A stretch of 64,000 nt of DNA from Pseudomaricurvus alkylphenolicus (GTDB lineage: Bacteria; Pseudomonadota; Gammaproteobacteria; Pseudomonadales; Cellvibrionaceae): positions 248,001-312,000 of the forward strand of contig NZ_JAAQPI010000008.1 of NCBI RefSeq assembly GCF_011683955.1, given 5' to 3'. The number at the start of each line of letters is the position of its first letter. Position 1 is the first letter of the stretch. Under the pieces are notes generated by a model, which searched no databases, was not told the DNA's origin, and saw nothing but the letters and a program-made list of their open reading frames with translations. The translations under genes and the position numbers were made by a program. Positions 1 to 64,000 of this stretch are shown one piece after another.

Positions 1-1416
1 CAGAGCGGTCTGGTGGTAGCTGCCCCTGGACAGTTTAAGCGCGTTCTTCAGCTGGCGCTGGGCCTTGTCATAGACTCCGTTGAGCATAAAGTATTCTGCC
101 CGCGCGGTGTGAACACCCAGAATGTCGCCGGCCAGGCCGTGTACCTCAGCCAATAGATACCAAAGATAATCGTCTTTGGGGTGGCGTTTGACATGAGCTT
201 CGAGCACCTCTTCGCTGTGTGCATATTGACCGTGTTCCATCAGCAGTTCGGCATATCTCACGTTGTAGGCATGGTGTTCCGGTTGGCGTTGCAGCTGCTG
301 TTCCAACAGCCTGATCGCCAGGTCAAAGTTGCCGGCTGCAGCTTCTATATCCGCTGCAGCGATCACGTACGCCGGTTTGTCGGGCGACTTTTCGAGCAGT
401 GGCGCGATAACCTCACGCGCCCTTTGGGGTTGGCTGGCGTCGGTGAGGGCCAGCACCAGACCGTAACGGCTGGCTTCGGGTGACAGCGTATCTCCTTCGA
501 GTTCGCTGCTAAAGCGCTTTACTCCATCCTGGGGGGTATTTTCATGTTGCAGCTGGACTCTGGCTCTCATCAGGTGATAGTCGAGATTGTCCGGATATTG
601 GCGCGCGGGATAACGATTGGCGCGGTTTCGCGAGTCGGCGATCCGGCTTTCTGTCACCGGGTGGGTCAGCAGGAATTCAGGTGGTCGCTGGGTGAAACGA
701 GTGGCCTGCAACATTCGTTCAAACATGGCCGGCACCGCCTGGGGGTCTTCGCCGGCCGCGACCATGGTCAGCATGCCGATGCGATCCGCCTCCTGTTCAT
801 TCTGTCGGCTGAAACGCAGTTGTGAATCCAGTGCCGCCGCCTGTGTGGCAGTGAGTGCCGCGAGGCCGGCATCACCACCGGCGGTTGCTGCCAGCACCAG
901 GCTCGCCAGCATGGCTGCCATGGTCGGCAGGCTCGCCTTTTGCTGTTTTTCAACGCCCCGGGCAAAGTGTCTTTGGCTCAGGTGAGCCAGTTCGTGGGAT
1001 AACACGGAGGCCATTTGCGCTTCCGATTCGGCGTAGAGGAAAAGCCCTGTATGAACCCCCACCACGCCACCGGGTACCGCAAACGCATTCATGCTTGGGT
1101 TCCTGACCACAATCAACTCCAGATTGCGATCTTTGAGCTGGCTGTGAACGGCCAGTCGCTGCAACAATTGCTGGACGTAGTTATAGACCAGCGGGTCAGA
1201 GGACGTCGGGACACGACTGCGGTACAATCGCAGCCAGGTTTGACCCAGCTCGTATTCCTTCTGCGGTGACACAATCGCCGAACTCGCATCCCCCAGCTCG
1301 GGCAGATTGAAATCGGCCCTAGATGCCATGGAAAGCGTTAACGCCAGGGTGGCAAGCAGCCACTTGGCGGTGGCGGAGAAGGTTGGATACACAGCAATTT
1401 GGCCTTGGAAGATCAT
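1..1416 (-). CDS. bepA: BepA/YfgC-type periplasmic M48 metalloprotease with TPR domain (C-terminus cut by window edge)
   Basis: The frame stays open from an ATG at 1416 down to base 1, giving 472 codons without a stop, so the 3' end lies outside the window. A hydrophobic N-terminal segment (about residues 17-32) ending near ASRA looks like a signal peptide. The zinc motif HELAH is at about residues 141-145, and the later NEQEADR segment supplies the third ligand, as in family M48. The remainder is helical, TPR-like repeat sequence. In E. coli, BepA (487 aa) degrades stalled LptD and assists the BAM complex in the periplasm, and the same role is inferred here. It is divergent from the tusA-like gene, as in Pseudomonas (PA1005/PA1006). 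The ribosome-binding site is weak, so the exact start is uncertain. Confidence 0.9.
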   Translation of the reverse strand, partial: MIFQGQIAVYPTFSATAKWLLATLALTLSMASRADFNLPELGDASSAIVSPQKEYELGQTWLRLYRSRVPTSSDPLVYNYVQQLLQRLAVHSQLKDRNLELIVVRNPSMNAFAVPGGVVGVHTGLFLYAESEAQMASVLSHELAHLSQRHFARGVEKQQKASLPTMAAMLASLVLAATAGGDAGLAALTATQAAALDSQLRFSRQNEQEADRIGMLTMVAAGEDPQAVPAMFERMLQATRFTQRPPEFLLTHPVTESRIADSRNRANRYPARQYPDNLDYHLMRARVQLQHENTPQDGVKRFSSELEGDTLSPEASRYGLVLALTDASQPQRAREVIAPLLEKSPDKPAYVIAAADIEAAAGNFDLAIRLLEQQLQRQPEHHAYNVRYAELLMEHGQYAHSEEVLEAHVKRHPKDDYLWYLLAEVHGLAGDILGVHTARAEYFMLNGVYDKAQRQLKNALKLSRGSYHQTAL

Positions 1417-1567
1417 GTACGGCTCGTTAATTTTCTACTCTAACTCAGTTGAAAGGGCCCCACCAGACGGTGCCGGTTAAAAAATGTTTACCGTTCGGTT
1501 GTCTGCAAGCAGGTTCGACATTATTGTAGGCCCCTGCCAGAGAGGACGCCGGTAACGCTTAGACCCC

Positions 1568-1592
1568 GAAATTGGGAGAAAAATCCAATTTC
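1568..1592. promoter_or_regulatory. Perfect 8-bp inverted repeat in the bepA/tusA intergenic region
   Basis: GAAATTGG and CCAATTTC face each other across 9 nt, about 65 bp upstream of the tusA-like start and 150 bp upstream of bepA. It could be an operator or an RNA hairpin in the tusA leader. No regulator can be named from the sequence. Confidence 0.35.
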
Positions 1593-1657
1593 TAAGGTCC
1601 ATGTTAAAGTCCGGCTTAAACCCTGCGGACAGTTGACCCGCAGTTAAAGAGGTAAAA

Positions 1658-1876
1658 ATGAAAGAAGTGGATGCCAGAGGGCTGAACTGCCCCCTCCCGT
1701 TGCTTAAGGCCAAGCAGGCTCTGAATCAGCTCGACTCAGGTGACCGGCTGAGGGTGTTGGCAACGGACGCAGGTTCGGTCCGCGATTTCAAGACCTTTAC
1801 TGAGCTGAGCGGTAATTTGCTGGTAGAAAGCAGTGAATCAGACGGCTGCTACACCTATGTTTTACAGAAAGTATGA
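1658..1876 (+). CDS. TusA/SirA-family sulfur carrier protein
   Basis: A 72-aa protein beginning MKEVDARGLNCPLPLLKAK. The CPxP motif (Cys at about residue 11) sits at the end of the first strand, as in TusA, where the cysteine carries a persulfide. Size and fold pattern match the whole family. TusA proteins relay sulfur for tRNA thiolation. The Pseudomonas paralogue in this same bepA-perM neighbourhood (PA1006) has been linked to molybdenum cofactor homeostasis, which fits the moaCDE genes further along this window. An AGAGG ribosome-binding site lies just upstream. Whether it is the tRNA-thiolation TusA or the PA1006-type paralogue cannot be decided from sequence; the context favours the latter. 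Confidence 0.85.
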   Translation: MKEVDARGLNCPLPLLKAKQALNQLDSGDRLRVLATDAGSVRDFKTFTELSGNLLVESSESDGCYTYVLQKV

Positions 1877-1988
1877 AGTTGGCATTAAGAATGAGTTGCA
1901 CAGAAGGGCTGAGAGTCTGCCGATGGTCACAGCCTTCCCTGATTGAGCACTTCCCAGAGCAGAATCCTGAAACAACCCCGGAGTTTAA

Positions 1989-3116
1989 ATGCTGCACATT
2001 CTGAGAAATTGGGTTGATCGCTATTTTGGCGCCGAAGAGGCGGTGCTGCTGGCGCTGATCCTGATCGTCAGCTTTGTCATCATTCTCACGATGGGCAGCA
2101 TTCTGGCTCCCGCGATTGCCAGTGTTATTATCGCGTTCCTGATGCAGGGCGTGGTGGCCCGCCTGAAAGCCTGGAAGGCGCCCCACTGGATGGCTGTGAC
2201 TGCGGCCACATCCCTGCTGATTGCGGCGCTGGTGCTATCGGTTGTCTATCTGGTGCCGGTGGTATGGCAGCAAAGTGCCCGTCTGGCGGGCGAAGTGCCA
2301 GGTATGCTGATGGAGTGGCAGCGGCTCCTGTTGCTGTTGCCAGAAAAGTACCCGCAATTGATCACCGAAACGCAAATTCAGGAAATGATGGATCTGGCGG
2401 GCCGGGAACTTGGCGGTTTGGGGCAGAACCTGCTGTCGGTATCGGTGTCCAGCCTGCCACTGGTGATTGGCCTGCTGATTTATCTGATCCTGGTGCCCAT
2501 TCTGGTGTTTTTCTTCTTGAAGGACAGCGACGCCATATTGCACTGGTTGGCCGGGTTTTTGCCCAGACAGCGGCCCATGATGAGCCAGATCTGGCATGAA
2601 ATGAATGACCAGGTTGCCAACTATGTCCGTGGTAAGGCTATTGAGATCCTGGTGGTGGGAGCTGTTTCCTACGTCGCCTTCTTGTTGCTGGGGCTGAACT
2701 ACGCTCTGTTGCTTGCACTGGCGGTGGGACTGTCGGTTGTGATTCCCTATATCGGCGCGGCAGTGGTGACTCTGCCCGTATTGATGATTGGTTTTTTCCA
2801 GTGGGGATTGGGCAATGAGTTCTATTGGCTGTTTGTGACCTATTGCGTTATTCAGGCCCTGGATGGCAACGTGCTGGTGCCTCTGTTATTTTCTGAGGCG
2901 GTGAATCTGCATCCGGTGGCGATTATTCTGGCCGTGCTGGTGTTTGGCGGTCTGTGGGGATTCTGGGGAGTGTTTTTTGCCATTCCCCTGGCGACCTTGA
3001 TCAAGGCGATTCTCAATGCCTGGCCGCTGGCGGAGCTGTCTCCACCAGCGGAGGAGGCAGCAGTCCGGGCGTCAAAACCCGCGGCCACCAAACCGGTGAA
3101 GGAACCTTCAGCTTGA
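1989..3116 (+). CDS. perM: PerM/AI-2E-type transporter family membrane protein
   Basis: A 375-aa protein with paired N-terminal transmembrane helices, a soluble stretch of about 90 residues, then a run of hydrophobic helices that includes the family region around VIPYIGAAVVTLP and ALDGNVLVP. This is the AI-2E transporter (UPF0118/PerM) family. Members include the E. coli AI-2 exporter TqsA and Na+/H+-type exchangers, so the substrate is not predictable. The last 25 residues are an Ala/Lys/Pro-rich cytoplasmic tail (AEEAAVRASKPAATKP). It follows the tusA-like gene by 112 bp, repeating the Pseudomonas order bepA-tusA-perM, and a GGAG ribosome-binding site precedes the ATG. Confidence 0.85.
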   Translation: MLHILRNWVDRYFGAEEAVLLALILIVSFVIILTMGSILAPAIASVIIAFLMQGVVARLKAWKAPHWMAVTAATSLLIAALVLSVVYLVPVVWQQSARLAGEVPGMLMEWQRLLLLLPEKYPQLITETQIQEMMDLAGRELGGLGQNLLSVSVSSLPLVIGLLIYLILVPILVFFFLKDSDAILHWLAGFLPRQRPMMSQIWHEMNDQVANYVRGKAIEILVVGAVSYVAFLLLGLNYALLLALAVGLSVVIPYIGAAVVTLPVLMIGFFQWGLGNEFYWLFVTYCVIQALDGNVLVPLLFSEAVNLHPVAIILAVLVFGGLWGFWGVFFAIPLATLIKAILNAWPLAELSPPAEEAAVRASKPAATKPVKEPSA

Positions 3117-3254
3117 TTATTGGGAGCCATCAGCGTGATTAAGGAGCCATCAGCGTGATAACTGAGAGCTTCAGCCCCCAAACAGGAGCCTCTGTCAGGG
3201 GGCCGTACAGTGAAGCATATTGAGTTTTTGTTAACCTAGAGGGAATAGAGGGAA

Positions 3255-6113
3255 TTGCGCTTGCGAGTATTGATGACATTGAGGCTGCTGTCGCTGGGTT
3301 TCATCCTGTTGCTAACGGCCACATCTCTGTCCGCCAGGGACAAGTCGGCCGAGGTAATCACCAGTCCCAACGATGATCGTCAATATGAGTACCTCCATCT
3401 GGACAATGGCCTGCGTGTCCTGCTGATTTCAGACTCGGAAACCGATAAGGCTGCCGCCTCACTCGATGTGCATATCGGCAGCGCCGACGACCCCCGGGAT
3501 CGTGCCGGTCTCGCCCATTTTCTCGAGCACATGCTGTTCCTGGGGACCAAAAAATACCCGCAACCTGAAGAGTACCAGGCGTTTATCAGCAGCCATGGCG
3601 GCTCGCACAACGCTTACACCAGCCCTGAGCACACTAACTATTTCTTTGATGTTGAACAATCCCATCTCGACCAGGCGTTGGATCGGTTCGCACAGTTTTT
3701 TGTTGCCCCCCTTTTTACCGCTGAATACGTTGAACGTGAACGTAAAGCGGTTCACTCCGAATACAAATCCAAGATCAAGAATGCCTATCGCAGAGAGTTG
3801 GATGTCTATCGCCATATCGTCAGCCAGCGGCATCCCATGTCCAAATTCAGCGTCGGCAGCCTGGAGACTCTGGCGGATCGCGATAGCGATTCGGTAAGGA
3901 AGGATTTGCTGGAGTTCTACCGAGATTATTATTCGGCCGACAATATGACGCTGGTGGTCTTGGGGCGGGAGTCGCTGGGTCAGCTAAAAGGTATGGTGGT
4001 GGAAAGGTTTGGTGCTATCAAAAGGCGTAAAACCAGGGCGCCGATCACCGGTATGGACATGTTTCGCAGCAACTTTTTGCCAGCGCGGGTGCAGGTCAAA
4101 CCTGAGAAAGACGAGCGTCGCTTGAGTCTCGTCTTTCCGGTTCCTTCCGCTGACAATCTCTACCGCCAAAAGCCGTTACAGTATCTGGGTAATCTGCTGG
4201 GCCACGAAGGGGAGGGCAGTTTACTGTCACTCCTCAAGGATCTGGGGTGGGTCGAAGGGCTTAGCGCCGGGGGCGGTATCGACGGTCGCAATCAGGGCAC
4301 CTTCAATATCTCCATGCAACTGACACCGGACGGCTATGCCAATCAGGAAAAGGTTGTTGCCATCACCTTCCGAATGATTCAGCTTATCCGCGAGCGGGGC
4401 ATTGAAAAGTGGCGCTTTGAGGAACAGCAGAATCTCGCGGAAATCGCTTTCCGGTTTGCGGAAAAAGGTGAAGCCATCCATACCGTCAGCCAGCTCTCCA
4501 ATCAGATGCATCGCTATCGGGCACGGGATATTATTCGAGGGCGCTACGCCTTTGACGAATTCGATGGGCGTTTGATACGCCGTTATTTGAAATATCTCAA
4601 GCCGGACAACTTTCTCTGGATGGTGACCGCTCCGGATGTCGAAACCAATCGCGTTAGTAAACTCTATAACACCCCATATTCTGTGGAGCAACTGCGTTAC
4701 GAGGTGGCCGCGGTTCCCAAGGGGCATTTAGCCAGGTTGGAACTGCCAAAACCCAATAGCTTTTTGCCTCGACGTCTGCAGGTCAAAGATTTGCCGCCTA
4801 TGGAAACGGCGGCGGTCAATCCTGAGAAAATCAGTTCTGGCGATGCGATCAACATCTGGTTTAAGCAGGATGATCGCTTTCAGGTGCCGAAAGCCAGCAT
4901 TCGCATTCGGGTGATGGCGCCTCTGGCCGCACAGGGTATCCGAGAGGCGGCGTTGACGCATTTGTATGTGGATCTGCTCAACGACAGTCTGAATGAATTT
5001 GCCTATCCCGCGGCCCTGGCCGGGTTGAACTTTAATATATCCGCCAACAGTCGGGGTTTTGATCTCCAGTTGTCCGGCTATAACGACCGTCAGGGGTTGT
5101 TGCTGAGTCGTTTGCTTAATGCCATCGAGCGCAACCGCTTCCAGTCCGGTCGCGTCGAGCGCCTGAAGCAAGAACTGATGCGGCGATGGCGCAATCAAAG
5201 ACAGCTCACCCCTTACGAACAGTTGTTTGAACAGATGCCGGTATTGCTTTACTCGCCCCTGTGGGATAAAAGCGCCATGGCCGACGCGTTGGAAGATATT
5301 CAGCATGAAGATGTTCGTCGTTTTGCCAGTCGGGTATTAATCGGGGCTGATATCAAGGCGTTGATACATGGAAATCTCTACCGTCAGGAGGCGCTAAAAC
5401 TCGCCACGTTGATTGAACATAAATTGAGACGCGATGCGGACAAAGAGGCGGATCTGACGCTTCCTCCGGCACAGGTGGTTAAGCTGACGCAGCAAATCGA
5501 TCAGCGTCACTTGCAGGTGGACCATCGCGATGTTGCGGCCGTTTTTTACCAGCAGGCCCTGGGCGACAGTGTTGAAGATCGCGCATCCATGATGATGATG
5601 CGCCAAATGTTGCGATCCGGATTCTTCCACCAGTTGCGGACCGAGAAGCAGCTTGGATATATCGTTTTTATTACCAGCATGGCGTTAAAGGATGTTTCGG
5701 CAAACGTCTATGTGGTGCAGTCTCCATCCACGCCCCTGCCCGAGGTAATGTCAGAGATCGAGCAGTTTATTGCCCAGCAGGCCGGGCAGGTGGAATCGTT
5801 TGAGCAGCATCGCTCAGCCCTGTTGGCCAGCTTGCGGGAGGCGCCCAAGAACCTGCCTGAACAATCCGCGCGATTCTGGTCCAACATCGTCTCTGACGCC
5901 GACAAGTTCGATCGTCGCGAGCAGCTGATTGGCGCGATTGAGGCCCTGACACCTCAGTCTCTGCAGGCCTATAGTGAAGCTGTGATGAAGCCTTCGCAGT
6001 CAGTCTGGTTAACGGCCAGTGCAGACAAGTCGGTTGCCAATACGGATGGCGAAGTGCTCATTGACGATATGCAGCTGTTTAAGCGCCGCTCCTCCCACTA
6101 CAGCTACCCATAG
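3255..6113 (+). CDS. Pitrilysin-like M16 family zinc metallopeptidase
   Basis: A 952-aa secreted protease. The inverted zinc motif HFLEH (HxxEH) occurs at about residues 88-92, in GLAHFLEHMLFLG, with the downstream glutamate in the ERERKAVHSEY segment. This is the arrangement of insulinase/pitrilysin enzymes, and the length is close to E. coli protease III (962 aa). Four M16 half-domains are expected, and the C-terminal half (RTEKQLGYIV, residues about 795-805) carries the typical inactive-domain motif. The N-terminus is a signal peptide ending near SLSARDK. I keep the TTG start at 3255, six bases after an AGAGGGA-like site; an ATG at 3273 would give a shorter but still plausible signal peptide. 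It probably degrades peptides in the periplasm. Confidence 0.88.
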   Translation: MRLRVLMTLRLLSLGFILLLTATSLSARDKSAEVITSPNDDRQYEYLHLDNGLRVLLISDSETDKAAASLDVHIGSADDPRDRAGLAHFLEHMLFLGTKKYPQPEEYQAFISSHGGSHNAYTSPEHTNYFFDVEQSHLDQALDRFAQFFVAPLFTAEYVERERKAVHSEYKSKIKNAYRRELDVYRHIVSQRHPMSKFSVGSLETLADRDSDSVRKDLLEFYRDYYSADNMTLVVLGRESLGQLKGMVVERFGAIKRRKTRAPITGMDMFRSNFLPARVQVKPEKDERRLSLVFPVPSADNLYRQKPLQYLGNLLGHEGEGSLLSLLKDLGWVEGLSAGGGIDGRNQGTFNISMQLTPDGYANQEKVVAITFRMIQLIRERGIEKWRFEEQQNLAEIAFRFAEKGEAIHTVSQLSNQMHRYRARDIIRGRYAFDEFDGRLIRRYLKYLKPDNFLWMVTAPDVETNRVSKLYNTPYSVEQLRYEVAAVPKGHLARLELPKPNSFLPRRLQVKDLPPMETAAVNPEKISSGDAINIWFKQDDRFQVPKASIRIRVMAPLAAQGIREAALTHLYVDLLNDSLNEFAYPAALAGLNFNISANSRGFDLQLSGYNDRQGLLLSRLLNAIERNRFQSGRVERLKQELMRRWRNQRQLTPYEQLFEQMPVLLYSPLWDKSAMADALEDIQHEDVRRFASRVLIGADIKALIHGNLYRQEALKLATLIEHKLRRDADKEADLTLPPAQVVKLTQQIDQRHLQVDHRDVAAVFYQQALGDSVEDRASMMMMRQMLRSGFFHQLRTEKQLGYIVFITSMALKDVSANVYVVQSPSTPLPEVMSEIEQFIAQQAGQVESFEQHRSALLASLREAPKNLPEQSARFWSNIVSDADKFDRREQLIGAIEALTPQSLQAYSEAVMKPSQSVWLTASADKSVANTDGEVLIDDMQLFKRRSSHYSYP

Positions 6114-6173
6114 CTGTTCATCCAATCCTTTAACGTCAGGGCAAGTGGTTCCCCCGCTGGCCGCTGGCTTACA

Positions 6174-6219
6174 TGTAGTTTTGTAGTCAGATACCCCCAA
6201 ATTTGTAGTTAAACTACAA
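6174..6219. promoter_or_regulatory. Palindromic operator candidate with repeated TGTAGT half-sites upstream of aceE
   Basis: The 319-bp gap between the M16 protease and aceE contains TTGTAGTTAAACTACAA at 6203-6219, a perfect inverted repeat with 8-bp arms and a 1-bp centre. Two further TGTAGT half-sites lie at 6174 and 6182, and an isolated CTACA at 6321. Regulators of the GntR/FadR type (PdhR in E. coli) bind short symmetric GT...AC sites upstream of pdh operons, so a pyruvate-responsive repressor is possible. The half-site is not the E. coli PdhR sequence, so the identity is inference. Confidence 0.45.
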
Positions 6220-6432
6220 GAATAATTCTTCATAGGTTGTTGAATTTCGGCAAATTGGCCACTCTTTACGGCAGCTTCGCATGGTTCGGCTTGTGCTGAA
6301 ATCGATATAGTGTAAAAATACTACAGATTTTTAAGGTGTCCATAATAATGGCAGCGGCTGCTTCGCGGTGCCTATACTCTAATATCAGCAAATGGGCGAT
6401 TGTTTCAGGTTGTTTAGACAGGATTGACGCGT

Positions 6433-9102
6433 ATGACTACAGAGGAAAAACGGGTTCAGGAGGATGTGGATGCTCTGGAAACCCGGGAATGGCTGGATGC
6501 TATGCACTCCGTTATCCGCTATGGCGGTAAGGAGCGGGCGGCGTTTCTTTTAAAGCAGTTGTCCGATCGAGCCACTGATGCCGGCGTGCAGCTGCCCGCT
6601 GCAATCACTACGCCCTATCGCAATACCATCCCCGTGACGGCGGAAAAGCGCATGCCAGGGGATCTGTTTATGGAGCGACGTATTCGCTCCCTGATTCGCT
6701 GGAATGCATTGGCCATGGTCATGCGCGCCAACGACAACGACGAAGGCCTCGGTGGCCATATTTCTTCTTTCGCTTCGTCCGCCACTCTTTACGATATCGG
6801 TTTCAACTATTTCTTCCGCGGCAACGACGGCGAGCAGCCCGGCGACCTGATTTACTTTCAAGGACACACCTCTCCAGGCATGTACGCCCGTTCTTATCTC
6901 GAAGGGCGCCTGAGTGAAGAGCAGCTCGACAACTTCCGTCGTGAAGTGGATGGCGATGGCCTGTCTTCTTATCCGCACCCCTGGCTGATGCCGGAATACT
7001 GGCAGTTCCCCACGGTCTCCATGGGCCTGGGGCCCATTCAGGCGATCTACCAGGCGCACGTGATGCGTTATATGTCAGCCCGCAATCTCTCCCCTCGTGG
7101 TGATCGCAAGGTCTGGGCATTCCTGGGTGACGGTGAATGTGATGAGCCGGAAACCCTGGGCGCCATTTCTCTCGCCGGTCGTGAGCAGCTGGAGAACCTG
7201 ATTTTTGTCGTCAATTGCAACCTGCAGCGCCTTGATGGCCCCGTTCGAGGCAATGGCAAAATCATGCAAGAGCTGGAAGGTGTTTTCCGTGGGGCCGGCT
7301 GGAACGTAATCAAGGTGGTTTGGGGGCGTCACTGGGATGCTCTGTTGGAAAAAGATACCACTGGCCTGCTGCAAAAGCGCATGGACGAAGTCTGCGACGG
7401 TGAGCTGCAAAACTACAAGGCCAACGGCGGTGCCTATACGCGCAAGCACTTCTTCGGCAAGTACCCGGAATTGCTGGAGCTGGTCAAAGATCTCAGCGAT
7501 GAGGATATCATGTACCTCAATCGCGGTGGTCACGACCCATTTAAAGTCTACGCGGCCTACGCAGAGGCGGTGGAGCACAAAGGTCAGCCTACCGTGATTC
7601 TGGCCCAGACCGTTAAGGGCTACGGCATGGGTGAATCCGCTGAAGCGCAAAACGAAACCCACTCCGTGAAGAAGCTCGATCTGGAAAGCCTGAAGCGCTT
7701 CCGCGATCGCTTTGGTATCCCCATCAGCGACGACGAGCTTAAAAACGTACCCTATTACCGCCCTGCACCGGACAGTCCGGAAATGGTGTACATGCACAAG
7801 CGTCGCCAGGAGCTCAATGGCTACCTGCCGTCGCGCAAGGCGGACTTCCCGGTGCTGCAAACCCCGCCCATGGATGCTTTTAAAGCGCAATTGAAAGGCA
7901 GCGGCGAGCGCGAAATCTCTACCACTATGGCGTTTGTGCGATTGTTGTCGACGCTTGCCAAAGACAAACAGATTGGCGAGCGGGTTGTGCCGATCGTTCC
8001 TGACGAAGCCCGTACCTTTGGTATGGAAGGCATGTTCCGTCAACTGGGTATTTATTCCTCTGAGGGGCAGAAATACACCCCGCACGATCATGACCAGATC
8101 ATGTTCTATAAAGAGAGCAAGACCGGTCAAATCCTGGAAGAGGGTATCAACGAGGCGGGCGCCATGTCGGCCTGGATTGCAGCTGCTACTGCATACAGCA
8201 ACAGCGGCGTACCCATGATTCCGTTCTATATTTATTACTCCATGTTCGGCTTCCAGCGTATCGGTGACCTCGCCTGGGCAGCAGGTGACAGCCAGGCACG
8301 TGGATTCCTGATTGGCGCCACAGCAGGTCGCACGACTCTCAATGGAGAAGGCTTGCAGCACCAGGATGGCCACAGTCACACCCTGGCCAATACCATTCCC
8401 AATTGCCGTACTTACGACCCTACCTACGGCTACGAGCTCGCTGTTATCGTTCAAGATGGTGTCCAGCGTATGTTCCACGAGCAGGAAAACTGCTTCTATT
8501 ACATCACCACCATGAATGAAAACTACAAGCATCCGGAAATGCCGGTGGGCGCGGAAGAGGGCATCATCAAGGGGATGTACCTGCTACAGGAAGGCAAGAG
8601 TTCCGAGCTGAAGGTGCAATTGATGGGGGCCGGCTCGATTCTGCGTGAAGTGGAAGCGGCTGCTGAAATGCTGCGCGCAGACTACGGCGTTGAATCTGAT
8701 ATCTGGAGTCTGACCAGTGTTAACGAGCTGACCCGTGATGGACAAAACTGCACGCGTCATAACCTGTTGAACCCCGAATCGGAGCCGCAGGAAGCGTTTG
8801 TGACTGCTCAGCTCAAGGGTCGAGAGGGACCGGTTATTGGTGCCACAGACTACATGAAGTCCTATTTGGAGCAGTTGCGCGCCTACATTCCCGGTCACTA
8901 CGCGGTGCTGGGCACCGATGGCTTTGGCCGCAGTGACACCCGCACCAAACTGCGTCGCTTCTTTGAAGTGGATCGTCACTTTGTGGTGTTGGCTTCTCTT
9001 AAGGCGCTGGTGGATGAGGGCAAGCTGGAAGCCAAGGTGGTTGCCGAGGCGATGAAGAAGTTTGGTATATCGGCCGACAAGGCCAATCCCCTGTACAGCT
9101 GA
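6433..9102 (+). CDS. aceE: Pyruvate dehydrogenase E1 component (homodimeric type)
   Basis: An 889-aa thiamine-diphosphate enzyme, the same length as E. coli AceE (887 aa). It decarboxylates pyruvate and transfers the acetyl group to the lipoyl arms of AceF. The ThDP-binding region GDGECDEPE...NCN is at about residues 226-255, and conserved E1 stretches such as [18 protein letters not shown] are intact. The frame extends to a TTG at 6424, but the ATG at 6433 fits the family N-terminus and has ACAGGA about 10 bases upstream. It is followed after 28 bp by aceF in one operon. The E3 gene lpd is not adjacent in this window. Confidence 0.96.
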
Positions 9103-9130
9103 TCGAGAAGACTGAGGATAGGTAGCGAAT

Positions 9131-11074
9131 ATGACGATTGAGATTATTCCCGTCCCCGATCTCGGTGGTGCGGACAAAGTAGATGTGATTGAAATCTGTG
9201 TCGAGCCTGGTGAGGTTATTGAGGCTGAGCAGTCGCTGGTAGTGGTCGAGTCTGATAAGGCCTCTATGGAAGTGCCAAGCCCGAGTTCCGGCAAAGTGGT
9301 GGCGCTCAAAGTCAAGGAGGGAGATGCACTCTCCGAGGGCGATGCCATATTGGAATTGGAAATTGTGGGTGCGACGGCCAAGGTGGCTGAGGCCGCTGCA
9401 GAACCGGCGCCAACACCTGATCAGGCTGTGGTGGAAGCGCCCGCGCCGGCCGCGGTGGCGGCGGCTACCGGTCCAGTTGAAGTGCCTGTACCGGACTTGG
9501 GCGGTGCCGATAGCGTGGATGTGATTGAGCTGTGCGTGGCTGTTGGTGACGAAGTGGCCGAAGGGGATTCCCTGGTCGTGGTTGAATCCGACAAGGCCTC
9601 CATGGAGATTCCCTCTCCGGCAGCCGGTAAAGTGCTGGAAATGAAAGTGGCCGATGGTGATAAGGTCTCTGAAGGTTCCATCCTGCTGGTGCTTGAGGGT
9701 CAGCAGTCCGCGGCCACAGCTGCTGCAGCAGCAGAGCCAGAGGCAGCAGCTCCCGAGGCTGCCCCGGCCGCTCCGGCTCCGGTCGAGCCGGCGCCAGCCG
9801 TTGCAGGCCCGCTTGAAGTGCCGGTACCCGATCTGGGCGGCAGTGACAGCGTTGATGTGATTGAGATCTGTGTTGCGGCCGGAGATGTGATTGCCGAGGG
9901 TGATTCTCTGGTGGTTGTAGAGTCCGACAAGGCCTCTATGGAAATTCCCTCTCCGGCAGCCGGCAAGGTGTTGGAGCTGAAGGTTGCCGATGGCGCCAAA
10001 GTCTCCGAAGGTGACATTCTATTGGTGCTTGAGGCTGAGCAGTCTGCTGCGCCCACTGCAGTGGAAGCGCCCGCTGCTCCTGCTGCCGCCCCCGCCCCGG
10101 TCTCTTCAGGTCCCAAGATTTCCGCGCCGGCTCCGGTCGCCGCTGAGCCGGCGCAGGCGCCCTCCTCAGGTGGTGTTTACGCTGGACCTTCCGTACGCAA
10201 GCTGGCTCGCCAGCTGGGTGTGGATATGGCCAAATTGTCGGCCAGTGGTCCCCGTGGCCGTCTGACCAAGGACGATGTCCGTTCCTACGTGAAGCAGATT
10301 ATTGCCGATGTGGATAGCGGTAAGTTGTCTACCGGTGCCGGCATCCCCGAGGTGCCCGAGATCGACTTCTCTCAGTTTGGCGAAATCGAACTGCAGAAGA
10401 TGAGCAAGATCGCCAAGGTCACGTCTGCCAATATGACGCGCAACTGGCTCAACGTGCCACACGTGACGCAGTTTGATGACGCGGATATTACCGAGCTGGA
10501 GGCCTTCCGTAAGTCTATGAAGGCAGAGGCGGAAAAACGTGGCGTCAGGTTGACGCCGCTGCCGTTCCTGCTTAAGGCTGCCGCTGCAGCCCTGGCGGAA
10601 GAGCCGAGCTTTAATGTCTCACTGCATGCTGATGGCCAGCACATTGTTCAGAAAAAGTACATTCACATCGGTGTGGCCGTGGATACCCCCAATGGTCTGA
10701 TGGTTCCTGTGATCCGCGATGTGGATAAGAAGGGCTTGTGGGAGCTGGCGGCAGAGAGTGTTGAAGTTGCAGCTAAGGCCCGCAATGGCAAGCTGATGCC
10801 GCGCGATATGCAGGGCGGCTGTTTTACCATTTCCAGCCTGGGTGCCATAGGCGGTAACGGTTTTACGCCAATCGTGAATGCGCCGGAAGTGGCGATCATG
10901 GGCGTTTCAAAAGCCCAGATCAAGCCGGTCTGGAATGGTTCGGAGTTTGAGCCGCGACAGATGTTGCCCCTGAGTGTGTCTTATGATCACCGTGCTATCA
11001 ACGGAGCTGATTGCGGTCGCTTCTTTACCTATATGGTGTCGATGCTGGGTGATATCAGAAAGTTGCTGCTGTAA
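9131..11074 (+). CDS. aceF: Dihydrolipoamide acetyltransferase, pyruvate dehydrogenase E2
   Basis: A 647-aa E2 core protein. Three N-terminal lipoyl domains occur at about residues 1-80, 115-190 and 230-305, each with the lipoylation motif ESDKASME. They are separated by Ala/Pro-rich flexible linkers. Next come an E1/E3-binding domain (about residues 350-385, PSVRKLARQLGVD) and the catalytic domain with the SYDHRAINGADCGRF active-site motif near the C-terminus. Three lipoyl domains match E. coli AceF. The lipoyl repeats are close copies of each other at the DNA level, so they may recombine and mis-assemble. Transcription probably ends at the hairpin just downstream. Confidence 0.96.
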   Translation: MTIEIIPVPDLGGADKVDVIEICVEPGEVIEAEQSLVVVESDKASMEVPSPSSGKVVALKVKEGDALSEGDAILELEIVGATAKVAEAAAEPAPTPDQAVVEAPAPAAVAAATGPVEVPVPDLGGADSVDVIELCVAVGDEVAEGDSLVVVESDKASMEIPSPAAGKVLEMKVADGDKVSEGSILLVLEGQQSAATAAAAAEPEAAAPEAAPAAPAPVEPAPAVAGPLEVPVPDLGGSDSVDVIEICVAAGDVIAEGDSLVVVESDKASMEIPSPAAGKVLELKVADGAKVSEGDILLVLEAEQSAAPTAVEAPAAPAAAPAPVSSGPKISAPAPVAAEPAQAPSSGGVYAGPSVRKLARQLGVDMAKLSASGPRGRLTKDDVRSYVKQIIADVDSGKLSTGAGIPEVPEIDFSQFGEIELQKMSKIAKVTSANMTRNWLNVPHVTQFDDADITELEAFRKSMKAEAEKRGVRLTPLPFLLKAAAAALAEEPSFNVSLHADGQHIVQKKYIHIGVAVDTPNGLMVPVIRDVDKKGLWELAAESVEVAAKARNGKLMPRDMQGGCFTISSLGAIGGNGFTPIVNAPEVAIMGVSKAQIKPVWNGSEFEPRQMLPLSVSYDHRAINGADCGRFFTYMVSMLGDIRKLLL

Positions 11075-11093
11075 GGCGGCAACTTTTAAGTAG

Positions 11094-11130
11094 CCATAAA
11101 AAAACCGGCCATTGGCCGGTTTTTTTATGG
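11094..11130. terminator. Bidirectional intrinsic terminator after aceF
   Basis: A long hairpin: AAAAAAACCGGCC pairs with GGCCGGTTTTTTT around a two-base loop. An A-run on one side and a T-run on the other let it work on both strands. It separates aceEF (plus) from the convergent PEP-CTERM-like gene (minus). Confidence 0.9.
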
Positions 11131-11139
11131 GAGAGGAAT

Positions 11140-11667
11140 TCACTTTCTGCGGCGTCTTGACCAACCGAGAGCAACGATACCCAGTGCCAATAGCGTCAGG
11201 GAGCTGCTGGTGGGGATGGTGCTTGAGCTGACGAAGAAGGTAGGCGCAATGATCTGATCATCGCTCGGGGCGATTGTGTCACCAAAGAGAGCAAACTCTA
11301 TTGGAGAAGTAGTGCCAGCGGTTAATGGGCTAAAGAACGCCAGATCAACAATGAAAACAGAGCCGGTTGTCGCAAGTGTGTCCGGACCGGAAAATGCCGG
11401 ATCGAATTCGGCGTCTGTAAGATTGATAACAGGGGGAGCTGCACCAGAGATCAGGTCGGTCATGCGCACGGTCAGATCTATCATTGAGTAAGCCGTGCCG
11501 CTGGCATCTGTCGGGTCGTACTTAAAAGTACCAAAAATGGTGTCCGCGCTGGTTGTGGCAACGCCGGCATCGTCCGTTACTGTCCAGAGAATTGGGCTGG
11601 CTTGCGCAGTGGTAAACAGGCTGCTGATAATCAGGGCCAGCAGGCTGATGTAAATTCTTCTTGCCAC
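11140..11667 (-). CDS. Secreted protein with a PEP-CTERM-like C-terminal sorting signal
   Basis: The best start is the GTG at 11667, five bases after a perfect AAGGAGGA ribosome-binding site; the longer frame to 11742 has no such signal. The 175-aa product begins with an export signal (ARRIYISLLALIISS, cleavage near AQA-S) and has a beta-rich, Asp/Thr-rich body. It ends with a short Pro-containing motif (IPTSSSLT), a hydrophobic helix and an RRRRK tail. That tripartite end is the PEP-CTERM architecture recognised by exosortase, but the usual PEP is replaced by IPTS, somewhat like the IPTL-CTERM variant. No exosortase is in the window. Function unknown; possibly surface or exopolysaccharide associated. 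Confidence 0.75.
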   Translation of the reverse strand: MARRIYISLLALIISSLFTTAQASPILWTVTDDAGVATTSADTIFGTFKYDPTDASGTAYSMIDLTVRMTDLISGAAPPVINLTDAEFDPAFSGPDTLATTGSVFIVDLAFFSPLTAGTTSPIEFALFGDTIAPSDDQIIAPTFFVSSSTIPTSSSLTLLALGIVALGWSRRRRK

Positions 11668-12007
11668 AGTTGTCCTCCTTGGCGAGTCATCTGTTCTGGT
11701 GCATTGGTTTCTTGTTTCTGCAAGGTTTATGCCAGCGTACATGTGGCGCGATATTCAACAGGTTTGACCCCAATTCACCTAAAGCAATCGTGCAAAGTGT
11801 AAGTATTCCTGACGATCTGTGCCGGCGATTTAGGAAAATTGACGGTTCTAGAGCCACATATAGTGGTGTTGAATTCCACAACGACTATTCCGGCCAGGAA
11901 TTAGCAGACTTCGTGAAAGAATGGTTGTTTCTTTAGCGGGCTACCGCGCAAAGTTGTCAAATATTCTGACACTTTGTGGGGGGTTGCCAATCCCTCGCGG
12001 CAATACC
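11668..12007. other. Gene-poor interval between the PEP-CTERM-like gene and a glycosyltransferase gene
   Basis: About 340 bp holding the promoter side of the PEP-CTERM-like gene and the 3' side of the glycosyltransferase gene. A plus-strand frame crosses 11661-11936, but it overlaps the ribosome-binding site and 5' end of the minus-strand gene. It has no recognisable domain and no good ribosome-binding site. I see no convincing gene, repeat or RNA here. Confidence 0.5.
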
Positions 12008-13162
12008 TCAAGGGGGTGCCGTGATCAGCAGACGTTGAGCCGGGAAGTGCTGAGCCTGCAGATAATGCACAAATTTTAATGTCCGAAAAGCGTCAAACCA
12101 GCTATGAAAATGGGCCTCTCCGGGATGCTTCTGCAGATGTCGATACAAGCTGTTCACATCGAGGTCGGCCAGTGTCGATTGCACTGGGGGGCTGAGTTCA
12201 GACTGATATCGTTCCAGGGAGCCCGCCACATATCGGTGCCGTTCAACATAAGTCAGCCACTCTTTGAGCGCGTCGAAGATTTCAGTGGCATAGCTGAGAA
12301 CTTCTCCTTGTTCCTGGATCCTTTGTGCGGCAGGGCCCGTTCCAAAGGGTACTCTGTGAGAAAGTCTGGGCTCCAGTCGAATGACCGGTTCCTTCAGGCT
12401 CTTGACCGGCGCCAGTTTGGCAAGCTTGTTCAATAGGTAAAAGTCTTCGCCTCCGGCGCGCTTGGGAAAGCCCCGGACTTGGGCGTAACGCTTAACATCA
12501 AACGCAAGTGTGCTGCCCAGGGTATAAAAAGCATAGGGAGACCCGGCACGCTGCAGCCCGTTCCGATAGTGATGCAGGGTCAGCTCATAGAGAGCTGTGG
12601 CATGGCTGATGGCACTGTCGTCGCGGATATGCTCAAAGGCATAGCTGATGGCTGAATGGTCTGCCACCGCAAGGCTGGCCTTAAAATAGCTCGCGGGCAG
12701 GTGCGCATCCGCATCGGTGTTATGTATCCAGGAGTTCGAGAGATGCCCTTGCAAAGACAATGAACAAGCCAAATCTGCCCCGATTTTCCGGGCCAGGCCA
12801 ACCCCCTGTTTACGTGGAATGGGTTTGAGGTCACGGTCCACCAGCAGTAACTCACTGTGGTCGTCACCTAGCAGCAACAAAGGCCCGTTGCGCCAGTGAA
12901 TTCGCGGTAAGCGCTGTTGTAACCAGATTCGCAGAGACTCATTAGCGTCACACTCCGCGCGGTTATCCGGGCGATTGATGACGATAATCCCCAAAGCGTG
13001 ATTTGATGCCAGCAGGGGCAGGAGCCGCTCTGCAAAGTGCGTCTCTTCGTCATAGACAGGTATGACTACACAGTGTTGGTAGGCGAACCCCGGCGGCCAG
13101 CCAGCCAGATAGCCGACTTCTTCCTCGGCGTAGCGGCTGAGATATTTCTCCACAGCGCTCAT
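12008..13162 (-). CDS. GT-A fold (family 2-like) glycosyltransferase
   Basis: A 384-aa soluble protein with the start of a nucleotide-sugar transferase fold: a strand CVVIPVYDE near residue 32, then the acidic motif NTDADAHLP at about residue 148 (DxD-like metal and nucleotide binding). GGEDFYLLNKL near residue 237 resembles the ED motif of GT2 enzymes. No transmembrane helix is evident, so it probably acts in the cytoplasm or at the inner face of the membrane. Donor and acceptor are unknown. It lies 9 bp downstream of miaE on the same strand and may be cotranscribed. Of the envelope-related genes nearby, only the LpxL-type acyltransferase and the PEP-CTERM-like gene suggest a surface role. 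Confidence 0.7.
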   Translation of the reverse strand: MSAVEKYLSRYAEEEVGYLAGWPPGFAYQHCVVIPVYDEETHFAERLLPLLASNHALGIIVINRPDNRAECDANESLRIWLQQRLPRIHWRNGPLLLLGDDHSELLLVDRDLKPIPRKQGVGLARKIGADLACSLSLQGHLSNSWIHNTDADAHLPASYFKASLAVADHSAISYAFEHIRDDSAISHATALYELTLHHYRNGLQRAGSPYAFYTLGSTLAFDVKRYAQVRGFPKRAGGEDFYLLNKLAKLAPVKSLKEPVIRLEPRLSHRVPFGTGPAAQRIQEQGEVLSYATEIFDALKEWLTYVERHRYVAGSLERYQSELSPPVQSTLADLDVNSLYRHLQKHPGEAHFHSWFDAFRTLKFVHYLQAQHFPAQRLLITAPP

Positions 13163-13171
13163 AGGATCCGA

Positions 13172-13744
13172 TCAGTGCAAAGCGGCGCGAATCGGCAATT
13201 TCGATACAATATCCGCTTCAAGGTCCAACAGTTGGTCCATGCGTTCAGCGATTTGGTTTTCCGAAAAATAGAGTCCGGCCAGATCAATAAACAGCGTGTT
13301 GTGCTTGGCTTCAGATTTCGCGATCAGGCGATAGAAATCCTGCAGCTGTCCAGCAGGCAAAGCTTCTCCCACCAACCCAAAGCGCTCGCAGCCCCGTGCT
13401 TCAATAATGCCGGCAGTCAACAGTCGGTCTAAAAAATAGGGCTCGCTGCCCTTGCGCATGGCCTTGCGAAATTCGTTGATATAGGGGTCTTTTTCATCCG
13501 CAGCCAGCTGCAAGCCACGCTCTGTCATGATCTTGACCACCTCTCGGAAATGAGTCATTTCTTCAATGGACAGATCGATCATGGCTTTCACCAGCCGGGT
13601 GCGGTCGGGATAGTGGGATAACATGGAAATGGCCATGCCGGACGCCTTTTTCTCCGCCGCGGCATGGTCGATGAGGAAGTCATCCATATTATTTATCACG
13701 GTCTGTGTCCAGAGGTCGCTGGTGGCGTGGCGCAGGGAGTACAT
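13172..13744 (-). CDS. miaE: tRNA-(ms2io6A37) hydroxylase MiaE
   Basis: A 190-aa non-haem di-iron monooxygenase that hydroxylates the isopentenyl side chain of ms2i6A37 in tRNAs reading UNN codons, using O2. The ferritin-like iron ligands are visible: E in DHAAAEKKA (about residue 31), EEMTH (about 60-64), E in IIEARGCERFG (about 114) and E/H in KSEAKHNTL (about 145). The length matches the family (about 200 aa). It shares an intergenic region with divergent fabV and precedes the glycosyltransferase gene by 9 bp. Confidence 0.92.
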   Translation of the reverse strand: MYSLRHATSDLWTQTVINNMDDFLIDHAAAEKKASGMAISMLSHYPDRTRLVKAMIDLSIEEMTHFREVVKIMTERGLQLAADEKDPYINEFRKAMRKGSEPYFLDRLLTAGIIEARGCERFGLVGEALPAGQLQDFYRLIAKSEAKHNTLFIDLAGLYFSENQIAERMDQLLDLEADIVSKLPIRAALH

Positions 13745-13824
13745 CGGTGGCTTGTCTCTTATGGGGTTGTATCAGGCGGGCATTATAGCCAGCTCGAGTG
13801 GAAAATCAGACAGTAAATGGCCAT

Positions 13825-13869
13825 TTTCACGGTGAAATCACTGTTTTCTCCTGGTCGGCTGTCTATAAT
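13825..13869 (+). promoter_or_regulatory. fabV promoter with overlapping palindrome
   Basis: A perfect -10 box TATAAT lies at 13864-13869, with a weak -35 (CTGTTT, 13841-13846) at 17-bp spacing. This predicts a 5' leader of roughly 36 nt before the ATG at 13912. Immediately upstream of the -35 is TTTCACGGTGAAA (13825-13837), a perfect 6-bp-arm palindrome suitably placed for a transcription factor. The regulator is unknown; a fatty-acid regulator would make sense. Confidence 0.55.
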
Positions 13870-13911
13870 GACGTCCGCTACACGACTGACACCATGCCGA
13901 AGGATGGAATT

Positions 13912-15099
13912 ATGATTATTAAACCCAAGGTTCGCGGCTTTATCTGCACCACGGCGCACCCGCAGGGCTGCGCGGCCAACGTTCAGCAACAGATTGATTA
14001 CATCAAGGCACAGGGAGCGATTGATAAGGCTCCCAAAAACGTCCTGGTCATCGGTTGCTCCAACGGCTATGGGCTGGCCTCTCGTATTACTGCGGCCTTT
14101 GGCGGAGGCGCCAATACCCTGGGTGTCTGTTTTGAAAAACCGCCGACAGAAAAACGCACGGCTTCGGCGGGTTACTACAATACCGCTGCCTTTGAGCAGG
14201 CGGCCAAGGCCGAGGGGCTCTATGCCGAGAGCATCAATGGCGACGCCTTCTCGGATGAGTGCAAGGAAAAAGCCATTGATCTGCTCAAGGCCAATATGGG
14301 CAAGGTGGACCTGGTGGTCTACAGCCTGGGTGCGCCACGTCGCCAGGATCCCAAGACCGGCGAGCTGTACACCAGTGTTCTCAAGCCTATCAATGAGGGT
14401 TATACCGCCAAGAACCTCAACACGGATACGCTGACGATCTCTGACATCACCGTCGAGCCCGCCAATGAGGACGAAATCGCCCATACCGTTAAAGTGATGG
14501 GAGGTGAAGACTGGGAGCTGTGGATGGCAGCCCTGAAAGAGGCGGATCTGCTGGCCGACAACTGCAATACCGTGGCCTATACCTACCTGGGTGATAAACT
14601 CACCTGGCCAATTTACGGCCATGCCACTATCGGTAAGGCCAAAGAAGATCTGGATCGCGCCGCCAAGGCTATCAACACCGAGCTTGCGGGTGTTTCCGGC
14701 ACGGCCAATGTTGCCGTTCTCAAGGCGCTCGTCACACAGTCCAGCTCCGCGATTCCCATTATGCCGCTGTATATTTCCCTGGTGTACAAAGTCATGAAGG
14801 AAGAAGGAACCCACGAGGGCTGTATCGAGCAGCTGTATCGACTGTTTACCGAGGGCTTGTACACCGATACACCCCGCCTGGATGATCAAAACCGTTTCCG
14901 CATGGATAACCTGGAACTCAACGCCGATACCCAGGCGAAAATTGAAGCACTGTGGCCCCAGGTTACTGAAGAAAACCTCTTCGATCTGACCGATTACAAG
15001 GGCTACAGCGAGGAGTTCCTGAAGCTGTTCGGCTTTGGTTGGGATGGTGTCGACTATGAAGCTGACATTAGCCCGGTGGTGGAGATGGAGTTTAAGTGA
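13912..15099 (+). CDS. fabV: Enoyl-ACP reductase FabV (trans-2-enoyl-CoA reductase)
   Basis: The family N-terminus is MIIKPKVRGFICTTAHP, so I place the start at the ATG at 13912, seven bases after AAGGA. The upstream 38 codons of the open frame are not FabV. The 395-aa NADH-dependent SDR-type enzyme carries out the last reduction of each fatty acid elongation cycle. The nucleotide-binding loop is GCSNGYGLASR (about residues 47-57). The active site is Y-x8-K, seen in PIYGHATIGKAK at about residues 235-246. FabV enzymes are typically insensitive to triclosan. It is monocistronic between its own promoter and terminator. Confidence 0.95.
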   Translation: MIIKPKVRGFICTTAHPQGCAANVQQQIDYIKAQGAIDKAPKNVLVIGCSNGYGLASRITAAFGGGANTLGVCFEKPPTEKRTASAGYYNTAAFEQAAKAEGLYAESINGDAFSDECKEKAIDLLKANMGKVDLVVYSLGAPRRQDPKTGELYTSVLKPINEGYTAKNLNTDTLTISDITVEPANEDEIAHTVKVMGGEDWELWMAALKEADLLADNCNTVAYTYLGDKLTWPIYGHATIGKAKEDLDRAAKAINTELAGVSGTANVAVLKALVTQSSSAIPIMPLYISLVYKVMKEEGTHEGCIEQLYRLFTEGLYTDTPRLDDQNRFRMDNLELNADTQAKIEALWPQVTEENLFDLTDYKGYSEEFLKLFGFGWDGVDYEADISPVVEMEFK

Positions 15100-15101
15100 T
15101 C

Positions 15102-15132
15102 AAAAAATGGCCGATTTCATCGGCCGTTTTTG
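15102..15132 (+). terminator. Intrinsic terminator after fabV
   Basis: GGCCGA and TCGGCC form a hairpin around a 5-nt loop. It is preceded by AAAAAAT and followed by GTTTTT, starting within four bases of the fabV stop codon. Confidence 0.85.
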
Positions 15133-15255
15133 CTGGTTGTTCGGTGAATACTGACAATTGGGCTGTCGGCTTTGTGTGAGACGTAAAAAATTTGATAGCC
15201 TGCCAAATCACTTTGGCCGGCGATTTTCCCCGTCGGCCTGGCTTAGGAGTTTTCA

Positions 15256-16149
15256 ATGGCCGATATCCATACCACCCTGGTTCACTACGATCTCAATGTT
15301 GGTGAACCGGTTTTCATTAGCCCGCTTGTTCGTCGTCTGACTGCGGGTAATCCCAGTTCATTTACGGGGCCGGGTACCAACACCTACATCATTGGTACCG
15401 ACCGCTATACAGTGGTTGATCCGGGGCCGGACAAAACCGAACATATTGATGCAATCCTGAAGGCCACCGACGGCAAAATCGACCGAGTGCTGGCAACGCA
15501 TTTGCACGAAGATCACTCCCCGGCGGCTCTGCCGCTCGTCAAAGAGACGGGCGCCACCATGATCGGCTTCAGTAATCTGGAAGATCTGGACCACCTCGAT
15601 GACACCTTCCGTCCGGAAAAACAGGTGGAAGATGGTGAGGTTATCGACTGTGGCGACTACCAGCTGGAGGCCATACACACCCCCGGACACCTCAAGCGCC
15701 ATGTGTGTTTTCTGCTGCGACAGGAGCAGCTTCTGTTTGCCGGTGATCACATTATGCAGGGCGCCACTGTGGTGATCGTACCGCCCCACGGTGGCACCAT
15801 GTGGGAGTATCTGGATTCTCTGATGAAGCTTAAGGGGCGGGGCATCAAGCACCTGGCACCGGCCCACGGCCATGTCCTTGCAGAGCCGGATAAAGTGCTG
15901 CAGGAGCTCTACGATCATCGTATGACCCGCGAGAACAAGGCCATCGCGGTACTCAAGGAGCACGGTTCCGGCACCATTGAGGAACTTGCCCCCTTTGTGT
16001 ATCCGGAAATCAGTGGGGATTTGATCAGGGCGACGCATCTGGCTCTGTGGTCGCACCTGCAGAAACTGGTACACGACGGCATCGCCCGCAAGCATCACGA
16101 AAAGCACTGGATTATGGGAGAAGAAACCTGGGAGTATGCCGGCGATTAG
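15256..16149 (+). CDS. Metallo-beta-lactamase-fold hydrolase (LACTB2-like)
   Basis: A 297-aa MBL-fold protein with the zinc motif THLHEDH (HxHxDH, about residues 81-86), the later H in HTPGHLKRH (about 139) and D in FAGDHIM (about 165). The C-terminal helical extension (residues 210-290, winged-helix-like) is typical of the LACTB2/glyoxalase-II-like subgroup, which includes a mammalian ribonuclease. Substrate unknown. A TAGGAG site precedes the ATG. The Tas-type aldo-keto reductase gene follows after 30 bp, so the two are probably cotranscribed. Confidence 0.85.
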   Translation: MADIHTTLVHYDLNVGEPVFISPLVRRLTAGNPSSFTGPGTNTYIIGTDRYTVVDPGPDKTEHIDAILKATDGKIDRVLATHLHEDHSPAALPLVKETGATMIGFSNLEDLDHLDDTFRPEKQVEDGEVIDCGDYQLEAIHTPGHLKRHVCFLLRQEQLLFAGDHIMQGATVVIVPPHGGTMWEYLDSLMKLKGRGIKHLAPAHGHVLAEPDKVLQELYDHRMTRENKAIAVLKEHGSGTIEELAPFVYPEISGDLIRATHLALWSHLQKLVHDGIARKHHEKHWIMGEETWEYAGD

Positions 16150-16179
16150 AGTCGGCAACCTATATATAGGAGAGGCAGC

Positions 16180-17223
16180 ATGCAGTATCGCCAATTGGGT
16201 AATACGGATTTAAAGCTCAGCGTGATCGGTCTGGGCACCATGACCTGGGGGCAGCAAAACACAGAAGCCGAAGCCTTTGAGCAGCTCGACTATGCCATGG
16301 ATCGGGGTATCAATTTTATCGACACGGCAGAGATGTATCCGGTGCCGCCGAGACCCGCAACCCAGGGCCGCACCGAAGCCTATATCGGAAACTGGCTGGC
16401 CAGACGTGGCCAGCGAGATCGTATAGTGCTCGCCTCCAAGGTGACCGGGAGAGGGGATCGCAATACCGGCATGGAGCATATCCGCGGTGGCCCGCGCTTG
16501 AGTCGGGACCATATCCGCGAGGCGATTGAGGCTTCTCTTGCACGCCTGCAAACCGACTACCTGGATCTTTACCAGGTGCACTGGCCCGAGCGTGTCACTA
16601 ATTTCTTTGGGCAGTTGGATTATCGACATGTAGAAGATGACAGCATCGAGATCGAAGAGTCTCTGGAGGCCTTATCCGAATTGGTCAAGGAGGGGCGAGT
16701 GCGTCATATCGGTTTATCCAACGAAACCGCCTGGGGAGCCATGACCTGGGTGAGGTTGGCAAAAGAACGGAATTTGCCATTGGTGGTCTCTATTCAGAAT
16801 CCCTATAACCTGGTAAACCGTACGTTTGAGGTGGGGCTGGCTGAAGTGGCCATGCGTGAAAAAGTTGGCTTATTGGCCTATTCACCCTTGGCTTTCGGGG
16901 TGTTAAGCGGAAAGTATCTGGATGGCCAGCGGCCGGCTGATGCCCGTTTGACATTGTTCGAGCGTTTTACGCGCTATACCAATGAACGCACCAGTGCGGC
17001 TACCGCAGACTATGTGGCTTTGGCGCGGGAGCATGGCCTGGATCCCGCTCAAATGGCGCTGGCATTTGTCAACAGTCGTGAATTTGTCACCAGCAATATC
17101 ATTGGTGCCACCACCATGGAGCAGTTGCGCAGCAATATTGACAGCATTGATCTGACGCTGGAGAAAGAGGTCATGAAGGCGATCAACACGATCCACAATC
17201 GAAACCCCAACCCAGCGCCCTGA
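16180..17223 (+). CDS. tas: NADP(H)-dependent aldo-keto reductase, Tas family
   Basis: A 347-aa (beta/alpha)8 oxidoreductase. The catalytic tetrad can be placed: D in FIDTAEMY (about residue 47), Y at about 52, K in VLASKVTG (about 87) and H in YQVHWPER (about 127). The insert TDYLDLYQVHWPERVTNFFG is characteristic of Tas, whose E. coli member was found as a multicopy suppressor of a tyrosine auxotrophy. The physiological substrate is not established. AGGAGAGGC precedes the ATG. It probably shares a transcript with the upstream MBL hydrolase. Confidence 0.9.
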   Translation: MQYRQLGNTDLKLSVIGLGTMTWGQQNTEAEAFEQLDYAMDRGINFIDTAEMYPVPPRPATQGRTEAYIGNWLARRGQRDRIVLASKVTGRGDRNTGMEHIRGGPRLSRDHIREAIEASLARLQTDYLDLYQVHWPERVTNFFGQLDYRHVEDDSIEIEESLEALSELVKEGRVRHIGLSNETAWGAMTWVRLAKERNLPLVVSIQNPYNLVNRTFEVGLAEVAMREKVGLLAYSPLAFGVLSGKYLDGQRPADARLTLFERFTRYTNERTSAATADYVALAREHGLDPAQMALAFVNSREFVTSNIIGATTMEQLRSNIDSIDLTLEKEVMKAINTIHNRNPNPAP

Positions 17224-17257
17224 ATGTCTGAGGCCATGTCTTTTTTTGCTGGCGGTT

Positions 17258-17290
17258 GCCGGCAAAATCCCTAACAATAGCCGGCTTTTT
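17258..17290 (+). terminator. Weak terminator candidate between tas and the acyltransferase
   Basis: GCCGGC pairs with a second GCCGGC across a 16-nt loop and is followed by TTTTT. The stem is short for such a loop, so efficiency is doubtful. Confidence 0.35.
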
Positions 17291-17308
17291 GGCAGGCTGG
17301 GGACGCCG

Positions 17309-18223
17309 GTGGACAAACCTCAATTTCAAGCATCTCTTCTCGCGCCGCGATATTGGCCGGTGTGGTTGCTGATGGGCTTCTGGTGGTTGGTGGCGCAGCT
17401 GCCTTTTGCTTTGCAAGTGCTAATGGCCAGAGGGCTGGGAAACTTGCTTTGGAGGGTTGGGGGCAGTCGCCGTCACATCGCCGAAACCAATATTCGCCTC
17501 TGTTTCCCTGGCAAGAGTGAAGCGGAACGAGAAGCGCTGGTGCGCGAGAACTTCTTTTCCACCGCCATGGCGCTGTTTGAAACCGGTATCGCCTGGTTCT
17601 GGCCCAGTTGGAGACTGCGCCGGCTTTATCGGGTACGCGGGCTGGAGCATCTGCCCGAGCATCCCCAGCAGGGTGTTCTGCTGATGGCCATGCACTTTAC
17701 CACGCTGGATATCGGCGGGGCGTTTATGAGTCAGGAGCGTTTTATCACTGGCATGTACCGACGCCATAAAAACCCGGTCTACGACTATGTGCAGCGTCGA
17801 GGGCGGGAGCGTCATCACGAGGAAACCCGGGTGATCCCGCGCGAAGACGTCCGCGGCATGCTTAAGGCCTTGAGAGAGGGGCAGATTGTCTGGTACGCAC
17901 CCGACCAGGACTATGGTCCCAAGCAGTCGCTATTTGTCCCCTTGTTCGGAGTCGAGGCCGCGACAGTGACGGCTACCGCCAAGTTTGCCCGGCTCGGCAA
18001 GGCACAGGTGGTGCCTTTTACCCAGCGTCGTCTGCCTGGCTGGAGTGGTTACGAGCTGGTGATACATCCTCCGCTGAAGGCGTTTCCGCAAGGGGATGAC
18101 ATGCGGGACGCCCGTCGTATCAATGAATATATTGAAGCCCGAATCCTGGAGCAGCCCGAGCAGTATCTCTGGGCCCATCGTCGTTTCAAAACCCGTCCTC
18201 CGGGAGAGGCCAGGGTTTACTGA
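17309..18223 (+). CDS. lpxL: LpxL/HtrB-type lipid A late acyltransferase
   Basis: I choose the GTG at 17309, giving 304 aa (E. coli LpxL is 306 aa) and the family N-terminus DKPQFQASLLAPRYWPVW. The TTG at 17246 would add 21 unrelated residues. One N-terminal membrane anchor (about residues 14-36) is followed by the cytoplasm-facing catalytic domain. The H-x4-D motif is HFTTLD at about residue 130, and a second block is at DQDYGPKQSLFVPLFG. LpxL-family enzymes add a secondary acyl chain, usually laurate, to Kdo2-lipid A at the inner membrane. Chain-length preference, and LpxL versus LpxM/P, cannot be settled from sequence. Confidence 0.87.
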   Translation: MDKPQFQASLLAPRYWPVWLLMGFWWLVAQLPFALQVLMARGLGNLLWRVGGSRRHIAETNIRLCFPGKSEAEREALVRENFFSTAMALFETGIAWFWPSWRLRRLYRVRGLEHLPEHPQQGVLLMAMHFTTLDIGGAFMSQERFITGMYRRHKNPVYDYVQRRGRERHHEETRVIPREDVRGMLKALREGQIVWYAPDQDYGPKQSLFVPLFGVEAATVTATAKFARLGKAQVVPFTQRRLPGWSGYELVIHPPLKAFPQGDDMRDARRINEYIEARILEQPEQYLWAHRRFKTRPPGEARVY

Positions 18224-18291
18224 TACCTTTTGTTCGCCCTAATTGACAAAGATTAAGAATAACCGGCAAAGAAAATGCCAAGGGAACTTGT

Positions 18292-18340
18292 GTCGGGGTT
18301 TGGGCGTCAGTAACATTACGCTTTTGCCTGAAAGCCCGAC
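18292..18340 (+). promoter_or_regulatory. Structured leader immediately upstream of the dapA ribosome-binding site
   Basis: Two 10-nt arms, GTCGGGGTTT and AAAGCCCGAC, pair except for one G-G mismatch. They enclose an inner GCGT/ACGC helix. The outer stem ends directly against GGAGA, the dapA Shine-Dalgarno sequence. This position would allow control of translation, but no known lysine riboswitch core is recognisable. Confidence 0.4.
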
Positions 18341-18351
18341 GGAGACAATGC

Positions 18352-19224
18352 ATGATTCAAGGTAGTATGGTTGCCCTGGTAACCCCGATGACAGCGGAAA
18401 ATGAGCTGGACTGGGAAGGCCTCCATAAACTGGTGGATTGGCACCTTGAGCAAGGTACCCATGCCATTGTTGCGGTTGGTACCACCGGTGAGTCGGCGAC
18501 TCTGTCTGTACATGAGCACCTGAAGGTCATACAAAAGGTGGTCGATCAGATCAATGGCCGCATCCCGGTGATTGCGGGTACAGGTGCCAATTCCACCCAG
18601 GAAGCGATCGAACTGACGGCCTCTGCCAAAGGCGCGGGCGCAGATGCCTGCCTGTCAGTGACCCCCTACTACAACAAGCCCACCCAGGAAGGCTTGTTTC
18701 AGCATCACAAAGCCATCGCCGAGGCGGTCGCTCTGCCGCAGCTGCTTTACAATGTGCCCGGCCGTACCGGGGTCGACATGTCACCGGAAACCGCTATTCG
18801 GCTGTCAAAGGTCGACAATATTATTGGTATTAAAGAGGCCACCGGCGAAATCGACCGCGTCCCGACTCTGTTGGACAATACTGAGGACTTTCTGGTTCTG
18901 TCCGGTGACGACGAGACTGCCGTTGAGTTGATGCTGCTGGGCGGCAAGGGTGACATCAGTGTTACCGCTAATGTGGCCCCGGCACAGGTGGCGAAAATGT
19001 GTGAACTGGCGATCGCCGGAAAGAGCGAAGAAGCCCGTGCCATCAATCAACAGCTGATGGCGGTTCACGCAGCCATGTTTGTGGAGCCGAACCCTATTCC
19101 CGTGAAGTGGGCCGTGGCCGAAATGGGTCTGATGCAAGCGGGTATCCGCCTGCCCATGACACCGCTGGCGGAGCAATACCACCAGCAGGTGCGAGACGCG
19201 CTCAATGGCGCCGGACTGCTGTAA
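18352..19224 (+). CDS. dapA: 4-hydroxy-tetrahydrodipicolinate synthase
   Basis: A 290-aa class I aldolase that condenses pyruvate with aspartate semialdehyde, the first committed step to diaminopimelate and lysine. The Schiff-base lysine is in IIGIKEATG (about residue 161), the catalytic Tyr in LLYNVPGRTG (about 133), and the pyruvate-binding GTTGESATL is at about 43-51. Length equals E. coli DapA (292 aa). It is followed after 34 bp by bamC, repeating the Pseudomonas and E. coli dapA-bamC linkage. Confidence 0.97.
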   Translation: MIQGSMVALVTPMTAENELDWEGLHKLVDWHLEQGTHAIVAVGTTGESATLSVHEHLKVIQKVVDQINGRIPVIAGTGANSTQEAIELTASAKGAGADACLSVTPYYNKPTQEGLFQHHKAIAEAVALPQLLYNVPGRTGVDMSPETAIRLSKVDNIIGIKEATGEIDRVPTLLDNTEDFLVLSGDDETAVELMLLGGKGDISVTANVAPAQVAKMCELAIAGKSEEARAINQQLMAVHAAMFVEPNPIPVKWAVAEMGLMQAGIRLPMTPLAEQYHQQVRDALNGAGLL

Positions 19225-19258
19225 TTACTGAACTATGCAAGCGAAGATGACAACAATA

Positions 19259-20443
19259 ATGATCAAATCCATAATGCGTCGCTCGGCGTTGTTAATGCCG
19301 TTGGTCGCTTTAAGCGGCTGTAGCAACCTGTTTGGTCCGGAAGGGTATTTTCGCGATCGCGGCGACGATTACCTGAAGGCGGACGTCATTGCCCCTATGC
19401 AGGTGCCCGCTGGCGTAGAGCAACAAAAGGTGGAGCAGCTGTACGCGATTCCAGCCATTGTCGAGCGTGATCAGGAGCTGGCCGGCAGTTTTGAGGTTCC
19501 GCGCCCGCAGCCGTTGTCCGACAGCGCTTTTACTGATCGGGTAAAAATTCAGAAATTGAGCGGTCGCCGCTGGATTCTGGTCAGTGCGCCGCCCGCTGAA
19601 GTCTGGCCTCAAGTCAGGGGCTTCCTGTCCCGGAATAATCTCAATGTGGTTTTCACCGACGCCACCAGTGGTGTCATCGAAACAGGCTGGTTGAAATTCA
19701 AGGGTGATGAGGAAACCAAAGACAAATATCGCCTTCAGATTGAACAGGGCGTACAGCCTGACAGTACCGAAATTCACGTCTTGCACATGAGTGTGGATAA
19801 AGACCTGCCCTCCAAGGGCCAGATCAACTGGCCGGCACGCTCCATCAACGGCGAGCGCGAATCCTGGATGCTTGATGAGCTGGCAGCGACGATTGCCAGC
19901 GATAGCGGCAGCAGCCAGGCGGCTTCTCTGCTGGCGCAAACCATCGGTCTGAGTGATAAGGTGAAGCTGGATGCTGAGGGCGAAGAGCCGGTGCTGCGTC
20001 TGGTTCTGGAATACAATCGCGCCTGGGCAACCGTGGGCCATGCTGTGCGTCAGGGAGCTTTCTCCACCTGGGGCTCTGACGAAGTGGTGGGTGTTTACTA
20101 CATCGATTACGATCCTGAATACACCGATGAAACCGAAGAGCCGGGATTCTTCTCGCGCTGGTTTGGTTCCGCGGATGAAGATCAGCCAGAGAGCAGCTCG
20201 CCCTACAGTTTGTCAGAAGTCTTGGCACATTTGCAGCTGGAAGACACAGAAAGCAACCGCAAGATCTTCAAGAGTATCAAGAGTGGATCGGCGGATCCCT
20301 TGGATGAAGTGCCGGGCTATCTGGTTGTCGTGCGTGGCTGGAACGATTCTATCGAAGTGCGCGTTCGCGATGGCTACGCCCGCAACCTTCCCAATCAGGA
20401 AGCCAAAAAACTGCTCAATATGATCCGCCATAATCTGATTTGA
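19259..20443 (+). CDS. bamC: Outer membrane assembly lipoprotein BamC
   Basis: A lipoprotein with signal MIKSIMRRSALLMPLVALSGC; the lipobox LSGC places the lipidated Cys about 21 residues from the ATG at 19259. In-frame ATGs at 19235 and 19247 are alternatives, since none has a strong ribosome-binding site. An unstructured N-terminal stretch follows, as in E. coli NlpB/BamC, where it contacts BamD. Two helix-grip domains come next (about residues 90-210 and 250-390). BamC is a non-essential part of the BAM complex that inserts beta-barrel proteins. An acidic insert (TDETEEPG...SADEDQPESSS, about residues 285-315) separates parts of the second domain. Confidence 0.88.
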   Translation: MIKSIMRRSALLMPLVALSGCSNLFGPEGYFRDRGDDYLKADVIAPMQVPAGVEQQKVEQLYAIPAIVERDQELAGSFEVPRPQPLSDSAFTDRVKIQKLSGRRWILVSAPPAEVWPQVRGFLSRNNLNVVFTDATSGVIETGWLKFKGDEETKDKYRLQIEQGVQPDSTEIHVLHMSVDKDLPSKGQINWPARSINGERESWMLDELAATIASDSGSSQAASLLAQTIGLSDKVKLDAEGEEPVLRLVLEYNRAWATVGHAVRQGAFSTWGSDEVVGVYYIDYDPEYTDETEEPGFFSRWFGSADEDQPESSSPYSLSEVLAHLQLEDTESNRKIFKSIKSGSADPLDEVPGYLVVVRGWNDSIEVRVRDGYARNLPNQEAKKLLNMIRHNLI

Positions 20444-20446
20444 CGG

Positions 20447-21202
20447 ATGAAATTTGCATCATTGGGAAGCGGCAGTCGCGGTAATGCGACTCTGGTTGCG
20501 TTTGAAGATCAGCTGCTTCTGATCGACTGCGGCTTTACCATCAAGGAAACCGAGGCGCGACTGGAGCGGCTCGGTTACCGCGCTGAGGATGTCAGCGCTG
20601 TTTTGGTGACCCACGAACATTCCGACCATCTGAAAGGCGTGCCGCCACTGTCGCGCAAGTACGGGATGCCCGTCTACATGACCGCCGGCACCTTTCGCAG
20701 CCGCGACCTGGGCAAGCTCCCGGAGCTTAACCTGATTGAAGGTTACCGACCCTTTGAGCTGGGTAATATCCTGATCCAGCCTGTGGCTGTGCCTCACGAT
20801 GCCAACGAGCCCACTCAATTTGTATTCGAAGCCGGCGACAAGCGCTTGGGAGTGCTCACGGATCTGGGCACTATCAGCGCCCACGTTGAGGACTGCTTTA
20901 GTGACTGCGATGGACTATTGTTAGAGGCCAATCACGACCCTCAGATGTTGGCCTATGGTCCTTATCCGCCCTCCCTCAAGCGTCGGGTCGGTGGTCCCTG
21001 GGGGCATCTCAGTAATCAGCAGGCAGCAGGCTTCCTGCATCGCAGCAATCGTGAGCGTTTGCAGACTCTGGTGGTGGGGCATATCAGCCAGAAAAACAAC
21101 TGTGTGGAACGGGCTCGCGAAACACTTGCTGACGCGACCGACGGGATAGAGCGTGTGGTCTACGCCTGCCAGGAGCAGGGGTTCGGCTGGCTTCATCTCT
21201 AG
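20447..21202 (+). CDS. MBL-fold metallohydrolase (YycJ/VicX-like)
   Basis: A 251-aa protein with the metal motif THEHSDHLKG (HxHxDH, about residues 58-63), H in VPHDANEP (about 112) and D in LTDLGTI (about 138). A histidine-bearing C-terminal segment (VVGHISQKNN) completes the active site. It belongs to the YycJ/VicX group, some of which are nucleases. It starts only 3 bp after the bamC stop, reproducing the Pseudomonas order dapA-bamC-MBL (PA1010-PA1012). purC, which follows in Pseudomonas, is absent here. Confidence 0.85.
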   Translation: MKFASLGSGSRGNATLVAFEDQLLLIDCGFTIKETEARLERLGYRAEDVSAVLVTHEHSDHLKGVPPLSRKYGMPVYMTAGTFRSRDLGKLPELNLIEGYRPFELGNILIQPVAVPHDANEPTQFVFEAGDKRLGVLTDLGTISAHVEDCFSDCDGLLLEANHDPQMLAYGPYPPSLKRRVGGPWGHLSNQQAAGFLHRSNRERLQTLVVGHISQKNNCVERARETLADATDGIERVVYACQEQGFGWLHL

Positions 21203-21681
21203 CTCAGGGGTACCACTGAGGGCAAGTGTGAGCGATCACTTGCGATATATCGACCTCTTAACCTGTCAAACCTGACAGTCTTTTCCACACGCCGGCAGGC
21301 ACTGTTTGCATCGATCGGGCTGAGGTTGATTGGCGCGACAAGGATTCCTCCAAGACCCTTAAGTGGTTGAAACTAAGATAAAAAATCCTTTGCATATTTT
21401 TTAGACAAGTTGGAAGGGGTCCACATCGACTCAGCGATTGCGCCGGGTGCACAAAGGACATCCACAGACTTATCCACAGATGCTGTGGATTATTACCGCC
21501 AGGCTACCAATCGGTGTCAACAAGATGACAGTCGTTGTGGGTAAGCTCGGTGTTTCTAGCGTTTAGCCAATTTAGGTGCCATATTTAAAAGACCAATAGC
21601 CATGAAGCCGATAGTAATTACCGATGGATTGTGGTTTATTTGGAATCCCAGAGAGTGAGCAGGGCATAAGGAGTCATTGCC
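21203..21681. other. 479-bp gene-free segment with a cluster of DnaA-box-like 9-mers
   Basis: No credible gene lies in this interval. Two 9-mers match the E. coli consensus TTWTNCACA exactly: TTTTCCACA at 21281-21289 and TTATCCACA at 21470-21478. Three further near matches are present: ACATCCACA at 21458-21466, reverse-strand TAATCCACA at 21484-21492, and reverse-strand TTACCCACA at 21536-21544. An AT-rich stretch (21374-21404) sits between the first box and the cluster. It may be a DnaA-titration or DnaA-regulated element. Confidence 0.5.
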
Positions 21682-21969
21682 GTGGATGAGCGTCGGCGAT
21701 TCGAGCGCAGACCAACTTCTATACGAGTAGAAATCACCCACCCCGCGTTTGGGGCCATCATTGGTTTTGCCAGAGACATTTCAGATGGGGGAGCTTCGGT
21801 CTTGATCGAACACTACCAGGTGCCTCCGGTAGGGACTGTGGTGGACGTATGCTTCAAGAAGGTTGTGGGGCCCATCAACGATGAGCCGGTGAAAATGACC
21901 ATCATGCATCATCACCGCAATGTGGCCGGGCTGATGTTCACCCCCTCCGCGCCGTTTAATCCGGGATAG
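21682..21969 (+). CDS. PilZ domain protein (cyclic di-GMP binding)
   Basis: A 95-aa single-domain PilZ protein. The two c-di-GMP-binding signatures are present: RRFERRP (RxxxR) near residues 4-10 and DISDGGASV (D/NxSxxG) near residues 30-38. It starts at a GTG at 21682 about eight bases after TAAGGAG. Single-domain PilZ proteins act as c-di-GMP receptors that modulate motility or exopolysaccharide export through a partner, and no obvious partner is adjacent. The upstream DnaA-box-like cluster may overlap its promoter. Confidence 0.85.
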   Translation: MDERRRFERRPTSIRVEITHPAFGAIIGFARDISDGGASVLIEHYQVPPVGTVVDVCFKKVVGPINDEPVKMTIMHHHRNVAGLMFTPSAPFNPG

Positions 21970-21996
21970 CCAGCCCGGGCTGGGGCGGTTTGAGCC

Positions 21997-22533
21997 CTAC
22001 AGGCACTGACCGGGCAGGCGTGCCTCGCCCTGATAATGCTGGTGCCACTGGTGCACATTGTCGCAGCCGAGCTCAGGGTTATTATCCAGGTGCACTTGAG
22101 AAAGGGCAGGTAGTGTCAACAGCACTGCGGCATCACTTAGCTGGTTGTCTGATACCAGCAAAACCTCCAGTTGTGAAAGATAGCGAAGCGGCTCCAGGCT
22201 TTGAACCCGGTTATCACGGATGTCGATCTCCTTCAGGCCTCTGAATTGTTCAATGCCTTCAAGGCTGGTTAATCCAGCGTGGCTGCAGATCAACCTGGAG
22301 ACCGCAGTTGCTGAACGATACTGACCATCCTTAATGGCCTGATCCAGGCAGCGCTTGAGCTGTGGGTCCCGGGTATCAAACTGAGTGAACAGCGGGGGAG
22401 GTGTATAAACCGGAGTTTCGTTGAGCGTGACCTGGTAGCGGGCACAACCGGAAAGGATTAGACAGGCGCCGAACAGGCAATAGGCCAGACAAGTCGAGGG
22501 TGTGATCAGTGCGCGCAGCGAGGACAAAACCAT
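21997..22533 (-). CDS. Leucine-rich-repeat lipoprotein
   Basis: A 178-aa protein with a signal peptide and lipobox (LILSGC, Cys at about residue 30), so it is probably anchored in the outer membrane or periplasm. Residues about 88-160 contain three to four leucine-rich repeats of about 21-22 residues (LTSLEGIEQFRGLKEIDI, VQSLEPLRYLSQLEVLLV, LSDAAVLLTLPALSQVHL). A Cys pair near the end (GCDNV...GQCL) could form a disulfide. It is convergent with the PilZ gene. LRRs usually bind proteins; the target is unknown. Confidence 0.8.
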   Translation of the reverse strand: MVLSSLRALITPSTCLAYCLFGACLILSGCARYQVTLNETPVYTPPPLFTQFDTRDPQLKRCLDQAIKDGQYRSATAVSRLICSHAGLTSLEGIEQFRGLKEIDIRDNRVQSLEPLRYLSQLEVLLVSDNQLSDAAVLLTLPALSQVHLDNNPELGCDNVHQWHQHYQGEARLPGQCL

Positions 22534-22695
22534 ATCGAGTGGCCAACAAGTTGGGACAAACCTTTAGGGGGGACGGATGATAACAGTTCTGAGCGAGGGC
22601 GTGTGGAGCAATTACACGTTTTGGCTTTCTATTCACCGACCATCGGTTACAATCTGCCCTGTAGATTAAGTAGAGCGACAGGAAATCACGGCGGT

Positions 22696-23967
22696 ATGCA
22701 AGATCAGGAAGCGGGTGAGCTGACCCCGGAACGACTACAGCAGTTTGAACCCTTTGAAGGACTGGATGCCCATCAGTTACTGCTATTGCGCAGCCAGGTA
22801 CAGTGGCGCAAGGTGGCTCGCAAGACCCAGCTATTTGGGTTTGGCGACATCGACAGCAACGAATACTTTCTTCTCAGTGGTGAGGTGGAGCTGCAGTCTG
22901 CGGATGGCAAGCGTTTTCGTGTCGCCGCCGGGCAACCCAACGCCCGCCGACAGCTGGCGCGCCTGCGTCCCCGCCAATACACGGCCATTACAACCGGCCC
23001 CTGTGAACTGATCGTTGTAGACAGCGATGTCCTGGAGGATCTGGCCGAGGAGCTTAGCAGCTACGAGCGAGCAGAGGATGTCTACCACGTCAGTATGGTG
23101 TCCACGGTGGAGGAAATGGAAGAGCAGGAATTGCTCAGTGGTTTCCATAACGCACTTCAGCGCAATCAATTTGTCCTTCCCAGTCTGCCGGAAGTGGCCA
23201 TGAAGGTTCGTAACCTGCTGGAAGACGACAACACCAACGCGGATATGCTGGCCAAAGTCGTCAATGCCGATCCCTCTATCGCCGCAAAACTGGTGCGTGC
23301 GGCCAACAGCCCGCTGTACCATGGGGCCAGCAAGTGCGACACCACCAGTAATGCCATTGTCCGCCTCGGCCTCAACACCACCCGCCAGCTGGTGGTGAGT
23401 TTTGCAGTGCGAGACTTGTTTTCCAGTCAGTCGCCTGCTCTGCGCAAGCGCATGCTGAGGGCCTGGCAGGACAGTGTCGAGGTTGGTGCCATAAGCTTTG
23501 TGATTGCCCGCATGGTGGCCAAGGGCAGGCAGCTCGCCGAAGAGGCGATGCTGGCGGGATTACTGCACAACATCGGGGTTATCGCCATCCTGGCTTATAT
23601 TGAAAATGAGCCGGAGCTGATGGAGTCGGAAGAATCCATTGATACCGCCCTGAAGAGTCTGCGGGCGGAGGCCGGCGAGCAGATTCTGGAAATGTGGAAG
23701 TTTCCTCCGGAGTTTGTCGAAGTCGCCAAGAGTGTTGCTGACTGGCAGCGTAATCCCAAAGGCGATGCTGACCTCTGCGATATTGTTCAGATTGCGCTGT
23801 TGCACAGTTACATCCGCAATAAGCACGCCATCCCCTTGCCTCGCATTGATCAGGTTCCAGCGTTCAAAAAATTGCCGCTTGGCGAACTCAGTCCCGAGCT
23901 GACCATTCGTATTCTCGACGAGGCCCGCGAGCAAATCGCCGAGGCCAAACAGCTGCTCAGCAGTTAG
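22696..23967 (+). CDS. Cyclic-nucleotide-binding-like / HDOD domain signalling protein
   Basis: A 423-aa protein. Residues about 15-120 form a CNB-like jelly roll (LFGFGDIDSNEYFLLSGEVEL...TAITTGPCELIVVD). Residues about 165-360 are an HDOD domain (LPSLPEVAMKVRNLL, NADPSIAAKLVRAANS, AMLAGLLHNIGVIA). HDOD domains resemble HD phosphohydrolases without the full metal site and take part in signalling, motility and stress control. I use the ATG at 22696 rather than the longer GTG frame at 22603, because the domain begins shortly after it and AGGAA lies upstream. No transmembrane segment. The ligand of the CNB-like domain is unknown. Confidence 0.82.
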   Translation: MQDQEAGELTPERLQQFEPFEGLDAHQLLLLRSQVQWRKVARKTQLFGFGDIDSNEYFLLSGEVELQSADGKRFRVAAGQPNARRQLARLRPRQYTAITTGPCELIVVDSDVLEDLAEELSSYERAEDVYHVSMVSTVEEMEEQELLSGFHNALQRNQFVLPSLPEVAMKVRNLLEDDNTNADMLAKVVNADPSIAAKLVRAANSPLYHGASKCDTTSNAIVRLGLNTTRQLVVSFAVRDLFSSQSPALRKRMLRAWQDSVEVGAISFVIARMVAKGRQLAEEAMLAGLLHNIGVIAILAYIENEPELMESEESIDTALKSLRAEAGEQILEMWKFPPEFVEVAKSVADWQRNPKGDADLCDIVQIALLHSYIRNKHAIPLPRIDQVPAFKKLPLGELSPELTIRILDEAREQIAEAKQLLSS

Positions 23968-24012
23968 TTTCCTGCAGGACGCTATACCGTTCCCGTTGTT
24001 TTGGATTCAGCA

Positions 24013-24036
24013 TCATTCCTGCTCTTGCAGGAATGA
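24013..24036. repeat. Short palindromic repeat TCATTCCTGC-N4-GCAGGAATGA
   Basis: Perfect 10-bp arms around TCTT, in the spacer after the HDOD gene. The sequence resembles the TCATTCC(C/T)GC...GGAATGA extragenic palindromes scattered through many gammaproteobacterial genomes. It is the only copy of this type I noticed in the window. It may also act as a transcription-ending hairpin. Confidence 0.55.
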
Positions 24037-24179
24037 CGGGTCGGGAGCGACTGGGCCATAGGTCGGAGCTTGAAAACACCCGTCGTCGACCTTATATTCT
24101 GCCCAACATTGAATTCAACTCAATAACAGGCGCGCTTCTATGTATTCTCAGTAAGCGGCGCTATAACCAGTGAATTTCT

Positions 24180-25121
24180 ATGATTGAGATAAAGCAGCTG
24201 ACCAAACGTTTTGGTCACTTTACCGCCGTCGACAATCTGTCGTTTACGGTTAGACCAGGCGAGGTATTGGGATTTCTCGGCCCCAATGGCGCTGGCAAAT
24301 CAACCACCATGCGCATGTTGTCCGGATTTCTGAAGCCCGACACCGGCTCAGTTACCGTTTTTGGCCAGGATGTGGTGCGCTCGCCGCTCGAAGCCAAACG
24401 CCTTATGGGCTATCTGCCTGAAGGCGCTCCCAGCTATGGTGACATGCGGGTGCGGTCTTTTTTGAATTTTATCGCAGAGGCCCGCGGCGTGGCACCCGCG
24501 AGCCGCGATGCCTGTGTGGATCGGGTTGTGGAACGGTTACAGCTGCAGGATGTGCAGCAGCGTCCGGTGGAAACCTTGTCCAAAGGGTTTCAGCGGCGCG
24601 TGGGCATTGCCCAGGCACTCTTGCACGATCCTCAGGTATTGGTGCTCGATGAGCCGACGGATGGGCTGGACCCAAACCAGAAATTTGAAGTCCGGCAGCT
24701 GATCCGGGAATTGTCGAGTGACAAAATCGTGATTATCTCCACCCACATTCTGGAAGAAGTGGAAGCCGTTTGTCAGCGCGCCATTATTATCAATCAAGGT
24801 CGTCTGGTGGCAGATGCCACGCCGGCAGAGCTGAAAGCAAGCTCCGATTACTACCAGGCCATCGAGTTGGAAGTGGAACAACCCATGGCGGTTATGGATG
24901 CCCTCAAAACCCTGCCGGGTGTTCGCCAGATTTATATCAGTAGTGACAGTGATCATCAGCTGATTGTGGTACCCGAAGAAGGGCAGCATCTCTGGCAGCC
25001 CGTGCAACTGGCATTGCAGGAGCAAGGTATAGAACCCAAAGCCATGTCGATTTCCAGCGGTCGTCTGGATGATGTGTTTCGTCGGGTGACCGCCGCTGCT
25101 AACGAAGGAGTGCAAGGATGA
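24180..25121 (+). CDS. ABC transporter ATP-binding protein (GldA-like)
   Basis: A 313-aa ATPase with Walker A GPNGAGKST (about residues 35-43), the signature LSKGFQRRVGIAQ (about 133-145, where the usual LSGGQ is LSKGF), Walker B VLVLDEPTDGLDP and the H-loop STHIL. The C-terminal extension of about 90 residues is usual for the CcmA/GldA/NatA group. It overlaps the permease gene by 4 bp (ATGA), indicating translational coupling. The three-gene set ATPase-permease-GldG-like is common in gammaproteobacteria that do not glide; the exported substrate is unknown. Confidence 0.85.
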   Translation: MIEIKQLTKRFGHFTAVDNLSFTVRPGEVLGFLGPNGAGKSTTMRMLSGFLKPDTGSVTVFGQDVVRSPLEAKRLMGYLPEGAPSYGDMRVRSFLNFIAEARGVAPASRDACVDRVVERLQLQDVQQRPVETLSKGFQRRVGIAQALLHDPQVLVLDEPTDGLDPNQKFEVRQLIRELSSDKIVIISTHILEEVEAVCQRAIIINQGRLVADATPAELKASSDYYQAIELEVEQPMAVMDALKTLPGVRQIYISSDSDHQLIVVPEEGQHLWQPVQLALQEQGIEPKAMSISSGRLDDVFRRVTAAANEGVQG

Positions 25122-25876
25122 GTGCAGCCGTACTTTGCGCCGTCGCGCGGACCAAATCCGTATATCGTCGGGAGCTGCGCAGCTACTTTGCCACGCCACT
25201 GGCCTATGTGTTTCTCTCGGTGTTTGTTCTGCTGAGTGGGTTTCTGACCTTTGAAATGGGCAGCTTCTTCCGCCGTGAGCAGGCGGATTTGATGTCCTTT
25301 TTTACTTTTCATCCCTGGCTCTATCTTGTACTGATGCCGCCGCTGGCCATGCGTCTGTGGGCAGAAGAGCGACAGACTGGCACCATCGAATTGCTGATGA
25401 CTCTACCGCTGACAACGCTCGACGCGGTGCTGGGCAAATTTCTGGCAGCCTGGAGTTTTACCGCCATTGCGCTGTTGATGTCTCTGCCCATGTGGATCAC
25501 CGTGAACTATCTGGGAGACCCCGATAACGGCATTATCCTGGCGGCTTATGTTGGCAGTTGGCTCATGGGCGGCAGCTTTCTGGCCCTGGGTTGCTTCCTT
25601 TCCGCATTGACAAAAAATCAGGTGATTGCGTTTGTACTGTCGTTGGTCGTCAGTCTGGTATTCCTCCTGCTGGGCTTTGCACCGGTGGTGAATGCCATGC
25701 AATCAACGTTTCCTCAGGCGTTGGCCGACGTGCTCGCGTCAATGAGTTTTCTGACGCACTTTCAGGCCATTTCCCGGGGTGTGCTGGATGTGCGGGATGT
25801 CGGTTTCTTCCTGGTATTTATGCTCTGTTGGCTGTTGGCCACCGTGGCGGTTGTAGATTGGAAACGTGCGGAGTAA
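25118..25876 (+). CDS. ABC-2 type permease (GldF-like)
   Basis: A 252-aa integral membrane protein with about six hydrophobic helices and a conserved cytoplasmic segment, LWAEERQTGTIELLMTLPLT (about residues 80-99), the family's coupling motif. It pairs with the preceding ATPase and is followed after 3 bp by the GldG-like gene. Confidence 0.85.
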   Translation: MSAAVLCAVARTKSVYRRELRSYFATPLAYVFLSVFVLLSGFLTFEMGSFFRREQADLMSFFTFHPWLYLVLMPPLAMRLWAEERQTGTIELLMTLPLTTLDAVLGKFLAAWSFTAIALLMSLPMWITVNYLGDPDNGIILAAYVGSWLMGGSFLALGCFLSALTKNQVIAFVLSLVVSLVFLLLGFAPVVNAMQSTFPQALADVLASMSFLTHFQAISRGVLDVRDVGFFLVFMLCWLLATVAVVDWKRAE

Positions 25877-25879
25877 TTC

Positions 25880-27850
25880 ATGATGAATTTGTTTACCTCA
25901 CTGCGCGGCTATAGCGTTGCGGCCAGTGTTACCTTGCTGGTGGTGGTCACGGCGCTGCTGCAAATGGCGCCCGCCTGGCGTATCGATCTGACTGAAGAGG
26001 AACTCTATACCCTGGGGCAAGGCTCAAAGCAGCTGGTGGCGGATATTGAAGAACCGCTGGTGATGAAGTTTTTCTTTTCTGAGTCCGTTGCGCGGGAATT
26101 GCCGCAGTTGCGTGACTATGCCCAGCGAATTCGCGATCTGCTCACCGAATATGAAGCCTTGAATCCGGGTAAGCTGACATTGGAGATGATTGATCCGGAG
26201 CCCTTCAGTGAAGCTGAGGACGAGGCTACTCTGGCCGGGTTGCAGGGGGCCCCCGTCAGTCTGGGCGGTGACACCATGTATATGGGATTGGTGGTGGAGC
26301 GGCAGAGTCAGCAGGGACAAGAAGAGGCCGCCGGTGAAGTGATTGCTTTTTTTAATCCCGAGCGCGAACGTTTTCTCGAATACGATATCAGTCAGGTGAT
26401 TTATCGTCTTGGCAGTAACCGGCAATTAGCGGTAGGCGTTATCAGCGGCGTGCAGATGTTTGGCGGTTACGATTTTGCCAGCCGCCAGTCCACAGACCCG
26501 TGGGCGATTATAGAACAGCTTCGCGGTGTGGCTGAGGTACGCCAGATTCACGACTCCGGACTCAGTCTGATGGATGAAAATCTGGATGTATTGCTGGTTG
26601 CCCATCCGCAAAACCTCGAGGAAAAAACACTCTACGCTATCGACCAGTTTGTGCTCAGTGGTGGTCGGGCACTGGTGTTTGTGGACCCCCATGCCGAGAT
26701 CAATGCGCGCATGCCGGGCCAGGCCAGCGGATCAGAACTGGGAGAATTGCTGGCTGGCTGGGGTGTGGATTTCGATCCCGGACAAATTGTCGGTGACAGC
26801 CGCTGGGGGTTGAGAATTTCCGCTGCCAACGGGGGTGTTCCACTTCCCCATGTCGGCATCGTGGGTTTAATGGATGAGGCGATGGATCGAAACTCCATTA
26901 TTACGACGGAGTTGGACAGCATCAATGTTGCCAGCAGTGGGTATCTGTTGCAGGCAGAAGGTTCATCCACTCAATTTCAGCCATTGTTGCAGAGTTCCGA
27001 CGCAGCGGCCCTGATCGAAAGTGAACGCTACGTGTCGATTCGGGACCACGGCGAACTGTTGAACGAATTTGTGCCCACGGGTGAGCGCTATGTGCTGGCC
27101 GCAAAGATCAGTGGTGAGGCCGCCAGTGCCTTTGATGCTGCGCCGCAGCCAGAGCCGGAAAAGGAGCCAGAGCTGGATGAGCAGCCTGAACCTGAGGCGG
27201 CTGAATCGACACAAAAATCAGAAGTTGATGGCGACGAATCAGCACAGGAACCGGAAGAGACTGAGTCAGTGCCACCACATCGGGATAGTGGCAAGGTCAA
27301 CGTAATTGTGGTGGCGGATGTGGATCTGCTGAGTGATCGCCTTTGGGTACAGGTGTCCAACTTCTTTGGGCAGCAGGTAATGGTGCCCTGGGCCAATAAC
27401 GGTGACTTTGTCATCAATGCGGTGGAAAATCTGGGTGGCAGTGAGGCGCTGATCAGCCTGCGTTCCCGGGGCCAATATTCCCGTCCGTTTGATGTGGTCA
27501 ATGAGCTTCGCAGCGCAGCGGCGGAGAAGTTCAAGCAGCAAGAGCAGGTGTTGCTGCAGCGACTGGAGCAATTGGAGGCATCCATCGCCAGCCTGGCGCC
27601 AACGCCGGACCTGCAGGGCGATACCGGTGCGGCAACCTTAAGTGACGCGCAGCAGGCGGAGATCAAGGCTTTCGAGGCCCAGCGCCTTGAGACTCGCAAG
27701 CAATTGCGTCAGGTGCAGCACCAGCTCAACGAGTCAATTGATGCACTGGAAGCCCGTCTGCGCTGGATCAATATTGCGCTGGTTCCCGCATTGCTGATGG
27801 TGCTAATGGTGGTGGTTCTTGTTTATCGCCGTCGCCAGAGCGGGCTCTGA
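25880..27850 (+). CDS. GldG-like ABC-associated auxiliary transport protein
   Basis: A 656-aa protein anchored by one N-terminal helix (about residues 12-30) and one C-terminal helix (about 632-652). The large periplasmic body begins with a DUF7088/GldG-type domain (LTEEELYTLGQGSKQLVADIEEPLVMKFFFS) followed by the ABC_transp_aux region. Residues about 418-470 are an unusually acidic Glu/Pro repeat-rich insert (PEPEKEPELDEQPEPEAAES). A coiled coil (about 550-625) precedes the last helix. The DUF4340 gene that often follows is not present here. Confidence 0.82.
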   Translation: MMNLFTSLRGYSVAASVTLLVVVTALLQMAPAWRIDLTEEELYTLGQGSKQLVADIEEPLVMKFFFSESVARELPQLRDYAQRIRDLLTEYEALNPGKLTLEMIDPEPFSEAEDEATLAGLQGAPVSLGGDTMYMGLVVERQSQQGQEEAAGEVIAFFNPERERFLEYDISQVIYRLGSNRQLAVGVISGVQMFGGYDFASRQSTDPWAIIEQLRGVAEVRQIHDSGLSLMDENLDVLLVAHPQNLEEKTLYAIDQFVLSGGRALVFVDPHAEINARMPGQASGSELGELLAGWGVDFDPGQIVGDSRWGLRISAANGGVPLPHVGIVGLMDEAMDRNSIITTELDSINVASSGYLLQAEGSSTQFQPLLQSSDAAALIESERYVSIRDHGELLNEFVPTGERYVLAAKISGEAASAFDAAPQPEPEKEPELDEQPEPEAAESTQKSEVDGDESAQEPEETESVPPHRDSGKVNVIVVADVDLLSDRLWVQVSNFFGQQVMVPWANNGDFVINAVENLGGSEALISLRSRGQYSRPFDVVNELRSAAAEKFKQQEQVLLQRLEQLEASIASLAPTPDLQGDTGAATLSDAQQAEIKAFEAQRLETRKQLRQVQHQLNESIDALEARLRWINIALVPALLMVLMVVVLVYRRRQSGL

Positions 27851-28010
27851 GGGTGACTGTCGCCTTCAAAAATTAATCTGGGGCATTGATGATTATGCCG
27901 GCAGCGGTTAAGCTAGGCGCGCCTAAAAAATGCACAGGTTGTTTGGGTGATAAACCTTTTGCCTGAAGAGGGTAAAGGCCGGGACAAATCGGGTGAGAAT
28001 GGGAGCGATG

Positions 28011-28544
28011 ATGAAATCAATGTTGGCTTTTGCGCTGTTTGCTGTAATGAGTGTCTCTTGGGCGGAAACCGCCGAAGTCTCAGACGGCGATAAGGTGGCG
28101 ACAGAGGCTGCAGCTACCGACATCGGCGCTGAGCAATCGTCTCAGTCCAGTCTGCATAGCTCACCTCAACTTACCCCACAACAACAGGCTGAAACCCTGA
28201 TTGCCGATGCCGATTGGCTGGCGCTGGTTGAAATTACTCATGTGAACAGCCTCATTAATCGCGCCATGAGCTTTACCGGCGCTCTCTCGGTCGAAGGCTA
28301 CACCTACCAAATGGCAGAGCAACGTCGCTGGAAAGGTGAAATCACACAAGGCACCGAGTTACGGGTATCTCTGCGTGATTGTCATCATAAAATGGATAAG
28401 GGCGAAACCTATCTGGTAGCTGCCCGCCATATAAGCGAGGAGCTGGTATCCGGCAGTTGTGACCAGCTGGTGGCTGTTGCTGACGCAGAGCAATTGATTG
28501 CCCATCTTGATCGCCTTATCGCTCCCAGTATCGCCAGTCGCTAA
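28011..28544 (+). CDS. Secreted NTR/TIMP-like hypothetical protein
   Basis: The start chosen is the ATG at 28011, five bases after GGGAG; upstream GTG and ATG codons (27993, 27999, 28008) are possible. The 177-aa product has a signal peptide (MKSMLAFALFAVMSVSWAE), a 40-residue low-complexity linker and then a domain of about 110 residues. The pattern is ALVEITHV...RRWKGEITQGTELRVSL..C..KMDKGETYLVAARH...SGSCDQL. The spacing of the two cysteines and the G-x-YLV motif resemble bacterial netrin-like (TIMP-fold) domains. No function is known. The gene is monocistronic. Confidence 0.6.
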   Translation: MKSMLAFALFAVMSVSWAETAEVSDGDKVATEAAATDIGAEQSSQSSLHSSPQLTPQQQAETLIADADWLALVEITHVNSLINRAMSFTGALSVEGYTYQMAEQRRWKGEITQGTELRVSLRDCHHKMDKGETYLVAARHISEELVSGSCDQLVAVADAEQLIAHLDRLIAPSIASR

Positions 28545-28628
28545 GTTCTGATGCTCTCCCGGCCGTATCTGGCGGCCGGGCCTGTTCCCCCTTTGATATC
28601 CCCCTGATGCAGTCTCCAATGGAACGCC

Positions 28629-29462
28629 ATGTCCGACAGTGCGCCAATCCCTCTGATTTGTGAGATGCCGTCGCTGCATCCGCTCGCCAGCGAGTTGCTG
28701 GAAAACCTTCCCTGCGAGTTGCTGGAGGTTGAAGACTTTAAGCAGTTCAGCCGGCACGCCGAATACCCTTATGCGCTGATTCTGAGCGAGGGCGGGTTGG
28801 CTCTGCAGCCTCTGGGCAAAAAAGCTCCGGGGCCTGTTCGTGTGGATTTTGCCGCCGGTGCCGTTGCCCACCGCCGCCATTTCGGCGGTGGCAGGGGGCA
28901 GATGATTGCCAAGGCTGTTGGCGTCAGGCCAGGTCTGAAGGTGCTTGATGCTACGGCGGGTATGGGCAAGGATGCCTTTGTCCTGGCCAGCCTGGGTTGT
29001 GAGATGACGCTGTTGGAGCGTACCCCAGTGGTGGCGGAGCTGCTTGGCGACGGATTGCGTCGTGCCCGACATAGCGAGGATGATGCGCAATTGCAGGCTA
29101 TCGCCGGTCGCATGCACCTGCATAAAGGGGATGCGCGCCTATTCCTGAGCGATTGCCAAAAGGCTGATCAGACTTTTGACGTGGTCTATCTGGACCCGAT
29201 GTTTCCCGAGCGCAGTAAGTCCGCGAGCGTCAAAAAAGACATGGCTGTATTTCATCAGTTGGTAGGGCGGGACGAAGACGCCGGCGAGCTGTTACCACTG
29301 GCCTGCGAGCTGGCCCATTATCGGGTGGTGGTCAAGCGCCCGCGTAAAGCGCCGCTTCTGGGGGGGCAGGCACCGACCTACCAGCTTAGTGGCAAAACCA
29401 GCCGCTACGATATCTACGTCAATCGCTCGTTGGACAGTTTCGAGCAGCCAATAGAAGTCTGA
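28629..29462 (+). CDS. rsmJ: 16S rRNA (guanine1516-N2)-methyltransferase RsmJ
   Basis: A 277-aa Rossmann methyltransferase. The SAM-binding motif I is [20 protein letters not shown] (about residues 100-119) and the catalytic motif IV is YLDPMFPER (about 185-193), both diagnostic of RsmJ/YhiQ. It methylates G1516 in helix 45 of 16S rRNA. The N-terminal 60 residues ([11 protein letters not shown]) and the [15 protein letters not shown] segment also match the family. Length is slightly above E. coli RsmJ (250 aa). Confidence 0.93.
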
Positions 29463-29469
29463 CAGGCAT

Positions 29470-29736
29470 TCAACTTCTGAAGAAGTTAAGAATGCGGCTG
29501 ATCAGCATCCGAATCTGCGCCAGCATGGCCAGCAAAAACCCAACCCCCACCAGCAATAAACCCACCAATGTTACCACCTCCAGAGTCACGGAGGGTGGCA
29601 GCTGCTGGTGGGCGAGGTAGACGATCACCAGGCCGGTAAAGAACAGCATGGCCCCCAACTTGAACTGGCGGAAACTCAGTTCCAGAGGGGCGCTGTAGTG
29701 ATTCTTCAGCAGGGTTAACCATCGATTCTCGGGCAT
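29470..29736 (-). CDS. Small two-helix membrane protein
   Basis: An 88-aa protein with two strongly hydrophobic segments (about residues 29-45 and 52-75) and a basic C-terminus. I do not recognise a family. It is convergent with rsmJ, only 7 bp away, and divergent from the hemerythrin gene. The shared spacer contains an Anr/FNR-type box that could act on either gene. The frame is clean and the hydrophobic pattern coherent, but the ribosome-binding site is weak. Confidence 0.65.
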   Translation of the reverse strand: MPENRWLTLLKNHYSAPLELSFRQFKLGAMLFFTGLVIVYLAHQQLPPSVTLEVVTLVGLLLVGVGFLLAMLAQIRMLISRILNFFRS

Positions 29737-29818
29737 GGATCATCATTCATTGAGTCTAAAAACGGCAGGGCTTAGAGCGACTTGGTTTAACTGAGGGAAG
29801 GGGCGCCCGCTCCTCCAG

Positions 29819-29832
29819 TTGATGTGCATCAA
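29819..29832. promoter_or_regulatory. FNR/Anr-type box upstream of the hemerythrin gene
   Basis: TTGATGTGCATCAA is a perfect match to the TTGAT-N4-ATCAA consensus for FNR, Anr and Dnr regulators. It lies 79 bp upstream of the hemerythrin-domain start codon and 83 bp upstream of the divergent small membrane protein gene. Oxygen- or NO-responsive control is the natural inference. Confidence 0.75.
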
Positions 29833-29911
29833 GGGCCTGAGTCCAGTCAGGGTGTAATTTTCAAAGGGTTGCTGTAATTGTTCAACCTTTGAGATTAAAG
29901 GGATATGACCT

Positions 29912-30511
29912 ATGCACCCGATTGAGAAACAACTACATAAAGATCACTACCATTTCAGCCGCTTGTTACGGTGTTTGCAGCGCCAGGTGGAGTCGTTGGA
30001 GTCGGACAGCCGGGTCGAGAATCCCCTGTCCCTGATTCTGGATGCCCTTGACTATATCAAGGTGTATCCCGAGCGTTGGCATCACCCGGTTGAGGACGTC
30101 ATTTTCGCGCATATCGCCCGCAGCCACCCACAGCACGCCAAGAAAATTGCCGCCATTCACGCTGAGCACCAGGATCTTGAACAGTCCACGAGGGATCTGG
30201 ATGCACTGTTTACCGCGATTGCCAATGACACGGTTGTGCCCATGGATCGACTGATGCGCGATTCTCGCGAGTTCCTGATGCGCCAGCTGTCCCATATTGA
30301 TCGCGAAAACGAACTGACCTACCCGCTGATGGCCGAGTGCCTCTCTGACGGGGACTGGCAGGAGCTCGAAGCCCAGATTGAGGCCGCCGACGATCCCTTG
30401 TTTGGCGATAACCTGCGACAGGAGTATATGGAGCTCTTGGACTATGTGCTGGAGTCTGAGGCGCACCAGCAAATTCAGGCCGCCATCAGCCAGCCCGCTC
30501 GAAGGATCTGA
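29912..30511 (+). CDS. Hemerythrin HHE-domain protein
   Basis: A 199-aa helical protein with the di-iron ligand pattern of hemerythrin-like cation-binding domains: H in LHKDHYHF (about residues 9-13), HHPVEDVIF (about 57-64), H/E in IHAEHQDLE (about 82-90) and HIDRENELTYP (about 130-140). Such proteins bind O2 or NO, or assist iron-sulfur repair, as YtfE does. This one lacks the N-terminal ScdA-type domain of YtfE. A C-terminal extension of about 45 residues is acidic. The perfect FNR/Anr box upstream supports a role in the response to low oxygen or NO. Confidence 0.85.
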   Translation: MHPIEKQLHKDHYHFSRLLRCLQRQVESLESDSRVENPLSLILDALDYIKVYPERWHHPVEDVIFAHIARSHPQHAKKIAAIHAEHQDLEQSTRDLDALFTAIANDTVVPMDRLMRDSREFLMRQLSHIDRENELTYPLMAECLSDGDWQELEAQIEAADDPLFGDNLRQEYMELLDYVLESEAHQQIQAAISQPARRI

Positions 30512-30523
30512 CTGGCTTTATTG

Positions 30524-30961
30524 TTAACGCGGCTCCAGGAGCTTGATAACACCGCTGGCGGTGAGTACGGGGCGGTCATCGACACTGAGTGTGCAGCGGG
30601 TAAACGCCAGTGATTTGCCCTGTCGGGTCAACTCTGCGCGGCCCATAATCAGGTCGCCCTCGCAGGAGGAGCCGATAAATTCGCTGTTGCAGCTGACGGT
30701 AACGACGCCAGGCGAATGGTGCAGAAACACAGGCATACAAAGGCAATAATCGGCAAAGCTCATCAGCACGCCGCCATGAGTGGAGCCGCCCATATTGCAG
30801 TGGTGCGCCTTTACGCGAAAAGCGCCCTCCAGAAACATTTCACCACCCTCGTCTTCCTGCACGCGGTAGAAAAACGGGCCGAGGTAATCTTCAGCGTTAT
30901 CGCCGGCGTAATGCTGGAAACCCGAAGGTATGGCGAAGTCCGCCGGTTGATAGGCCGTCAT
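30524..30961 (-). CDS. Hotdog-fold (PaaI-like) thioesterase
   Basis: A 145-aa hotdog protein. The helix motif HCNMGGSTHGGVLMSFADY (about residues 53-71) is the HGG...D active-site signature of PaaI/YdiI-type acyl-CoA thioesterases. The open frame runs back into moaE, but the ATG at 30961 (MTAYQPADF) gives the family-length protein and avoids the overlap. It lies 25 bp after moaE and so is probably the last gene of the moaCDE transcript. The substrate acyl-CoA is unknown. Confidence 0.8.
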   Translation of the reverse strand: MTAYQPADFAIPSGFQHYAGDNAEDYLGPFFYRVQEDEGGEMFLEGAFRVKAHHCNMGGSTHGGVLMSFADYCLCMPVFLHHSPGVVTVSCNSEFIGSSCEGDLIMGRAELTRQGKSLAFTRCTLSVDDRPVLTASGVIKLLEPR

Positions 30962-30986
30962 GCAAAATAGTCCATTGGTGAGCCCC

Positions 30987-31439
30987 TCAATCTTTTTGCC
31001 AGCGCCTGGCGGCATCGGCATCGCTCTGGCGGGCATCCACCCAACGGTCACCATCGCGAGTCTGCTCGCGTTTCCAGAAGGGAGCCTGGGTTTTAAGAAA
31101 ATCCATGATAAATTCACAGGCGGCAAATGCATCGCCGCGGTGGGCTGAGGATACACCCACAAACACGATCTGGTCGCTGGGACGCAATTCACCCACCCGA
31201 TGAATCAGCCGTATCTGTTGGATCGACCAGCGGTCGCGTGCCTGAGCGCAGATTTTTTCAAGCACCTTCTCGGTCATGCCGGCGTAGTGTTCGAGGAACA
31301 GGGACTGGACATCGTCGCCCTGATTAAAATCCCGCATCAATCCGGTAAAGGTCACAATGGCGCCGATGGCCGGGCTGTCCTCTCGCAGTGCCGAGTATTC
31401 AGCTTGCAGGTCAAAGTCCTGCTCCTGGACGATAATCAT
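30987..31439 (-). CDS. moaE: Molybdopterin synthase catalytic subunit
   Basis: A 150-aa protein matching MoaE (E. coli 150 aa). It converts precursor Z to molybdopterin using sulfur carried on the MoaD C-terminus. Family motifs include GAIVTFTGLMRD (about residues 26-37), HRVGEL and the lysine in APFWKREQ (about 119-126) at the active site. It starts 2 bp after moaD. No moaA or moaB is in the window. Confidence 0.95.
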   Translation of the reverse strand: MIIVQEQDFDLQAEYSALREDSPAIGAIVTFTGLMRDFNQGDDVQSLFLEHYAGMTEKVLEKICAQARDRWSIQQIRLIHRVGELRPSDQIVFVGVSSAHRGDAFAACEFIMDFLKTQAPFWKREQTRDGDRWVDARQSDADAARRWQKD

Positions 31440-31441
31440 AC

Positions 31442-31696
31442 TTAACCGCCGGTCACGGGAGGGAAAAAAGCCACTTCCTCTCCGCCACTGAGTTCGGCAT
31501 TCCAGTCACAGACTTCCTGATTCACGGCGACGAACAGGCCCGGCATATTCAACGCCTGCTGCCACTTGTCACCCCGCTGGCACAGAAGGTCGCGAAGCTG
31601 ACCGACATTGGTGACCTCCTCCGGCAGCGCCAGAGACTCTTGTTGGCAGTCGAGGTCGTCCCTCAGGCGGGCGAAAAACAGCAGGTTGATCATCAC
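31442..31696 (-). CDS. moaD: Molybdopterin synthase sulfur carrier subunit
   Basis: An 84-aa ubiquitin-like protein ending in PPVTGG. The terminal Gly-Gly is adenylated and then thiocarboxylated before delivering sulfur to MoaE. Its first codon overlaps the end of moaC by 4 bp, so translation is coupled. The two leading Met codons leave a one-residue uncertainty at the start. Confidence 0.93.
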
Positions 31697-32196
31697 AACT
31701 TCTCCGAGGGGTTTTGGGGGGTATCGGCGACCCAGTGTCCGGATTTGCCGCCCTGTTTATCCAGCAGGCGCACAGTCTCAATCACCATGCCTTTGTCCAC
31801 GGCTTTGCACATGTCGTAAATGGTGAGGGCGGCGACGGAAGCGGCAGTGAGGGCCTCCATCTCGACACCGGTCTGGCCGCGCAGCTTGCAGGTGCTGGTG
31901 ATGTGAACGCATTGCTGTTGCGGCAGCGCTTCCAGCTCGACCTTTATCGAGGTCAGCATCAGGGGGTGACAAAGGGGGATCAGGTCGGAGCATTTTTTGG
32001 CCGCCTGGATGCCGGCGATACGGGCAACGGCAAACACATCCCCTTTTTTGTGGCCGCCTTCCATAATCAATTGCATGGTTTCGGCGTTCATACGTACAAA
32101 GGCTTCGGCGCTGGCCTGGCGTTCGGTGTCCGCCTTGGCGCCGACATCTACCATATGGGCGTGGCCCTGGCTGTCCAGGTGGGTAAATTCACTCAT
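31693..32196 (-). CDS. moaC: Cyclic pyranopterin monophosphate synthase MoaC
   Basis: A 167-aa protein matching MoaC (E. coli 161 aa). It acts after MoaA to form cyclic pyranopterin monophosphate. Conserved blocks: [37 protein letters not shown] split around residues 50-80, [24 protein letters not shown] and the catalytic Lys in DKGMVIE. It is the first gene of moaC-moaD-moaE-thioesterase on the minus strand. Confidence 0.95.
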
Positions 32197-32325
32197 AGAT
32201 CTAGTCAGTACTGGAATTAGCCCACCATATTACTCTGTATTGGCAGCTGATAGTACTCCCAGAGCCCGGCTGGTGGGTGAACCCACAGTCACACCGCGAC
32301 CTAAAGTAAGACCACTTTGGGGGGA

Positions 32326-33729
32326 TCAAATAATGCGCGAGTAACGTACCGGCTGCGGGGAATCCAGATAGGCATCAAAGGCCATGCAGATTCGGCGAAT
32401 CAGCAGGCGCCCATCGTCGGAAACTTCCAAACCGGCCTCGCTGCGCTTGAGCAGCTGATCGTCCAGCAAGGGCTGAAGTGATGCCAGAGCCTCGGCAAAG
32501 TAGGCCTCAAAATCAATCTCGTAAGCCCTTTCAATCGCAGCGAAATCCAGTTTGAAATGACAGATCAACTGATTGATAACCGCCTGACGCAATTGATCGT
32601 CCGCACTTAAGGTCAGCCCCTTAAAACTGGGGGCTTGCCCCTGCTCAAGCGCCTTCGAATAGCTGGGGATGTCTTTGTAGTTCTGGACGTAAATATTATC
32701 AATGGCGCTGATCGAGGAGACACCGAAGGCCAACAGATCGCAATTGCCATGGGTGGCATAGCCCTGAAAATTGCGTTGCAACAGCCCTTCGCGTTGGGCC
32801 ACAGCGAGATCATCGTCCGGTTTGGCAAAGTGATCCATGCCGATATAGACATAACCGGCTTGCTGTAACCGCTCGATAGAGTGCTCCAGCATCTGCAGTT
32901 TTTCCTGAGGTTCTGGCAGGGCCTTGGTATCGATCTGGTTCTGGCTCTTGAACAGGTGTGGCAGGTGCGCGTAGTTGAACAGCGACAAGCGTTCGGGGGC
33001 GAGTTCTATCACCTGCTCCAGAGTCTGGCTGACGCTCTCAAGGCTCTGGTAGGGCAGACCGTAAATCAGATCCATGCTCAGAGAGTGAAACCCTTCAGCC
33101 TTGGCTCGTTCGGTCAATTGGCGCACTTCTTCGTAGCTGTTAAACCGGTTAACGGCGTGCTGGACCCGGGCGTCGAAGTCTTGCACCCCCATGCTCAAGC
33201 GGTTGAATCCAATCTCTCTCAAGACACCCAGAGTGTCGGGATTGAGGCCGCCGGGATGGATTTCGATGGAGTATTCGCCGCTGTCGTCGTCGAGCAGTTG
33301 AAAGTGCTCGCGGGTGGCGGCCATCAGTTCGCGTTTTTCGTCGTCGCTGATGTAAGTGGGGGTGCCGCCACCCCAGTGCAGTTGGTGTACCGGGCGAGAG
33401 GTATCGAACTGGTTGGCGCGCAGGGCGATCTCCTGCTGCATGGCATCCAAGTAAGGGCGGGCCCGTTTTTTATTGGCGGTGACGATCTTGTTGCAGCCAC
33501 AGTAATAACAAATGGTGTCGCAGAACGGAATATGGAAATACAGTGACAGCGGGCGGGCGGCCTGGTTGCTGCGCTCAATGGCGGCGTCCACCTCCGAGGT
33601 GGGATAGTTTTCGACAAACTGCGGAGCCGTTGGGTAGGAGGTATAACGCGGGCCGGCCAGATCATATCGCTGGATCATGCCTTGGTTCCAGTGAACGGTA
33701 GTGCTGTTGCTAAATTCTTTGCTGGTCAT
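32326..33729 (-). CDS. hemN: Oxygen-independent coproporphyrinogen III oxidase
   Basis: A 467-aa radical SAM enzyme that oxidatively decarboxylates coproporphyrinogen III to protoporphyrinogen IX without O2. The [4Fe-4S] ligating motif CDTICYYC (CxxxCxxC) lies at about residues 72-79, and the SAM-binding GGGTPTY at about 121-127. The C-terminal HemN domain is complete, with a length close to the E. coli enzyme (457 aa). A TTGAC-N4-GTCAA box sits 61 bp upstream of the start and a perfect hairpin lies directly in front of the ATG. No clear ribosome-binding site is visible. Anr/FNR control of hemN is well known in Pseudomonas. Confidence 0.95.
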   Translation of the reverse strand: MTSKEFSNSTTVHWNQGMIQRYDLAGPRYTSYPTAPQFVENYPTSEVDAAIERSNQAARPLSLYFHIPFCDTICYYCGCNKIVTANKKRARPYLDAMQQEIALRANQFDTSRPVHQLHWGGGTPTYISDDEKRELMAATREHFQLLDDDSGEYSIEIHPGGLNPDTLGVLREIGFNRLSMGVQDFDARVQHAVNRFNSYEEVRQLTERAKAEGFHSLSMDLIYGLPYQSLESVSQTLEQVIELAPERLSLFNYAHLPHLFKSQNQIDTKALPEPQEKLQMLEHSIERLQQAGYVYIGMDHFAKPDDDLAVAQREGLLQRNFQGYATHGNCDLLAFGVSSISAIDNIYVQNYKDIPSYSKALEQGQAPSFKGLTLSADDQLRQAVINQLICHFKLDFAAIERAYEIDFEAYFAEALASLQPLLDDQLLKRSEAGLEVSDDGRLLIRRICMAFDAYLDSPQPVRYSRII

Positions 33730-33734
33730 GCAGT

Positions 33735-33763
33735 CTGTCGTCTGAAAAAAGTAAAGACGACAG
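33735..33763 (-). promoter_or_regulatory. Hairpin in the hemN 5' leader, abutting the start codon
   Basis: CTGTCGTCT and AGACGACAG form a perfect 9-bp stem with an 11-nt loop. Its inner edge is five bases from the hemN ATG. It occupies the place where a Shine-Dalgarno sequence would be and could restrain ribosome access or shape mRNA stability. Confidence 0.5.
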
Positions 33764-33789
33764 GGTAGTTCGTTTGCGCAAGCTTTACC

Positions 33790-33803
33790 TTGACGTGTGT
33801 CAA
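33790..33803. promoter_or_regulatory. FNR/Anr-type box upstream of hemN
   Basis: TTGACGTGTGTCAA is a fully symmetric variant of the FNR/Anr site (TTGAT-N4-ATCAA), located 61 bp upstream of the hemN ATG. This is a position compatible with class II activation. It overlaps the last codons of the upstream fetB gene. Confidence 0.65.
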
Positions 33804-34495
33804 TCCGCGTGTCGTCGGCTTAGCAGCCACAGCATCAGAGCGGCACCAGTGCCACTGGTGCCCAGGATCATGGCCATAATCATGATCTGGTAGCGAACGG
33901 CCACCAGCGGAGAAACCCCGGACAGGATCTGACCGGTCATCATGCCTGGCAATGCCACCAGGCCTACGGCCAAAAGGCCATTAATCTGGGGGATCATGGC
34001 GGCCTGGAAGGCCTGTCCCCGCGCTTCCAGGGGTGCCACGCTGCGGTCGAGTTCAGACTGGTAACGTTCCGCTGCCAGGCTAATGGCATTCATGGTGTTC
34101 GCAAAGTACATGCCGGCGAGCGGGATCAGCACATTGGGGCTGTACCACTGCTCCACACCCATCACCAACTTCAGCGACAACAACAGGTGCAGGGAAACCG
34201 CAAGACCGAGAGAGATCAGCGCCGGCTGCAGATAGCCGCTCTGGTGGCGAACAGGACGAATCGCGATCCAGCCGGCAGCCGTGATCATGACGGTCAAGAC
34301 CGCCAGGCTTAACCAGGGGGAAGGGTTCTCGAATAACACCACCAGCACATAGCCGACGCCCACCAGCTGCAGCAACATTCGGGCGCTGGCGAGCAGGACT
34401 TCATTGGCTCGGCCCTGCCAGGCAATGTATATGGCGCAAACCAAGGCGATGGGAATCAGGCACCAGCTCAGCGCTGACCAGGAAATAATCGACAT
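33800..34495 (-). CDS. fetB: FetB/YbbM-type iron export ABC permease, without adjacent ATPase
   Basis: A 231-aa membrane protein of the UPF0014 family with about seven hydrophobic helices. The conserved segment MYFANTMNAISLAAERYQSEL (about residues 130-150) and the loop PQINGLLAVGLVALPGMMTGQILSG are family hallmarks. In E. coli FetB works with the ATPase FetA to export iron and protect against oxidative stress. Here no fetA flanks it: an enoyl-CoA hydratase gene lies on the other side. The partner must be elsewhere or lost. It runs into the hemN promoter region, and read-through into hemN is possible. Confidence 0.83.
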   Translation of the reverse strand: MSIISWSALSWCLIPIALVCAIYIAWQGRANEVLLASARMLLQLVGVGYVLVVLFENPSPWLSLAVLTVMITAAGWIAIRPVRHQSGYLQPALISLGLAVSLHLLLSLKLVMGVEQWYSPNVLIPLAGMYFANTMNAISLAAERYQSELDRSVAPLEARGQAFQAAMIPQINGLLAVGLVALPGMMTGQILSGVSPLVAVRYQIMIMAMILGTSGTGAALMLWLLSRRHAD

Positions 34496-34669
34496 AATCC
34501 GGTGATCGATGGCGTTATTGCCGAGGATGAGTTTGACGTGAGTCTAAGGCAGCAGGCCGGGAATGTCATTGCATCTGGAGGATTTTGTCATAGGTCGGGC
34601 CGTGGCAGCTGGCTAGACTGTGATGGCTATGAAGACTGTCAAGAGTGAAAAACAGCCCGGAGTTCGATC

Positions 34670-35377
34670 ATGACCAAACAATCCTCAGATCTCAATATGT
34701 CCACTATGCAATTACGGCTGGTGGACGGCGTGCACGTGCTGACGCTCACCAATAACGAGCACGAAAACAAGCTCAATATTGACGTGATGGGGGAGTATCA
34801 TCGGGCCCTCGATGCCGTCGAAAACTACGAGGGCAATACTGCCCTGTTGATCACCTGCGAGCATGAAAAAACCTTCTCCACCGGCATTGATCTGGAGTGG
34901 CTGGGTAGTCAGACGCCAGAGGGGGTACAAAACTTTGTCTTGGAGCTGGAGCGGGTGCTGTACCGTCTGGCCATGTTCAATGCTCCCACCATCGCCTGTA
35001 TTAACGGCAACGCCTATGCCGGCGGGGCGATACTGCTGACGGCTCTGGATTTTCGGGTCATGAGGGCCGATAGGGGGCGTTTCTGCTATCCGGAAGTGAA
35101 TATTCATATCCCCTTTACCGAGGTGATGACGGACATTATCGGGCTGCTTCCCAACAAGCATGTGCTCAAGCAGATGGCACTTCTGGGCACCCCATTGACC
35201 GGCGAGGAATGCGTGGCGGCGGACGTAGTGGATGCCATTTATCCGCTGCAAGCGCTGCAGCAGGAGGCTATGAATCTGGCCGTACAATTGGCCCAGAAGG
35301 ATCGCAATACCTATACCACCATCAAACGGCGTATGCGCGAGGGGCTGACCCGTCATGCAGAGGCTCTGGGGTACTGA
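34670..35377 (+). CDS. Enoyl-CoA hydratase/isomerase family protein
   Basis: A 235-aa crotonase-fold protein. The oxyanion-hole segments are KTFSTGIDLEWLG (about residues 66-78) and NGNAYAGGAILLTALDFRVM (about 110-129). The two catalytic glutamates of classical enoyl-CoA hydratase are not both evident, so the reaction may be isomerisation or another crotonase chemistry. It stands alone, with its own ribosome-binding region. The substrate is unknown. Confidence 0.8.
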   Translation: MTKQSSDLNMSTMQLRLVDGVHVLTLTNNEHENKLNIDVMGEYHRALDAVENYEGNTALLITCEHEKTFSTGIDLEWLGSQTPEGVQNFVLELERVLYRLAMFNAPTIACINGNAYAGGAILLTALDFRVMRADRGRFCYPEVNIHIPFTEVMTDIIGLLPNKHVLKQMALLGTPLTGEECVAADVVDAIYPLQALQQEAMNLAVQLAQKDRNTYTTIKRRMREGLTRHAEALGY

Positions 35378-35458
35378 GTTTCCCATGTGGCTTCCTCCCG
35401 GCCCTGGCAGCCGCTAAAATAGCGGTTTTGCCGATTCGACAGAGGGAGGTAGCCGGCA

Positions 35459-35995
35459 ATGAGCTCCTTGCAGGATCAATTGATGAAGGCCGGCTTGGTT
35501 GACGCCAAGAAAGCCAAGCAGGTCAACAAAGACAAGCGCAAAGCCGCCAAGGTTCAGAAGAAGTCCAAGCAGGTGGTCGTGGACGAAACCAAGTTGCAGG
35601 CCCAGCAAGCCCGCGAAGAAAAGGCTGAACGGGATCGTCAGCTGAATGCCGAGCGCAAGGCGGAGGCGGACAAGAAAGCCGTTGCGGCGCAGATCAAGCA
35701 ACTGATCGAGATGAATCTGCAGTCGAAAGGCGGGGGCGATATTCCCTACAATTTCACTGATGGCAAACAGATCAAAAAAATTCACGTCTCCGCGGCGGTG
35801 CAGGAGCAGCTGACCCGAGGCCGTCTTGCCATCGTCAAACTGGGAGAGGGCTACGAACTGGTGCCGGTGCCTGTGGCAGAAAAGATCGCTGAGCGTGATG
35901 AGTCGGTGGTGTTGTCTGTAGCCGCCGCTCAGGATCAGATGGATGAGGATGATCCCTACGCGGATTACCAGATTCCTGATGATCTGATGTGGTAA
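35459..35995 (+). CDS. DUF2058/YaiL family protein
   Basis: A 178-aa protein with a highly charged N-terminal half rich in Lys, Gln and Glu (LMKAGLVDAKKAKQVNKDKR), predicted as a long helix or coiled coil. The folded C-terminal part is IPYNFTDGKQIKKIHVSAAVQEQL. This is the DUF2058 family, annotated in E. coli YaiL as a nucleoprotein or polynucleotide-associated protein. The molecular role is unproven. GAGGTAG precedes the ATG. Confidence 0.85.
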   Translation: MSSLQDQLMKAGLVDAKKAKQVNKDKRKAAKVQKKSKQVVVDETKLQAQQAREEKAERDRQLNAERKAEADKKAVAAQIKQLIEMNLQSKGGGDIPYNFTDGKQIKKIHVSAAVQEQLTRGRLAIVKLGEGYELVPVPVAEKIAERDESVVLSVAAAQDQMDEDDPYADYQIPDDLMW

Positions 35996-36030
35996 CTTTG
36001 ATTGAGGCCTAGGGAAAAGGGGAAATTCCA

Positions 36031-36504
36031 ATGACTAAAATTATTGTCGCCATCATTGCTATTGTGGCGGTGTTTCTGCTGGTGCAGCGCGTCTCCGCAG
36101 GCAAGAGCAATTATGCTGAAAACCTGCAGAAAGGTCGCGAGTTTCTGGAGCAGAACAAGAGTAAAGAAGGGGTGGTAAGCACGGCCTCCGGATTGCAATA
36201 CCTGGTGCTGGAAGCGGGGGACGGCAAGCAGCGCCCCGGCGCTCGTGACAAGGTAAAAGTGCATTACCACGGCACCCTGATAGACGGCACCGTGTTTGAC
36301 AGTTCTGTGGATCGGGGCGAGCCCATCGAGTTTGGCCTGTACCAGGTGATCAAAGGTTGGCAGGAGGGACTGCAGCTGATGTCTGTGGGCGAGAAAACCC
36401 GCCTGTTTATTCCCAGCGATCTGGGCTACGGCAAGCGTTCGGCCGGTATTATCCCGCCCGGCTCGGTTTTGATTTTTGATGTCGAATTGCTGGATATCCG
36501 CTGA
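36031..36504 (+). CDS. FKBP-type peptidyl-prolyl cis-trans isomerase, membrane-anchored
   Basis: A 157-aa protein with an N-terminal hydrophobic anchor or signal ([20 protein letters not shown]), so the enzyme probably faces the periplasm. The FKBP domain (about residues 55-157) includes [40 protein letters not shown] and [22 protein letters not shown]. These supply the proline-binding pocket residues. It is shorter than FkpA/Mip because the dimerisation helix is reduced to about 30 residues. It follows the DUF2058 gene by 35 bp and may be cotranscribed. Confidence 0.88.
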
Positions 36505-36614
36505 TTCTTGCGAAAACTGACGCCGCAGTTGTCAGCTTTGCCCGTGGCGCAGGTTTGCAGGCATGGTGTAGGCTGCAAGGCCCTTATTCCCGAAACTGAC
36601 TCAGGAGAGATATT

Positions 36615-36986
36615 GTGATCGGATACGTAACCATCGGTGTCAAGGACATGGAAAAAGCCAAAGCGTTTTATTCTGAGCTGCTGGGTGAGCTCGGTGCCAA
36701 GGTGATTTTCGATATGGATCGCATCGCCATGATCGGCAAATCCGCCCATGAGCCAATGCTGGCTGTGTGCATTCCCTTTAACGAGGAAGACCCCAATCCG
36801 GGTAACGGCAATATGTTTGCCATTCCCGCTCCTGACAAGCCTACCGTCGACAAGCTCTACAAAAAGGCCATTGAGCTGGGTGCCACCTGCGAAGGCGAGC
36901 CGGGACAGCGTATGCCAGACGTATTCTACGGTGCTTACTTTCGCGATCCGGACGGCAACAAGGGCGCGTTCTTCGTCTTTGGGTAA
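36615..36986 (+). CDS. VOC family (glyoxalase/bleomycin-resistance fold) protein
   Basis: A 123-aa protein consisting of one VOC module pair. It opens with GYVTIGVKDMEKAKAFYSELLG and ends with YFRDPDGNKGAFFVFG. The usual metal-binding positions are only partly conserved, so the activity cannot be predicted. It starts at a GTG at 36615 with AGGAGA six bases upstream. Confidence 0.82.
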   Translation: MIGYVTIGVKDMEKAKAFYSELLGELGAKVIFDMDRIAMIGKSAHEPMLAVCIPFNEEDPNPGNGNMFAIPAPDKPTVDKLYKKAIELGATCEGEPGQRMPDVFYGAYFRDPDGNKGAFFVFG

Positions 36987-37064
36987 TTCAGTCGCTGGCG
37001 ACTGCCGAGACCTCGGTGTCTCGGCAGTCGTGATGAGATAGATCCCAACCAGGATCCAAGCAGA

Positions 37065-37781
37065 TTAGAGTTCGGCGTTGTGGTAAACCCGCTGAACATC
37101 ATCAACGTCGTCGAGCATGTCCAGGAACTTGTCGAACATCTCGACGTCGTCGCCACTGACCGCCGTGGTGGTTTGGGGAACAAACTGAATCTCGGCCACT
37201 TCGAAATCAATCCCCTCAATAGCATTGCTCAGCGCCTGCTTGGCCTTGAAGAAGTCGGTGTGGGGAGCAAACACGGTGATCATGCCGTCTTCGCACTCGA
37301 TATCGGTGACGTCCACATCTTCTTCCATCAGCGCTTCCAACGCCACTTCTTCGTCGTCACCCTTAAAGGCCAGAATGGCGCAGTGGTCGAACATGTGGGC
37401 GACGGAGCCCTGGCTGCCGATCTTGCTTTTGGTTTTGGTAAAGCACTGGCGCACATCGCCAAAGGTACGATTGGGGTTGTCGGTGAGGCATTCCACTATG
37501 ACCATACAATTGCCTGGACCGAAGCCCTCATAGCGAGCCACATCAAAGTCTTCACCGCCACCGCCCTTGGCTTTGTCGATGGCTTTGTCGATCACATGAG
37601 CGGGAACCTGGTCTTTCTTCGCTCTGTCGATCATGCTGCGCAGTGCGAGGTTGCCATCGGGGTCCACGCCACCCTTCTTGGCGCAGACATAAATCTCACG
37701 ACCGTATTTGCTGTAAATTTTGGATTTTTGGTCGGCCGTTTTGGCCATGGATTCTTTGCGGTTCTGGAAGGCTCTGCCCAT
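37065..37781 (-). CDS. YebC/PmpR family regulator or translation factor, YeeN subtype
   Basis: A 238-aa protein of the YebC/TACO1 family. The N-terminus [18 protein letters not shown] and internal motifs ([47 protein letters not shown]) match YeeN rather than the MAGHSKWANI-type YebC. Family members have been described as DNA-binding regulators, and more recently as factors that help ribosomes through difficult peptides. The C-terminal part is acidic and ends VYHNAEL, as in E. coli YeeN (VYHNVANL). Confidence 0.9.
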
Positions 37782-37870
37782 GAAACTGACCTATGCTCTC
37801 AATTTTGTGCTCAAAACGCTGGATTCTACCTTTTCAGGGCTTGGGTGAAAACCGCCAGCGAGCACCCGGG

Positions 37871-38872
37871 CTATTCGACAATCATCTGCCAGAGGTCACC
37901 CAGAGCCTTGCGGCCGTCTCCACGATCCGTGTAATAACGGGCAAAATCCTGACTCGTGGCTCCCTGGTCAAGCTGGATTCCCCAAAGGGGATCAATCCGG
38001 TGGGGCAGCAGTGAGTAGCGGATATCCACGACCCGCCTGGGGTCATTCTGGTCCAGCGCAATATAACCGGCGGAGAACCATCTGAAGCGTTCAATATCGC
38101 GAGCCTGTTGAGTATCGCCGGTAAGCCAGGGCAGATCTCTTGCCAGATCAAGCTTGGGCACGCTGTCTCCTTGCCAGACTCGGCTATTGGACCAACCGGG
38201 TTTTACCGCATCCACATAAAAGTGCTGTTCGGTTTCGTAGACCACTTTCCACACCGCCAGGTTGCCGAAGCTGGGTTTGGCCTCCAGACGCTGGGGTTGG
38301 TGTCCGCGATCCCGGGCCAGTTGTTCGCCCAGTTGCAACGCCCGTTCATGTTGTATGGCGCCGAGTCCGATATAGGCCAGCCCCCAGATCAGGCCGACCA
38401 GGGTCAAGCCGCGCTTGCGGTGTACCGCGGCCAAAATCACCAAGGCCAGCAGCGGTAATGTGAACAGGGGATCGACCACCGAGATCCAGTCCCAGGCAAA
38501 GCGGTCATTGCTTAGGGGCCAGAGCAGCTGGGTGCCATAGGTGGTGCAGGCGTCCAACAAGCCGTGGCTGCCGTAGCCCAGCAGGCACCAGATGTAGATT
38601 TGCTTGAAGGTCAGGTTCCAGCGACCGGCTAACAGCGGATAAAAGGCCAGTGCGCAAATCAACGCACCGAAGGGGATAAACAGCAGCGAGTGGGTAAAAT
38701 GGCGATGAAATTCCAGCGCCAGCAGCGGATCGCCCTCGGATCGAATCAGTACGTCCAGGTCTGGCGCCATACCGGCCAGCGCCCCAATCGCCAGCGCCTT
38801 GGCGAGCTCCCGCGGCCTGCCACGGGTCTGGGCAACGGCGCCGCCGAGGGCGGCCTGAGTCAATGGGTCCAT
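37871..38872 (-). CDS. YdjM/DUF457-type membrane-bound metal-dependent hydrolase
   Basis: A 333-aa protein beginning MDPLTQAALGGAVAQ. The potential metal-binding motifs are PDLDVL (about residues 37-42) and HRHFTHSLLF (about 56-65), followed by four or five transmembrane helices to about residue 180. A soluble C-terminal domain of about 150 residues follows. The family is named from fold prediction (LexA-regulated YdjM in E. coli), and no substrate is established. Confidence 0.83.
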   Translation of the reverse strand: MDPLTQAALGGAVAQTRGRPRELAKALAIGALAGMAPDLDVLIRSEGDPLLALEFHRHFTHSLLFIPFGALICALAFYPLLAGRWNLTFKQIYIWCLLGYGSHGLLDACTTYGTQLLWPLSNDRFAWDWISVVDPLFTLPLLALVILAAVHRKRGLTLVGLIWGLAYIGLGAIQHERALQLGEQLARDRGHQPQRLEAKPSFGNLAVWKVVYETEQHFYVDAVKPGWSNSRVWQGDSVPKLDLARDLPWLTGDTQQARDIERFRWFSAGYIALDQNDPRRVVDIRYSLLPHRIDPLWGIQLDQGATSQDFARYYTDRGDGRKALGDLWQMIVE

Positions 38873-39087
38873 GTACTGTTCTCCATATTCATAACGTCTT
38901 CCGTGCGGGCACCGGCAGGCAGGGATATCCAGTTTAGGGGCAATGGGACGCAGGAAAAAGCCAGGAAGCGTAAAGACAGGACTTTATCTTTGGCGCTTGA
39001 CGCCGATATCTCATTCAGGAACTAAACTGAACTGGCAGGTCTATACACTGAACGCCAACACAGCCAACACAGAAGCAGGTTGAGATT

Positions 39088-40668
39088 ATGAGCTTTCCCA
39101 ACTCCATCGCCTTTCGCATTTCTCTGGGGTTCGCCATTAACGCGGTACTGGGTGTGGCCCTGGTGGCCGTATTGATCGGTCTGCACGGCGACGTCTCGAA
39201 ACAGCTGATGGTGGTGGGGGAGCGTCAGTTACCTCAATTGTTGTCCATCGGTCACACTCGCACCGCCCTGGACCGTCTGCAGGTGATCGCCTACTCACGC
39301 TACGCACTGTCGTTGGATGCAGAGCAATACGACCGCCAGCGTCGGGAGCAATTTGGTCGGCTGCGCGAGGGGCTGGAACGTTCTCAGCTGAGTACGTCGG
39401 CCGGTCAGGTGGAGCAGGTGCTTGATCGGCTGGGCGCTACCATGAGCGCCGAGTCGGTGGATTGGGATCTGGCGCGAGAACAACTGTCCCAATTGGCGCA
39501 GACGGGCACACGTATACAACGCCAGCTTGATGAGCAGGTTGAGCTGATCGAGCAACAGACCTTGGAGGGGTCGCGTGAGTCGCTCTCCTTGCTGGAGCGC
39601 GCGACGGTGTTTGCCCAGGGGTTTGCGGTGTTGCTGTTGGTGTTCGCCGCCCTTGCCTATTGGATGGTCAAACAACTCGTGTCCCGCCCAGTGGAAGGCT
39701 TGGCTCAACGGCTGGATCAATCGGCCGCGGAACGGGATCTCGGTTGTCAGTTTCCCGCCAATCAGGGCGGTGAGGTCGGACTGATATCCGGTGCGTTGAA
39801 TAAGCTCTACGAGGGTTTTCGCAGCATGATCGGCGTGGTCCACAGTGTTTCATCGGACCTGAATCAGGCCACGGGTGAACTCAACCAGGTGGTTACCCGC
39901 GCCAGCGCCAGTGTCGCGCAACAGATGCAGGCGTCCGGACGCCTGGTGGAGACCATGGACGATTTCAGCCGTGGCGTCGAAGAGGTGGCACACCAGGCGG
40001 ACGAAGCGGCACGGGGTGCGGAAAGCGGCAAAAGCCAGGCACAAATTGGCGAACAGGAAGTCGACAAAGCGGTGGATCGGATTGCCATGCTGGCTGAGGA
40101 AATCGAAGTGGCCAGCAGTCTTATCGAAGCCCTGGGCAGTGAAAGTGCCCGCATCAGTGGATTAGTGGAAGTTATTCGCGAGATTGCAGACCAGACCAAT
40201 CTTCTGGCCCTGAATGCCGCCATCGAGGCGGCAAGGGCCGGAGAGATGGGACGTGGCTTTGCTGTGGTAGCGGACGAAGTGCGCCAGCTGGCCACTCGCA
40301 CACAGACGGCCACCGAAGAGATCCAGAGTGTCATCGGGCAGGTCGCCAGCGGCGTGGAAAATTCCGTACAAGCGATGCAGTCCACCCAAAGCTCCGCTGG
40401 CGAGGCAGTGGAGCAGGCGCGTAGCGCAGGCTCGTCGCTTGGCGACATCCGCACCGCTATCGAGGTGGTGGTGCAAGCCAATCAGAGTATTGCCAACGCC
40501 ACCGGTGCTCAGCGTGAGCAGATGGGCAGTGTCGGCGACTTATTGAAAGCTCTGCAGGAGTTGTCGGAATCCGTGGAAAGTGAGACGCACACGGTGAGCG
40601 GTGCGTCTCAGTTGGTTGCTGAACGTTTTGCCGTGTTGAATCAGCAAGTGAGCGAATTCAGGCTATAG
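39088..40668 (+). CDS. Methyl-accepting chemotaxis protein
   Basis: A 526-aa chemoreceptor. TM1 is at about residues 10-32, the periplasmic four-helix sensor region at about 33-170, TM2 at about 172-192, then HAMP. The signalling domain hairpin is [40 protein letters not shown], at about residues 364-403 and highly conserved. There is no C-terminal NWETF-like pentapeptide, so CheR/CheB docking must use other receptors. The ligand is unknown. The gene stands alone and the following Nmad3 gene begins 20 bp later. Confidence 0.92.
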
Positions 40669-40688
40669 AGCACTGTGCTGGAAGTCAG

Positions 40689-41546
40689 GTGAAGCTGATC
40701 TTAAGCCGAAAGGGTTTCGATTCGTCGGCGGGAGGTTGTCCCAATCCGCAGTTTCCTGACGGTCGTTTGCTGGCGCTGCCTATTCCCGACCAGCGTTCGC
40801 GGATTGCCTATGGCGATCTCCATCATGGCGATGTCAATGTCGGCGACCTGGTGGAACAGTTAACGAAGCGTGGCGTCAGGGCGAATCACGGCGCTCATCT
40901 CGATCCCGATATGACTCCTGGTCATTATCGACGCTCTCAAGGTTGGAGACCCGTGCTGGGGCAAGCCGGTTCAGCTCAGGGGCATTTGCGCAAACAGGCG
41001 GTTGGGGTTGGAGATGTGTTTCTGTACTTTGGCCTGTTTCGTGAAATCGAGCACCTTGAGGAGGGCTGGCGCTTTAAACCCGGTGCGCCACCAAAGCATG
41101 TTTTGTGGGGATGGATGCAAATTGCCCAGGTTCTCAAAGTAGACGAATTGGATCTGCACAACGAACACAGTTGGCTGAGCTATCATCCCCATTGCCATGG
41201 CGAGGCCGATGACAATAACACCATTTATGTCTCAGCGAATCGATTAAAGATTAATGGCCGTACGACTCAATTGCCCGGCCATGGGGTATTTGCGAGCGCC
41301 GGAAAAAAGCAGATCTTAACGGACCCGGCGGCCCGATCTCCAAGCTTTTGGCGACTGCCCCGTTGGTTTTTTCCGGATAACGGCCAGCCACCACTGAGCT
41401 ATCATGCCAAGCCGGAGCGTTGGAGCCGAGACGCTCGGCACTGCTTCTTGCGCAGCGCCGCACGGGGACAGGAATTTGTACTTGATACCCAATATTACCC
41501 AGATGCGATACGCTGGCTAAAGGGGCTGGTCAATTCCAGTTTCTAA
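40689..41546 (+). CDS. Nmad3 family putative nucleotide-modification protein
   Basis: A 285-aa protein that opens with KLILSRKGFDSSAGGCPNP, followed by a conserved HLDPD segment (residues about 71-75) and aromatic and His-rich blocks (WLSYHPHCHGE). From memory these match the family called nucleotide modification associated domain 3, proposed on comparative grounds to act in modification of bases or nucleotides. No experimental function is known to me. It starts at a GTG at 40689 with GGAAG just before it. It sits 20 bp after the chemoreceptor gene with no modification gene beside it. Confidence 0.65.
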   Translation: MKLILSRKGFDSSAGGCPNPQFPDGRLLALPIPDQRSRIAYGDLHHGDVNVGDLVEQLTKRGVRANHGAHLDPDMTPGHYRRSQGWRPVLGQAGSAQGHLRKQAVGVGDVFLYFGLFREIEHLEEGWRFKPGAPPKHVLWGWMQIAQVLKVDELDLHNEHSWLSYHPHCHGEADDNNTIYVSANRLKINGRTTQLPGHGVFASAGKKQILTDPAARSPSFWRLPRWFFPDNGQPPLSYHAKPERWSRDARHCFLRSAARGQEFVLDTQYYPDAIRWLKGLVNSSF

Positions 41547-42301
41547 CTGCCGGCGTGACTGAATTGTTGTCCGCTGACGTCCTTACTGTCTGCGCCCATC
41601 AAATACACATACAGCGGCATGAGATCATCGGCTGATTTAACATCAGCGGGATTTTCAGCAGGGTAAGCCGCCGCGCGCATGGAGGTTCGGGTGGCGCCCG
41701 GGTTAATACTGTTGACACGAATTTGAGTGGTACCTTCAAGTTCCTGGGCCAACGTCTGCATCATGTTTTCGTTAGCGGCTTTGGACGCTGCATAAGCCCC
41801 CCAGAAGGCGCGGCCTTCGTAACCGACACTGGAACCGGTAAAAACAATGGACCCCGCGTCCGATTTTTCCAGCAGCGGCAGCAGTGCCTTGGTGAGCATA
41901 AACGGCGCGTTGACGTTGACCTGCATCACCCGCTGCCAGGTGTCTGCGGAATAGTTGTTGATGGGCGTGCGTTCACCCAGCTCCGCCGCGTTATGCAGCA
42001 GGCCATCCAATTTTCCAAACTCGTCGAACAAAGCCTGGGCCATGTCCTCGTAGTCTTTTTCGCAGGCGCCTTCGAGGTTAATCGGATAGATGGCCGGTTG
42101 CGGGCCGCCAGCGGCTTCGATTTCGTCGTAGACCATCTCCAGCTTCTGGGTGGTGCGACCGAGCAATACTACCGTGGCACCATGCCTGGCAAAGCTGAGT
42201 GCTGCGCTGCGGCCAATGCCGGCACCGGCGCCGGTGATCACAATCACTTTATCGTGCAAAATGTTACTGTCGGGCTGGTAGCCCTGAGGAAGGGTGTTCA
42301 T
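41543..42301 (-). CDS. YciK-type short-chain dehydrogenase
   Basis: A 252-aa Rossmann-fold SDR. The cofactor motif TGAGAGIGRSAA is at about residues 23-34. The catalytic triad is S in FTGSSVGYEG, then YAASK (about residues 168-172), and NSINPGATRTSM follows. The longer frame to 42379 overlaps gph; the ATG at 42301 (MNTLPQGYQPD) is the family start. It is the last gene of ubiG-gph-yciK, the same order as Pseudomonas PA3171-PA3173. The substrate is unknown. It converges with the Nmad3 gene, with a 4-bp overlap of stop regions. Confidence 0.88.
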   Translation of the reverse strand: MNTLPQGYQPDSNILHDKVIVITGAGAGIGRSAALSFARHGATVVLLGRTTQKLEMVYDEIEAAGGPQPAIYPINLEGACEKDYEDMAQALFDEFGKLDGLLHNAAELGERTPINNYSADTWQRVMQVNVNAPFMLTKALLPLLEKSDAGSIVFTGSSVGYEGRAFWGAYAASKAANENMMQTLAQELEGTTQIRVNSINPGATRTSMRAAAYPAENPADVKSADDLMPLYVYLMGADSKDVSGQQFSHAGS

Positions 42302-42312
42302 GATGCTTGTCT

Positions 42313-42975
42313 CTACAGGTACTGCTTGACCAAGGGAATAATGTCGCTGGCGTGATCCACAATATGGGTGGCTTGCCAACTTGCCACCTCGGCGACGTCG
42401 TTAATATAACCGTAGCGTGTGGCGATGGTAACGCAACCGGCGTTACGGCCGCAGTCGATATCCCGTTGATGATCGCCCACGTAAATAATGTCTTCAACAT
42501 GGCAATCGAGCAGACGCGCAGCCAGGTGCATGGATTCGGGATCGGGCTTGCGGTTTTGGACGTGGTCCGGACAGATGACGCAATCCGGGCTCAGCCCCAG
42601 TGCGTTAACCAGAGGCGTTGTATAGAGCTCCGGCTTATTGGTGGCAATGCCCCAACTGAGGTTGTTGTCCCGCAAAAAAGTCAGCAGTGAATCAATGCCA
42701 GGAAAAGGAGCGCTGGCGACGGCGAGATGATCCAAATACAAATCCAGCAAGCGCTGCCGAAGGGCTTCAAAACCCTCATCGCCTTCATCGAGCCCAAAGG
42801 CCAAAGTCACCAGTGCGCGGGCGCCATTGGATACGGTGTTTCGGATTGCCAGGCTGTCGAGGGGCGGCAGGGATTGTTCCGCCCGCAACCGATTGAGCAC
42901 CACTTCAAAGTCAGGTGCCGTGTCCAGCAGGGTGCCGTCGAGATCAAACACCACGGCTTTTACGTTGTTTTTCAT
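42313..42975 (-). CDS. gph: Phosphoglycolate phosphatase-type HAD hydrolase
   Basis: A 220-aa HAD superfamily phosphatase. Motif I is FDLDGTLLDT (about residues 10-19), motif II the T in GIATNKPE, motif III the K near NRKPDPE and motif IV YVGDHQRDID. Gph removes 2-phosphoglycolate, and MupP, a close homologue in Pseudomonas in this same ubiG-gph-yciK position, dephosphorylates MurNAc 6-phosphate in cell-wall recycling. The synteny makes MupP a serious alternative. It lies 39 bp after ubiG. Confidence 0.88.
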   Translation of the reverse strand: MKNNVKAVVFDLDGTLLDTAPDFEVVLNRLRAEQSLPPLDSLAIRNTVSNGARALVTLAFGLDEGDEGFEALRQRLLDLYLDHLAVASAPFPGIDSLLTFLRDNNLSWGIATNKPELYTTPLVNALGLSPDCVICPDHVQNRKPDPESMHLAARLLDCHVEDIIYVGDHQRDIDCGRNAGCVTIATRYGYINDVAEVASWQATHIVDHASDIIPLVKQYL

Positions 42976-43014
42976 AGACGTCTGCTTGTTACTGCTATTT
43001 CCTAACGGCTGCCA

Positions 43015-43716
43015 TCAAGCTTCTTTGGTGACGTGAGCCATGTAATTCACATCAACATCGTCGTGCTTGAGGCGGTACACCTTGGTCAACGGGTTGTAGA
43101 CCAGCCCAGTCATATCCACGAGATTCAGGTCAGCCTGGCGAATCCAGGCTGCCAACTCGGAGGGCTTGATAAACTTGCTGTATTCGTGGGTGCCGCGGGG
43201 CAAAAACTTGAGCAGATACTCCGCGCCTACAATCGCAAACGCATAGGCCTTGGGGTTGCGATTAATGGTGGAGAAATACAGATCCCCGCCGGGTTTGCAC
43301 AGTCGCGCGCAGGCACGGATCACCGAGGCCGGGTCAGGCACGTGTTCGAGCATTTCCAGACAAGTGACAATGTCATATTGCCCGGCCTCCTGGTCCGCCA
43401 ACTCCTCCGCGGTGATGCGCCGGTAATTGACCTCGACACCACTTTCCAGGCTATGAAGCTTGGCGACTTGCAATGGCGCTTCGCCCATGTCGATGCCATT
43501 AACGTCAGCGCCGCGTTGGGCCAGACTTTCGGCGAGAATACCGCCGCCGCAGCCCACATCCAAAACGCGCTTGCCCGCCACCGGGGAGCGCTGATCAATA
43601 TAATTGCTGCGCAGGGGATTGATATCGTGCAAGGGTTTGAATTCACCGTGTTTGTCCCACCAGCGATTGGCCAGGGCTTCAAATTTGGCGATTTCCGCCT
43701 GATCGACATTACTCAT
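43015..43716 (-). CDS. ubiG: Ubiquinone biosynthesis O-methyltransferase
   Basis: A 233-aa SAM-dependent methyltransferase that performs both O-methylation steps of ubiquinone synthesis. Motif I is [20 protein letters not shown] (about residues 51-70); downstream are [13 protein letters not shown] and the C-terminal MTGLVYNP typical of UbiG. Length is close to the E. coli enzyme (240 aa). It lies 16 bp after the deaminase gene, in one minus-strand operon with gph and yciK. Confidence 0.95.
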
Positions 43717-43732
43717 ACTGTTTTGATCCGAA

Positions 43733-45067
43733 TCATTTCTTTAACTTCGCTTGCCAGCTTTGGGCGTTTGAGCGTATCTCTGCTTCATCCAGGGTTTGCA
43801 GTTGCCCGCCACGCAGCAATAGATGGCCGTTAACCCAGACGTCGCTGACTTGTCGAGACACATTGCCGTACGTCAGCAGCGAGACGGGATTATACAGCGG
43901 CAGACTTTCCAGGTTGTCGACGGCGATGGCAGTAATGTCCGCGGCCTTGCCCACTTCCAGGCTGCCGATCTCCGCTTCCAGGCCCAGCGCCCGCGCGCCA
44001 TTGAGTGTGGCCATGCGCAGGGCGGTGTGAGCATCCACGGCACCGGCGTCACCACTCACGCCTTTGGCCAGCAGCGCTGCTGTGCGCATCTCTCCAAGCA
44101 GGTCCTGATCATTATTGCTGGCGGCGCCATCCGTACCCAGGGCAACATTAACACCGGCATCCAAGAGCTTTTGCACCGGGCAGAAGCCACTGGCCAGTTT
44201 CAGATTGGATTCCGGGCAGTGCACCACGTGAGCACCGGTCTGGGCCACCAACTCGATATCCTGGTCAGTCAATTGTGTCATATGCACGCATTGCGTCTGA
44301 GGGCCCAACAGCCCCAGGCGATGGAGCCGCTGGATAGGGCGTTCGCCGCCGTTGGCAGCGACAGCGTCTTCCACTTCCCTGGCGGTTTCATGCAGGTGAA
44401 TTTGTACCGGTGACTCCAATTGGGCGGCGACGGTGGCGATCTGCTTCAGAGGTTCGTCCGAGACGGTATAGGGTGCGTGAGGGCCGAACACCACCTCCAC
44501 CAGCGGGTGGGATCGGTAGTCGTCATGCAGGGCCAGGCCCTTGTGAATATAGTCATCGGCATCTCGCCCCCAGGCGCTGGGAAAGTCAAACACCGGGAAG
44601 GTGATCTGGCAGCGCATGCCGGCCTCCACCGCCTCCCTCGCCACTTCGTCCGGGAAAAAGTACATATCCGAAAAGCAGGTGGTACCGCTGCGAATCATTT
44701 CGGCCATGGATAAGCGTGTGCCCTCACGCACGAATTCCGGGGAGACCCATTCGCCCTCCGCAGGCCAGATGTGCTCCTGCAGCCATGTCTGCAGCGGGTA
44801 GTCGTCGGCGTAACCGCGCATCAGTGCCATGGCGGCGTGATTGTGGGCGTTCACCAGGCCGGGAATGAGGATATGCTCATTCAGCTCGTAAGATTCTTCG
44901 GCCCGATACAGGCGGTGAGCGTCGTCCCAGGGCACAATTGCCTGGATGCGGCCCTGATGAACCACCAGGCTGCAGTTCTCCAGCACCTGCCCGTCGGGGA
45001 CCACGGGAATCATCCAGCGGGCGTGGATCAGCAGGTCAACCAGTTGGGAGTTGTCAGTATCTGCCAT
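43733..45067 (-). CDS. mtaD: MTA/SAH deaminase-type amidohydrolase (TRZ/ATZ family)
   Basis: A 444-aa amidohydrolase-fold enzyme. Metal ligands: [13 protein letters not shown] (HxH at about residues 70-72), H in QIHLHETA (about 222), H in VHMTQ (about 256) and D in [10 protein letters not shown] (about 310). The residues that follow match the 5'-methylthioadenosine/S-adenosylhomocysteine deaminase group. In Pseudomonas the equivalent gene (PA3170) lies between mtnA and ubiG and feeds MTA salvage via methylthioinosine. mtnA is missing here, gyrA being the next gene. It heads the operon with ubiG, gph and yciK. Confidence 0.88.
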
Positions 45068-45197
45068 GGGCGTTCCTTTTGTCGGCAGTCTGAACGTTTA
45101 TTGGTCTGCCTTGAGTAAATAATGAACGGGTGGCGCGTGTCCGTTGCCAAGGCGCGCCAGTATAACCCGTTCCCGTGGAGGAGGGCACCGCTTTCAG

Positions 45198-45229
45198 GCG
45201 CCCATCAGGCCCCGCAGCGGGCGCTTTTT
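45198..45229 (+). terminator. Terminator-like hairpin upstream of gyrA
   Basis: GCGCCC and GGGCGC pair across a 15-nt loop and are followed by TTTTT, about 100 bp before gyrA on the plus strand. No plus-strand gene precedes it. It may therefore end an unannotated short or antisense transcript or act as a leader structure of gyrA. Promoter elements of gyrA are probably downstream of it. Confidence 0.4.
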
Positions 45230-45330
45230 AAAGCACCGTATAGGTCCCTATGCTGTTGAATTTATGGTAGTATTGCGCGCTTTGGTCAAATCGAAAACCG
45301 CCGGCGGACATAATAAGGAATGCCTTTTAT

Positions 45331-47895
45331 ATGGGTGAACTAGCAAAAGAACTCCTACCCGTAAATATTGAAGACGAGCTGAAACAATCCTACCTGGATT
45401 ACGCCATGAGCGTTATCGTCGGGCGAGCCCTGCCCGATGTTCGCGATGGCCTCAAGCCGGTGCACCGTCGCGTGCTGTTCGCCATGAGCGAACTCAATAA
45501 CGACTGGAACAAAGCCTATAAAAAGTCGGCCCGTGTGGTCGGTGACGTGATCGGTAAATATCACCCTCACGGTGACTCCGCAGTCTACGACACCATCGTC
45601 CGTATGGCTCAGCCTTTCTCGCTGCGCTATATGCTGGTGGATGGCCAGGGCAACTTTGGCTCCATCGACGGCGATGGCGCGGCCGCCATGCGATACACCG
45701 AGATCCGCATGCAGAAGATCTCCCATGATCTATTGGCGGATCTCGAAAAAGAAACGGTTGATTTCGTGCCCAATTATGACGGCACAGAAATGATGCCTAG
45801 CGTTCTGCCCACACGAGTCCCCAACCTGCTGGTGAATGGCTCCTCCGGTATTGCGGTGGGTATGGCCACCAATATCCCACCCCACAATTTGCGTGAGGTG
45901 GTGAAGGGTTGTCTGGCGTACATCGACAATAATGACATTGGCATCGATGAGCTGATGGAGATTATTCCCGGCCCGGATTTTCCCACCGGCGGCATTATCA
46001 ATGGCCGTGCCGGCATTGTGCAGGCCTATCGCACCGGCCGCGGCCGTATCTATGTACGTGCCAAGGCGGAAATCGAACGTGATGACAAGTCCAACAAAGA
46101 AACCATCATCATCAATGAGATTCCCTATCAGCTGAACAAGGCGCGTCTGATCGAAAAGATCGCCGAATTGGTAAAAGAGAAGAAGATCGAGGGCATCTCC
46201 GAGCTGCGGGACGAATCCGACAAAGACGGTCTGCGCGTGGTGATTGAGCTCAAACGCGGTGAAATGGGCGATGTAGTATTGAATAACCTCTATGCCCAGA
46301 CTCAGCTGCAGAGCGTGTTTGGCATCAACATTGTGGCTCTGGTGGACGGCCAGCCCAAGCTGCTGAACCTTAAGGACCTGCTGGAGCACTTTGTCCGCCA
46401 CCGCCGGGAGGTGGTGACCCGCCGTACCGTGTACCTGCTGCGCAAGGCGCGTGAGCGCGGCCATATTCTGGAAGGCCTTGCGGTTGCCATTGCCAATATC
46501 GATCCGGTTATTGAGCTGATCAAGAGCTCTGCCACACCTGCCGACGCCAAAGAGGCGTTGATCTCCAAGGGCTGGCCGGTTGGCGACGTGTCCGAATTTC
46601 TGGAGCGCGCCGGTGCCGACGCCTGCCGCCCTGAAGACCTGGAGCCTCAGTTCGGGCTGCGTGAAGGCAACTACTATCTGTCTCCCGCCCAGGCTCAGGC
46701 TATCCTGGAGCTGCGCCTGCATCGCCTGACCGGCATGGAGCACAACAAGCTGCTCGCGGAATATAAAGAGAAGCTGGAACAGATCGCAGAATTCCTGGAG
46801 ATTCTGGGCAATTCCCAGCGTTTGATGGAAGTGATCCGTGAGGAGTTGGAAGAAGTTTCCAACAATTACGGCGACGAGCGTCGCACCGATATTCAAAGCT
46901 CCCAGCAAGACCTCACCATAGAAGATCTGATTACCGAAGAAGACCGCGTGGTAACCATTTCTCACGGTGGTTACGCCAAGACCCAGCCCCTGGATGCCTA
47001 CCAGGCTCAACGCCGTGGTGGTATGGGCAAGGCGGCGACGTCGGTTAAGGATGAGGACTTCGTTGAGCACCTGCTGATAGCCAGCACCCATGACACCATT
47101 CTGTGCTTTACCAATGCCGGTAAGGTGTATTGGCTCAAGGTGTATCAGATTCCGGTGGCCGGCCGTCAGTCCCGTGGTCGACCCATGGTGAATCTGCTGC
47201 CACTGGAAGAAGGTGAACGCATTACTTCTATCCTGCCGGTTAAGGAATACGACGACGACCACTATATCTTTATGGCAACCGCCAAGGGTACCGTGAAGAA
47301 AACCACGCTCACCCAGTTCTCCCGTCCACGCAGCGTCGGCCTGATTGCCATTGATCTGGAAGAGGGCGATCGCCTGGTGAGTACGGCGATTACCGACGGT
47401 AACTGTGACGTGGTGCTGTTTTCCTCCAGCGGCAAGGCAGCGCGCTTCAAAGAAAGCGATGTTCGTGCCATGGGCCGTACCTCTCGCGGTGTCAGGGGTA
47501 TTCGCCTGCAGGATGACCACAGCGTAATCTCCATGGTGATCCCGCAGCCCGATGGCAGTATTTTGACCATCAGTGAAAACGGCTTTGGCAAACGCACCAG
47601 TGTAGAAGAATTCCCCACCAAGGGGCGTGGCAGCCAGGGTGTAATTGGCATGCAGACCACCGAGCGCAATGGCGCCGTGGTTGGGGCGGTGCAGGTGTTT
47701 GCCGGTGACGAGATCATGCTGATTTCTGACCAGGGTACACTGGTACGTACACGCGTCGATGAGGTGTCGGTGTTGAGCCGCAACACTCAGGGTGTCAGGC
47801 TGATCAAGGTGAAATCCGATGAGCACCTGGTAGGCGTTGAGCGGATTCAAGAGAGCAGCAACGGTGAAGACGCCGAAGAGTCTGAAGGCGAATAA
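45331..47895 (+). CDS. gyrA: DNA gyrase subunit A
   Basis: An 854-aa type II topoisomerase subunit that cuts and rejoins DNA to introduce negative supercoils together with GyrB. The active-site tyrosine is in MRYTEIRM (about residue 122). The quinolone-resistance region [13 protein letters not shown] has the susceptible residues Ser and Asp at the E. coli 83 and 87 positions. The GyrA-box QRRGGMGK is at about residues 563-570, starting the six-bladed C-terminal wrapping domain. The acidic tail ends EDAEESEGE. It is followed after 20 bp by pheA. Confidence 0.98.
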
Positions 47896-47915
47896 GTTCG
47901 AAGCGGTATTGAGAC

Positions 47916-49019
47916 ATGGCACAAGAGACTGAACAGCAGCAATTGGCCAAATTGCGTGATCGTATCGACGATATCGATCTGAAAATCGGTGAGTTGATCA
48001 GCGAGCGGGCCAAATGCGCCCAGGACGTGGCAACGGTAAAAAAGGCACACAGCAACGGTGGTGAGATAGTTTACTACCGCCCCGAACGCGAAGCCCAGGT
48101 GTTGCGCAAGGCCATGGAGCGTAATCAGGGGCCGCTGGGTGACGAGGAAATGGCGCGGCTGTTTCGTGAAATCATGTCTGCGTGCCTGGCGCTTGAGCAA
48201 CCCATCAAGGTTGCGTTTCTGGGCCCCGAAGGCACGTTTACCGAACAGGCGGCGCTGAAGCATTTTGGTCATGCCGCGGTAACTACGCCGATGTCCGCCA
48301 TTGATGAAGTGTTTCGTGATGTCGAAGCCGGCGCCTCACAATATGGCGTTGTTCCCGTAGAGAACTCTACCGAAGGTGTGGTTAATCACACTCTCGACAG
48401 TTTTATGGATTCCAACCTCAAGATCTGTGGCGAGGTGGTTCTGCGTATCCACCAGAATTTGATGGTCTCTGAGGTCACCAAAACCGACAGCATTACGCGC
48501 ATCTACTCCCACTCCCAATCCCTGGCGCAGTGCCGCAAGTGGCTCGATGCCCATTACCCCCATGCTGACCGCGTCGCGGTTAACAGCAATGCCGAAGCGG
48601 CCAAACGGGTAAAGGGCGAGTGGAATGCAGCGGCCATTGCCGGTGAAATGGCCGCTGACAAATACGGCCTCATCAAACTGGCGGAAAAGATTGAAGATCA
48701 GCCGGACAATTCCACCCGTTTCCTGATCATCGGTACCGAGGGGATTCCGCCGAGTGGCGACGACAAGTCCTCGGTGGTGATCGCCATGCGCAATGAGCCG
48801 GGCGCTCTGCATGATCTGCTGGAGCCATTCCATCGCCATAAGATTGACCTGACGCGGGTAGAAACCCGTCCGTCACGCAGCGGTAACTGGAACTATGTGT
48901 TCTTTATCGATTTTAATGGTCATCTTGAGAACGAATCCGTGAAGCTGGCGCTTAAGGAAATTGGCGAGCGGGCGGCGGATCTGCGTATTCTCGGTTCATA
49001 CCCGAAGGGCGTGCTTTAA
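47916..49019 (+). CDS. pheA: Bifunctional chorismate mutase / prephenate dehydratase (P-protein)
   Basis: A 367-aa P-protein for phenylalanine synthesis. An AroQ chorismate mutase domain (about residues 5-90; LRDRIDDIDLKIGELISERAK) is followed by prephenate dehydratase (about 95-275; AFLGPEGTFTEQAA, VPVENSTEGVVN, STRFLIIG). A C-terminal ACT domain (about 285-360) carries TRVETRPSRSGNWNYVFFID for feedback binding of Phe. The N-terminal initiation codon I use is the longest frame start; the ATG is embedded in GAC-ATG-GCA after AAGCGG. In Pseudomonas serC and hisC flank pheA; here both are missing. Confidence 0.95.
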   Translation: MAQETEQQQLAKLRDRIDDIDLKIGELISERAKCAQDVATVKKAHSNGGEIVYYRPEREAQVLRKAMERNQGPLGDEEMARLFREIMSACLALEQPIKVAFLGPEGTFTEQAALKHFGHAAVTTPMSAIDEVFRDVEAGASQYGVVPVENSTEGVVNHTLDSFMDSNLKICGEVVLRIHQNLMVSEVTKTDSITRIYSHSQSLAQCRKWLDAHYPHADRVAVNSNAEAAKRVKGEWNAAAIAGEMAADKYGLIKLAEKIEDQPDNSTRFLIIGTEGIPPSGDDKSSVVIAMRNEPGALHDLLEPFHRHKIDLTRVETRPSRSGNWNYVFFIDFNGHLENESVKLALKEIGERAADLRILGSYPKGVL

Positions 49020-49040
49020 ATCGGATACTGTGGGTCGCTC

Positions 49041-51263
49041 ATGGAACCCTGTGTTAACAAATTAGTCGTTATTGGCATTGGCCTGATTGGCGGCAGTCTG
49101 GCCGCCGCGCTTAAGCAGGTGGGTGGCTGCCGTGAGGTGATCGGGGTGGCCCGCCGCCAGGAAACCTGTGACGATGCCGTGCGTCTCGGAGTCTGTGACC
49201 GAGCAGTGCTGGGCATCGACCAGGTGGCTGGAGAGCTGGGCGAAGGCGATGTTATCTTTATCGCCGTGCCCACCTTGACCGTGGCCGCCATTCTGGCCCA
49301 GGTTGCGCACTGTGTCCCGGCCACGGTGACCATCACCGATGGTGCCAGTGTCAAAGGCTCGGTATTGGCAGCGGTACAGAGTGTATACGGTTGCCTGCCG
49401 CCTCAATTTGTCGCCGGCCATCCGATCGCCGGATCTGAAAAGAGCGGTGTTGAGGCCAGCGATCCGCACCTCTATGAAGATCACCGCGTCATCATTACAC
49501 CGACGCCGGATAGCGGTCAGGAACACATTTGCCGTGTTACGGCCATGTGGCAGGCGGTCGGGGCTGAAGTTCTCACTATGCCGGTGACCGAACATGACGA
49601 TGTGCTGGCGGCCACCAGCCACCTTCCTCACGTGATCGCCTATTCTTTAGTGGATACACTGGCCAATGATGCCGAAAATGAAAACATCTTCCGCTACGCT
49701 GCTGGAGGCTTTCGGGATTTTACCCGGATCGCCTCCTCAGATCCGGTGATGTGGCACGACATTATGAAGGCCAACCGGGACGCCGTATTGGGTGCCCTGG
49801 ACTTATTTACGGACAACTTGTCCCGGCTGCGCGAGGCTATCGCCAGCGAAGACAGCGAGTTGATGATGGGGGTGTTTACCCGTGCCAAGGCAGCTCGTGA
49901 CCACTTTACTCGAATGCTAACCAAACAGGCTTACAGTCAATCCATGCAACAGCAAGAAATCACTTATACCGTTAAACCCGGTGGCAACGTCTGCGGCGAA
50001 CTGCGTGTTCCCGGAGACAAATCCATTTCCCACCGCTCCATTATGCTGGGCTCGCTGGCTGAGGGCGTGACTGAGGTAGAAGGGTTTCTGGAGGGTGAGG
50101 ACGCCCTGGCAACCCTGCAGGCGTTTCGCGATATGGGCGTGGTGATCGAAGGGCCTGACCAGGGCAAAGTTCGCATTCATGGCGTAGGCCTGCATGGTTT
50201 GCAGGCGCCCCCAGGACCGCTCTACGTGGGCAACTCCGGTACCTCGATGCGCCTGCTGGCGGGTCTGTTGGCCGGGCAGGCGTTCGACAGTGAACTGACC
50301 GGGGACGAGTCTCTCAGCAAACGCCCGATGAATCGGGTGGCCAACCCACTGCGCCAGATGGGGGCTGAGATAGAAACCGGTGACGAGGGTCGTCCGCCGG
50401 TGAAAATCAAGGGTGGCGCCAAGCTTAAGTCGATCAATTACGACATGCCCATGGCCAGCGCTCAGGTGAAATCCTGTGTGCTGCTGGCAGGCCTGTATGC
50501 CGACGGCACGACTGAAGTGACGGAACCCGCTCCCACCCGTGACCATACTGAGCGAATGCTCAATGGCTTTGGCTACGATGTGAAACGCGAAGGCGCCAAG
50601 GCGACGTTGGCGGCCGGCGGTGCACTCAGTGCAACCCAGATTGAGGTGCCTGCTGACATCTCATCGGCGACCTTCTTTATGGTAGCCGCGGCCATTGCCC
50701 CGGGTTCAGATGTCACTCTGACCCACGTCGGCATTAATCCTACCCGCGATGGTGTTATCAATATCCTGCGCTTGATGGGGGCGGACATCACCCTGGAAAA
50801 TCAGCGTGAAGTCGGTGGTGAGCCTGTGGCTGACATCCGCGTCAAATATGCCCCCCTTAAAGGCATTAACATCCCGCAAGACCAGGTGCCCCTGGCCATC
50901 GATGAATTCCCGGCCCTGTTTGTGGCGGCAGCCTGTGCCGAAGGCACGACCGTGTTGACGGGTGCCGAAGAGCTGCGGGTCAAGGAAAGTGACCGCATTC
51001 AATCCATGGCGGATGGCCTGGTGGAGCTGGGGGTTAAGGCCCAGGCTACACCTGACGGAATTATCATTGAGGGAGGTCCTATTGGCTCAGGCACCGTCGA
51101 AAGTCATGGTGACCACCGCATCGCCATGTCCTTTACCATTGCCGGCCTGCGCGCCGGTGGCGATATCGTGGTTAAGAACTGTGCCAATGTAATGACCTCC
51201 TTTCCCACATTTGTGGAACTGGCTCAAAAAGCTGGCATTCAGCTGTCGGTAGCCGACGCTTAA
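49041..51263 (+). CDS. tyrA-aroA: Fused prephenate dehydrogenase / EPSP synthase (TyrA-AroA)
   Basis: A single 740-aa frame. Residues about 5-290 are an arogenate/prephenate dehydrogenase with an N-terminal Rossmann motif (IGIGLIGGSLAAAL) and GHPIAGSEKSG. Residues about 305-740 are 5-enolpyruvylshikimate-3-phosphate synthase: LRVPGDKSISHRSIM, NSGTSMRLLAG, LSKRPMNRVANPL, and VKESDRIQSMADGL near the end. It unites the common pathway step (AroA) with the tyrosine branch (TyrA). The fusion is a recognised feature of Pseudomonas and relatives (PA3164). It follows pheA after 21 bp and is the last gene before the REP doublet and cysDN. Confidence 0.95.
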   Translation: MEPCVNKLVVIGIGLIGGSLAAALKQVGGCREVIGVARRQETCDDAVRLGVCDRAVLGIDQVAGELGEGDVIFIAVPTLTVAAILAQVAHCVPATVTITDGASVKGSVLAAVQSVYGCLPPQFVAGHPIAGSEKSGVEASDPHLYEDHRVIITPTPDSGQEHICRVTAMWQAVGAEVLTMPVTEHDDVLAATSHLPHVIAYSLVDTLANDAENENIFRYAAGGFRDFTRIASSDPVMWHDIMKANRDAVLGALDLFTDNLSRLREAIASEDSELMMGVFTRAKAARDHFTRMLTKQAYSQSMQQQEITYTVKPGGNVCGELRVPGDKSISHRSIMLGSLAEGVTEVEGFLEGEDALATLQAFRDMGVVIEGPDQGKVRIHGVGLHGLQAPPGPLYVGNSGTSMRLLAGLLAGQAFDSELTGDESLSKRPMNRVANPLRQMGAEIETGDEGRPPVKIKGGAKLKSINYDMPMASAQVKSCVLLAGLYADGTTEVTEPAPTRDHTERMLNGFGYDVKREGAKATLAAGGALSATQIEVPADISSATFFMVAAAIAPGSDVTLTHVGINPTRDGVINILRLMGADITLENQREVGGEPVADIRVKYAPLKGINIPQDQVPLAIDEFPALFVAAACAEGTTVLTGAEELRVKESDRIQSMADGLVELGVKAQATPDGIIIEGGPIGSGTVESHGDHRIAMSFTIAGLRAGGDIVVKNCANVMTSFPTFVELAQKAGIQLSVADA

Positions 51264-51273
51264 GAAAGACACC

Positions 51274-51330
51274 GTAGCAGCCCGCTTGAGGGCGACTCTG
51301 ACCATTGTCGCGGTCAGAGCCCGCTGCTAC
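51274..51330. repeat. REP doublet (REPIN-like) between aroA and cysD
   Basis: Two REP-like units face each other. The left one starts GTAGCAGCCCGCTTGAGGGC at 51274, with an internal GCCC/GGGC hairpin. The right one, read on the minus strand from 51330, starts GTAGCAGCGGGCTCTGACCG with an internal GCGG/CCGC hairpin. The whole can fold through GTAGCAG/CTGCTAC and CTCTGACC/GGTCAGAG. GTAG-headed REPs are the class mobilised by RAYT (TnpA-REP) transposases; no RAYT is present here. Confidence 0.75.
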
Positions 51331-51465
51331 AGTGCCATTCGGCGCTGATTGCCGGAATACCGTGGAATAAGCATAGAAATAAACAGTTCTTAATTTATGC
51401 CATTCAGGCATTTATAATGCCGGCCGTTTTGCCTAGACCATTTTTTGACACTAGAGACGATTTCC

Positions 51466-52377
51466 ATGTCGACTGACTATAATCTGACCCACCTGAAGCA
51501 ACTGGAGGCGGAGAGTATCCATATCATCCGCGAGGTAGCGGCCGAATTTGATAATCCGGTCATGCTCTACTCCGTTGGTAAGGACTCTGCCGTGATGATG
51601 CATCTGGCTATGAAAGCCTTCCATCCAGGCAAGCCACCCTTCCCACTGATGCACGTGGACACCACCTGGAAGTTCAAGGAAATGATTGAATTTCGCGATC
51701 AGCGCATCAAGGATCTGGGGTGGGATCTGTTGGTTCACATCAACCAGGAAGGGGTCGAGATGGGCGTCGGTCCATTTACCCATGGCAGCGCCAAGCATAC
51801 CGACATCATGAAAACCGTCGCCCTGAAGCAAGCGCTCGACAAATACGGTTTTGACGCTGCATTCGGTGGTGCCCGCCGCGATGAAGAAAAGTCTCGCGCA
51901 AAAGAGCGCGTATACTCCTTCCGTGACAAGAAGCACCGCTGGGATCCGAAGAACCAGCGTCCGGAGCTGTGGAATATCTACAACGGCAAGGTGGACAAGG
52001 GCGAAAGCATCCGTGTTTTCCCTCTCTCCAACTGGACCGAGCTGGACATCTGGCAGTATATCCACCTGGAAGGCATCCCCATTGTGCCCCTGTATTTTGC
52101 CGCCAAGCGTCCGGTGGTCAATAAAGATGGCCTGTTGATTATGGTGGACGACGATCGCATGCCCATCGAAGACGGCGAGGTGATCGAGGAGAAAATGGTG
52201 CGCTTCCGTACCCTGGGGTGTTACCCCTTGACCGGCGCGGTGGAATCCGAAGCCACCACATTGCCCGAAATTATTCAGGAGATGCTGCTGACCACGACGT
52301 CAGAGCGTCAGGGCCGAGCTATCGATCATGACAGTTCCGGTTCCATGGAGAAGAAAAAGCAAGAGGGTTATTTCTAA
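51466..52377 (+). CDS. cysD: Sulfate adenylyltransferase subunit 2
   Basis: A 303-aa ATP-pyrophosphatase-fold enzyme that adenylates sulfate to APS, driven by GTP hydrolysis on CysN. The PP-loop [11 protein letters not shown] lies at about residues 33-43, and [17 protein letters not shown] at about 135-151. The frame extends to 51445, but the ATG at 51466 gives the family N-terminus [18 protein letters not shown]. It overlaps cysN by one base (TAATG), coupling the two. Confidence 0.96.
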
Positions 52378-53807
52378 TGTCACATCAGTCCGACCTTATT
52401 GCAGAAGATATTGATGCTTATCTGGCTCAGCACGAACAGAAAGAGCTGCTGCGGTTCCTGACCTGCGGCAGCGTGGATGACGGCAAGAGCACATTGATTG
52501 GCCGCTTGCTGCACGACTCCAAAATGATCTACGAAGATCAGCTGGCGGCGATTGAAGCCGATACCGTCAAGCACGGTACCACGGGCGAAAAGATCGACCT
52601 GGCGCTGCTGGTGGACGGTCTCGCTGCAGAGCGCGAGCAGGGTATCACCATCGACGTGGCTTACCGCTATTTCTCTACCGCCAAGCGCAAATTTATTATT
52701 GCAGACACTCCGGGCCATGAGCAGTACACCCGCAATATGGCCACCGGTGCGTCCACCTGCGATCTGGCAGTGATCCTCATTGATGCCCGCCACGGTGTGA
52801 TGACCCAGACGCGTCGTCATAGCTACATCGCTTCTCTGCTGGGTATTAAGCATATCGTTGTTGCCGTTAACAAGATGGATCTGGTGGACTTCGACGAAGC
52901 GGTATACGAGAAAATCAAAGCCGAGTATCAGGTATTTGCCAAGAGCCTCGGCATGGACAATATCTACTTTGTGCCCATGTCCGCGCTGGAAGGTGACAAC
53001 GTGGTTAACATCAGTGAGAAAACGCCCTGGTATAAGGGTGGCTCACTGATGAATATCCTTGAAACCGTGGAAATCGCCGGCGATAAAAACCTCACTGATT
53101 TCCGTTTACCGGTACAGTACGTTAATCGCCCCAATCTCGATTACCGCGGCTTCTGTGGCAACATCGCCTCGGGCATCGTCAAGGTGGGTGATGAAGTCAA
53201 AGCGCTGCCTTCCGGTAAGTCCAGCAAGGTTAAAGCGATCGTCACCTATGACGGCGATCTGGAAGAGGCGTTTGCCGGCCAGGCTGTCACCCTGACCCTG
53301 GAAGATGAAATCGACATCAGTCGTGGCGATATGATCGTACACGCCAGTGCAGACGTTGCCCAATCCAATCACCTGCAAGCGCATGTGGTCTGGATGAGCG
53401 AGACAGCCATGCAGCCGGGCCGCCAGTACCTGTTCAAATTTGCCAGCAAGCAAGTGGCCGGTGAAATCGAAGCGATTGAACATCAGATTGATGTCAACAC
53501 TCAGGAGCACGCTGAAAAATCCCAGCTGGATCTGAACGACATTGCCCTGGTGAATGTCGCATTGGAGCAACAGGTTGCCATTGATCCCTATCAGCAAAAC
53601 CGTGGCACCGGTGCCTTTATCGTTATTGATCGCTTGAGCAATATCACCGTGGGCGCTGGTATGGTGAATAAACCGCTGGATCAGCTGCAGCAGGAAGCCG
53701 ACGTGCCTGCCAATGTCAGTGAGTTTGAACTGGAGCTTAACGCGCTGATTCGCAAACACTTCCCGCACTGGGGTGCCGCCGATCTGCGTACTCTGTTGAA
53801 GAAGTAA
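52377..53807 (+). CDS. cysN: Sulfate adenylyltransferase subunit 1 (GTPase), not fused to CysC
   Basis: A 476-aa EF-Tu-like GTPase. G1 is GSVDDGKST (about residues 31-39), G3 DTPGHEQ (about 109-115) and G4 NKMD (about 165-168), followed by the two beta-barrel domains. Pseudomonas often carries a CysNC fusion with APS kinase; this protein stops before any CysC domain. APS kinase and PAPS reductase genes are not adjacent, so the rest of sulfate assimilation is encoded elsewhere. Confidence 0.95.
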
Positions 53808-53835
53808 CTGCAGAAACAGCAGCGTTTGGCATGCG

Positions 53836-53876
53836 TATTTGCCTTCGTCTTTGCCTTTGCTTGGCGGAGGCAAATA
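53836..53876. repeat. Hairpin downstream of cysN
   Basis: TATTTGCCT and AGGCAAATA are perfect 9-bp arms, extendable to 12 with one wobble, around a pyrimidine-rich loop. No T-run follows, so it is not a standard terminator. It lies next to the larger inverted repeat at 53904-54009. Confidence 0.45.
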
Positions 53877-53903
53877 AGTGTCATAATGAATGCTGCAGGA
53901 AGG

Positions 53904-54009
53904 TGGGCCGGCTCGAAGGAATCCTTCTGGAGAGTCCTTTGGCCCCTTCCTGGAATACACTGCGCTGTCCCTGCGCAAGCCCCCAATCGGTTTCCCTCGA
54001 GCCGGCCCA
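53904..54009. repeat. 106-bp inverted-repeat element between cysN and the comEA-like gene
   Basis: The ends TGGGCCGGCTCGAAGGAA (53904-53921) and TTCCCTCGAGCCGGCCCA (53992-54009) are 18-nt arms with one mismatch. They enclose 70 bp that has no protein frame of note. It resembles a small non-autonomous mobile element or a structured RNA. I saw no second copy in the window. Confidence 0.55.
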
Positions 54010-54064
54010 AAACTGATATCTAAGTGTCGGCGGTTAGCTCAGTTGCTTGCCTCTGGCATTGATA

Positions 54065-54415
54065 CTACAGCTGGATCTTTTGCTGGTTTTTCGCCAGCGT
54101 CGAATCGCCGATACCCTTAATGACGGTCAGCTGGTCAATGCTGGTAAAATCGCCGTTTTTTTCCCGCCAGGCGACAATAGCCTGTGCCCGTTTTAATCCA
54201 ACCCCTTTGAGCGCATCGGCGATTTCTTCGGCGGATGCCGTATTGATGTTGATCGAGACGTCCTGGCTCCAGGCCAGTGCCGGCGCCAATGTACAGGTGG
54301 CGAGTAGTGTTCCCACCTTCAAAAAGGAGCGAAAGCGGCTGGCCTTGGCGGTATGAGATGATCTGCCGATCGGGTGGACATTGCCAGATACACTGGCGGT
54401 AATGGTGTTGTTCAT
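54065..54415 (-). CDS. ComEA-like helix-hairpin-helix protein (secreted)
   Basis: The chosen start is the ATG at 54415, six bases after AAGGAGG. The 116-aa product has a signal-like hydrophobic stretch (about residues 34-48) ending near LAWSQD. It is followed by a helix-hairpin-helix DNA-binding unit of about 60 residues (INTASAEEIADALKGVGLKRAQAIVAWR...FTSIDQLTVIKGIGDSTLAKN). This is the ComEA architecture: periplasmic or surface DNA binding in natural transformation, with the short form common in Gram-negatives. An alternative upstream ATG at 54448 is less well supported. Confidence 0.85.
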   Translation of the reverse strand: MNNTITASVSGNVHPIGRSSHTAKASRFRSFLKVGTLLATCTLAPALAWSQDVSININTASAEEIADALKGVGLKRAQAIVAWREKNGDFTSIDQLTVIKGIGDSTLAKNQQKIQL

Positions 54416-54577
54416 GATAAACCTCCTTGTTTGTGGAAGGGTAACCATAGCGCTTTTTGACCAACCGGGAACTCAGGAATCTGTATGAATTGCGCGACGC
54501 TATCGGCGCTCGCCGGAGCGGGGTTGTCAGGGTACAATCGCCAGCTGCGTAACTAACTGACAAGAGGTGATTGCTCA

Positions 54578-55276
54578 ATGGCTGACTGCCCCCAAATTCT
54601 TGTGGCGATGGATTTCGACAACCAAGCGGCCTGTCTGGCCATGGCGGACCGACTGGATCCGACGCTCTGTCGTCTCAAAGTGGGTAAGGAGCTGTTCACC
54701 GTTGCAGGGCCGGCAGTCGTGGAAGCGCTGATGGCCAAGGGCTTTGAGATCTTTCTGGATCTCAAATTTCACGATATCCCCAATACCACCGCCAAAGCGG
54801 TAAAGGCCGCGGCAGAACTGGGGGTATGGATGGTGAATGTACACGCCAGTGGTGGCGGCAGGATGATGGCCGCTGCACGCAACGAGCTCGAAAAACGCAC
54901 CGGGCCCAATCCCCTGCTGATCGCGGTGACCGTTCTCACCAGCATGGAGGCCGAAGATCTAAACCAGATTGGTATAGCGCGGGATCCCGAAGATCAGGTC
55001 TTGCACCTCGCCAGCCTGGCGCAGCAAAGCGGCATGGATGGCGTGGTGTGTTCTGCCCAGGAGGCGTCCATGTTGAGCCAGAAGCTGGGCAGTGATTTCT
55101 GCCTGGTCACTCCGGGTATTCGGCCCGCCGATGCGGCGGCCGACGATCAGCGTCGCATCGTGACTCCTAAGGACGCTATTGACGCAGGCAGCCATTATCT
55201 GGTGATTGGCCGTCCCATCACCAAAGCGCTGGACCCTGTCTCCGCCTGTCGCACTATCGCAGCATCAATTGCATAA
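54578..55276 (+). CDS. pyrF: Orotidine 5'-phosphate decarboxylase
   Basis: A 232-aa TIM-barrel enzyme that makes UMP from OMP, the last step of de novo pyrimidine synthesis. The catalytic array [10 protein letters not shown] (about residues 61-70) and the phosphate-binding TPGIRP and [10 protein letters not shown] segments are intact. Length matches the group 1 family (about 230-245 aa). It is divergent from the comEA-like gene and followed after 17 bp by cmk. Confidence 0.96.
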
Positions 55277-55293
55277 GGATTACGTTCTCAACC

Positions 55294-55962
55294 ATGACAC
55301 ATGTGATTACGATTGACGGCCCCAGTGGCGCTGGCAAAGGCACTATATGCCAATTGGTGGCGAAGCGACTGGGTTACCACCTGCTCGACAGCGGCGCGCT
55401 CTATCGGCTGACCGCCCTGGCCGCCGAACGCCAGGGGGTGGATTTTGAGGATTCCGATGGGCTCGCTCAGGTCGCCGCTCAGCTGGATGTGGTATTTAGC
55501 ACCACGGAGCTGGGGGTGAATATTCTGTTGGCAGGCGATGATGTCACTCGGGCTATCCGGCAAGAACAGGTGGGCATGAATGCTTCCCGCGTGGCGGCCT
55601 GCGAGCCGGTTCGGGCGGCACTGTTGCAGCGTCAGCGGGACTTTCGCCAGGCTCCTGGTCTGGTGGCGGATGGTCGGGACATGGGAACCACGGTCTTCCC
55701 GGATGCGCCGGTCAAGGTCTTTTTGACGGCCAGTGCAGAGGAAAGGGCTAACCGGCGAGTCAAGCAGCTGCAAGAAGCGGGTCAAAGCGTCGATTTTAAG
55801 GCTATCCTTGAGGATATCGAACGTCGGGATAAGCAAGACAGAGAGCGTACGTCCTCACCATTGGTTGCAGCCGAGGATGCGGTTGAAGTGGATACCACGG
55901 CCATGCCCATAGAGCGGGTGCTGGATGTGGTACTGCAGTTGGCTCAAGAACGGCTGGGTTAA
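55294..55962 (+). CDS. cmk: Cytidylate kinase
   Basis: A 222-aa CMP/dCMP kinase. The P-loop is GPSGAGKGT (about residues 9-17). The CMP-binding insert and the lid (ERANRRVKQL and ERRDKQDRERTSSPL) are as in E. coli Cmk (227 aa). In many gammaproteobacteria cmk sits directly before rpsA; here lapA and lapB come between them. Confidence 0.96.
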   Translation: MTHVITIDGPSGAGKGTICQLVAKRLGYHLLDSGALYRLTALAAERQGVDFEDSDGLAQVAAQLDVVFSTTELGVNILLAGDDVTRAIRQEQVGMNASRVAACEPVRAALLQRQRDFRQAPGLVADGRDMGTTVFPDAPVKVFLTASAEERANRRVKQLQEAGQSVDFKAILEDIERRDKQDRERTSSPLVAAEDAVEVDTTAMPIERVLDVVLQLAQERLG

Positions 55963-55979
55963 CAGACAAGGAATTGATG

Positions 55980-56297
55980 ATGAGCCTTATTAAAAAGCTG
56001 TTGCTGATATCGGCTGTCGTGCTCGGACTTATATTGGGCGTATGGTTTAGTGTTGAGAACTCTGCTCCGCTTTCTGTTGTGTTGCTGGGCATGCCCATGC
56101 CAGCGCTGTCCAGCGGCATTTGGATTACCGGCGCGTTGTTGTTGGGCGCCGGGTTGGGGTATCTGGTGAGCTGGTTCGCCACATTGCCCCTGAAAAACGA
56201 AAACCTTTCCCTTAAGCGCAAAATCAAGCGACGAGACAAAGAGCTGGAGCGGCTGCGCAAAGCGCCTCTGAGTGCCGGCGGGTCTGTGCAAGAGTAA
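55980..56297 (+). CDS. lapA: LapA domain inner-membrane protein (LPS assembly protein A)
   Basis: A 105-aa protein with two transmembrane helices (about residues 5-25 and 42-65) and a basic, coiled cytoplasmic tail (LKRKIKRRDKELERLRK). This is the DUF1049/LapA family. LapA acts with LapB in coupling lipopolysaccharide synthesis to FtsH-mediated LpxC turnover. Three starts are possible (TTG 55974, ATG 55977, ATG 55980); the last has AAGGAA at the best distance. It is followed by lapB after 2 bp. Confidence 0.87.
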   Translation: MSLIKKLLLISAVVLGLILGVWFSVENSAPLSVVLLGMPMPALSSGIWITGALLLGAGLGYLVSWFATLPLKNENLSLKRKIKRRDKELERLRKAPLSAGGSVQE

Positions 56298-56299
56298 CC

Positions 56300-57469
56300 A
56301 TGATCGACTGGGGTTTGCTGCTGTTAGTTCTACTGGCCATAGCCATTGGCTATGCGCTGGGCTGGCGCTCGCGCGGGGGGGCGGAGGAGCCCGATGCCCC
56401 GGTGCTGGAGCCCCACTATATTCAGGGGCTCAACTACCTGCTGAATGAGCAACCGGATGCAGCCATTGATACCTTTATCGGTGCCCTGGACGTCAATAGC
56501 GAAACACTGGAAACCCACCTGGCGCTGGGCAACCTGTTGCGCAAGCGGGGTGAAGTCAGTCGCGCCATCAAGATTCATCAAAACCTGCTGGCCAGGCCCG
56601 GCTTGGAGGGCGAGCGCTCCAAGCAGGTTCAGCTAGAGCTGGCGCGGGATTTTATTAAATCCGGTTTGCTTGACCGCGCGGAAATGCTGCTGCAGGAGCT
56701 GGCGGAAACCAGTGCTCATCCGCTGCGCACCCAGTGTCTCGAATATCTGATTGAAATCTATCGCGACGAAAAAGAATGGCAAAAAGCCATTGATGCCATC
56801 AATCAGCTCTCCAGTCGTCGCTTCGCCCGCCTGCCGGACCGCTGGCGTATGGTGCAGTCCCACTTTTTTTGTGAATTGGCGGAAGATGCACTCAGAAGAA
56901 CCGACTACCTTGGCGCTCGCCGTCAATTGCGCGCCGCCGCTCTGGCGGATAAGCAATCCGCCCGTCCGAGTCTGTTGCTGGCTGAGCTGGAACATCGTTT
57001 GGGGCAGGACAAAGAAGCGATTCGTACGCTCAAACAGGTTTTCCATCAAGATCCATCACTGCTGCCGGAAGCGCTGCCATTGCTGAGCCAATGTCACAAG
57101 AGCCTGGGCATCCAGGATCAGCTGCGGGAATACCTGCATGAGCTACTGGAGCAGGGGGGATCGACACCAGTGGTGATGGCATTGGCAGAGCTGATCGCCG
57201 ATGACGAGGGCAGCGAGGCGGCAGCGCGCTTCCTGGGGGATCAGGTATCCGATGGCCCGTCGTTGCTGGCGGTCGGTCAAATGCTCCAGTTTCAACTCAG
57301 CGATCAGCGCGAGCCGGACGAGAACATGCTCATGGCCAGCAACGCCATTCGCAATATCCAGAAAACCCGCCCCCATTATCGCTGTTACAACTGTGGCTTT
57401 AGCGGGCAGCAGATGCACTGGCTGTGCCCGGGCTGTAAAACCTGGGGCAGTGTAAAACCCGTGGAATAG
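56300..57469 (+). CDS. lapB: LapB (YciM) TPR/rubredoxin protein regulating LPS synthesis
   Basis: A 389-aa protein equal in length to E. coli LapB (389 aa). It has one N-terminal membrane anchor (about residues 4-20), then nine or so TPR motifs in the cytoplasm (YLLNEQPDAAIDTFIGAL onward). The C-terminal rubredoxin-type metal knuckle CYNCGFSG...CPGCKTWG (about residues 359-384) has four cysteines. LapB adapts LpxC to the FtsH protease and so sets LPS levels. It is in an operon with lapA, probably also cmk. Confidence 0.95.
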   Translation: MIDWGLLLLVLLAIAIGYALGWRSRGGAEEPDAPVLEPHYIQGLNYLLNEQPDAAIDTFIGALDVNSETLETHLALGNLLRKRGEVSRAIKIHQNLLARPGLEGERSKQVQLELARDFIKSGLLDRAEMLLQELAETSAHPLRTQCLEYLIEIYRDEKEWQKAIDAINQLSSRRFARLPDRWRMVQSHFFCELAEDALRRTDYLGARRQLRAAALADKQSARPSLLLAELEHRLGQDKEAIRTLKQVFHQDPSLLPEALPLLSQCHKSLGIQDQLREYLHELLEQGGSTPVVMALAELIADDEGSEAAARFLGDQVSDGPSLLAVGQMLQFQLSDQREPDENMLMASNAIRNIQKTRPHYRCYNCGFSGQQMHWLCPGCKTWGSVKPVE

Positions 57470-57686
57470 CCCGCTGTACTGTGATACTATCCGCCGCCAC
57501 TGTAATCGGGTGAGCCCGGTCTCGGTAGGTAGAATTCCCGCGCAAGCCAGCCCGGACGGGGGTTTTATCAATATTAATCGGCCCACACAACTGGCAGTGT
57601 GGTTAGCAAGTTTGCCAACACGATTGCCGAAAATCGTGTCATTAATGGTCAAAACTTCTGCTGTTACCTTTATATAGGTTGTCCTA

Positions 57687-59369
57687 ATGAGCGAATCTTT
57701 CGCAGAACTCTTTGAAGAAAGCTTAAAGTCCGTTGATATGGTTCCCGGTTCTATCGTAACCGGCGTAGTGATCGACGTTGATAAAGACTGGGTTACTGTT
57801 CACGCAGGCCTGAAGTCTGAAGGTGTTATCCCTGCTTATCAGTTCCACGACGAAAATGGCGAACTGACCCTGCAAGTAGGCGACGAAGTTCAGGTTGCAC
57901 TGGAATCCGTAGAAGACGGTTTCGGTGAGACCAAGCTGTCCCGTGAGAAAGCCAAGCGCGCTGAAGCTTGGAAGGTACTGGAAGCGGCTCACGAAGCAGA
58001 CGAAATTGTTAAGGGTGTTATCAATGGCAAGGTCAAGGGTGGTTTCACCGTTGACGTATCCAGCATCCGCGCGTTCCTGCCAGGTTCTCTGGTAGACGTA
58101 CGCCCCGTTCGCGAAACCGCTCACCTGGAAGGCAAAGAGCTGGAATTCAAGGTCATCAAGCTGGACCAGAAGCGCAACAACGTTGTTGTTTCCCGCCGTG
58201 CTGTTCTTGAAAAGGCCAACTCTGCAGAGCGCGAAGAGCTGCTGGCCAGCCTGCAAGAAGGTATGTCCATCAAGGGTATCGTTAAGAACCTGACTGACTA
58301 CGGTGCCTTCGTAGACCTGGGTGGTGTTGACGGCCTGCTGCACATCACTGACATGGCCTGGAAGCGCATCAAGCACCCATCTGAGATTGTTAACGTTGGC
58401 GACGAGATTGACGTTAAAGTCCTGAAGTTCGACCGTGAGCGCAATCGCGTATCTCTGGGTCTGAAGCAGCTGGGTGAAGATCCTTGGGTAGAAATCACCA
58501 ACCGTTACCCAGAAGGCGCCCGCACCAAGGCCAAGGTTACCAACCTCACTGACTACGGCTGCTTTGCCGAGATCGAGGAAGGTGTTGAAGGTCTGGTACA
58601 CGTCTCTGAAATGGACTGGACCAACAAGAACATCCACCCATCCAAAGTTGTCAACGTCGGCGACGAAGTGGAAGTTATGGTTCTGGACATCGACGAAGAG
58701 CGTCGTCGTATCTCCCTGGGTATCAAGCAGTGTCAAGAAAACCCATGGGATGCCTTCGGCAAGCAGTTCGCTAAAGGTGACAAGATTTCCGGTAAGATCA
58801 AGTCCATCACCGACTTCGGTATCTTCATCGGTCTGGACGGCGGCATCGACGGTCTGGTTCACCTGTCCGACATCTCCTGGCAGGAAGCTGGCGAAGAAGC
58901 CGTACGCAAGTACAAGAAGGGCGACGAGCTGGAAACCGTTATTCTGGCTATCGACCCAGAGCGCGAGCGTATCTCCCTGGGCATCAAGCAGCTGGACAAC
59001 GATCCGTTCTCTGACTACGTTGCCACCAACGACAAAGGCTCTATCGTTACCGGTACCATCAAAGAAGTTGACGCCAAGGCTGCTATCGTAGTTCTGGCTG
59101 ACGACGTTGAAGCGGTACTGAAGGCTTCTGAAATCAGCCGCGAAAAGGTTGAAGATGCCCGTAACGCACTGAGCGAAGGCCAGGAAGTTGAGGCTGTGAT
59201 CCTGAATGTTGATCGCAAGAACCGCAACATCAACCTGTCCATCAAGTCCAAGGACGCTGCTGAAGAGCGTGCTGCCATTAAGGAGCACTCCGCCAAGTCT
59301 GCTGAGGCCGCACCTGCTGCCACCATCGGTGACCTGATCAAGGCACAGATGAAGAGCCAGGACAAGTAA
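57687..59369 (+). CDS. rpsA: 30S ribosomal protein S1
   Basis: A 560-aa protein with six S1 (OB-fold) domains: about residues 20-88, 106-172, 193-261, 278-348, 365-435 and 452-521. The first two bind the ribosome and the rest bind mRNA, as in E. coli S1 (557 aa). Codon use is strongly biased to the abundant-tRNA set, as expected for a highly expressed gene. A 217-bp leader separates it from lapB and probably holds its own promoter and the S1 autoregulatory region. Twin hairpins end the transcript. Confidence 0.98.
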
Positions 59370-59391
59370 GTCCCAGTCACCCAAGGTGATA

Positions 59392-59447
59392 GTCCGGGGT
59401 TAAACCCGGACGGCGACAAAAAAGGCGGCTTCGGCTGCCTTTTTTGT
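59392..59447 (+). terminator. Tandem hairpins and intrinsic terminator after rpsA
   Basis: GTCCGGG/CCCGGAC (59392-59411) is followed by a strong terminator at 59416-59447: ACAAAAAAGGC..GCTTCGGC..GCCTTTTTTGT. A UUCG tetraloop and a T-run make it efficient. It isolates the rpsA transcript from the small-RNA candidate that follows. Confidence 0.9.
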
Positions 59448-59473
59448 GCCCCATCCTAACTGGTACGATCGTT

Positions 59474-59491
59474 TGTCAGCGATTTCCTACA
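59474..59491 (+). promoter_or_regulatory. GacA-type upstream activating sequence
   Basis: TGTCAGCGATTTCCTACA matches the GacA consensus TGTAAG-N6-CTTACA in 10 of 12 defined bases, with exact 6-bp spacing. Its centre lies about 70 bp before the predicted start of the GGA-rich RNA. A -10-like GATTAT at 59542-59547 has a poor -35, as expected for an activator-dependent promoter. Confidence 0.6.
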
Positions 59492-59552
59492 AGCATTGGG
59501 GGGATTGTCCTCTGGCGCGATCGAGTCCTTTGGGCGACACTGATTATGCACA

Positions 59553-59712
59553 GGGAAGTTGACATGGAAGTGTGTGTTGACCAGGACGGGTCAAGGGATG
59601 CGCCCGGATGTAGCGGTGGGACAGGGAGTCTCTTTCAGCCAATTCCAGACAGGGCTTGGCTGTCCGCAGAGGGACGAAGCGGGGCGGCACCGAAGGGTGT
59701 CGCCCCGTTTTC
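59553..59712 (+). ncRNA. RsmY/RsmZ/CsrB-type small RNA candidate (CsrA/RsmA antagonist)
   Basis: A stretch of about 160 nt between the rpsA terminator and ihfB. It contains eight GGA motifs in about 120 nt (59554, 59566, 59584, 59596, 59606, 59619, 59625, 59672), whereas two would be expected by chance. Two are in hairpin loops: TTGACC-AGGACG-GGTCAA at 59577-59594 and GGGAC-AGGGA-GTCTC at 59618-59632. One (AGGGATG at 59595) fits the CsrA consensus ARGGAUG, and another reads GGATGT. The RNA ends in a 12-bp stem with TTTTCC (59680-59712). No protein frame explains the conservation-like structure. It would sequester CsrA/RsmA; RsmA itself is not in the window. Confidence 0.6.
59680..59711 (+). 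terminator. Intrinsic terminator of the small-RNA candidate
   Basis: CGGGGCGGCACC pairs with GGTGTCGCCCCG (one wobble) around a 4-nt loop and is followed by TTTT. It is a second strong terminator 230 bp after the rpsA terminator, implying an independent transcript in between. Confidence 0.85.
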
Positions 59713-59789
59713 CGTTCTATCTGGCCAAAAATTCTCGCAGCAGAAGGCCAAAAAATGCCCGAGTTGTTCAAATATCTCTAAATTGTCAC

Positions 59790-59818
59790 TTGTTCCCAAA
59801 TCCTCATCGTCCTATACT
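59790..59818 (+). promoter_or_regulatory. Predicted ihfB promoter
   Basis: TTGTTC (59790-59795) and TATACT (59813-59818) are separated by 17 bp, a good sigma-70 pairing. This gives a leader of about 40 nt before the ihfB start at 59866. Confidence 0.55.
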
Positions 59819-59865
59819 CCTTTGAAAACAATGAGTTAGGCGTATGGTGGAACGAAGGATTGCAT

Positions 59866-60168
59866 ATGACCAAGTCAGAGTTGATCGAACGAATCGCTGA
59901 ACAGCAGGACCAGTTATCGCTTAAGGATGTGGAACTGGCGGTAAAACTGATGCTGGAGCACATGTCCCAGGTTCTGGCCGCTGGCGAACGCATTGAAATT
60001 CGCGGCTTTGGCAGCTTTTCTCTGCACTACCGCGCACCACGCATCGGGCGTAACCCCAAGACCGGTGATTCTGTGGAGCTGTCCGGCAAGTACGTGCCTC
60101 ACTTCAAGCCCGGCAAAGAAATGCGTGACCGGGTTAACGATAGTATTCAGTCCCACCCTGCCCACTAG
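59866..60168 (+). CDS. ihfB: Integration host factor subunit beta
   Basis: A 100-aa DNABII protein, the beta half of the IHF DNA-bending heterodimer. The start is the ATG at 59866 ([14 protein letters not shown]) after ACGAAGGA, not the TTG at 59860. The DNA-intercalating arm has [31 protein letters not shown], with the key proline in NPKTG. The rpsA-ihfB linkage is widespread in gammaproteobacteria. Confidence 0.95.
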
Positions 60169-60479
60169 CCCATGTGGGCCATGATTTCGTTCATTGGATG
60201 ATGACAGGCCTGCTACCGAGGGCATTTCAGCGGTTTTACCCGGCTGGCCCTTACTCAGATGAGATCCAGTTCTCGTTCTTGACGCTTTTTGCCACACTTT
60301 GTGTGAATATCCCCTTACACTGAGCCCCGCCATTGGCGTGATTTTGTGCCCTGTGCTATAGTGCCGCGCCTATCCGTACCCTTCCGCACCCCTTGAAAAA
60401 GCGGCATTTGGGCCCGATTTCCATGGAAGGCATAATGACAACAGCGACGGCCACCTGACCATTAAGACGATCTCCATCT
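60169..60479. other. 311-bp intergenic region with the predicted secretion-operon promoter
   Basis: There is no gene here. A promoter candidate TTGGCG (60333-60338), 18-bp spacer and TATAGT (60357-60362) precedes the type I secretion operon by about 115 bp. I see no clear terminator after ihfB and no recognisable regulator site. Confidence 0.45.
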
Positions 60480-62285
60480 ATGCAGCAACAAAACAACGAT
60501 TTCACTAAGACGGAACTGTTTGAGGCGCTAAAGTCTGTCAAACAGTATTTTGGCTACGCCGTGCTGTTCAGTATGGCGGTCAACCTGCTGATGATCATCC
60601 CCTCTATTTATATGCTGCAGGTGTATGATCGGGTGGTGACCAGTGGCAGTGTCTCGACCCTGGTGATGCTGACACTGTTGTTAGTGTTCCTGCTGGGCTC
60701 CATGGGGGGCTTTGAGTGGGTTCGGTCCCGTATTCTGGTGCGCGCCAGTACCCAGATCGAGAAAATGCTGCGTACCCGTACCTTTGATGCCACCTTTAAA
60801 CAGTCGCTAATGACGGGTGGAATGAAAGGCAGCTCCCAGCCGCTTTCAGATCTGTCCGGGCTGCGTCAGTTTTTGACAGGGAATGGCCTGTTCGCCTTTT
60901 TCGATGCGCCCTGGTTTCCTATCTACGTGATGATCATGTTTATGTTCCACTGGAGCTATGGACTGGTCGCCGTATTTGCCGGTTCCGTGCTGGTGGTTAT
61001 CGCTTTTCTCAATGAGAAGTTCACCAACAAAACCTTAAAGGATGCCAACACCGAGGCCGCCTGGGTCAGTAACTACGCCAGCAAAAACCTGCAGAATGCC
61101 GAAGTTATTGAGTCCATGGGCATGATGGGCGCGATTCGTCGCAAATGGGAAGAGCGCAGTGATCGCGTGCTGGCCCTTCAGGGCGACGCCAGCGATTCTG
61201 CGGGCATCTTTACATCGATATCAAAAACCTTTCGCATGACCGTGCAATCGCTGATCCTGGGGTTGGGTGCATACCTTGCCGTTAAACAGGAAATCTCGCC
61301 GGGCATGATGATTGCCGGCTCGATTCTGCTGGGGCGTGCACTGGCACCAATCGATCAAATGGTCGGTGCCTGGCGGGGCTTTTCTACTGCTCGCGCACAA
61401 TACCAGCGACTGGAGCAGCTGCTGGAAAAAATCCCGGAAGACAAAGACCGTATGAGTCTGCCGGCCCCGAAAGGGGAGGTATCTGTAGAAGGTATCATGG
61501 TGGCGCCGCCCGGTTCTCGAACCCCCACACTGCGCGGAGTGGAATTCAAACTGGAGCCCGGTGAGATTCTCGGTGTTATTGGACCCAGTGCCGCGGGTAA
61601 ATCCACCCTGGCCAGAGCGATGTTGGGCATCTGGCCAACCCTGTCGGGTAAAGTGCGGTTGGACAGCGCGGATATCTATACCTGGGACCGGGAAGAGCTG
61701 GGCCCCTTTATTGGCTATCTGCCTCAGGACATTGAGCTTTTCGATGGCACCATTGCCGAAAACATTGCCCGCTTTACGGAAATCGATTCGGAGGCTGTTG
61801 TCGAGGCCGCCCAGTTGGCAGGTGTCCATGAAATGATCCTGCGCCTGCCGGATGGCTACGATACTCAAATCGGCAGTCACGGTGGAGCCCTCTCGGGCGG
61901 CCAGCGTCAGCGCATCGGTTTGGCTCGCGCGCTCTATGGTAACCCTTGTTTTGTGGTTCTTGACGAACCCAACTCCAATCTTGACGAAAAGGGTGAGCAG
62001 GAATTGCTGGCTGCGCTCAAGCGCATGAAGGAGCGGGGGGTGACCGTGATGATCATCGCACACCGACCTCAGGTCTTGCTCAGTGTGGATAAGATTCTGG
62101 TGCTGGCAGAAGGCACCATGAAGGATTTCGGTACCCGCGATCAGGTCATGAGCAAATTTGTGAAGCCCTCAGCGGCAGCCCAAGCCGCACAGGCGGCACA
62201 ATCACAGCAGGGGCAGCCCAAAACCATTCAGGGGCAAGCGCAGCCTGCCAACGGCGCCAATGTCGTGCCCGTACCTAATCGATAA
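60480..62285 (+). CDS. Type I secretion ABC transporter, permease/ATPase (PrtD-like)
   Basis: A 601-aa fused exporter. About six transmembrane helices occupy residues 25-300, with no N-terminal C39 peptidase or CLD domain. The nucleotide-binding domain carries Walker A GPSAAGKST (about residues 370-378), the signature LSGGQRQRIGLARALYGNP (about 470-488) and Walker B CFVVLDEPNSNLDE. This is the PrtD/AprD/HasD type that exports RTX proteases, lipases or haemophores with non-cleaved C-terminal signals. A Gln/Ala-rich tail ends the protein. It is followed after 30 bp by the HlyD-type adaptor gene. Confidence 0.9.
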   Translation: MQQQNNDFTKTELFEALKSVKQYFGYAVLFSMAVNLLMIIPSIYMLQVYDRVVTSGSVSTLVMLTLLLVFLLGSMGGFEWVRSRILVRASTQIEKMLRTRTFDATFKQSLMTGGMKGSSQPLSDLSGLRQFLTGNGLFAFFDAPWFPIYVMIMFMFHWSYGLVAVFAGSVLVVIAFLNEKFTNKTLKDANTEAAWVSNYASKNLQNAEVIESMGMMGAIRRKWEERSDRVLALQGDASDSAGIFTSISKTFRMTVQSLILGLGAYLAVKQEISPGMMIAGSILLGRALAPIDQMVGAWRGFSTARAQYQRLEQLLEKIPEDKDRMSLPAPKGEVSVEGIMVAPPGSRTPTLRGVEFKLEPGEILGVIGPSAAGKSTLARAMLGIWPTLSGKVRLDSADIYTWDREELGPFIGYLPQDIELFDGTIAENIARFTEIDSEAVVEAAQLAGVHEMILRLPDGYDTQIGSHGGALSGGQRQRIGLARALYGNPCFVVLDEPNSNLDEKGEQELLAALKRMKERGVTVMIIAHRPQVLLSVDKILVLAEGTMKDFGTRDQVMSKFVKPSAAAQAAQAAQSQQGQPKTIQGQAQPANGANVVPVPNR

Positions 62286-62315
62286 AACAGACAGCTTGAT
62301 GGATAGAATCACAGC

Positions 62316-63785
62316 ATGACCGAGAAATCACAGGGAGCGGTCAACGACGCTCCTGATGCCGAAGAAAGCAAATCCACATTGCCCGAAGCACTGGACGCAA
62401 AAGCCGAGCCCGGTACTGATGCTGCAAAAGAGGGCGGGCCGGATCTCGCGCAGTTCGATACAGAGCAGCCGATTGATGAAGAGGCGGCCGACAATCTTGA
62501 TGCTGAGACCGACTTTTCCAAACCTCGTCGAGTCGGCATGGTGCTCTTTATTCTGGTGTTTGGTGTATTTGGACTTTGGTCGGTGATTGCGCCGCTGGAA
62601 AGTGCGGCCCTGGCGCCCGGCATCGTTGCTGTTAAGTCCCATAAGAAAACCGTTCAACACCTGGAAGGCGGCATCGTCAAGTCCATCAATATCCGCAATG
62701 GTGACTTGGTGGAAGCCGAGGATGTGCTGATTGTTTTGGATGAGACCCAATCCCGCGCTCAGCTGGAAATTATTCGCGGTCAGTACATTGCTTTTAAAGC
62801 CAAGGAGTCTCGTCTGCTGGCCGAGCGGGATAACCGCAATCTGGTGGACTACCCGCAGGACCTTACCTCATTGGAAGATACCCGAGTCCAGGAAGAGGTG
62901 GCTTCACAGAATCAATTGTTCCAGGCTCGCCGCAGCTCCAAGATTGGTGAAATGTCGGTGCTGGAGCAGCGCATAGAGCAGCTGCAAACCAGCGTCAAAG
63001 GCCTGGAAGCCCTCAAGGACAGTAAAGAGGAGCTGGTGGTTTCCTACGGCGAAGAACTGAGTGATTTTCGCGATCTGCTGGACGAAGGTTATGCCGATAA
63101 AATCCGCGTGCGTGAACTGGAACGTAGCCACGCTCGCTTAAAAGGTGAAGTCGCTGAACTGATCTCCAATATCTCCGCCACCGAAGTACAGATTGGCGAG
63201 ACCAAACTGAATATTCTGCAGCTGGATAAAGACTTCCATAGAAACGTTGTGGATGAATTGGCGGAAGTGCAGACCAGTCTGAACGATACCGAAGAGCGCA
63301 TGAATGCGTTACTGGATACCGTAGAGCGTACTGAAATTCGTGCTCCTGCCAAGGGCATCGTACACGGTTTGCAGGTTCACACCTTGGGCGCCGTGTTGTC
63401 GCCCGGCACCCCGATTCTCGATATCGTACCGCAGTCGGATATTCTGGTTGTCGAGGCCCAGGTGGCGCCCATCGACATTGATCGGGTATTTATTGGCCAG
63501 GACGCAAAAATCCGCTTCTCAGCCTTTAAGAGCGCCACCACACAGGTGATATCCGCCGAGCTGATTTCCCTGTCTGCGGATCGAATCATCGACGAGCAAA
63601 CCGGTATGCCGCACTACCTGGCCAGGGTGGAAGTCACCGATATTGGTTTAAAAGAACTTGGGGATTTGGAACTTTTGCCAGGGATGCCTGCCGAAGTTCT
63701 CATCAATACCGGGTCTCGCACATTGCTTGAGTATCTGACTCAGCCGATTACCGATGCGATGGCCCGATCCATGATTGAAGACTGA
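62316..63785 (+). CDS. HlyD family type I secretion periplasmic adaptor
   Basis: A 489-aa membrane fusion protein. An acidic cytoplasmic N-terminus (about residues 1-68; EEAADNLDAETDFS) precedes one transmembrane helix (about 71-92). Next come the first lipoyl half (SHKKTVQHLEGGIVKSINIRNGD, with the characteristic QHLEGGIV), a long coiled-coil hairpin (about 145-340), the second lipoyl half and a beta-barrel domain. It bridges the inner-membrane ABC protein to the TolC-like channel. The N-terminal extension is longer than in PrtE. Confidence 0.92.
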   Translation: MTEKSQGAVNDAPDAEESKSTLPEALDAKAEPGTDAAKEGGPDLAQFDTEQPIDEEAADNLDAETDFSKPRRVGMVLFILVFGVFGLWSVIAPLESAALAPGIVAVKSHKKTVQHLEGGIVKSINIRNGDLVEAEDVLIVLDETQSRAQLEIIRGQYIAFKAKESRLLAERDNRNLVDYPQDLTSLEDTRVQEEVASQNQLFQARRSSKIGEMSVLEQRIEQLQTSVKGLEALKDSKEELVVSYGEELSDFRDLLDEGYADKIRVRELERSHARLKGEVAELISNISATEVQIGETKLNILQLDKDFHRNVVDELAEVQTSLNDTEERMNALLDTVERTEIRAPAKGIVHGLQVHTLGAVLSPGTPILDIVPQSDILVVEAQVAPIDIDRVFIGQDAKIRFSAFKSATTQVISAELISLSADRIIDEQTGMPHYLARVEVTDIGLKELGDLELLPGMPAEVLINTGSRTLLEYLTQPITDAMARSMIED

Positions 63786-63793
63786 GATCACGC

Positions 63794-64000
63794 ATGAAGC
63801 GAACTATGATCGCGAAGCTCTTGGGGGGGCTTCTGGGGGTTCAGGCTGGCCTGGCGTTTTCTGCCGCGGTCGACCTGAAGCAGGTTTTTGGCGTGGCACT
63901 GGAATCCAGCCCGCGTCTGAATATTGCCCGTCACCAGTTAAATGTGGGCATTGCCCAGCAGGATCAGGCATTTGGGCAGTTGTTGCCGCAGATTAGTGCC
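63794..64000 (+). CDS. TolC-family outer membrane channel protein (N-terminus only)
   Basis: Begins at the ATG at 63794 with a signal peptide (MKRTMIAKLLGGLLGVQAGLAFSA) followed by VDLKQVFGVALESSPRLNIAR, the usual start of a TolC/PrtF-type protein. The first 69 codons are in the window and the rest is off the right edge. It completes the type I secretion triad with the two genes before it, 8 bp after the adaptor stop. Confidence 0.85.
   Translation, partial: MKRTMIAKLLGGLLGVQAGLAFSAAVDLKQVFGVALESSPRLNIARHQLNVGIAQQDQAFGQLLPQISA

Follow-up and report, generated by a model that had tools for sequence, protein, structure and literature searches.

The spacer between rpsA and ihfB in Pseudomaricurvus alkylphenolicus (positions 59370-59868 of the window, by which we mean the whole 64,000-nucleotide stretch of DNA analyzed) can be read with high confidence as holding a gene for a small RNA of the CsrB/RsmY/RsmZ type, activated by GacA, and, as far as can be judged from the sequence, the stretch is very probably the gene of a small regulatory RNA that soaks up CsrA. 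The RNA is a new family of a known kind, which is multi-copy, frequent in one bacterial family and for which no Rfam family was found. This reading, put forward in the original prediction, is supported by several agreeing lines of evidence: homologs in other genera (including a profile match obtained with the window's own genus left out), the position of the box, an enrichment in ANGGA motifs, faint matches to the Csr/Rsm clan, a promoter and 5' end shared with rsmY, and the partner genes. The features of the spacer are listed below; A4 is an alignment of 53 members taken from a search of 41 sources with the model R1 (described further on), A5 consists of 30 rows hand-picked from these 53, leaning toward rows with good boxes, and L082 and L083 are loci in two genomes of the window's genus.

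59418-59445, plus strand: hairpin flanked by A and T runs, resembling a terminator of rpsA (read from the sequence; L082 and L083 have like hairpins there)
59474-59491, plus strand: GacA/UvrY-type upstream activating sequence TGTCAGCGATTTCCTACA (10/12 to TGTAAG-N6-CTTACA; position common to A4 and A5)
59506-59515, plus strand: second promoter element TGTCCTCTGG (A5 columns 37-46)
59542-59547, plus strand: -10-like element GATTAT (A4 and A5)
59550-59713, plus strand: predicted Csr/Rsm-type small RNA of about 164 nt, both ends putative (leave-genus-out profile match; R1 and R2; length by script)
59554-59556, plus strand: GGA site 1 (ACAGGGA), in 53/53 members
59566-59568, plus strand: GGA site 2 (ACATGGA), in 48/53 members
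59577-59594, plus strand: hairpin TTGACC-AGGACG-GGTCAA (pairing conservation), with the AGGACG loop at 59583-59588 and the loop GGA at 59584-59586
59596-59598, plus strand: GGA site 4 (AAGGGA), in 52/52 members with letters there
59618-59632, plus strand: hairpin GGGAC-AGGGA-GTCTC, with an ANGGA in the AGGGA loop at 59623-59627 (predicted fold of the window)
59679-59713, plus strand: intrinsic terminator of the RNA, a strong hairpin followed only by TTTTCC (sequence, fold and script)
59813-59818, plus strand: TATACT, a -10-like element ascribed to an ihfB promoter of its own (also present in L082 and L083)

The separate rpsA terminator and ihfB promoter that had been predicted on the two sides of the unit were both read in the spacer and both recur in L082 and L083, and the strong terminator predicted at the end of the RNA was also found, while a simple consensus scan of 59300-59900 called zero sigma-70 promoters and zero terminators. 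Upstream of GATTAT no -35 element of the RNA promoter was found. The box, the second element and the -10 align in A5; in the RNA family the commonest form of the second element is TGCCACTAT, with A5 columns 40, 43 and 44 conserved in at least 90%, and CGTCCTCTAT stands at the corresponding place in L187, an rsmY locus. The unit precedes ihfB on the same strand in five of the six genomes of the genus that were analyzed (the window's own genome, G000, together with G001, G002, G004 and G005), an arrangement that would also suit a 5' leader of ihfB, in the form of a GGA-rich, CsrA-regulated leader or attenuator yielding no free RNA. We rejected this reading, to which we leave a slim chance, on account of the terminator belonging to the unit itself, the separate -10-like element before ihfB, and the homologs that lie away from ihfB (L084-L086, from two other genera, with neither rpsA nor ihfB within the 3 kb fetched).

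The signals that first draw attention to a free RNA differ in weight when taken in the window only. The GacA-like palindrome of the original prediction is borne out at 10/12, but the box alone is chance-like (two matches with at most two mismatches in the 64-kb window, against 0.95 expected). From its end to the likely start of the RNA (around 59550) there are about 60 bp; the GacA site consensus is given as TGTAAG-N6-CTTACA, and such sites as lying 75 bp (rsmY) and 196 bp (rsmZ) upstream, in the part of PMC4950607 consulted. The predicted GGA-rich stretch was recovered: eight GGA, five of them as ANGGA, lie in the 129 nt between 59550 and the terminator. The plain GGA count is reached by 304 of 5000 dinucleotide shuffles and is weak alone. 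Five ANGGA are reached by 7/5000 shuffles, and when the window was sampled on both strands at a step of 20, not one of the 6388 stretches of this length had as many. With a step of 5 on the plus strand, five ANGGA occur only in stretches starting at 59546 and 59551. Regarding the fold, the z-score of the window RNA is -3.6 with the terminator and +0.1 without it, so that folding energy in the window adds nothing beyond the terminator; across six sequences the terminator-less values against shuffles are mixed (window +0.1, L085 +0.3, L086 +0.7, L083 -0.9, L084 -2.7 and L082 -3.4) and were therefore set aside as evidence. The case for the RNA consequently rests on conservation, the box and the plain GGA count each being weak alone.

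A BLASTN search with the spacer against 97 genomes gave matches in six, the own genome included. Two of these come from other genomes of the genus, where the match lies at the same place (E 2e-9 and 2.7e-9), and the other three (L084-L086) lie in three genomes of two other genera, where the neighboring genes, by reading of the open reading frames, are a pal/cpoB-like pair or a DTW-like gene. At E 0.01, the covariance model R1, built from the six BLASTN-matched sequences (the window among its seeds), found matches in 67 of 145 genomes, counting the six that supplied the seeds; 65 of these 67 belong to the window's bacterial family, apparently the Cellvibrionaceae. Many genomes hold two to five R1 matches, some of them in tandem; three tandem matches were observed within about 0.8 kb in each of G101:C1:1754734-1755536, G052:C1:805927-806679 and G033:C1:2896585-2897325. 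The model R2, built from A4 with the window again among the seeds, had matches in 82 of 390 genomes from the order and, at E 0.01, in 13 of the 26 genomes reached via named loci. The matches in the Exilibacterium metagenome-assembled genome (that of L065), C16:7647 and C27:44030, have the same coordinates as in G030 (family f1), and it is on this basis that the bacterial family is taken to be the Cellvibrionaceae. The phage collection gave no match.

In order to have a profile without the window's genus, a hidden Markov model was made from 42 of the 53 members, with the genus (nine rows) and two heavily gapped rows left out. It gives a single match in the window, at 59472-59605, with E 1.4e-20 (4e-12 for the RNA half alone and 0.0042 for the promoter half alone), whereas the reversed window gives none and the best of ten block-shuffled windows reaches E 6.1. 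The choice and alignment of the 42 rows still trace back to R1, which includes the window. Against this background, a GGA-rich spacer and a palindrome brought together by chance is an explanation with next to no credibility and was rejected: a box of this quality does occur about once per 64 kb, and the GGA count is matched by 304/5000 shuffles, but the leave-genus-out match makes chance untenable, and the two BLASTN matches within the genus, together with the 53 aligned members, add to it.

The position between rpsA and ihfB, which the original prediction took as the sign of a possible new family member, has a more restricted meaning. The RNA family is indeed new, and of a known kind, but since the unit shares its genome with at least one other such RNA and occupies one of many places used by the RNA family, the rpsA-ihfB position marks the genus and not the family. 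Within the genus, another gene occupies the upstream place of rpsA in G001, and two copies fetched from G003 have neither rpsA nor ihfB within 1-3 kb. When R1 was run on the window and on 80 ihfB loci of other bacteria (72 of which have rpsA upstream), the window only was matched.

In the alignment of the 53 members, the conserved part of the RNA is a 5' module organized around the hairpin at 59577-59594. Because the members were found by, and aligned to, a model holding the window, the counts of conserved sites are biased upward and reflect selection in part. The hairpin is paired in 83.4% of cells, compared with at most 52.9% in slid controls. The two outer pairs are broken in 19 and 27 members, and the fourth is GU (24), AU (15) or GC (13); only one cell shows changes on both sides, a number that 145 of 500 shuffles also reach. 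Two of the eight window GGAs fall in predicted loops (AGGACG and AGGGA), in line with the fold foreseen in the original prediction, but the GGA of the AGGACG loop is present in only 17/53 members, and the best-conserved sites are elsewhere, in the nearly invariant GGAs that flank the hairpin (53/53, 48/53 and 52/52). Over 51 members, the box reaches 10/12 or more in 21 and 8/12 or more in 35, and stays at 7 or below in 16 (shuffled letters reach 10/12 in about 0.1% and at least 8 in about 4.5%). A script called a terminator in 46/53 members and none in 7/53, several of its calls being clearly too early, inside the core (for instance, RNAs of 60 and 62 nt); in the 46 members with a call, the mean number of ANGGA is 6.5 against 1.8 in shuffled sequences, and that of GGA 9.0 against 5.5. 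Two things are unusual about this RNA family: its 5' module is fixed and carries GGAs outside the loop, and it has spread in multiple copies, some of them in tandem. The same alignment bears on a further alternative, namely that the stretch encodes a small leader peptide starting at the ATG at 59564, directly downstream of an AGGGA stretch resembling a ribosome site. The ATG and its upstream GGA are found in the window, L082 and L083, but most A4 rows, which differ there by one or two bases, have no ATG; this reading was rejected and is, in our view, very improbable.

The kinship with known Csr/Rsm RNAs that the original prediction relied on is visible in Rfam below its cut-offs. At gathering score, no family (CsrB RF00018 and CsrC RF00084 among those searched) was found in the whole window or in 20 member loci. 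RsmY (RF00195, gathering score 57) is not reached in the window and gives nothing at E 0.001 in G000; across G000 and 37 relatives, with first-look candidates scored in part, it gave zero matches over the cut-off and four weaker ones. PrrB_RsmZ (RF00166, gathering score 44) is reached neither in the window nor in G000, and over 58 genomes, again with first-look candidates scored in part, it passed the cut-off in one (G079, family f20). Under relaxed thresholds, the best E-value of the spacer belongs to the Yersinia CsrC (19.3 bits, E 0.0071, gathering score 279), and 18 member loci searched at E 0.1 gave 12 matches, 10 of which fall in the CsrB/RsmY/RsmZ clan CL00106; these clan matches come from 7 of the 18 loci, and 11 have none, L128 and L129 included. 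When one R2 locus was taken from each of 20 matched genomes, all seven loci from f20 (which are all the f20 genomes matched by R2) were RsmY, with 81-129 bits, and the other 13 had no Rfam match at E 0.01. The leave-genus-out model also matches these seven rsmY loci, with E-values between 1.3e-6 and 0.018 against a small target set, and the fact that both models match them indicates that the promoter and 5' end are common to the RNA family and rsmY.

Compared with the RsmY of Pseudomonas, the window RNA has the same promoter layout (box, CCTCT/CCACT element and -10), a hairpin preceded by ACATGGA close to the 5' end, several ANGGA and a terminator; it differs in failing the RsmY model, in the sequence of the hairpin, and in belonging to an RNA family that mostly has no loop GGA and is multi-copy and tandem in several genomes. 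CsrB and CsrC act as sponges of CsrA. The window RNA shares a clan with them by faint matches (CsrB 34.6 bits in L160 and CsrC 21 bits in L146), but it has only five ANGGA, and the scores are far under the gathering scores. RsmZ belongs to the same clan; the part of PMC4353343 consulted describes it as GacA-activated and GGA-rich and gives GGA loops and boxes for both rsmY and rsmZ. Its model has no match in G000. The likeness to RsmX, including the tandem rsmX-1/rsmX-2, lies in their description as multi-copy and tandem GacA-dependent RNAs in the part of PMC7911923 consulted. In the literature searched (titles and the starts of abstracts, with few subscription papers covered), no Csr/Rsm RNA of the Cellvibrionaceae is named, and the parts covered of the report on the Teredinibacter turnerae genome (PMC2699552) describe GacS, GacA and two CsrA but name no small RNA gene. 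A paper of 2006 reportedly dealt with the prediction of CsrA-RNAs.

G000 has the partner genes. CsrA is matched four times above the cut-off, and an 812-aa frame contains a GacS-like sensor domain. The GacA reaches 254 bits where NCBIfam sets its cut-off at 280, the runner-up having 113; its gene adjoins, by reading, a uvrC-like open reading frame. The GacA frame (L169:1495-2130) is 211 codons long, a little shorter than its best matches in G001-G006 (215-217 codons), and on visual inspection it seems to lack a few residues after DDHDLVR. A second RNA of the kind was found at C34:330061 (L128, from 1062), with the box TGTAGGATATATCTCACA, seven ANGGA and a leave-genus-out E of 4.8e-14. A third candidate (C23:131856, L219, minus strand) is long and GGA-rich, with the palindromic box TGTGAGATATATCTCACA and 17 ANGGA over a whole printed stretch that extends beyond the candidate's end; profiles score it weakly (E 0.0053 in an earlier search, 0.1 with the leave-genus-out model), and it has no Rfam match at E 0.1. 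The own genome thus holds at least two, and probably three, such RNAs, the window locus included.

Transcription, GacA dependence and CsrA binding, which we infer from sequence, would combine as follows. Phosphorylated GacA would bind the box at 59474 and transcription would start near 59550, giving an RNA of about 164 nt with its 3' end at 59713. CsrA dimers would be bound by the ANGGA motifs of this RNA, chiefly by the three nearly invariant ones around the fixed 5' hairpin, and the CsrA held in this way would be withdrawn from its target mRNAs. A wider proposal, which we advance tentatively and consider somewhat less than an even bet, is that the fixed 5' module (two ANGGA, a hairpin with an optional loop GGA, and a third ANGGA) is a landing platform for CsrA and, at the same time, that the composite GacA promoter defines a small direct GacA regulon, comprising protein genes (look-alike small open reading frames and a DUF7743/DUF7034 repeat protein) and the two or three sponge RNAs of the genome. 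The analysis gives a searchable model for the output RNAs of the Gac/Csr switch in the Cellvibrionaceae (a family with known polysaccharide degraders, according to the parts of the literature consulted), points to the GGA sites likely to matter most, and raises the possibility of direct GacA action on a few protein genes.

A search of G000 for the GacA-type promoter signature (R3) placed it before small open reading frames at L207/L221 (C2:300710, E 6.4e-7), L209/L222 (C66:151369, E 2.0e-6) and L217 (C2:259392, E 0.02). These frames are alike (61% over 44 aa for L222 and L221, with a weaker likeness to L217), Pfam gave nothing over its cut-off for the two of the three that were searched, and it is possible that they are direct protein targets of GacA. 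The signature also stands (E 4.1e-7) at L208/L220 (C13:85189), before a long frame with repeated DUF7743/DUF7034 domains. In the window, a second box-like match (TGTGAATATCCCCTTACA, two mismatches) lies at 60302-60319, before an ABC-transporter-like frame at 60480; it is absent from the R3 matches in G000 and is therefore probably due to chance. By eye, the frames at 60480-62285 and 62316-63785, downstream of ihfB, resemble a type I secretion ABC transporter and its membrane fusion partner.
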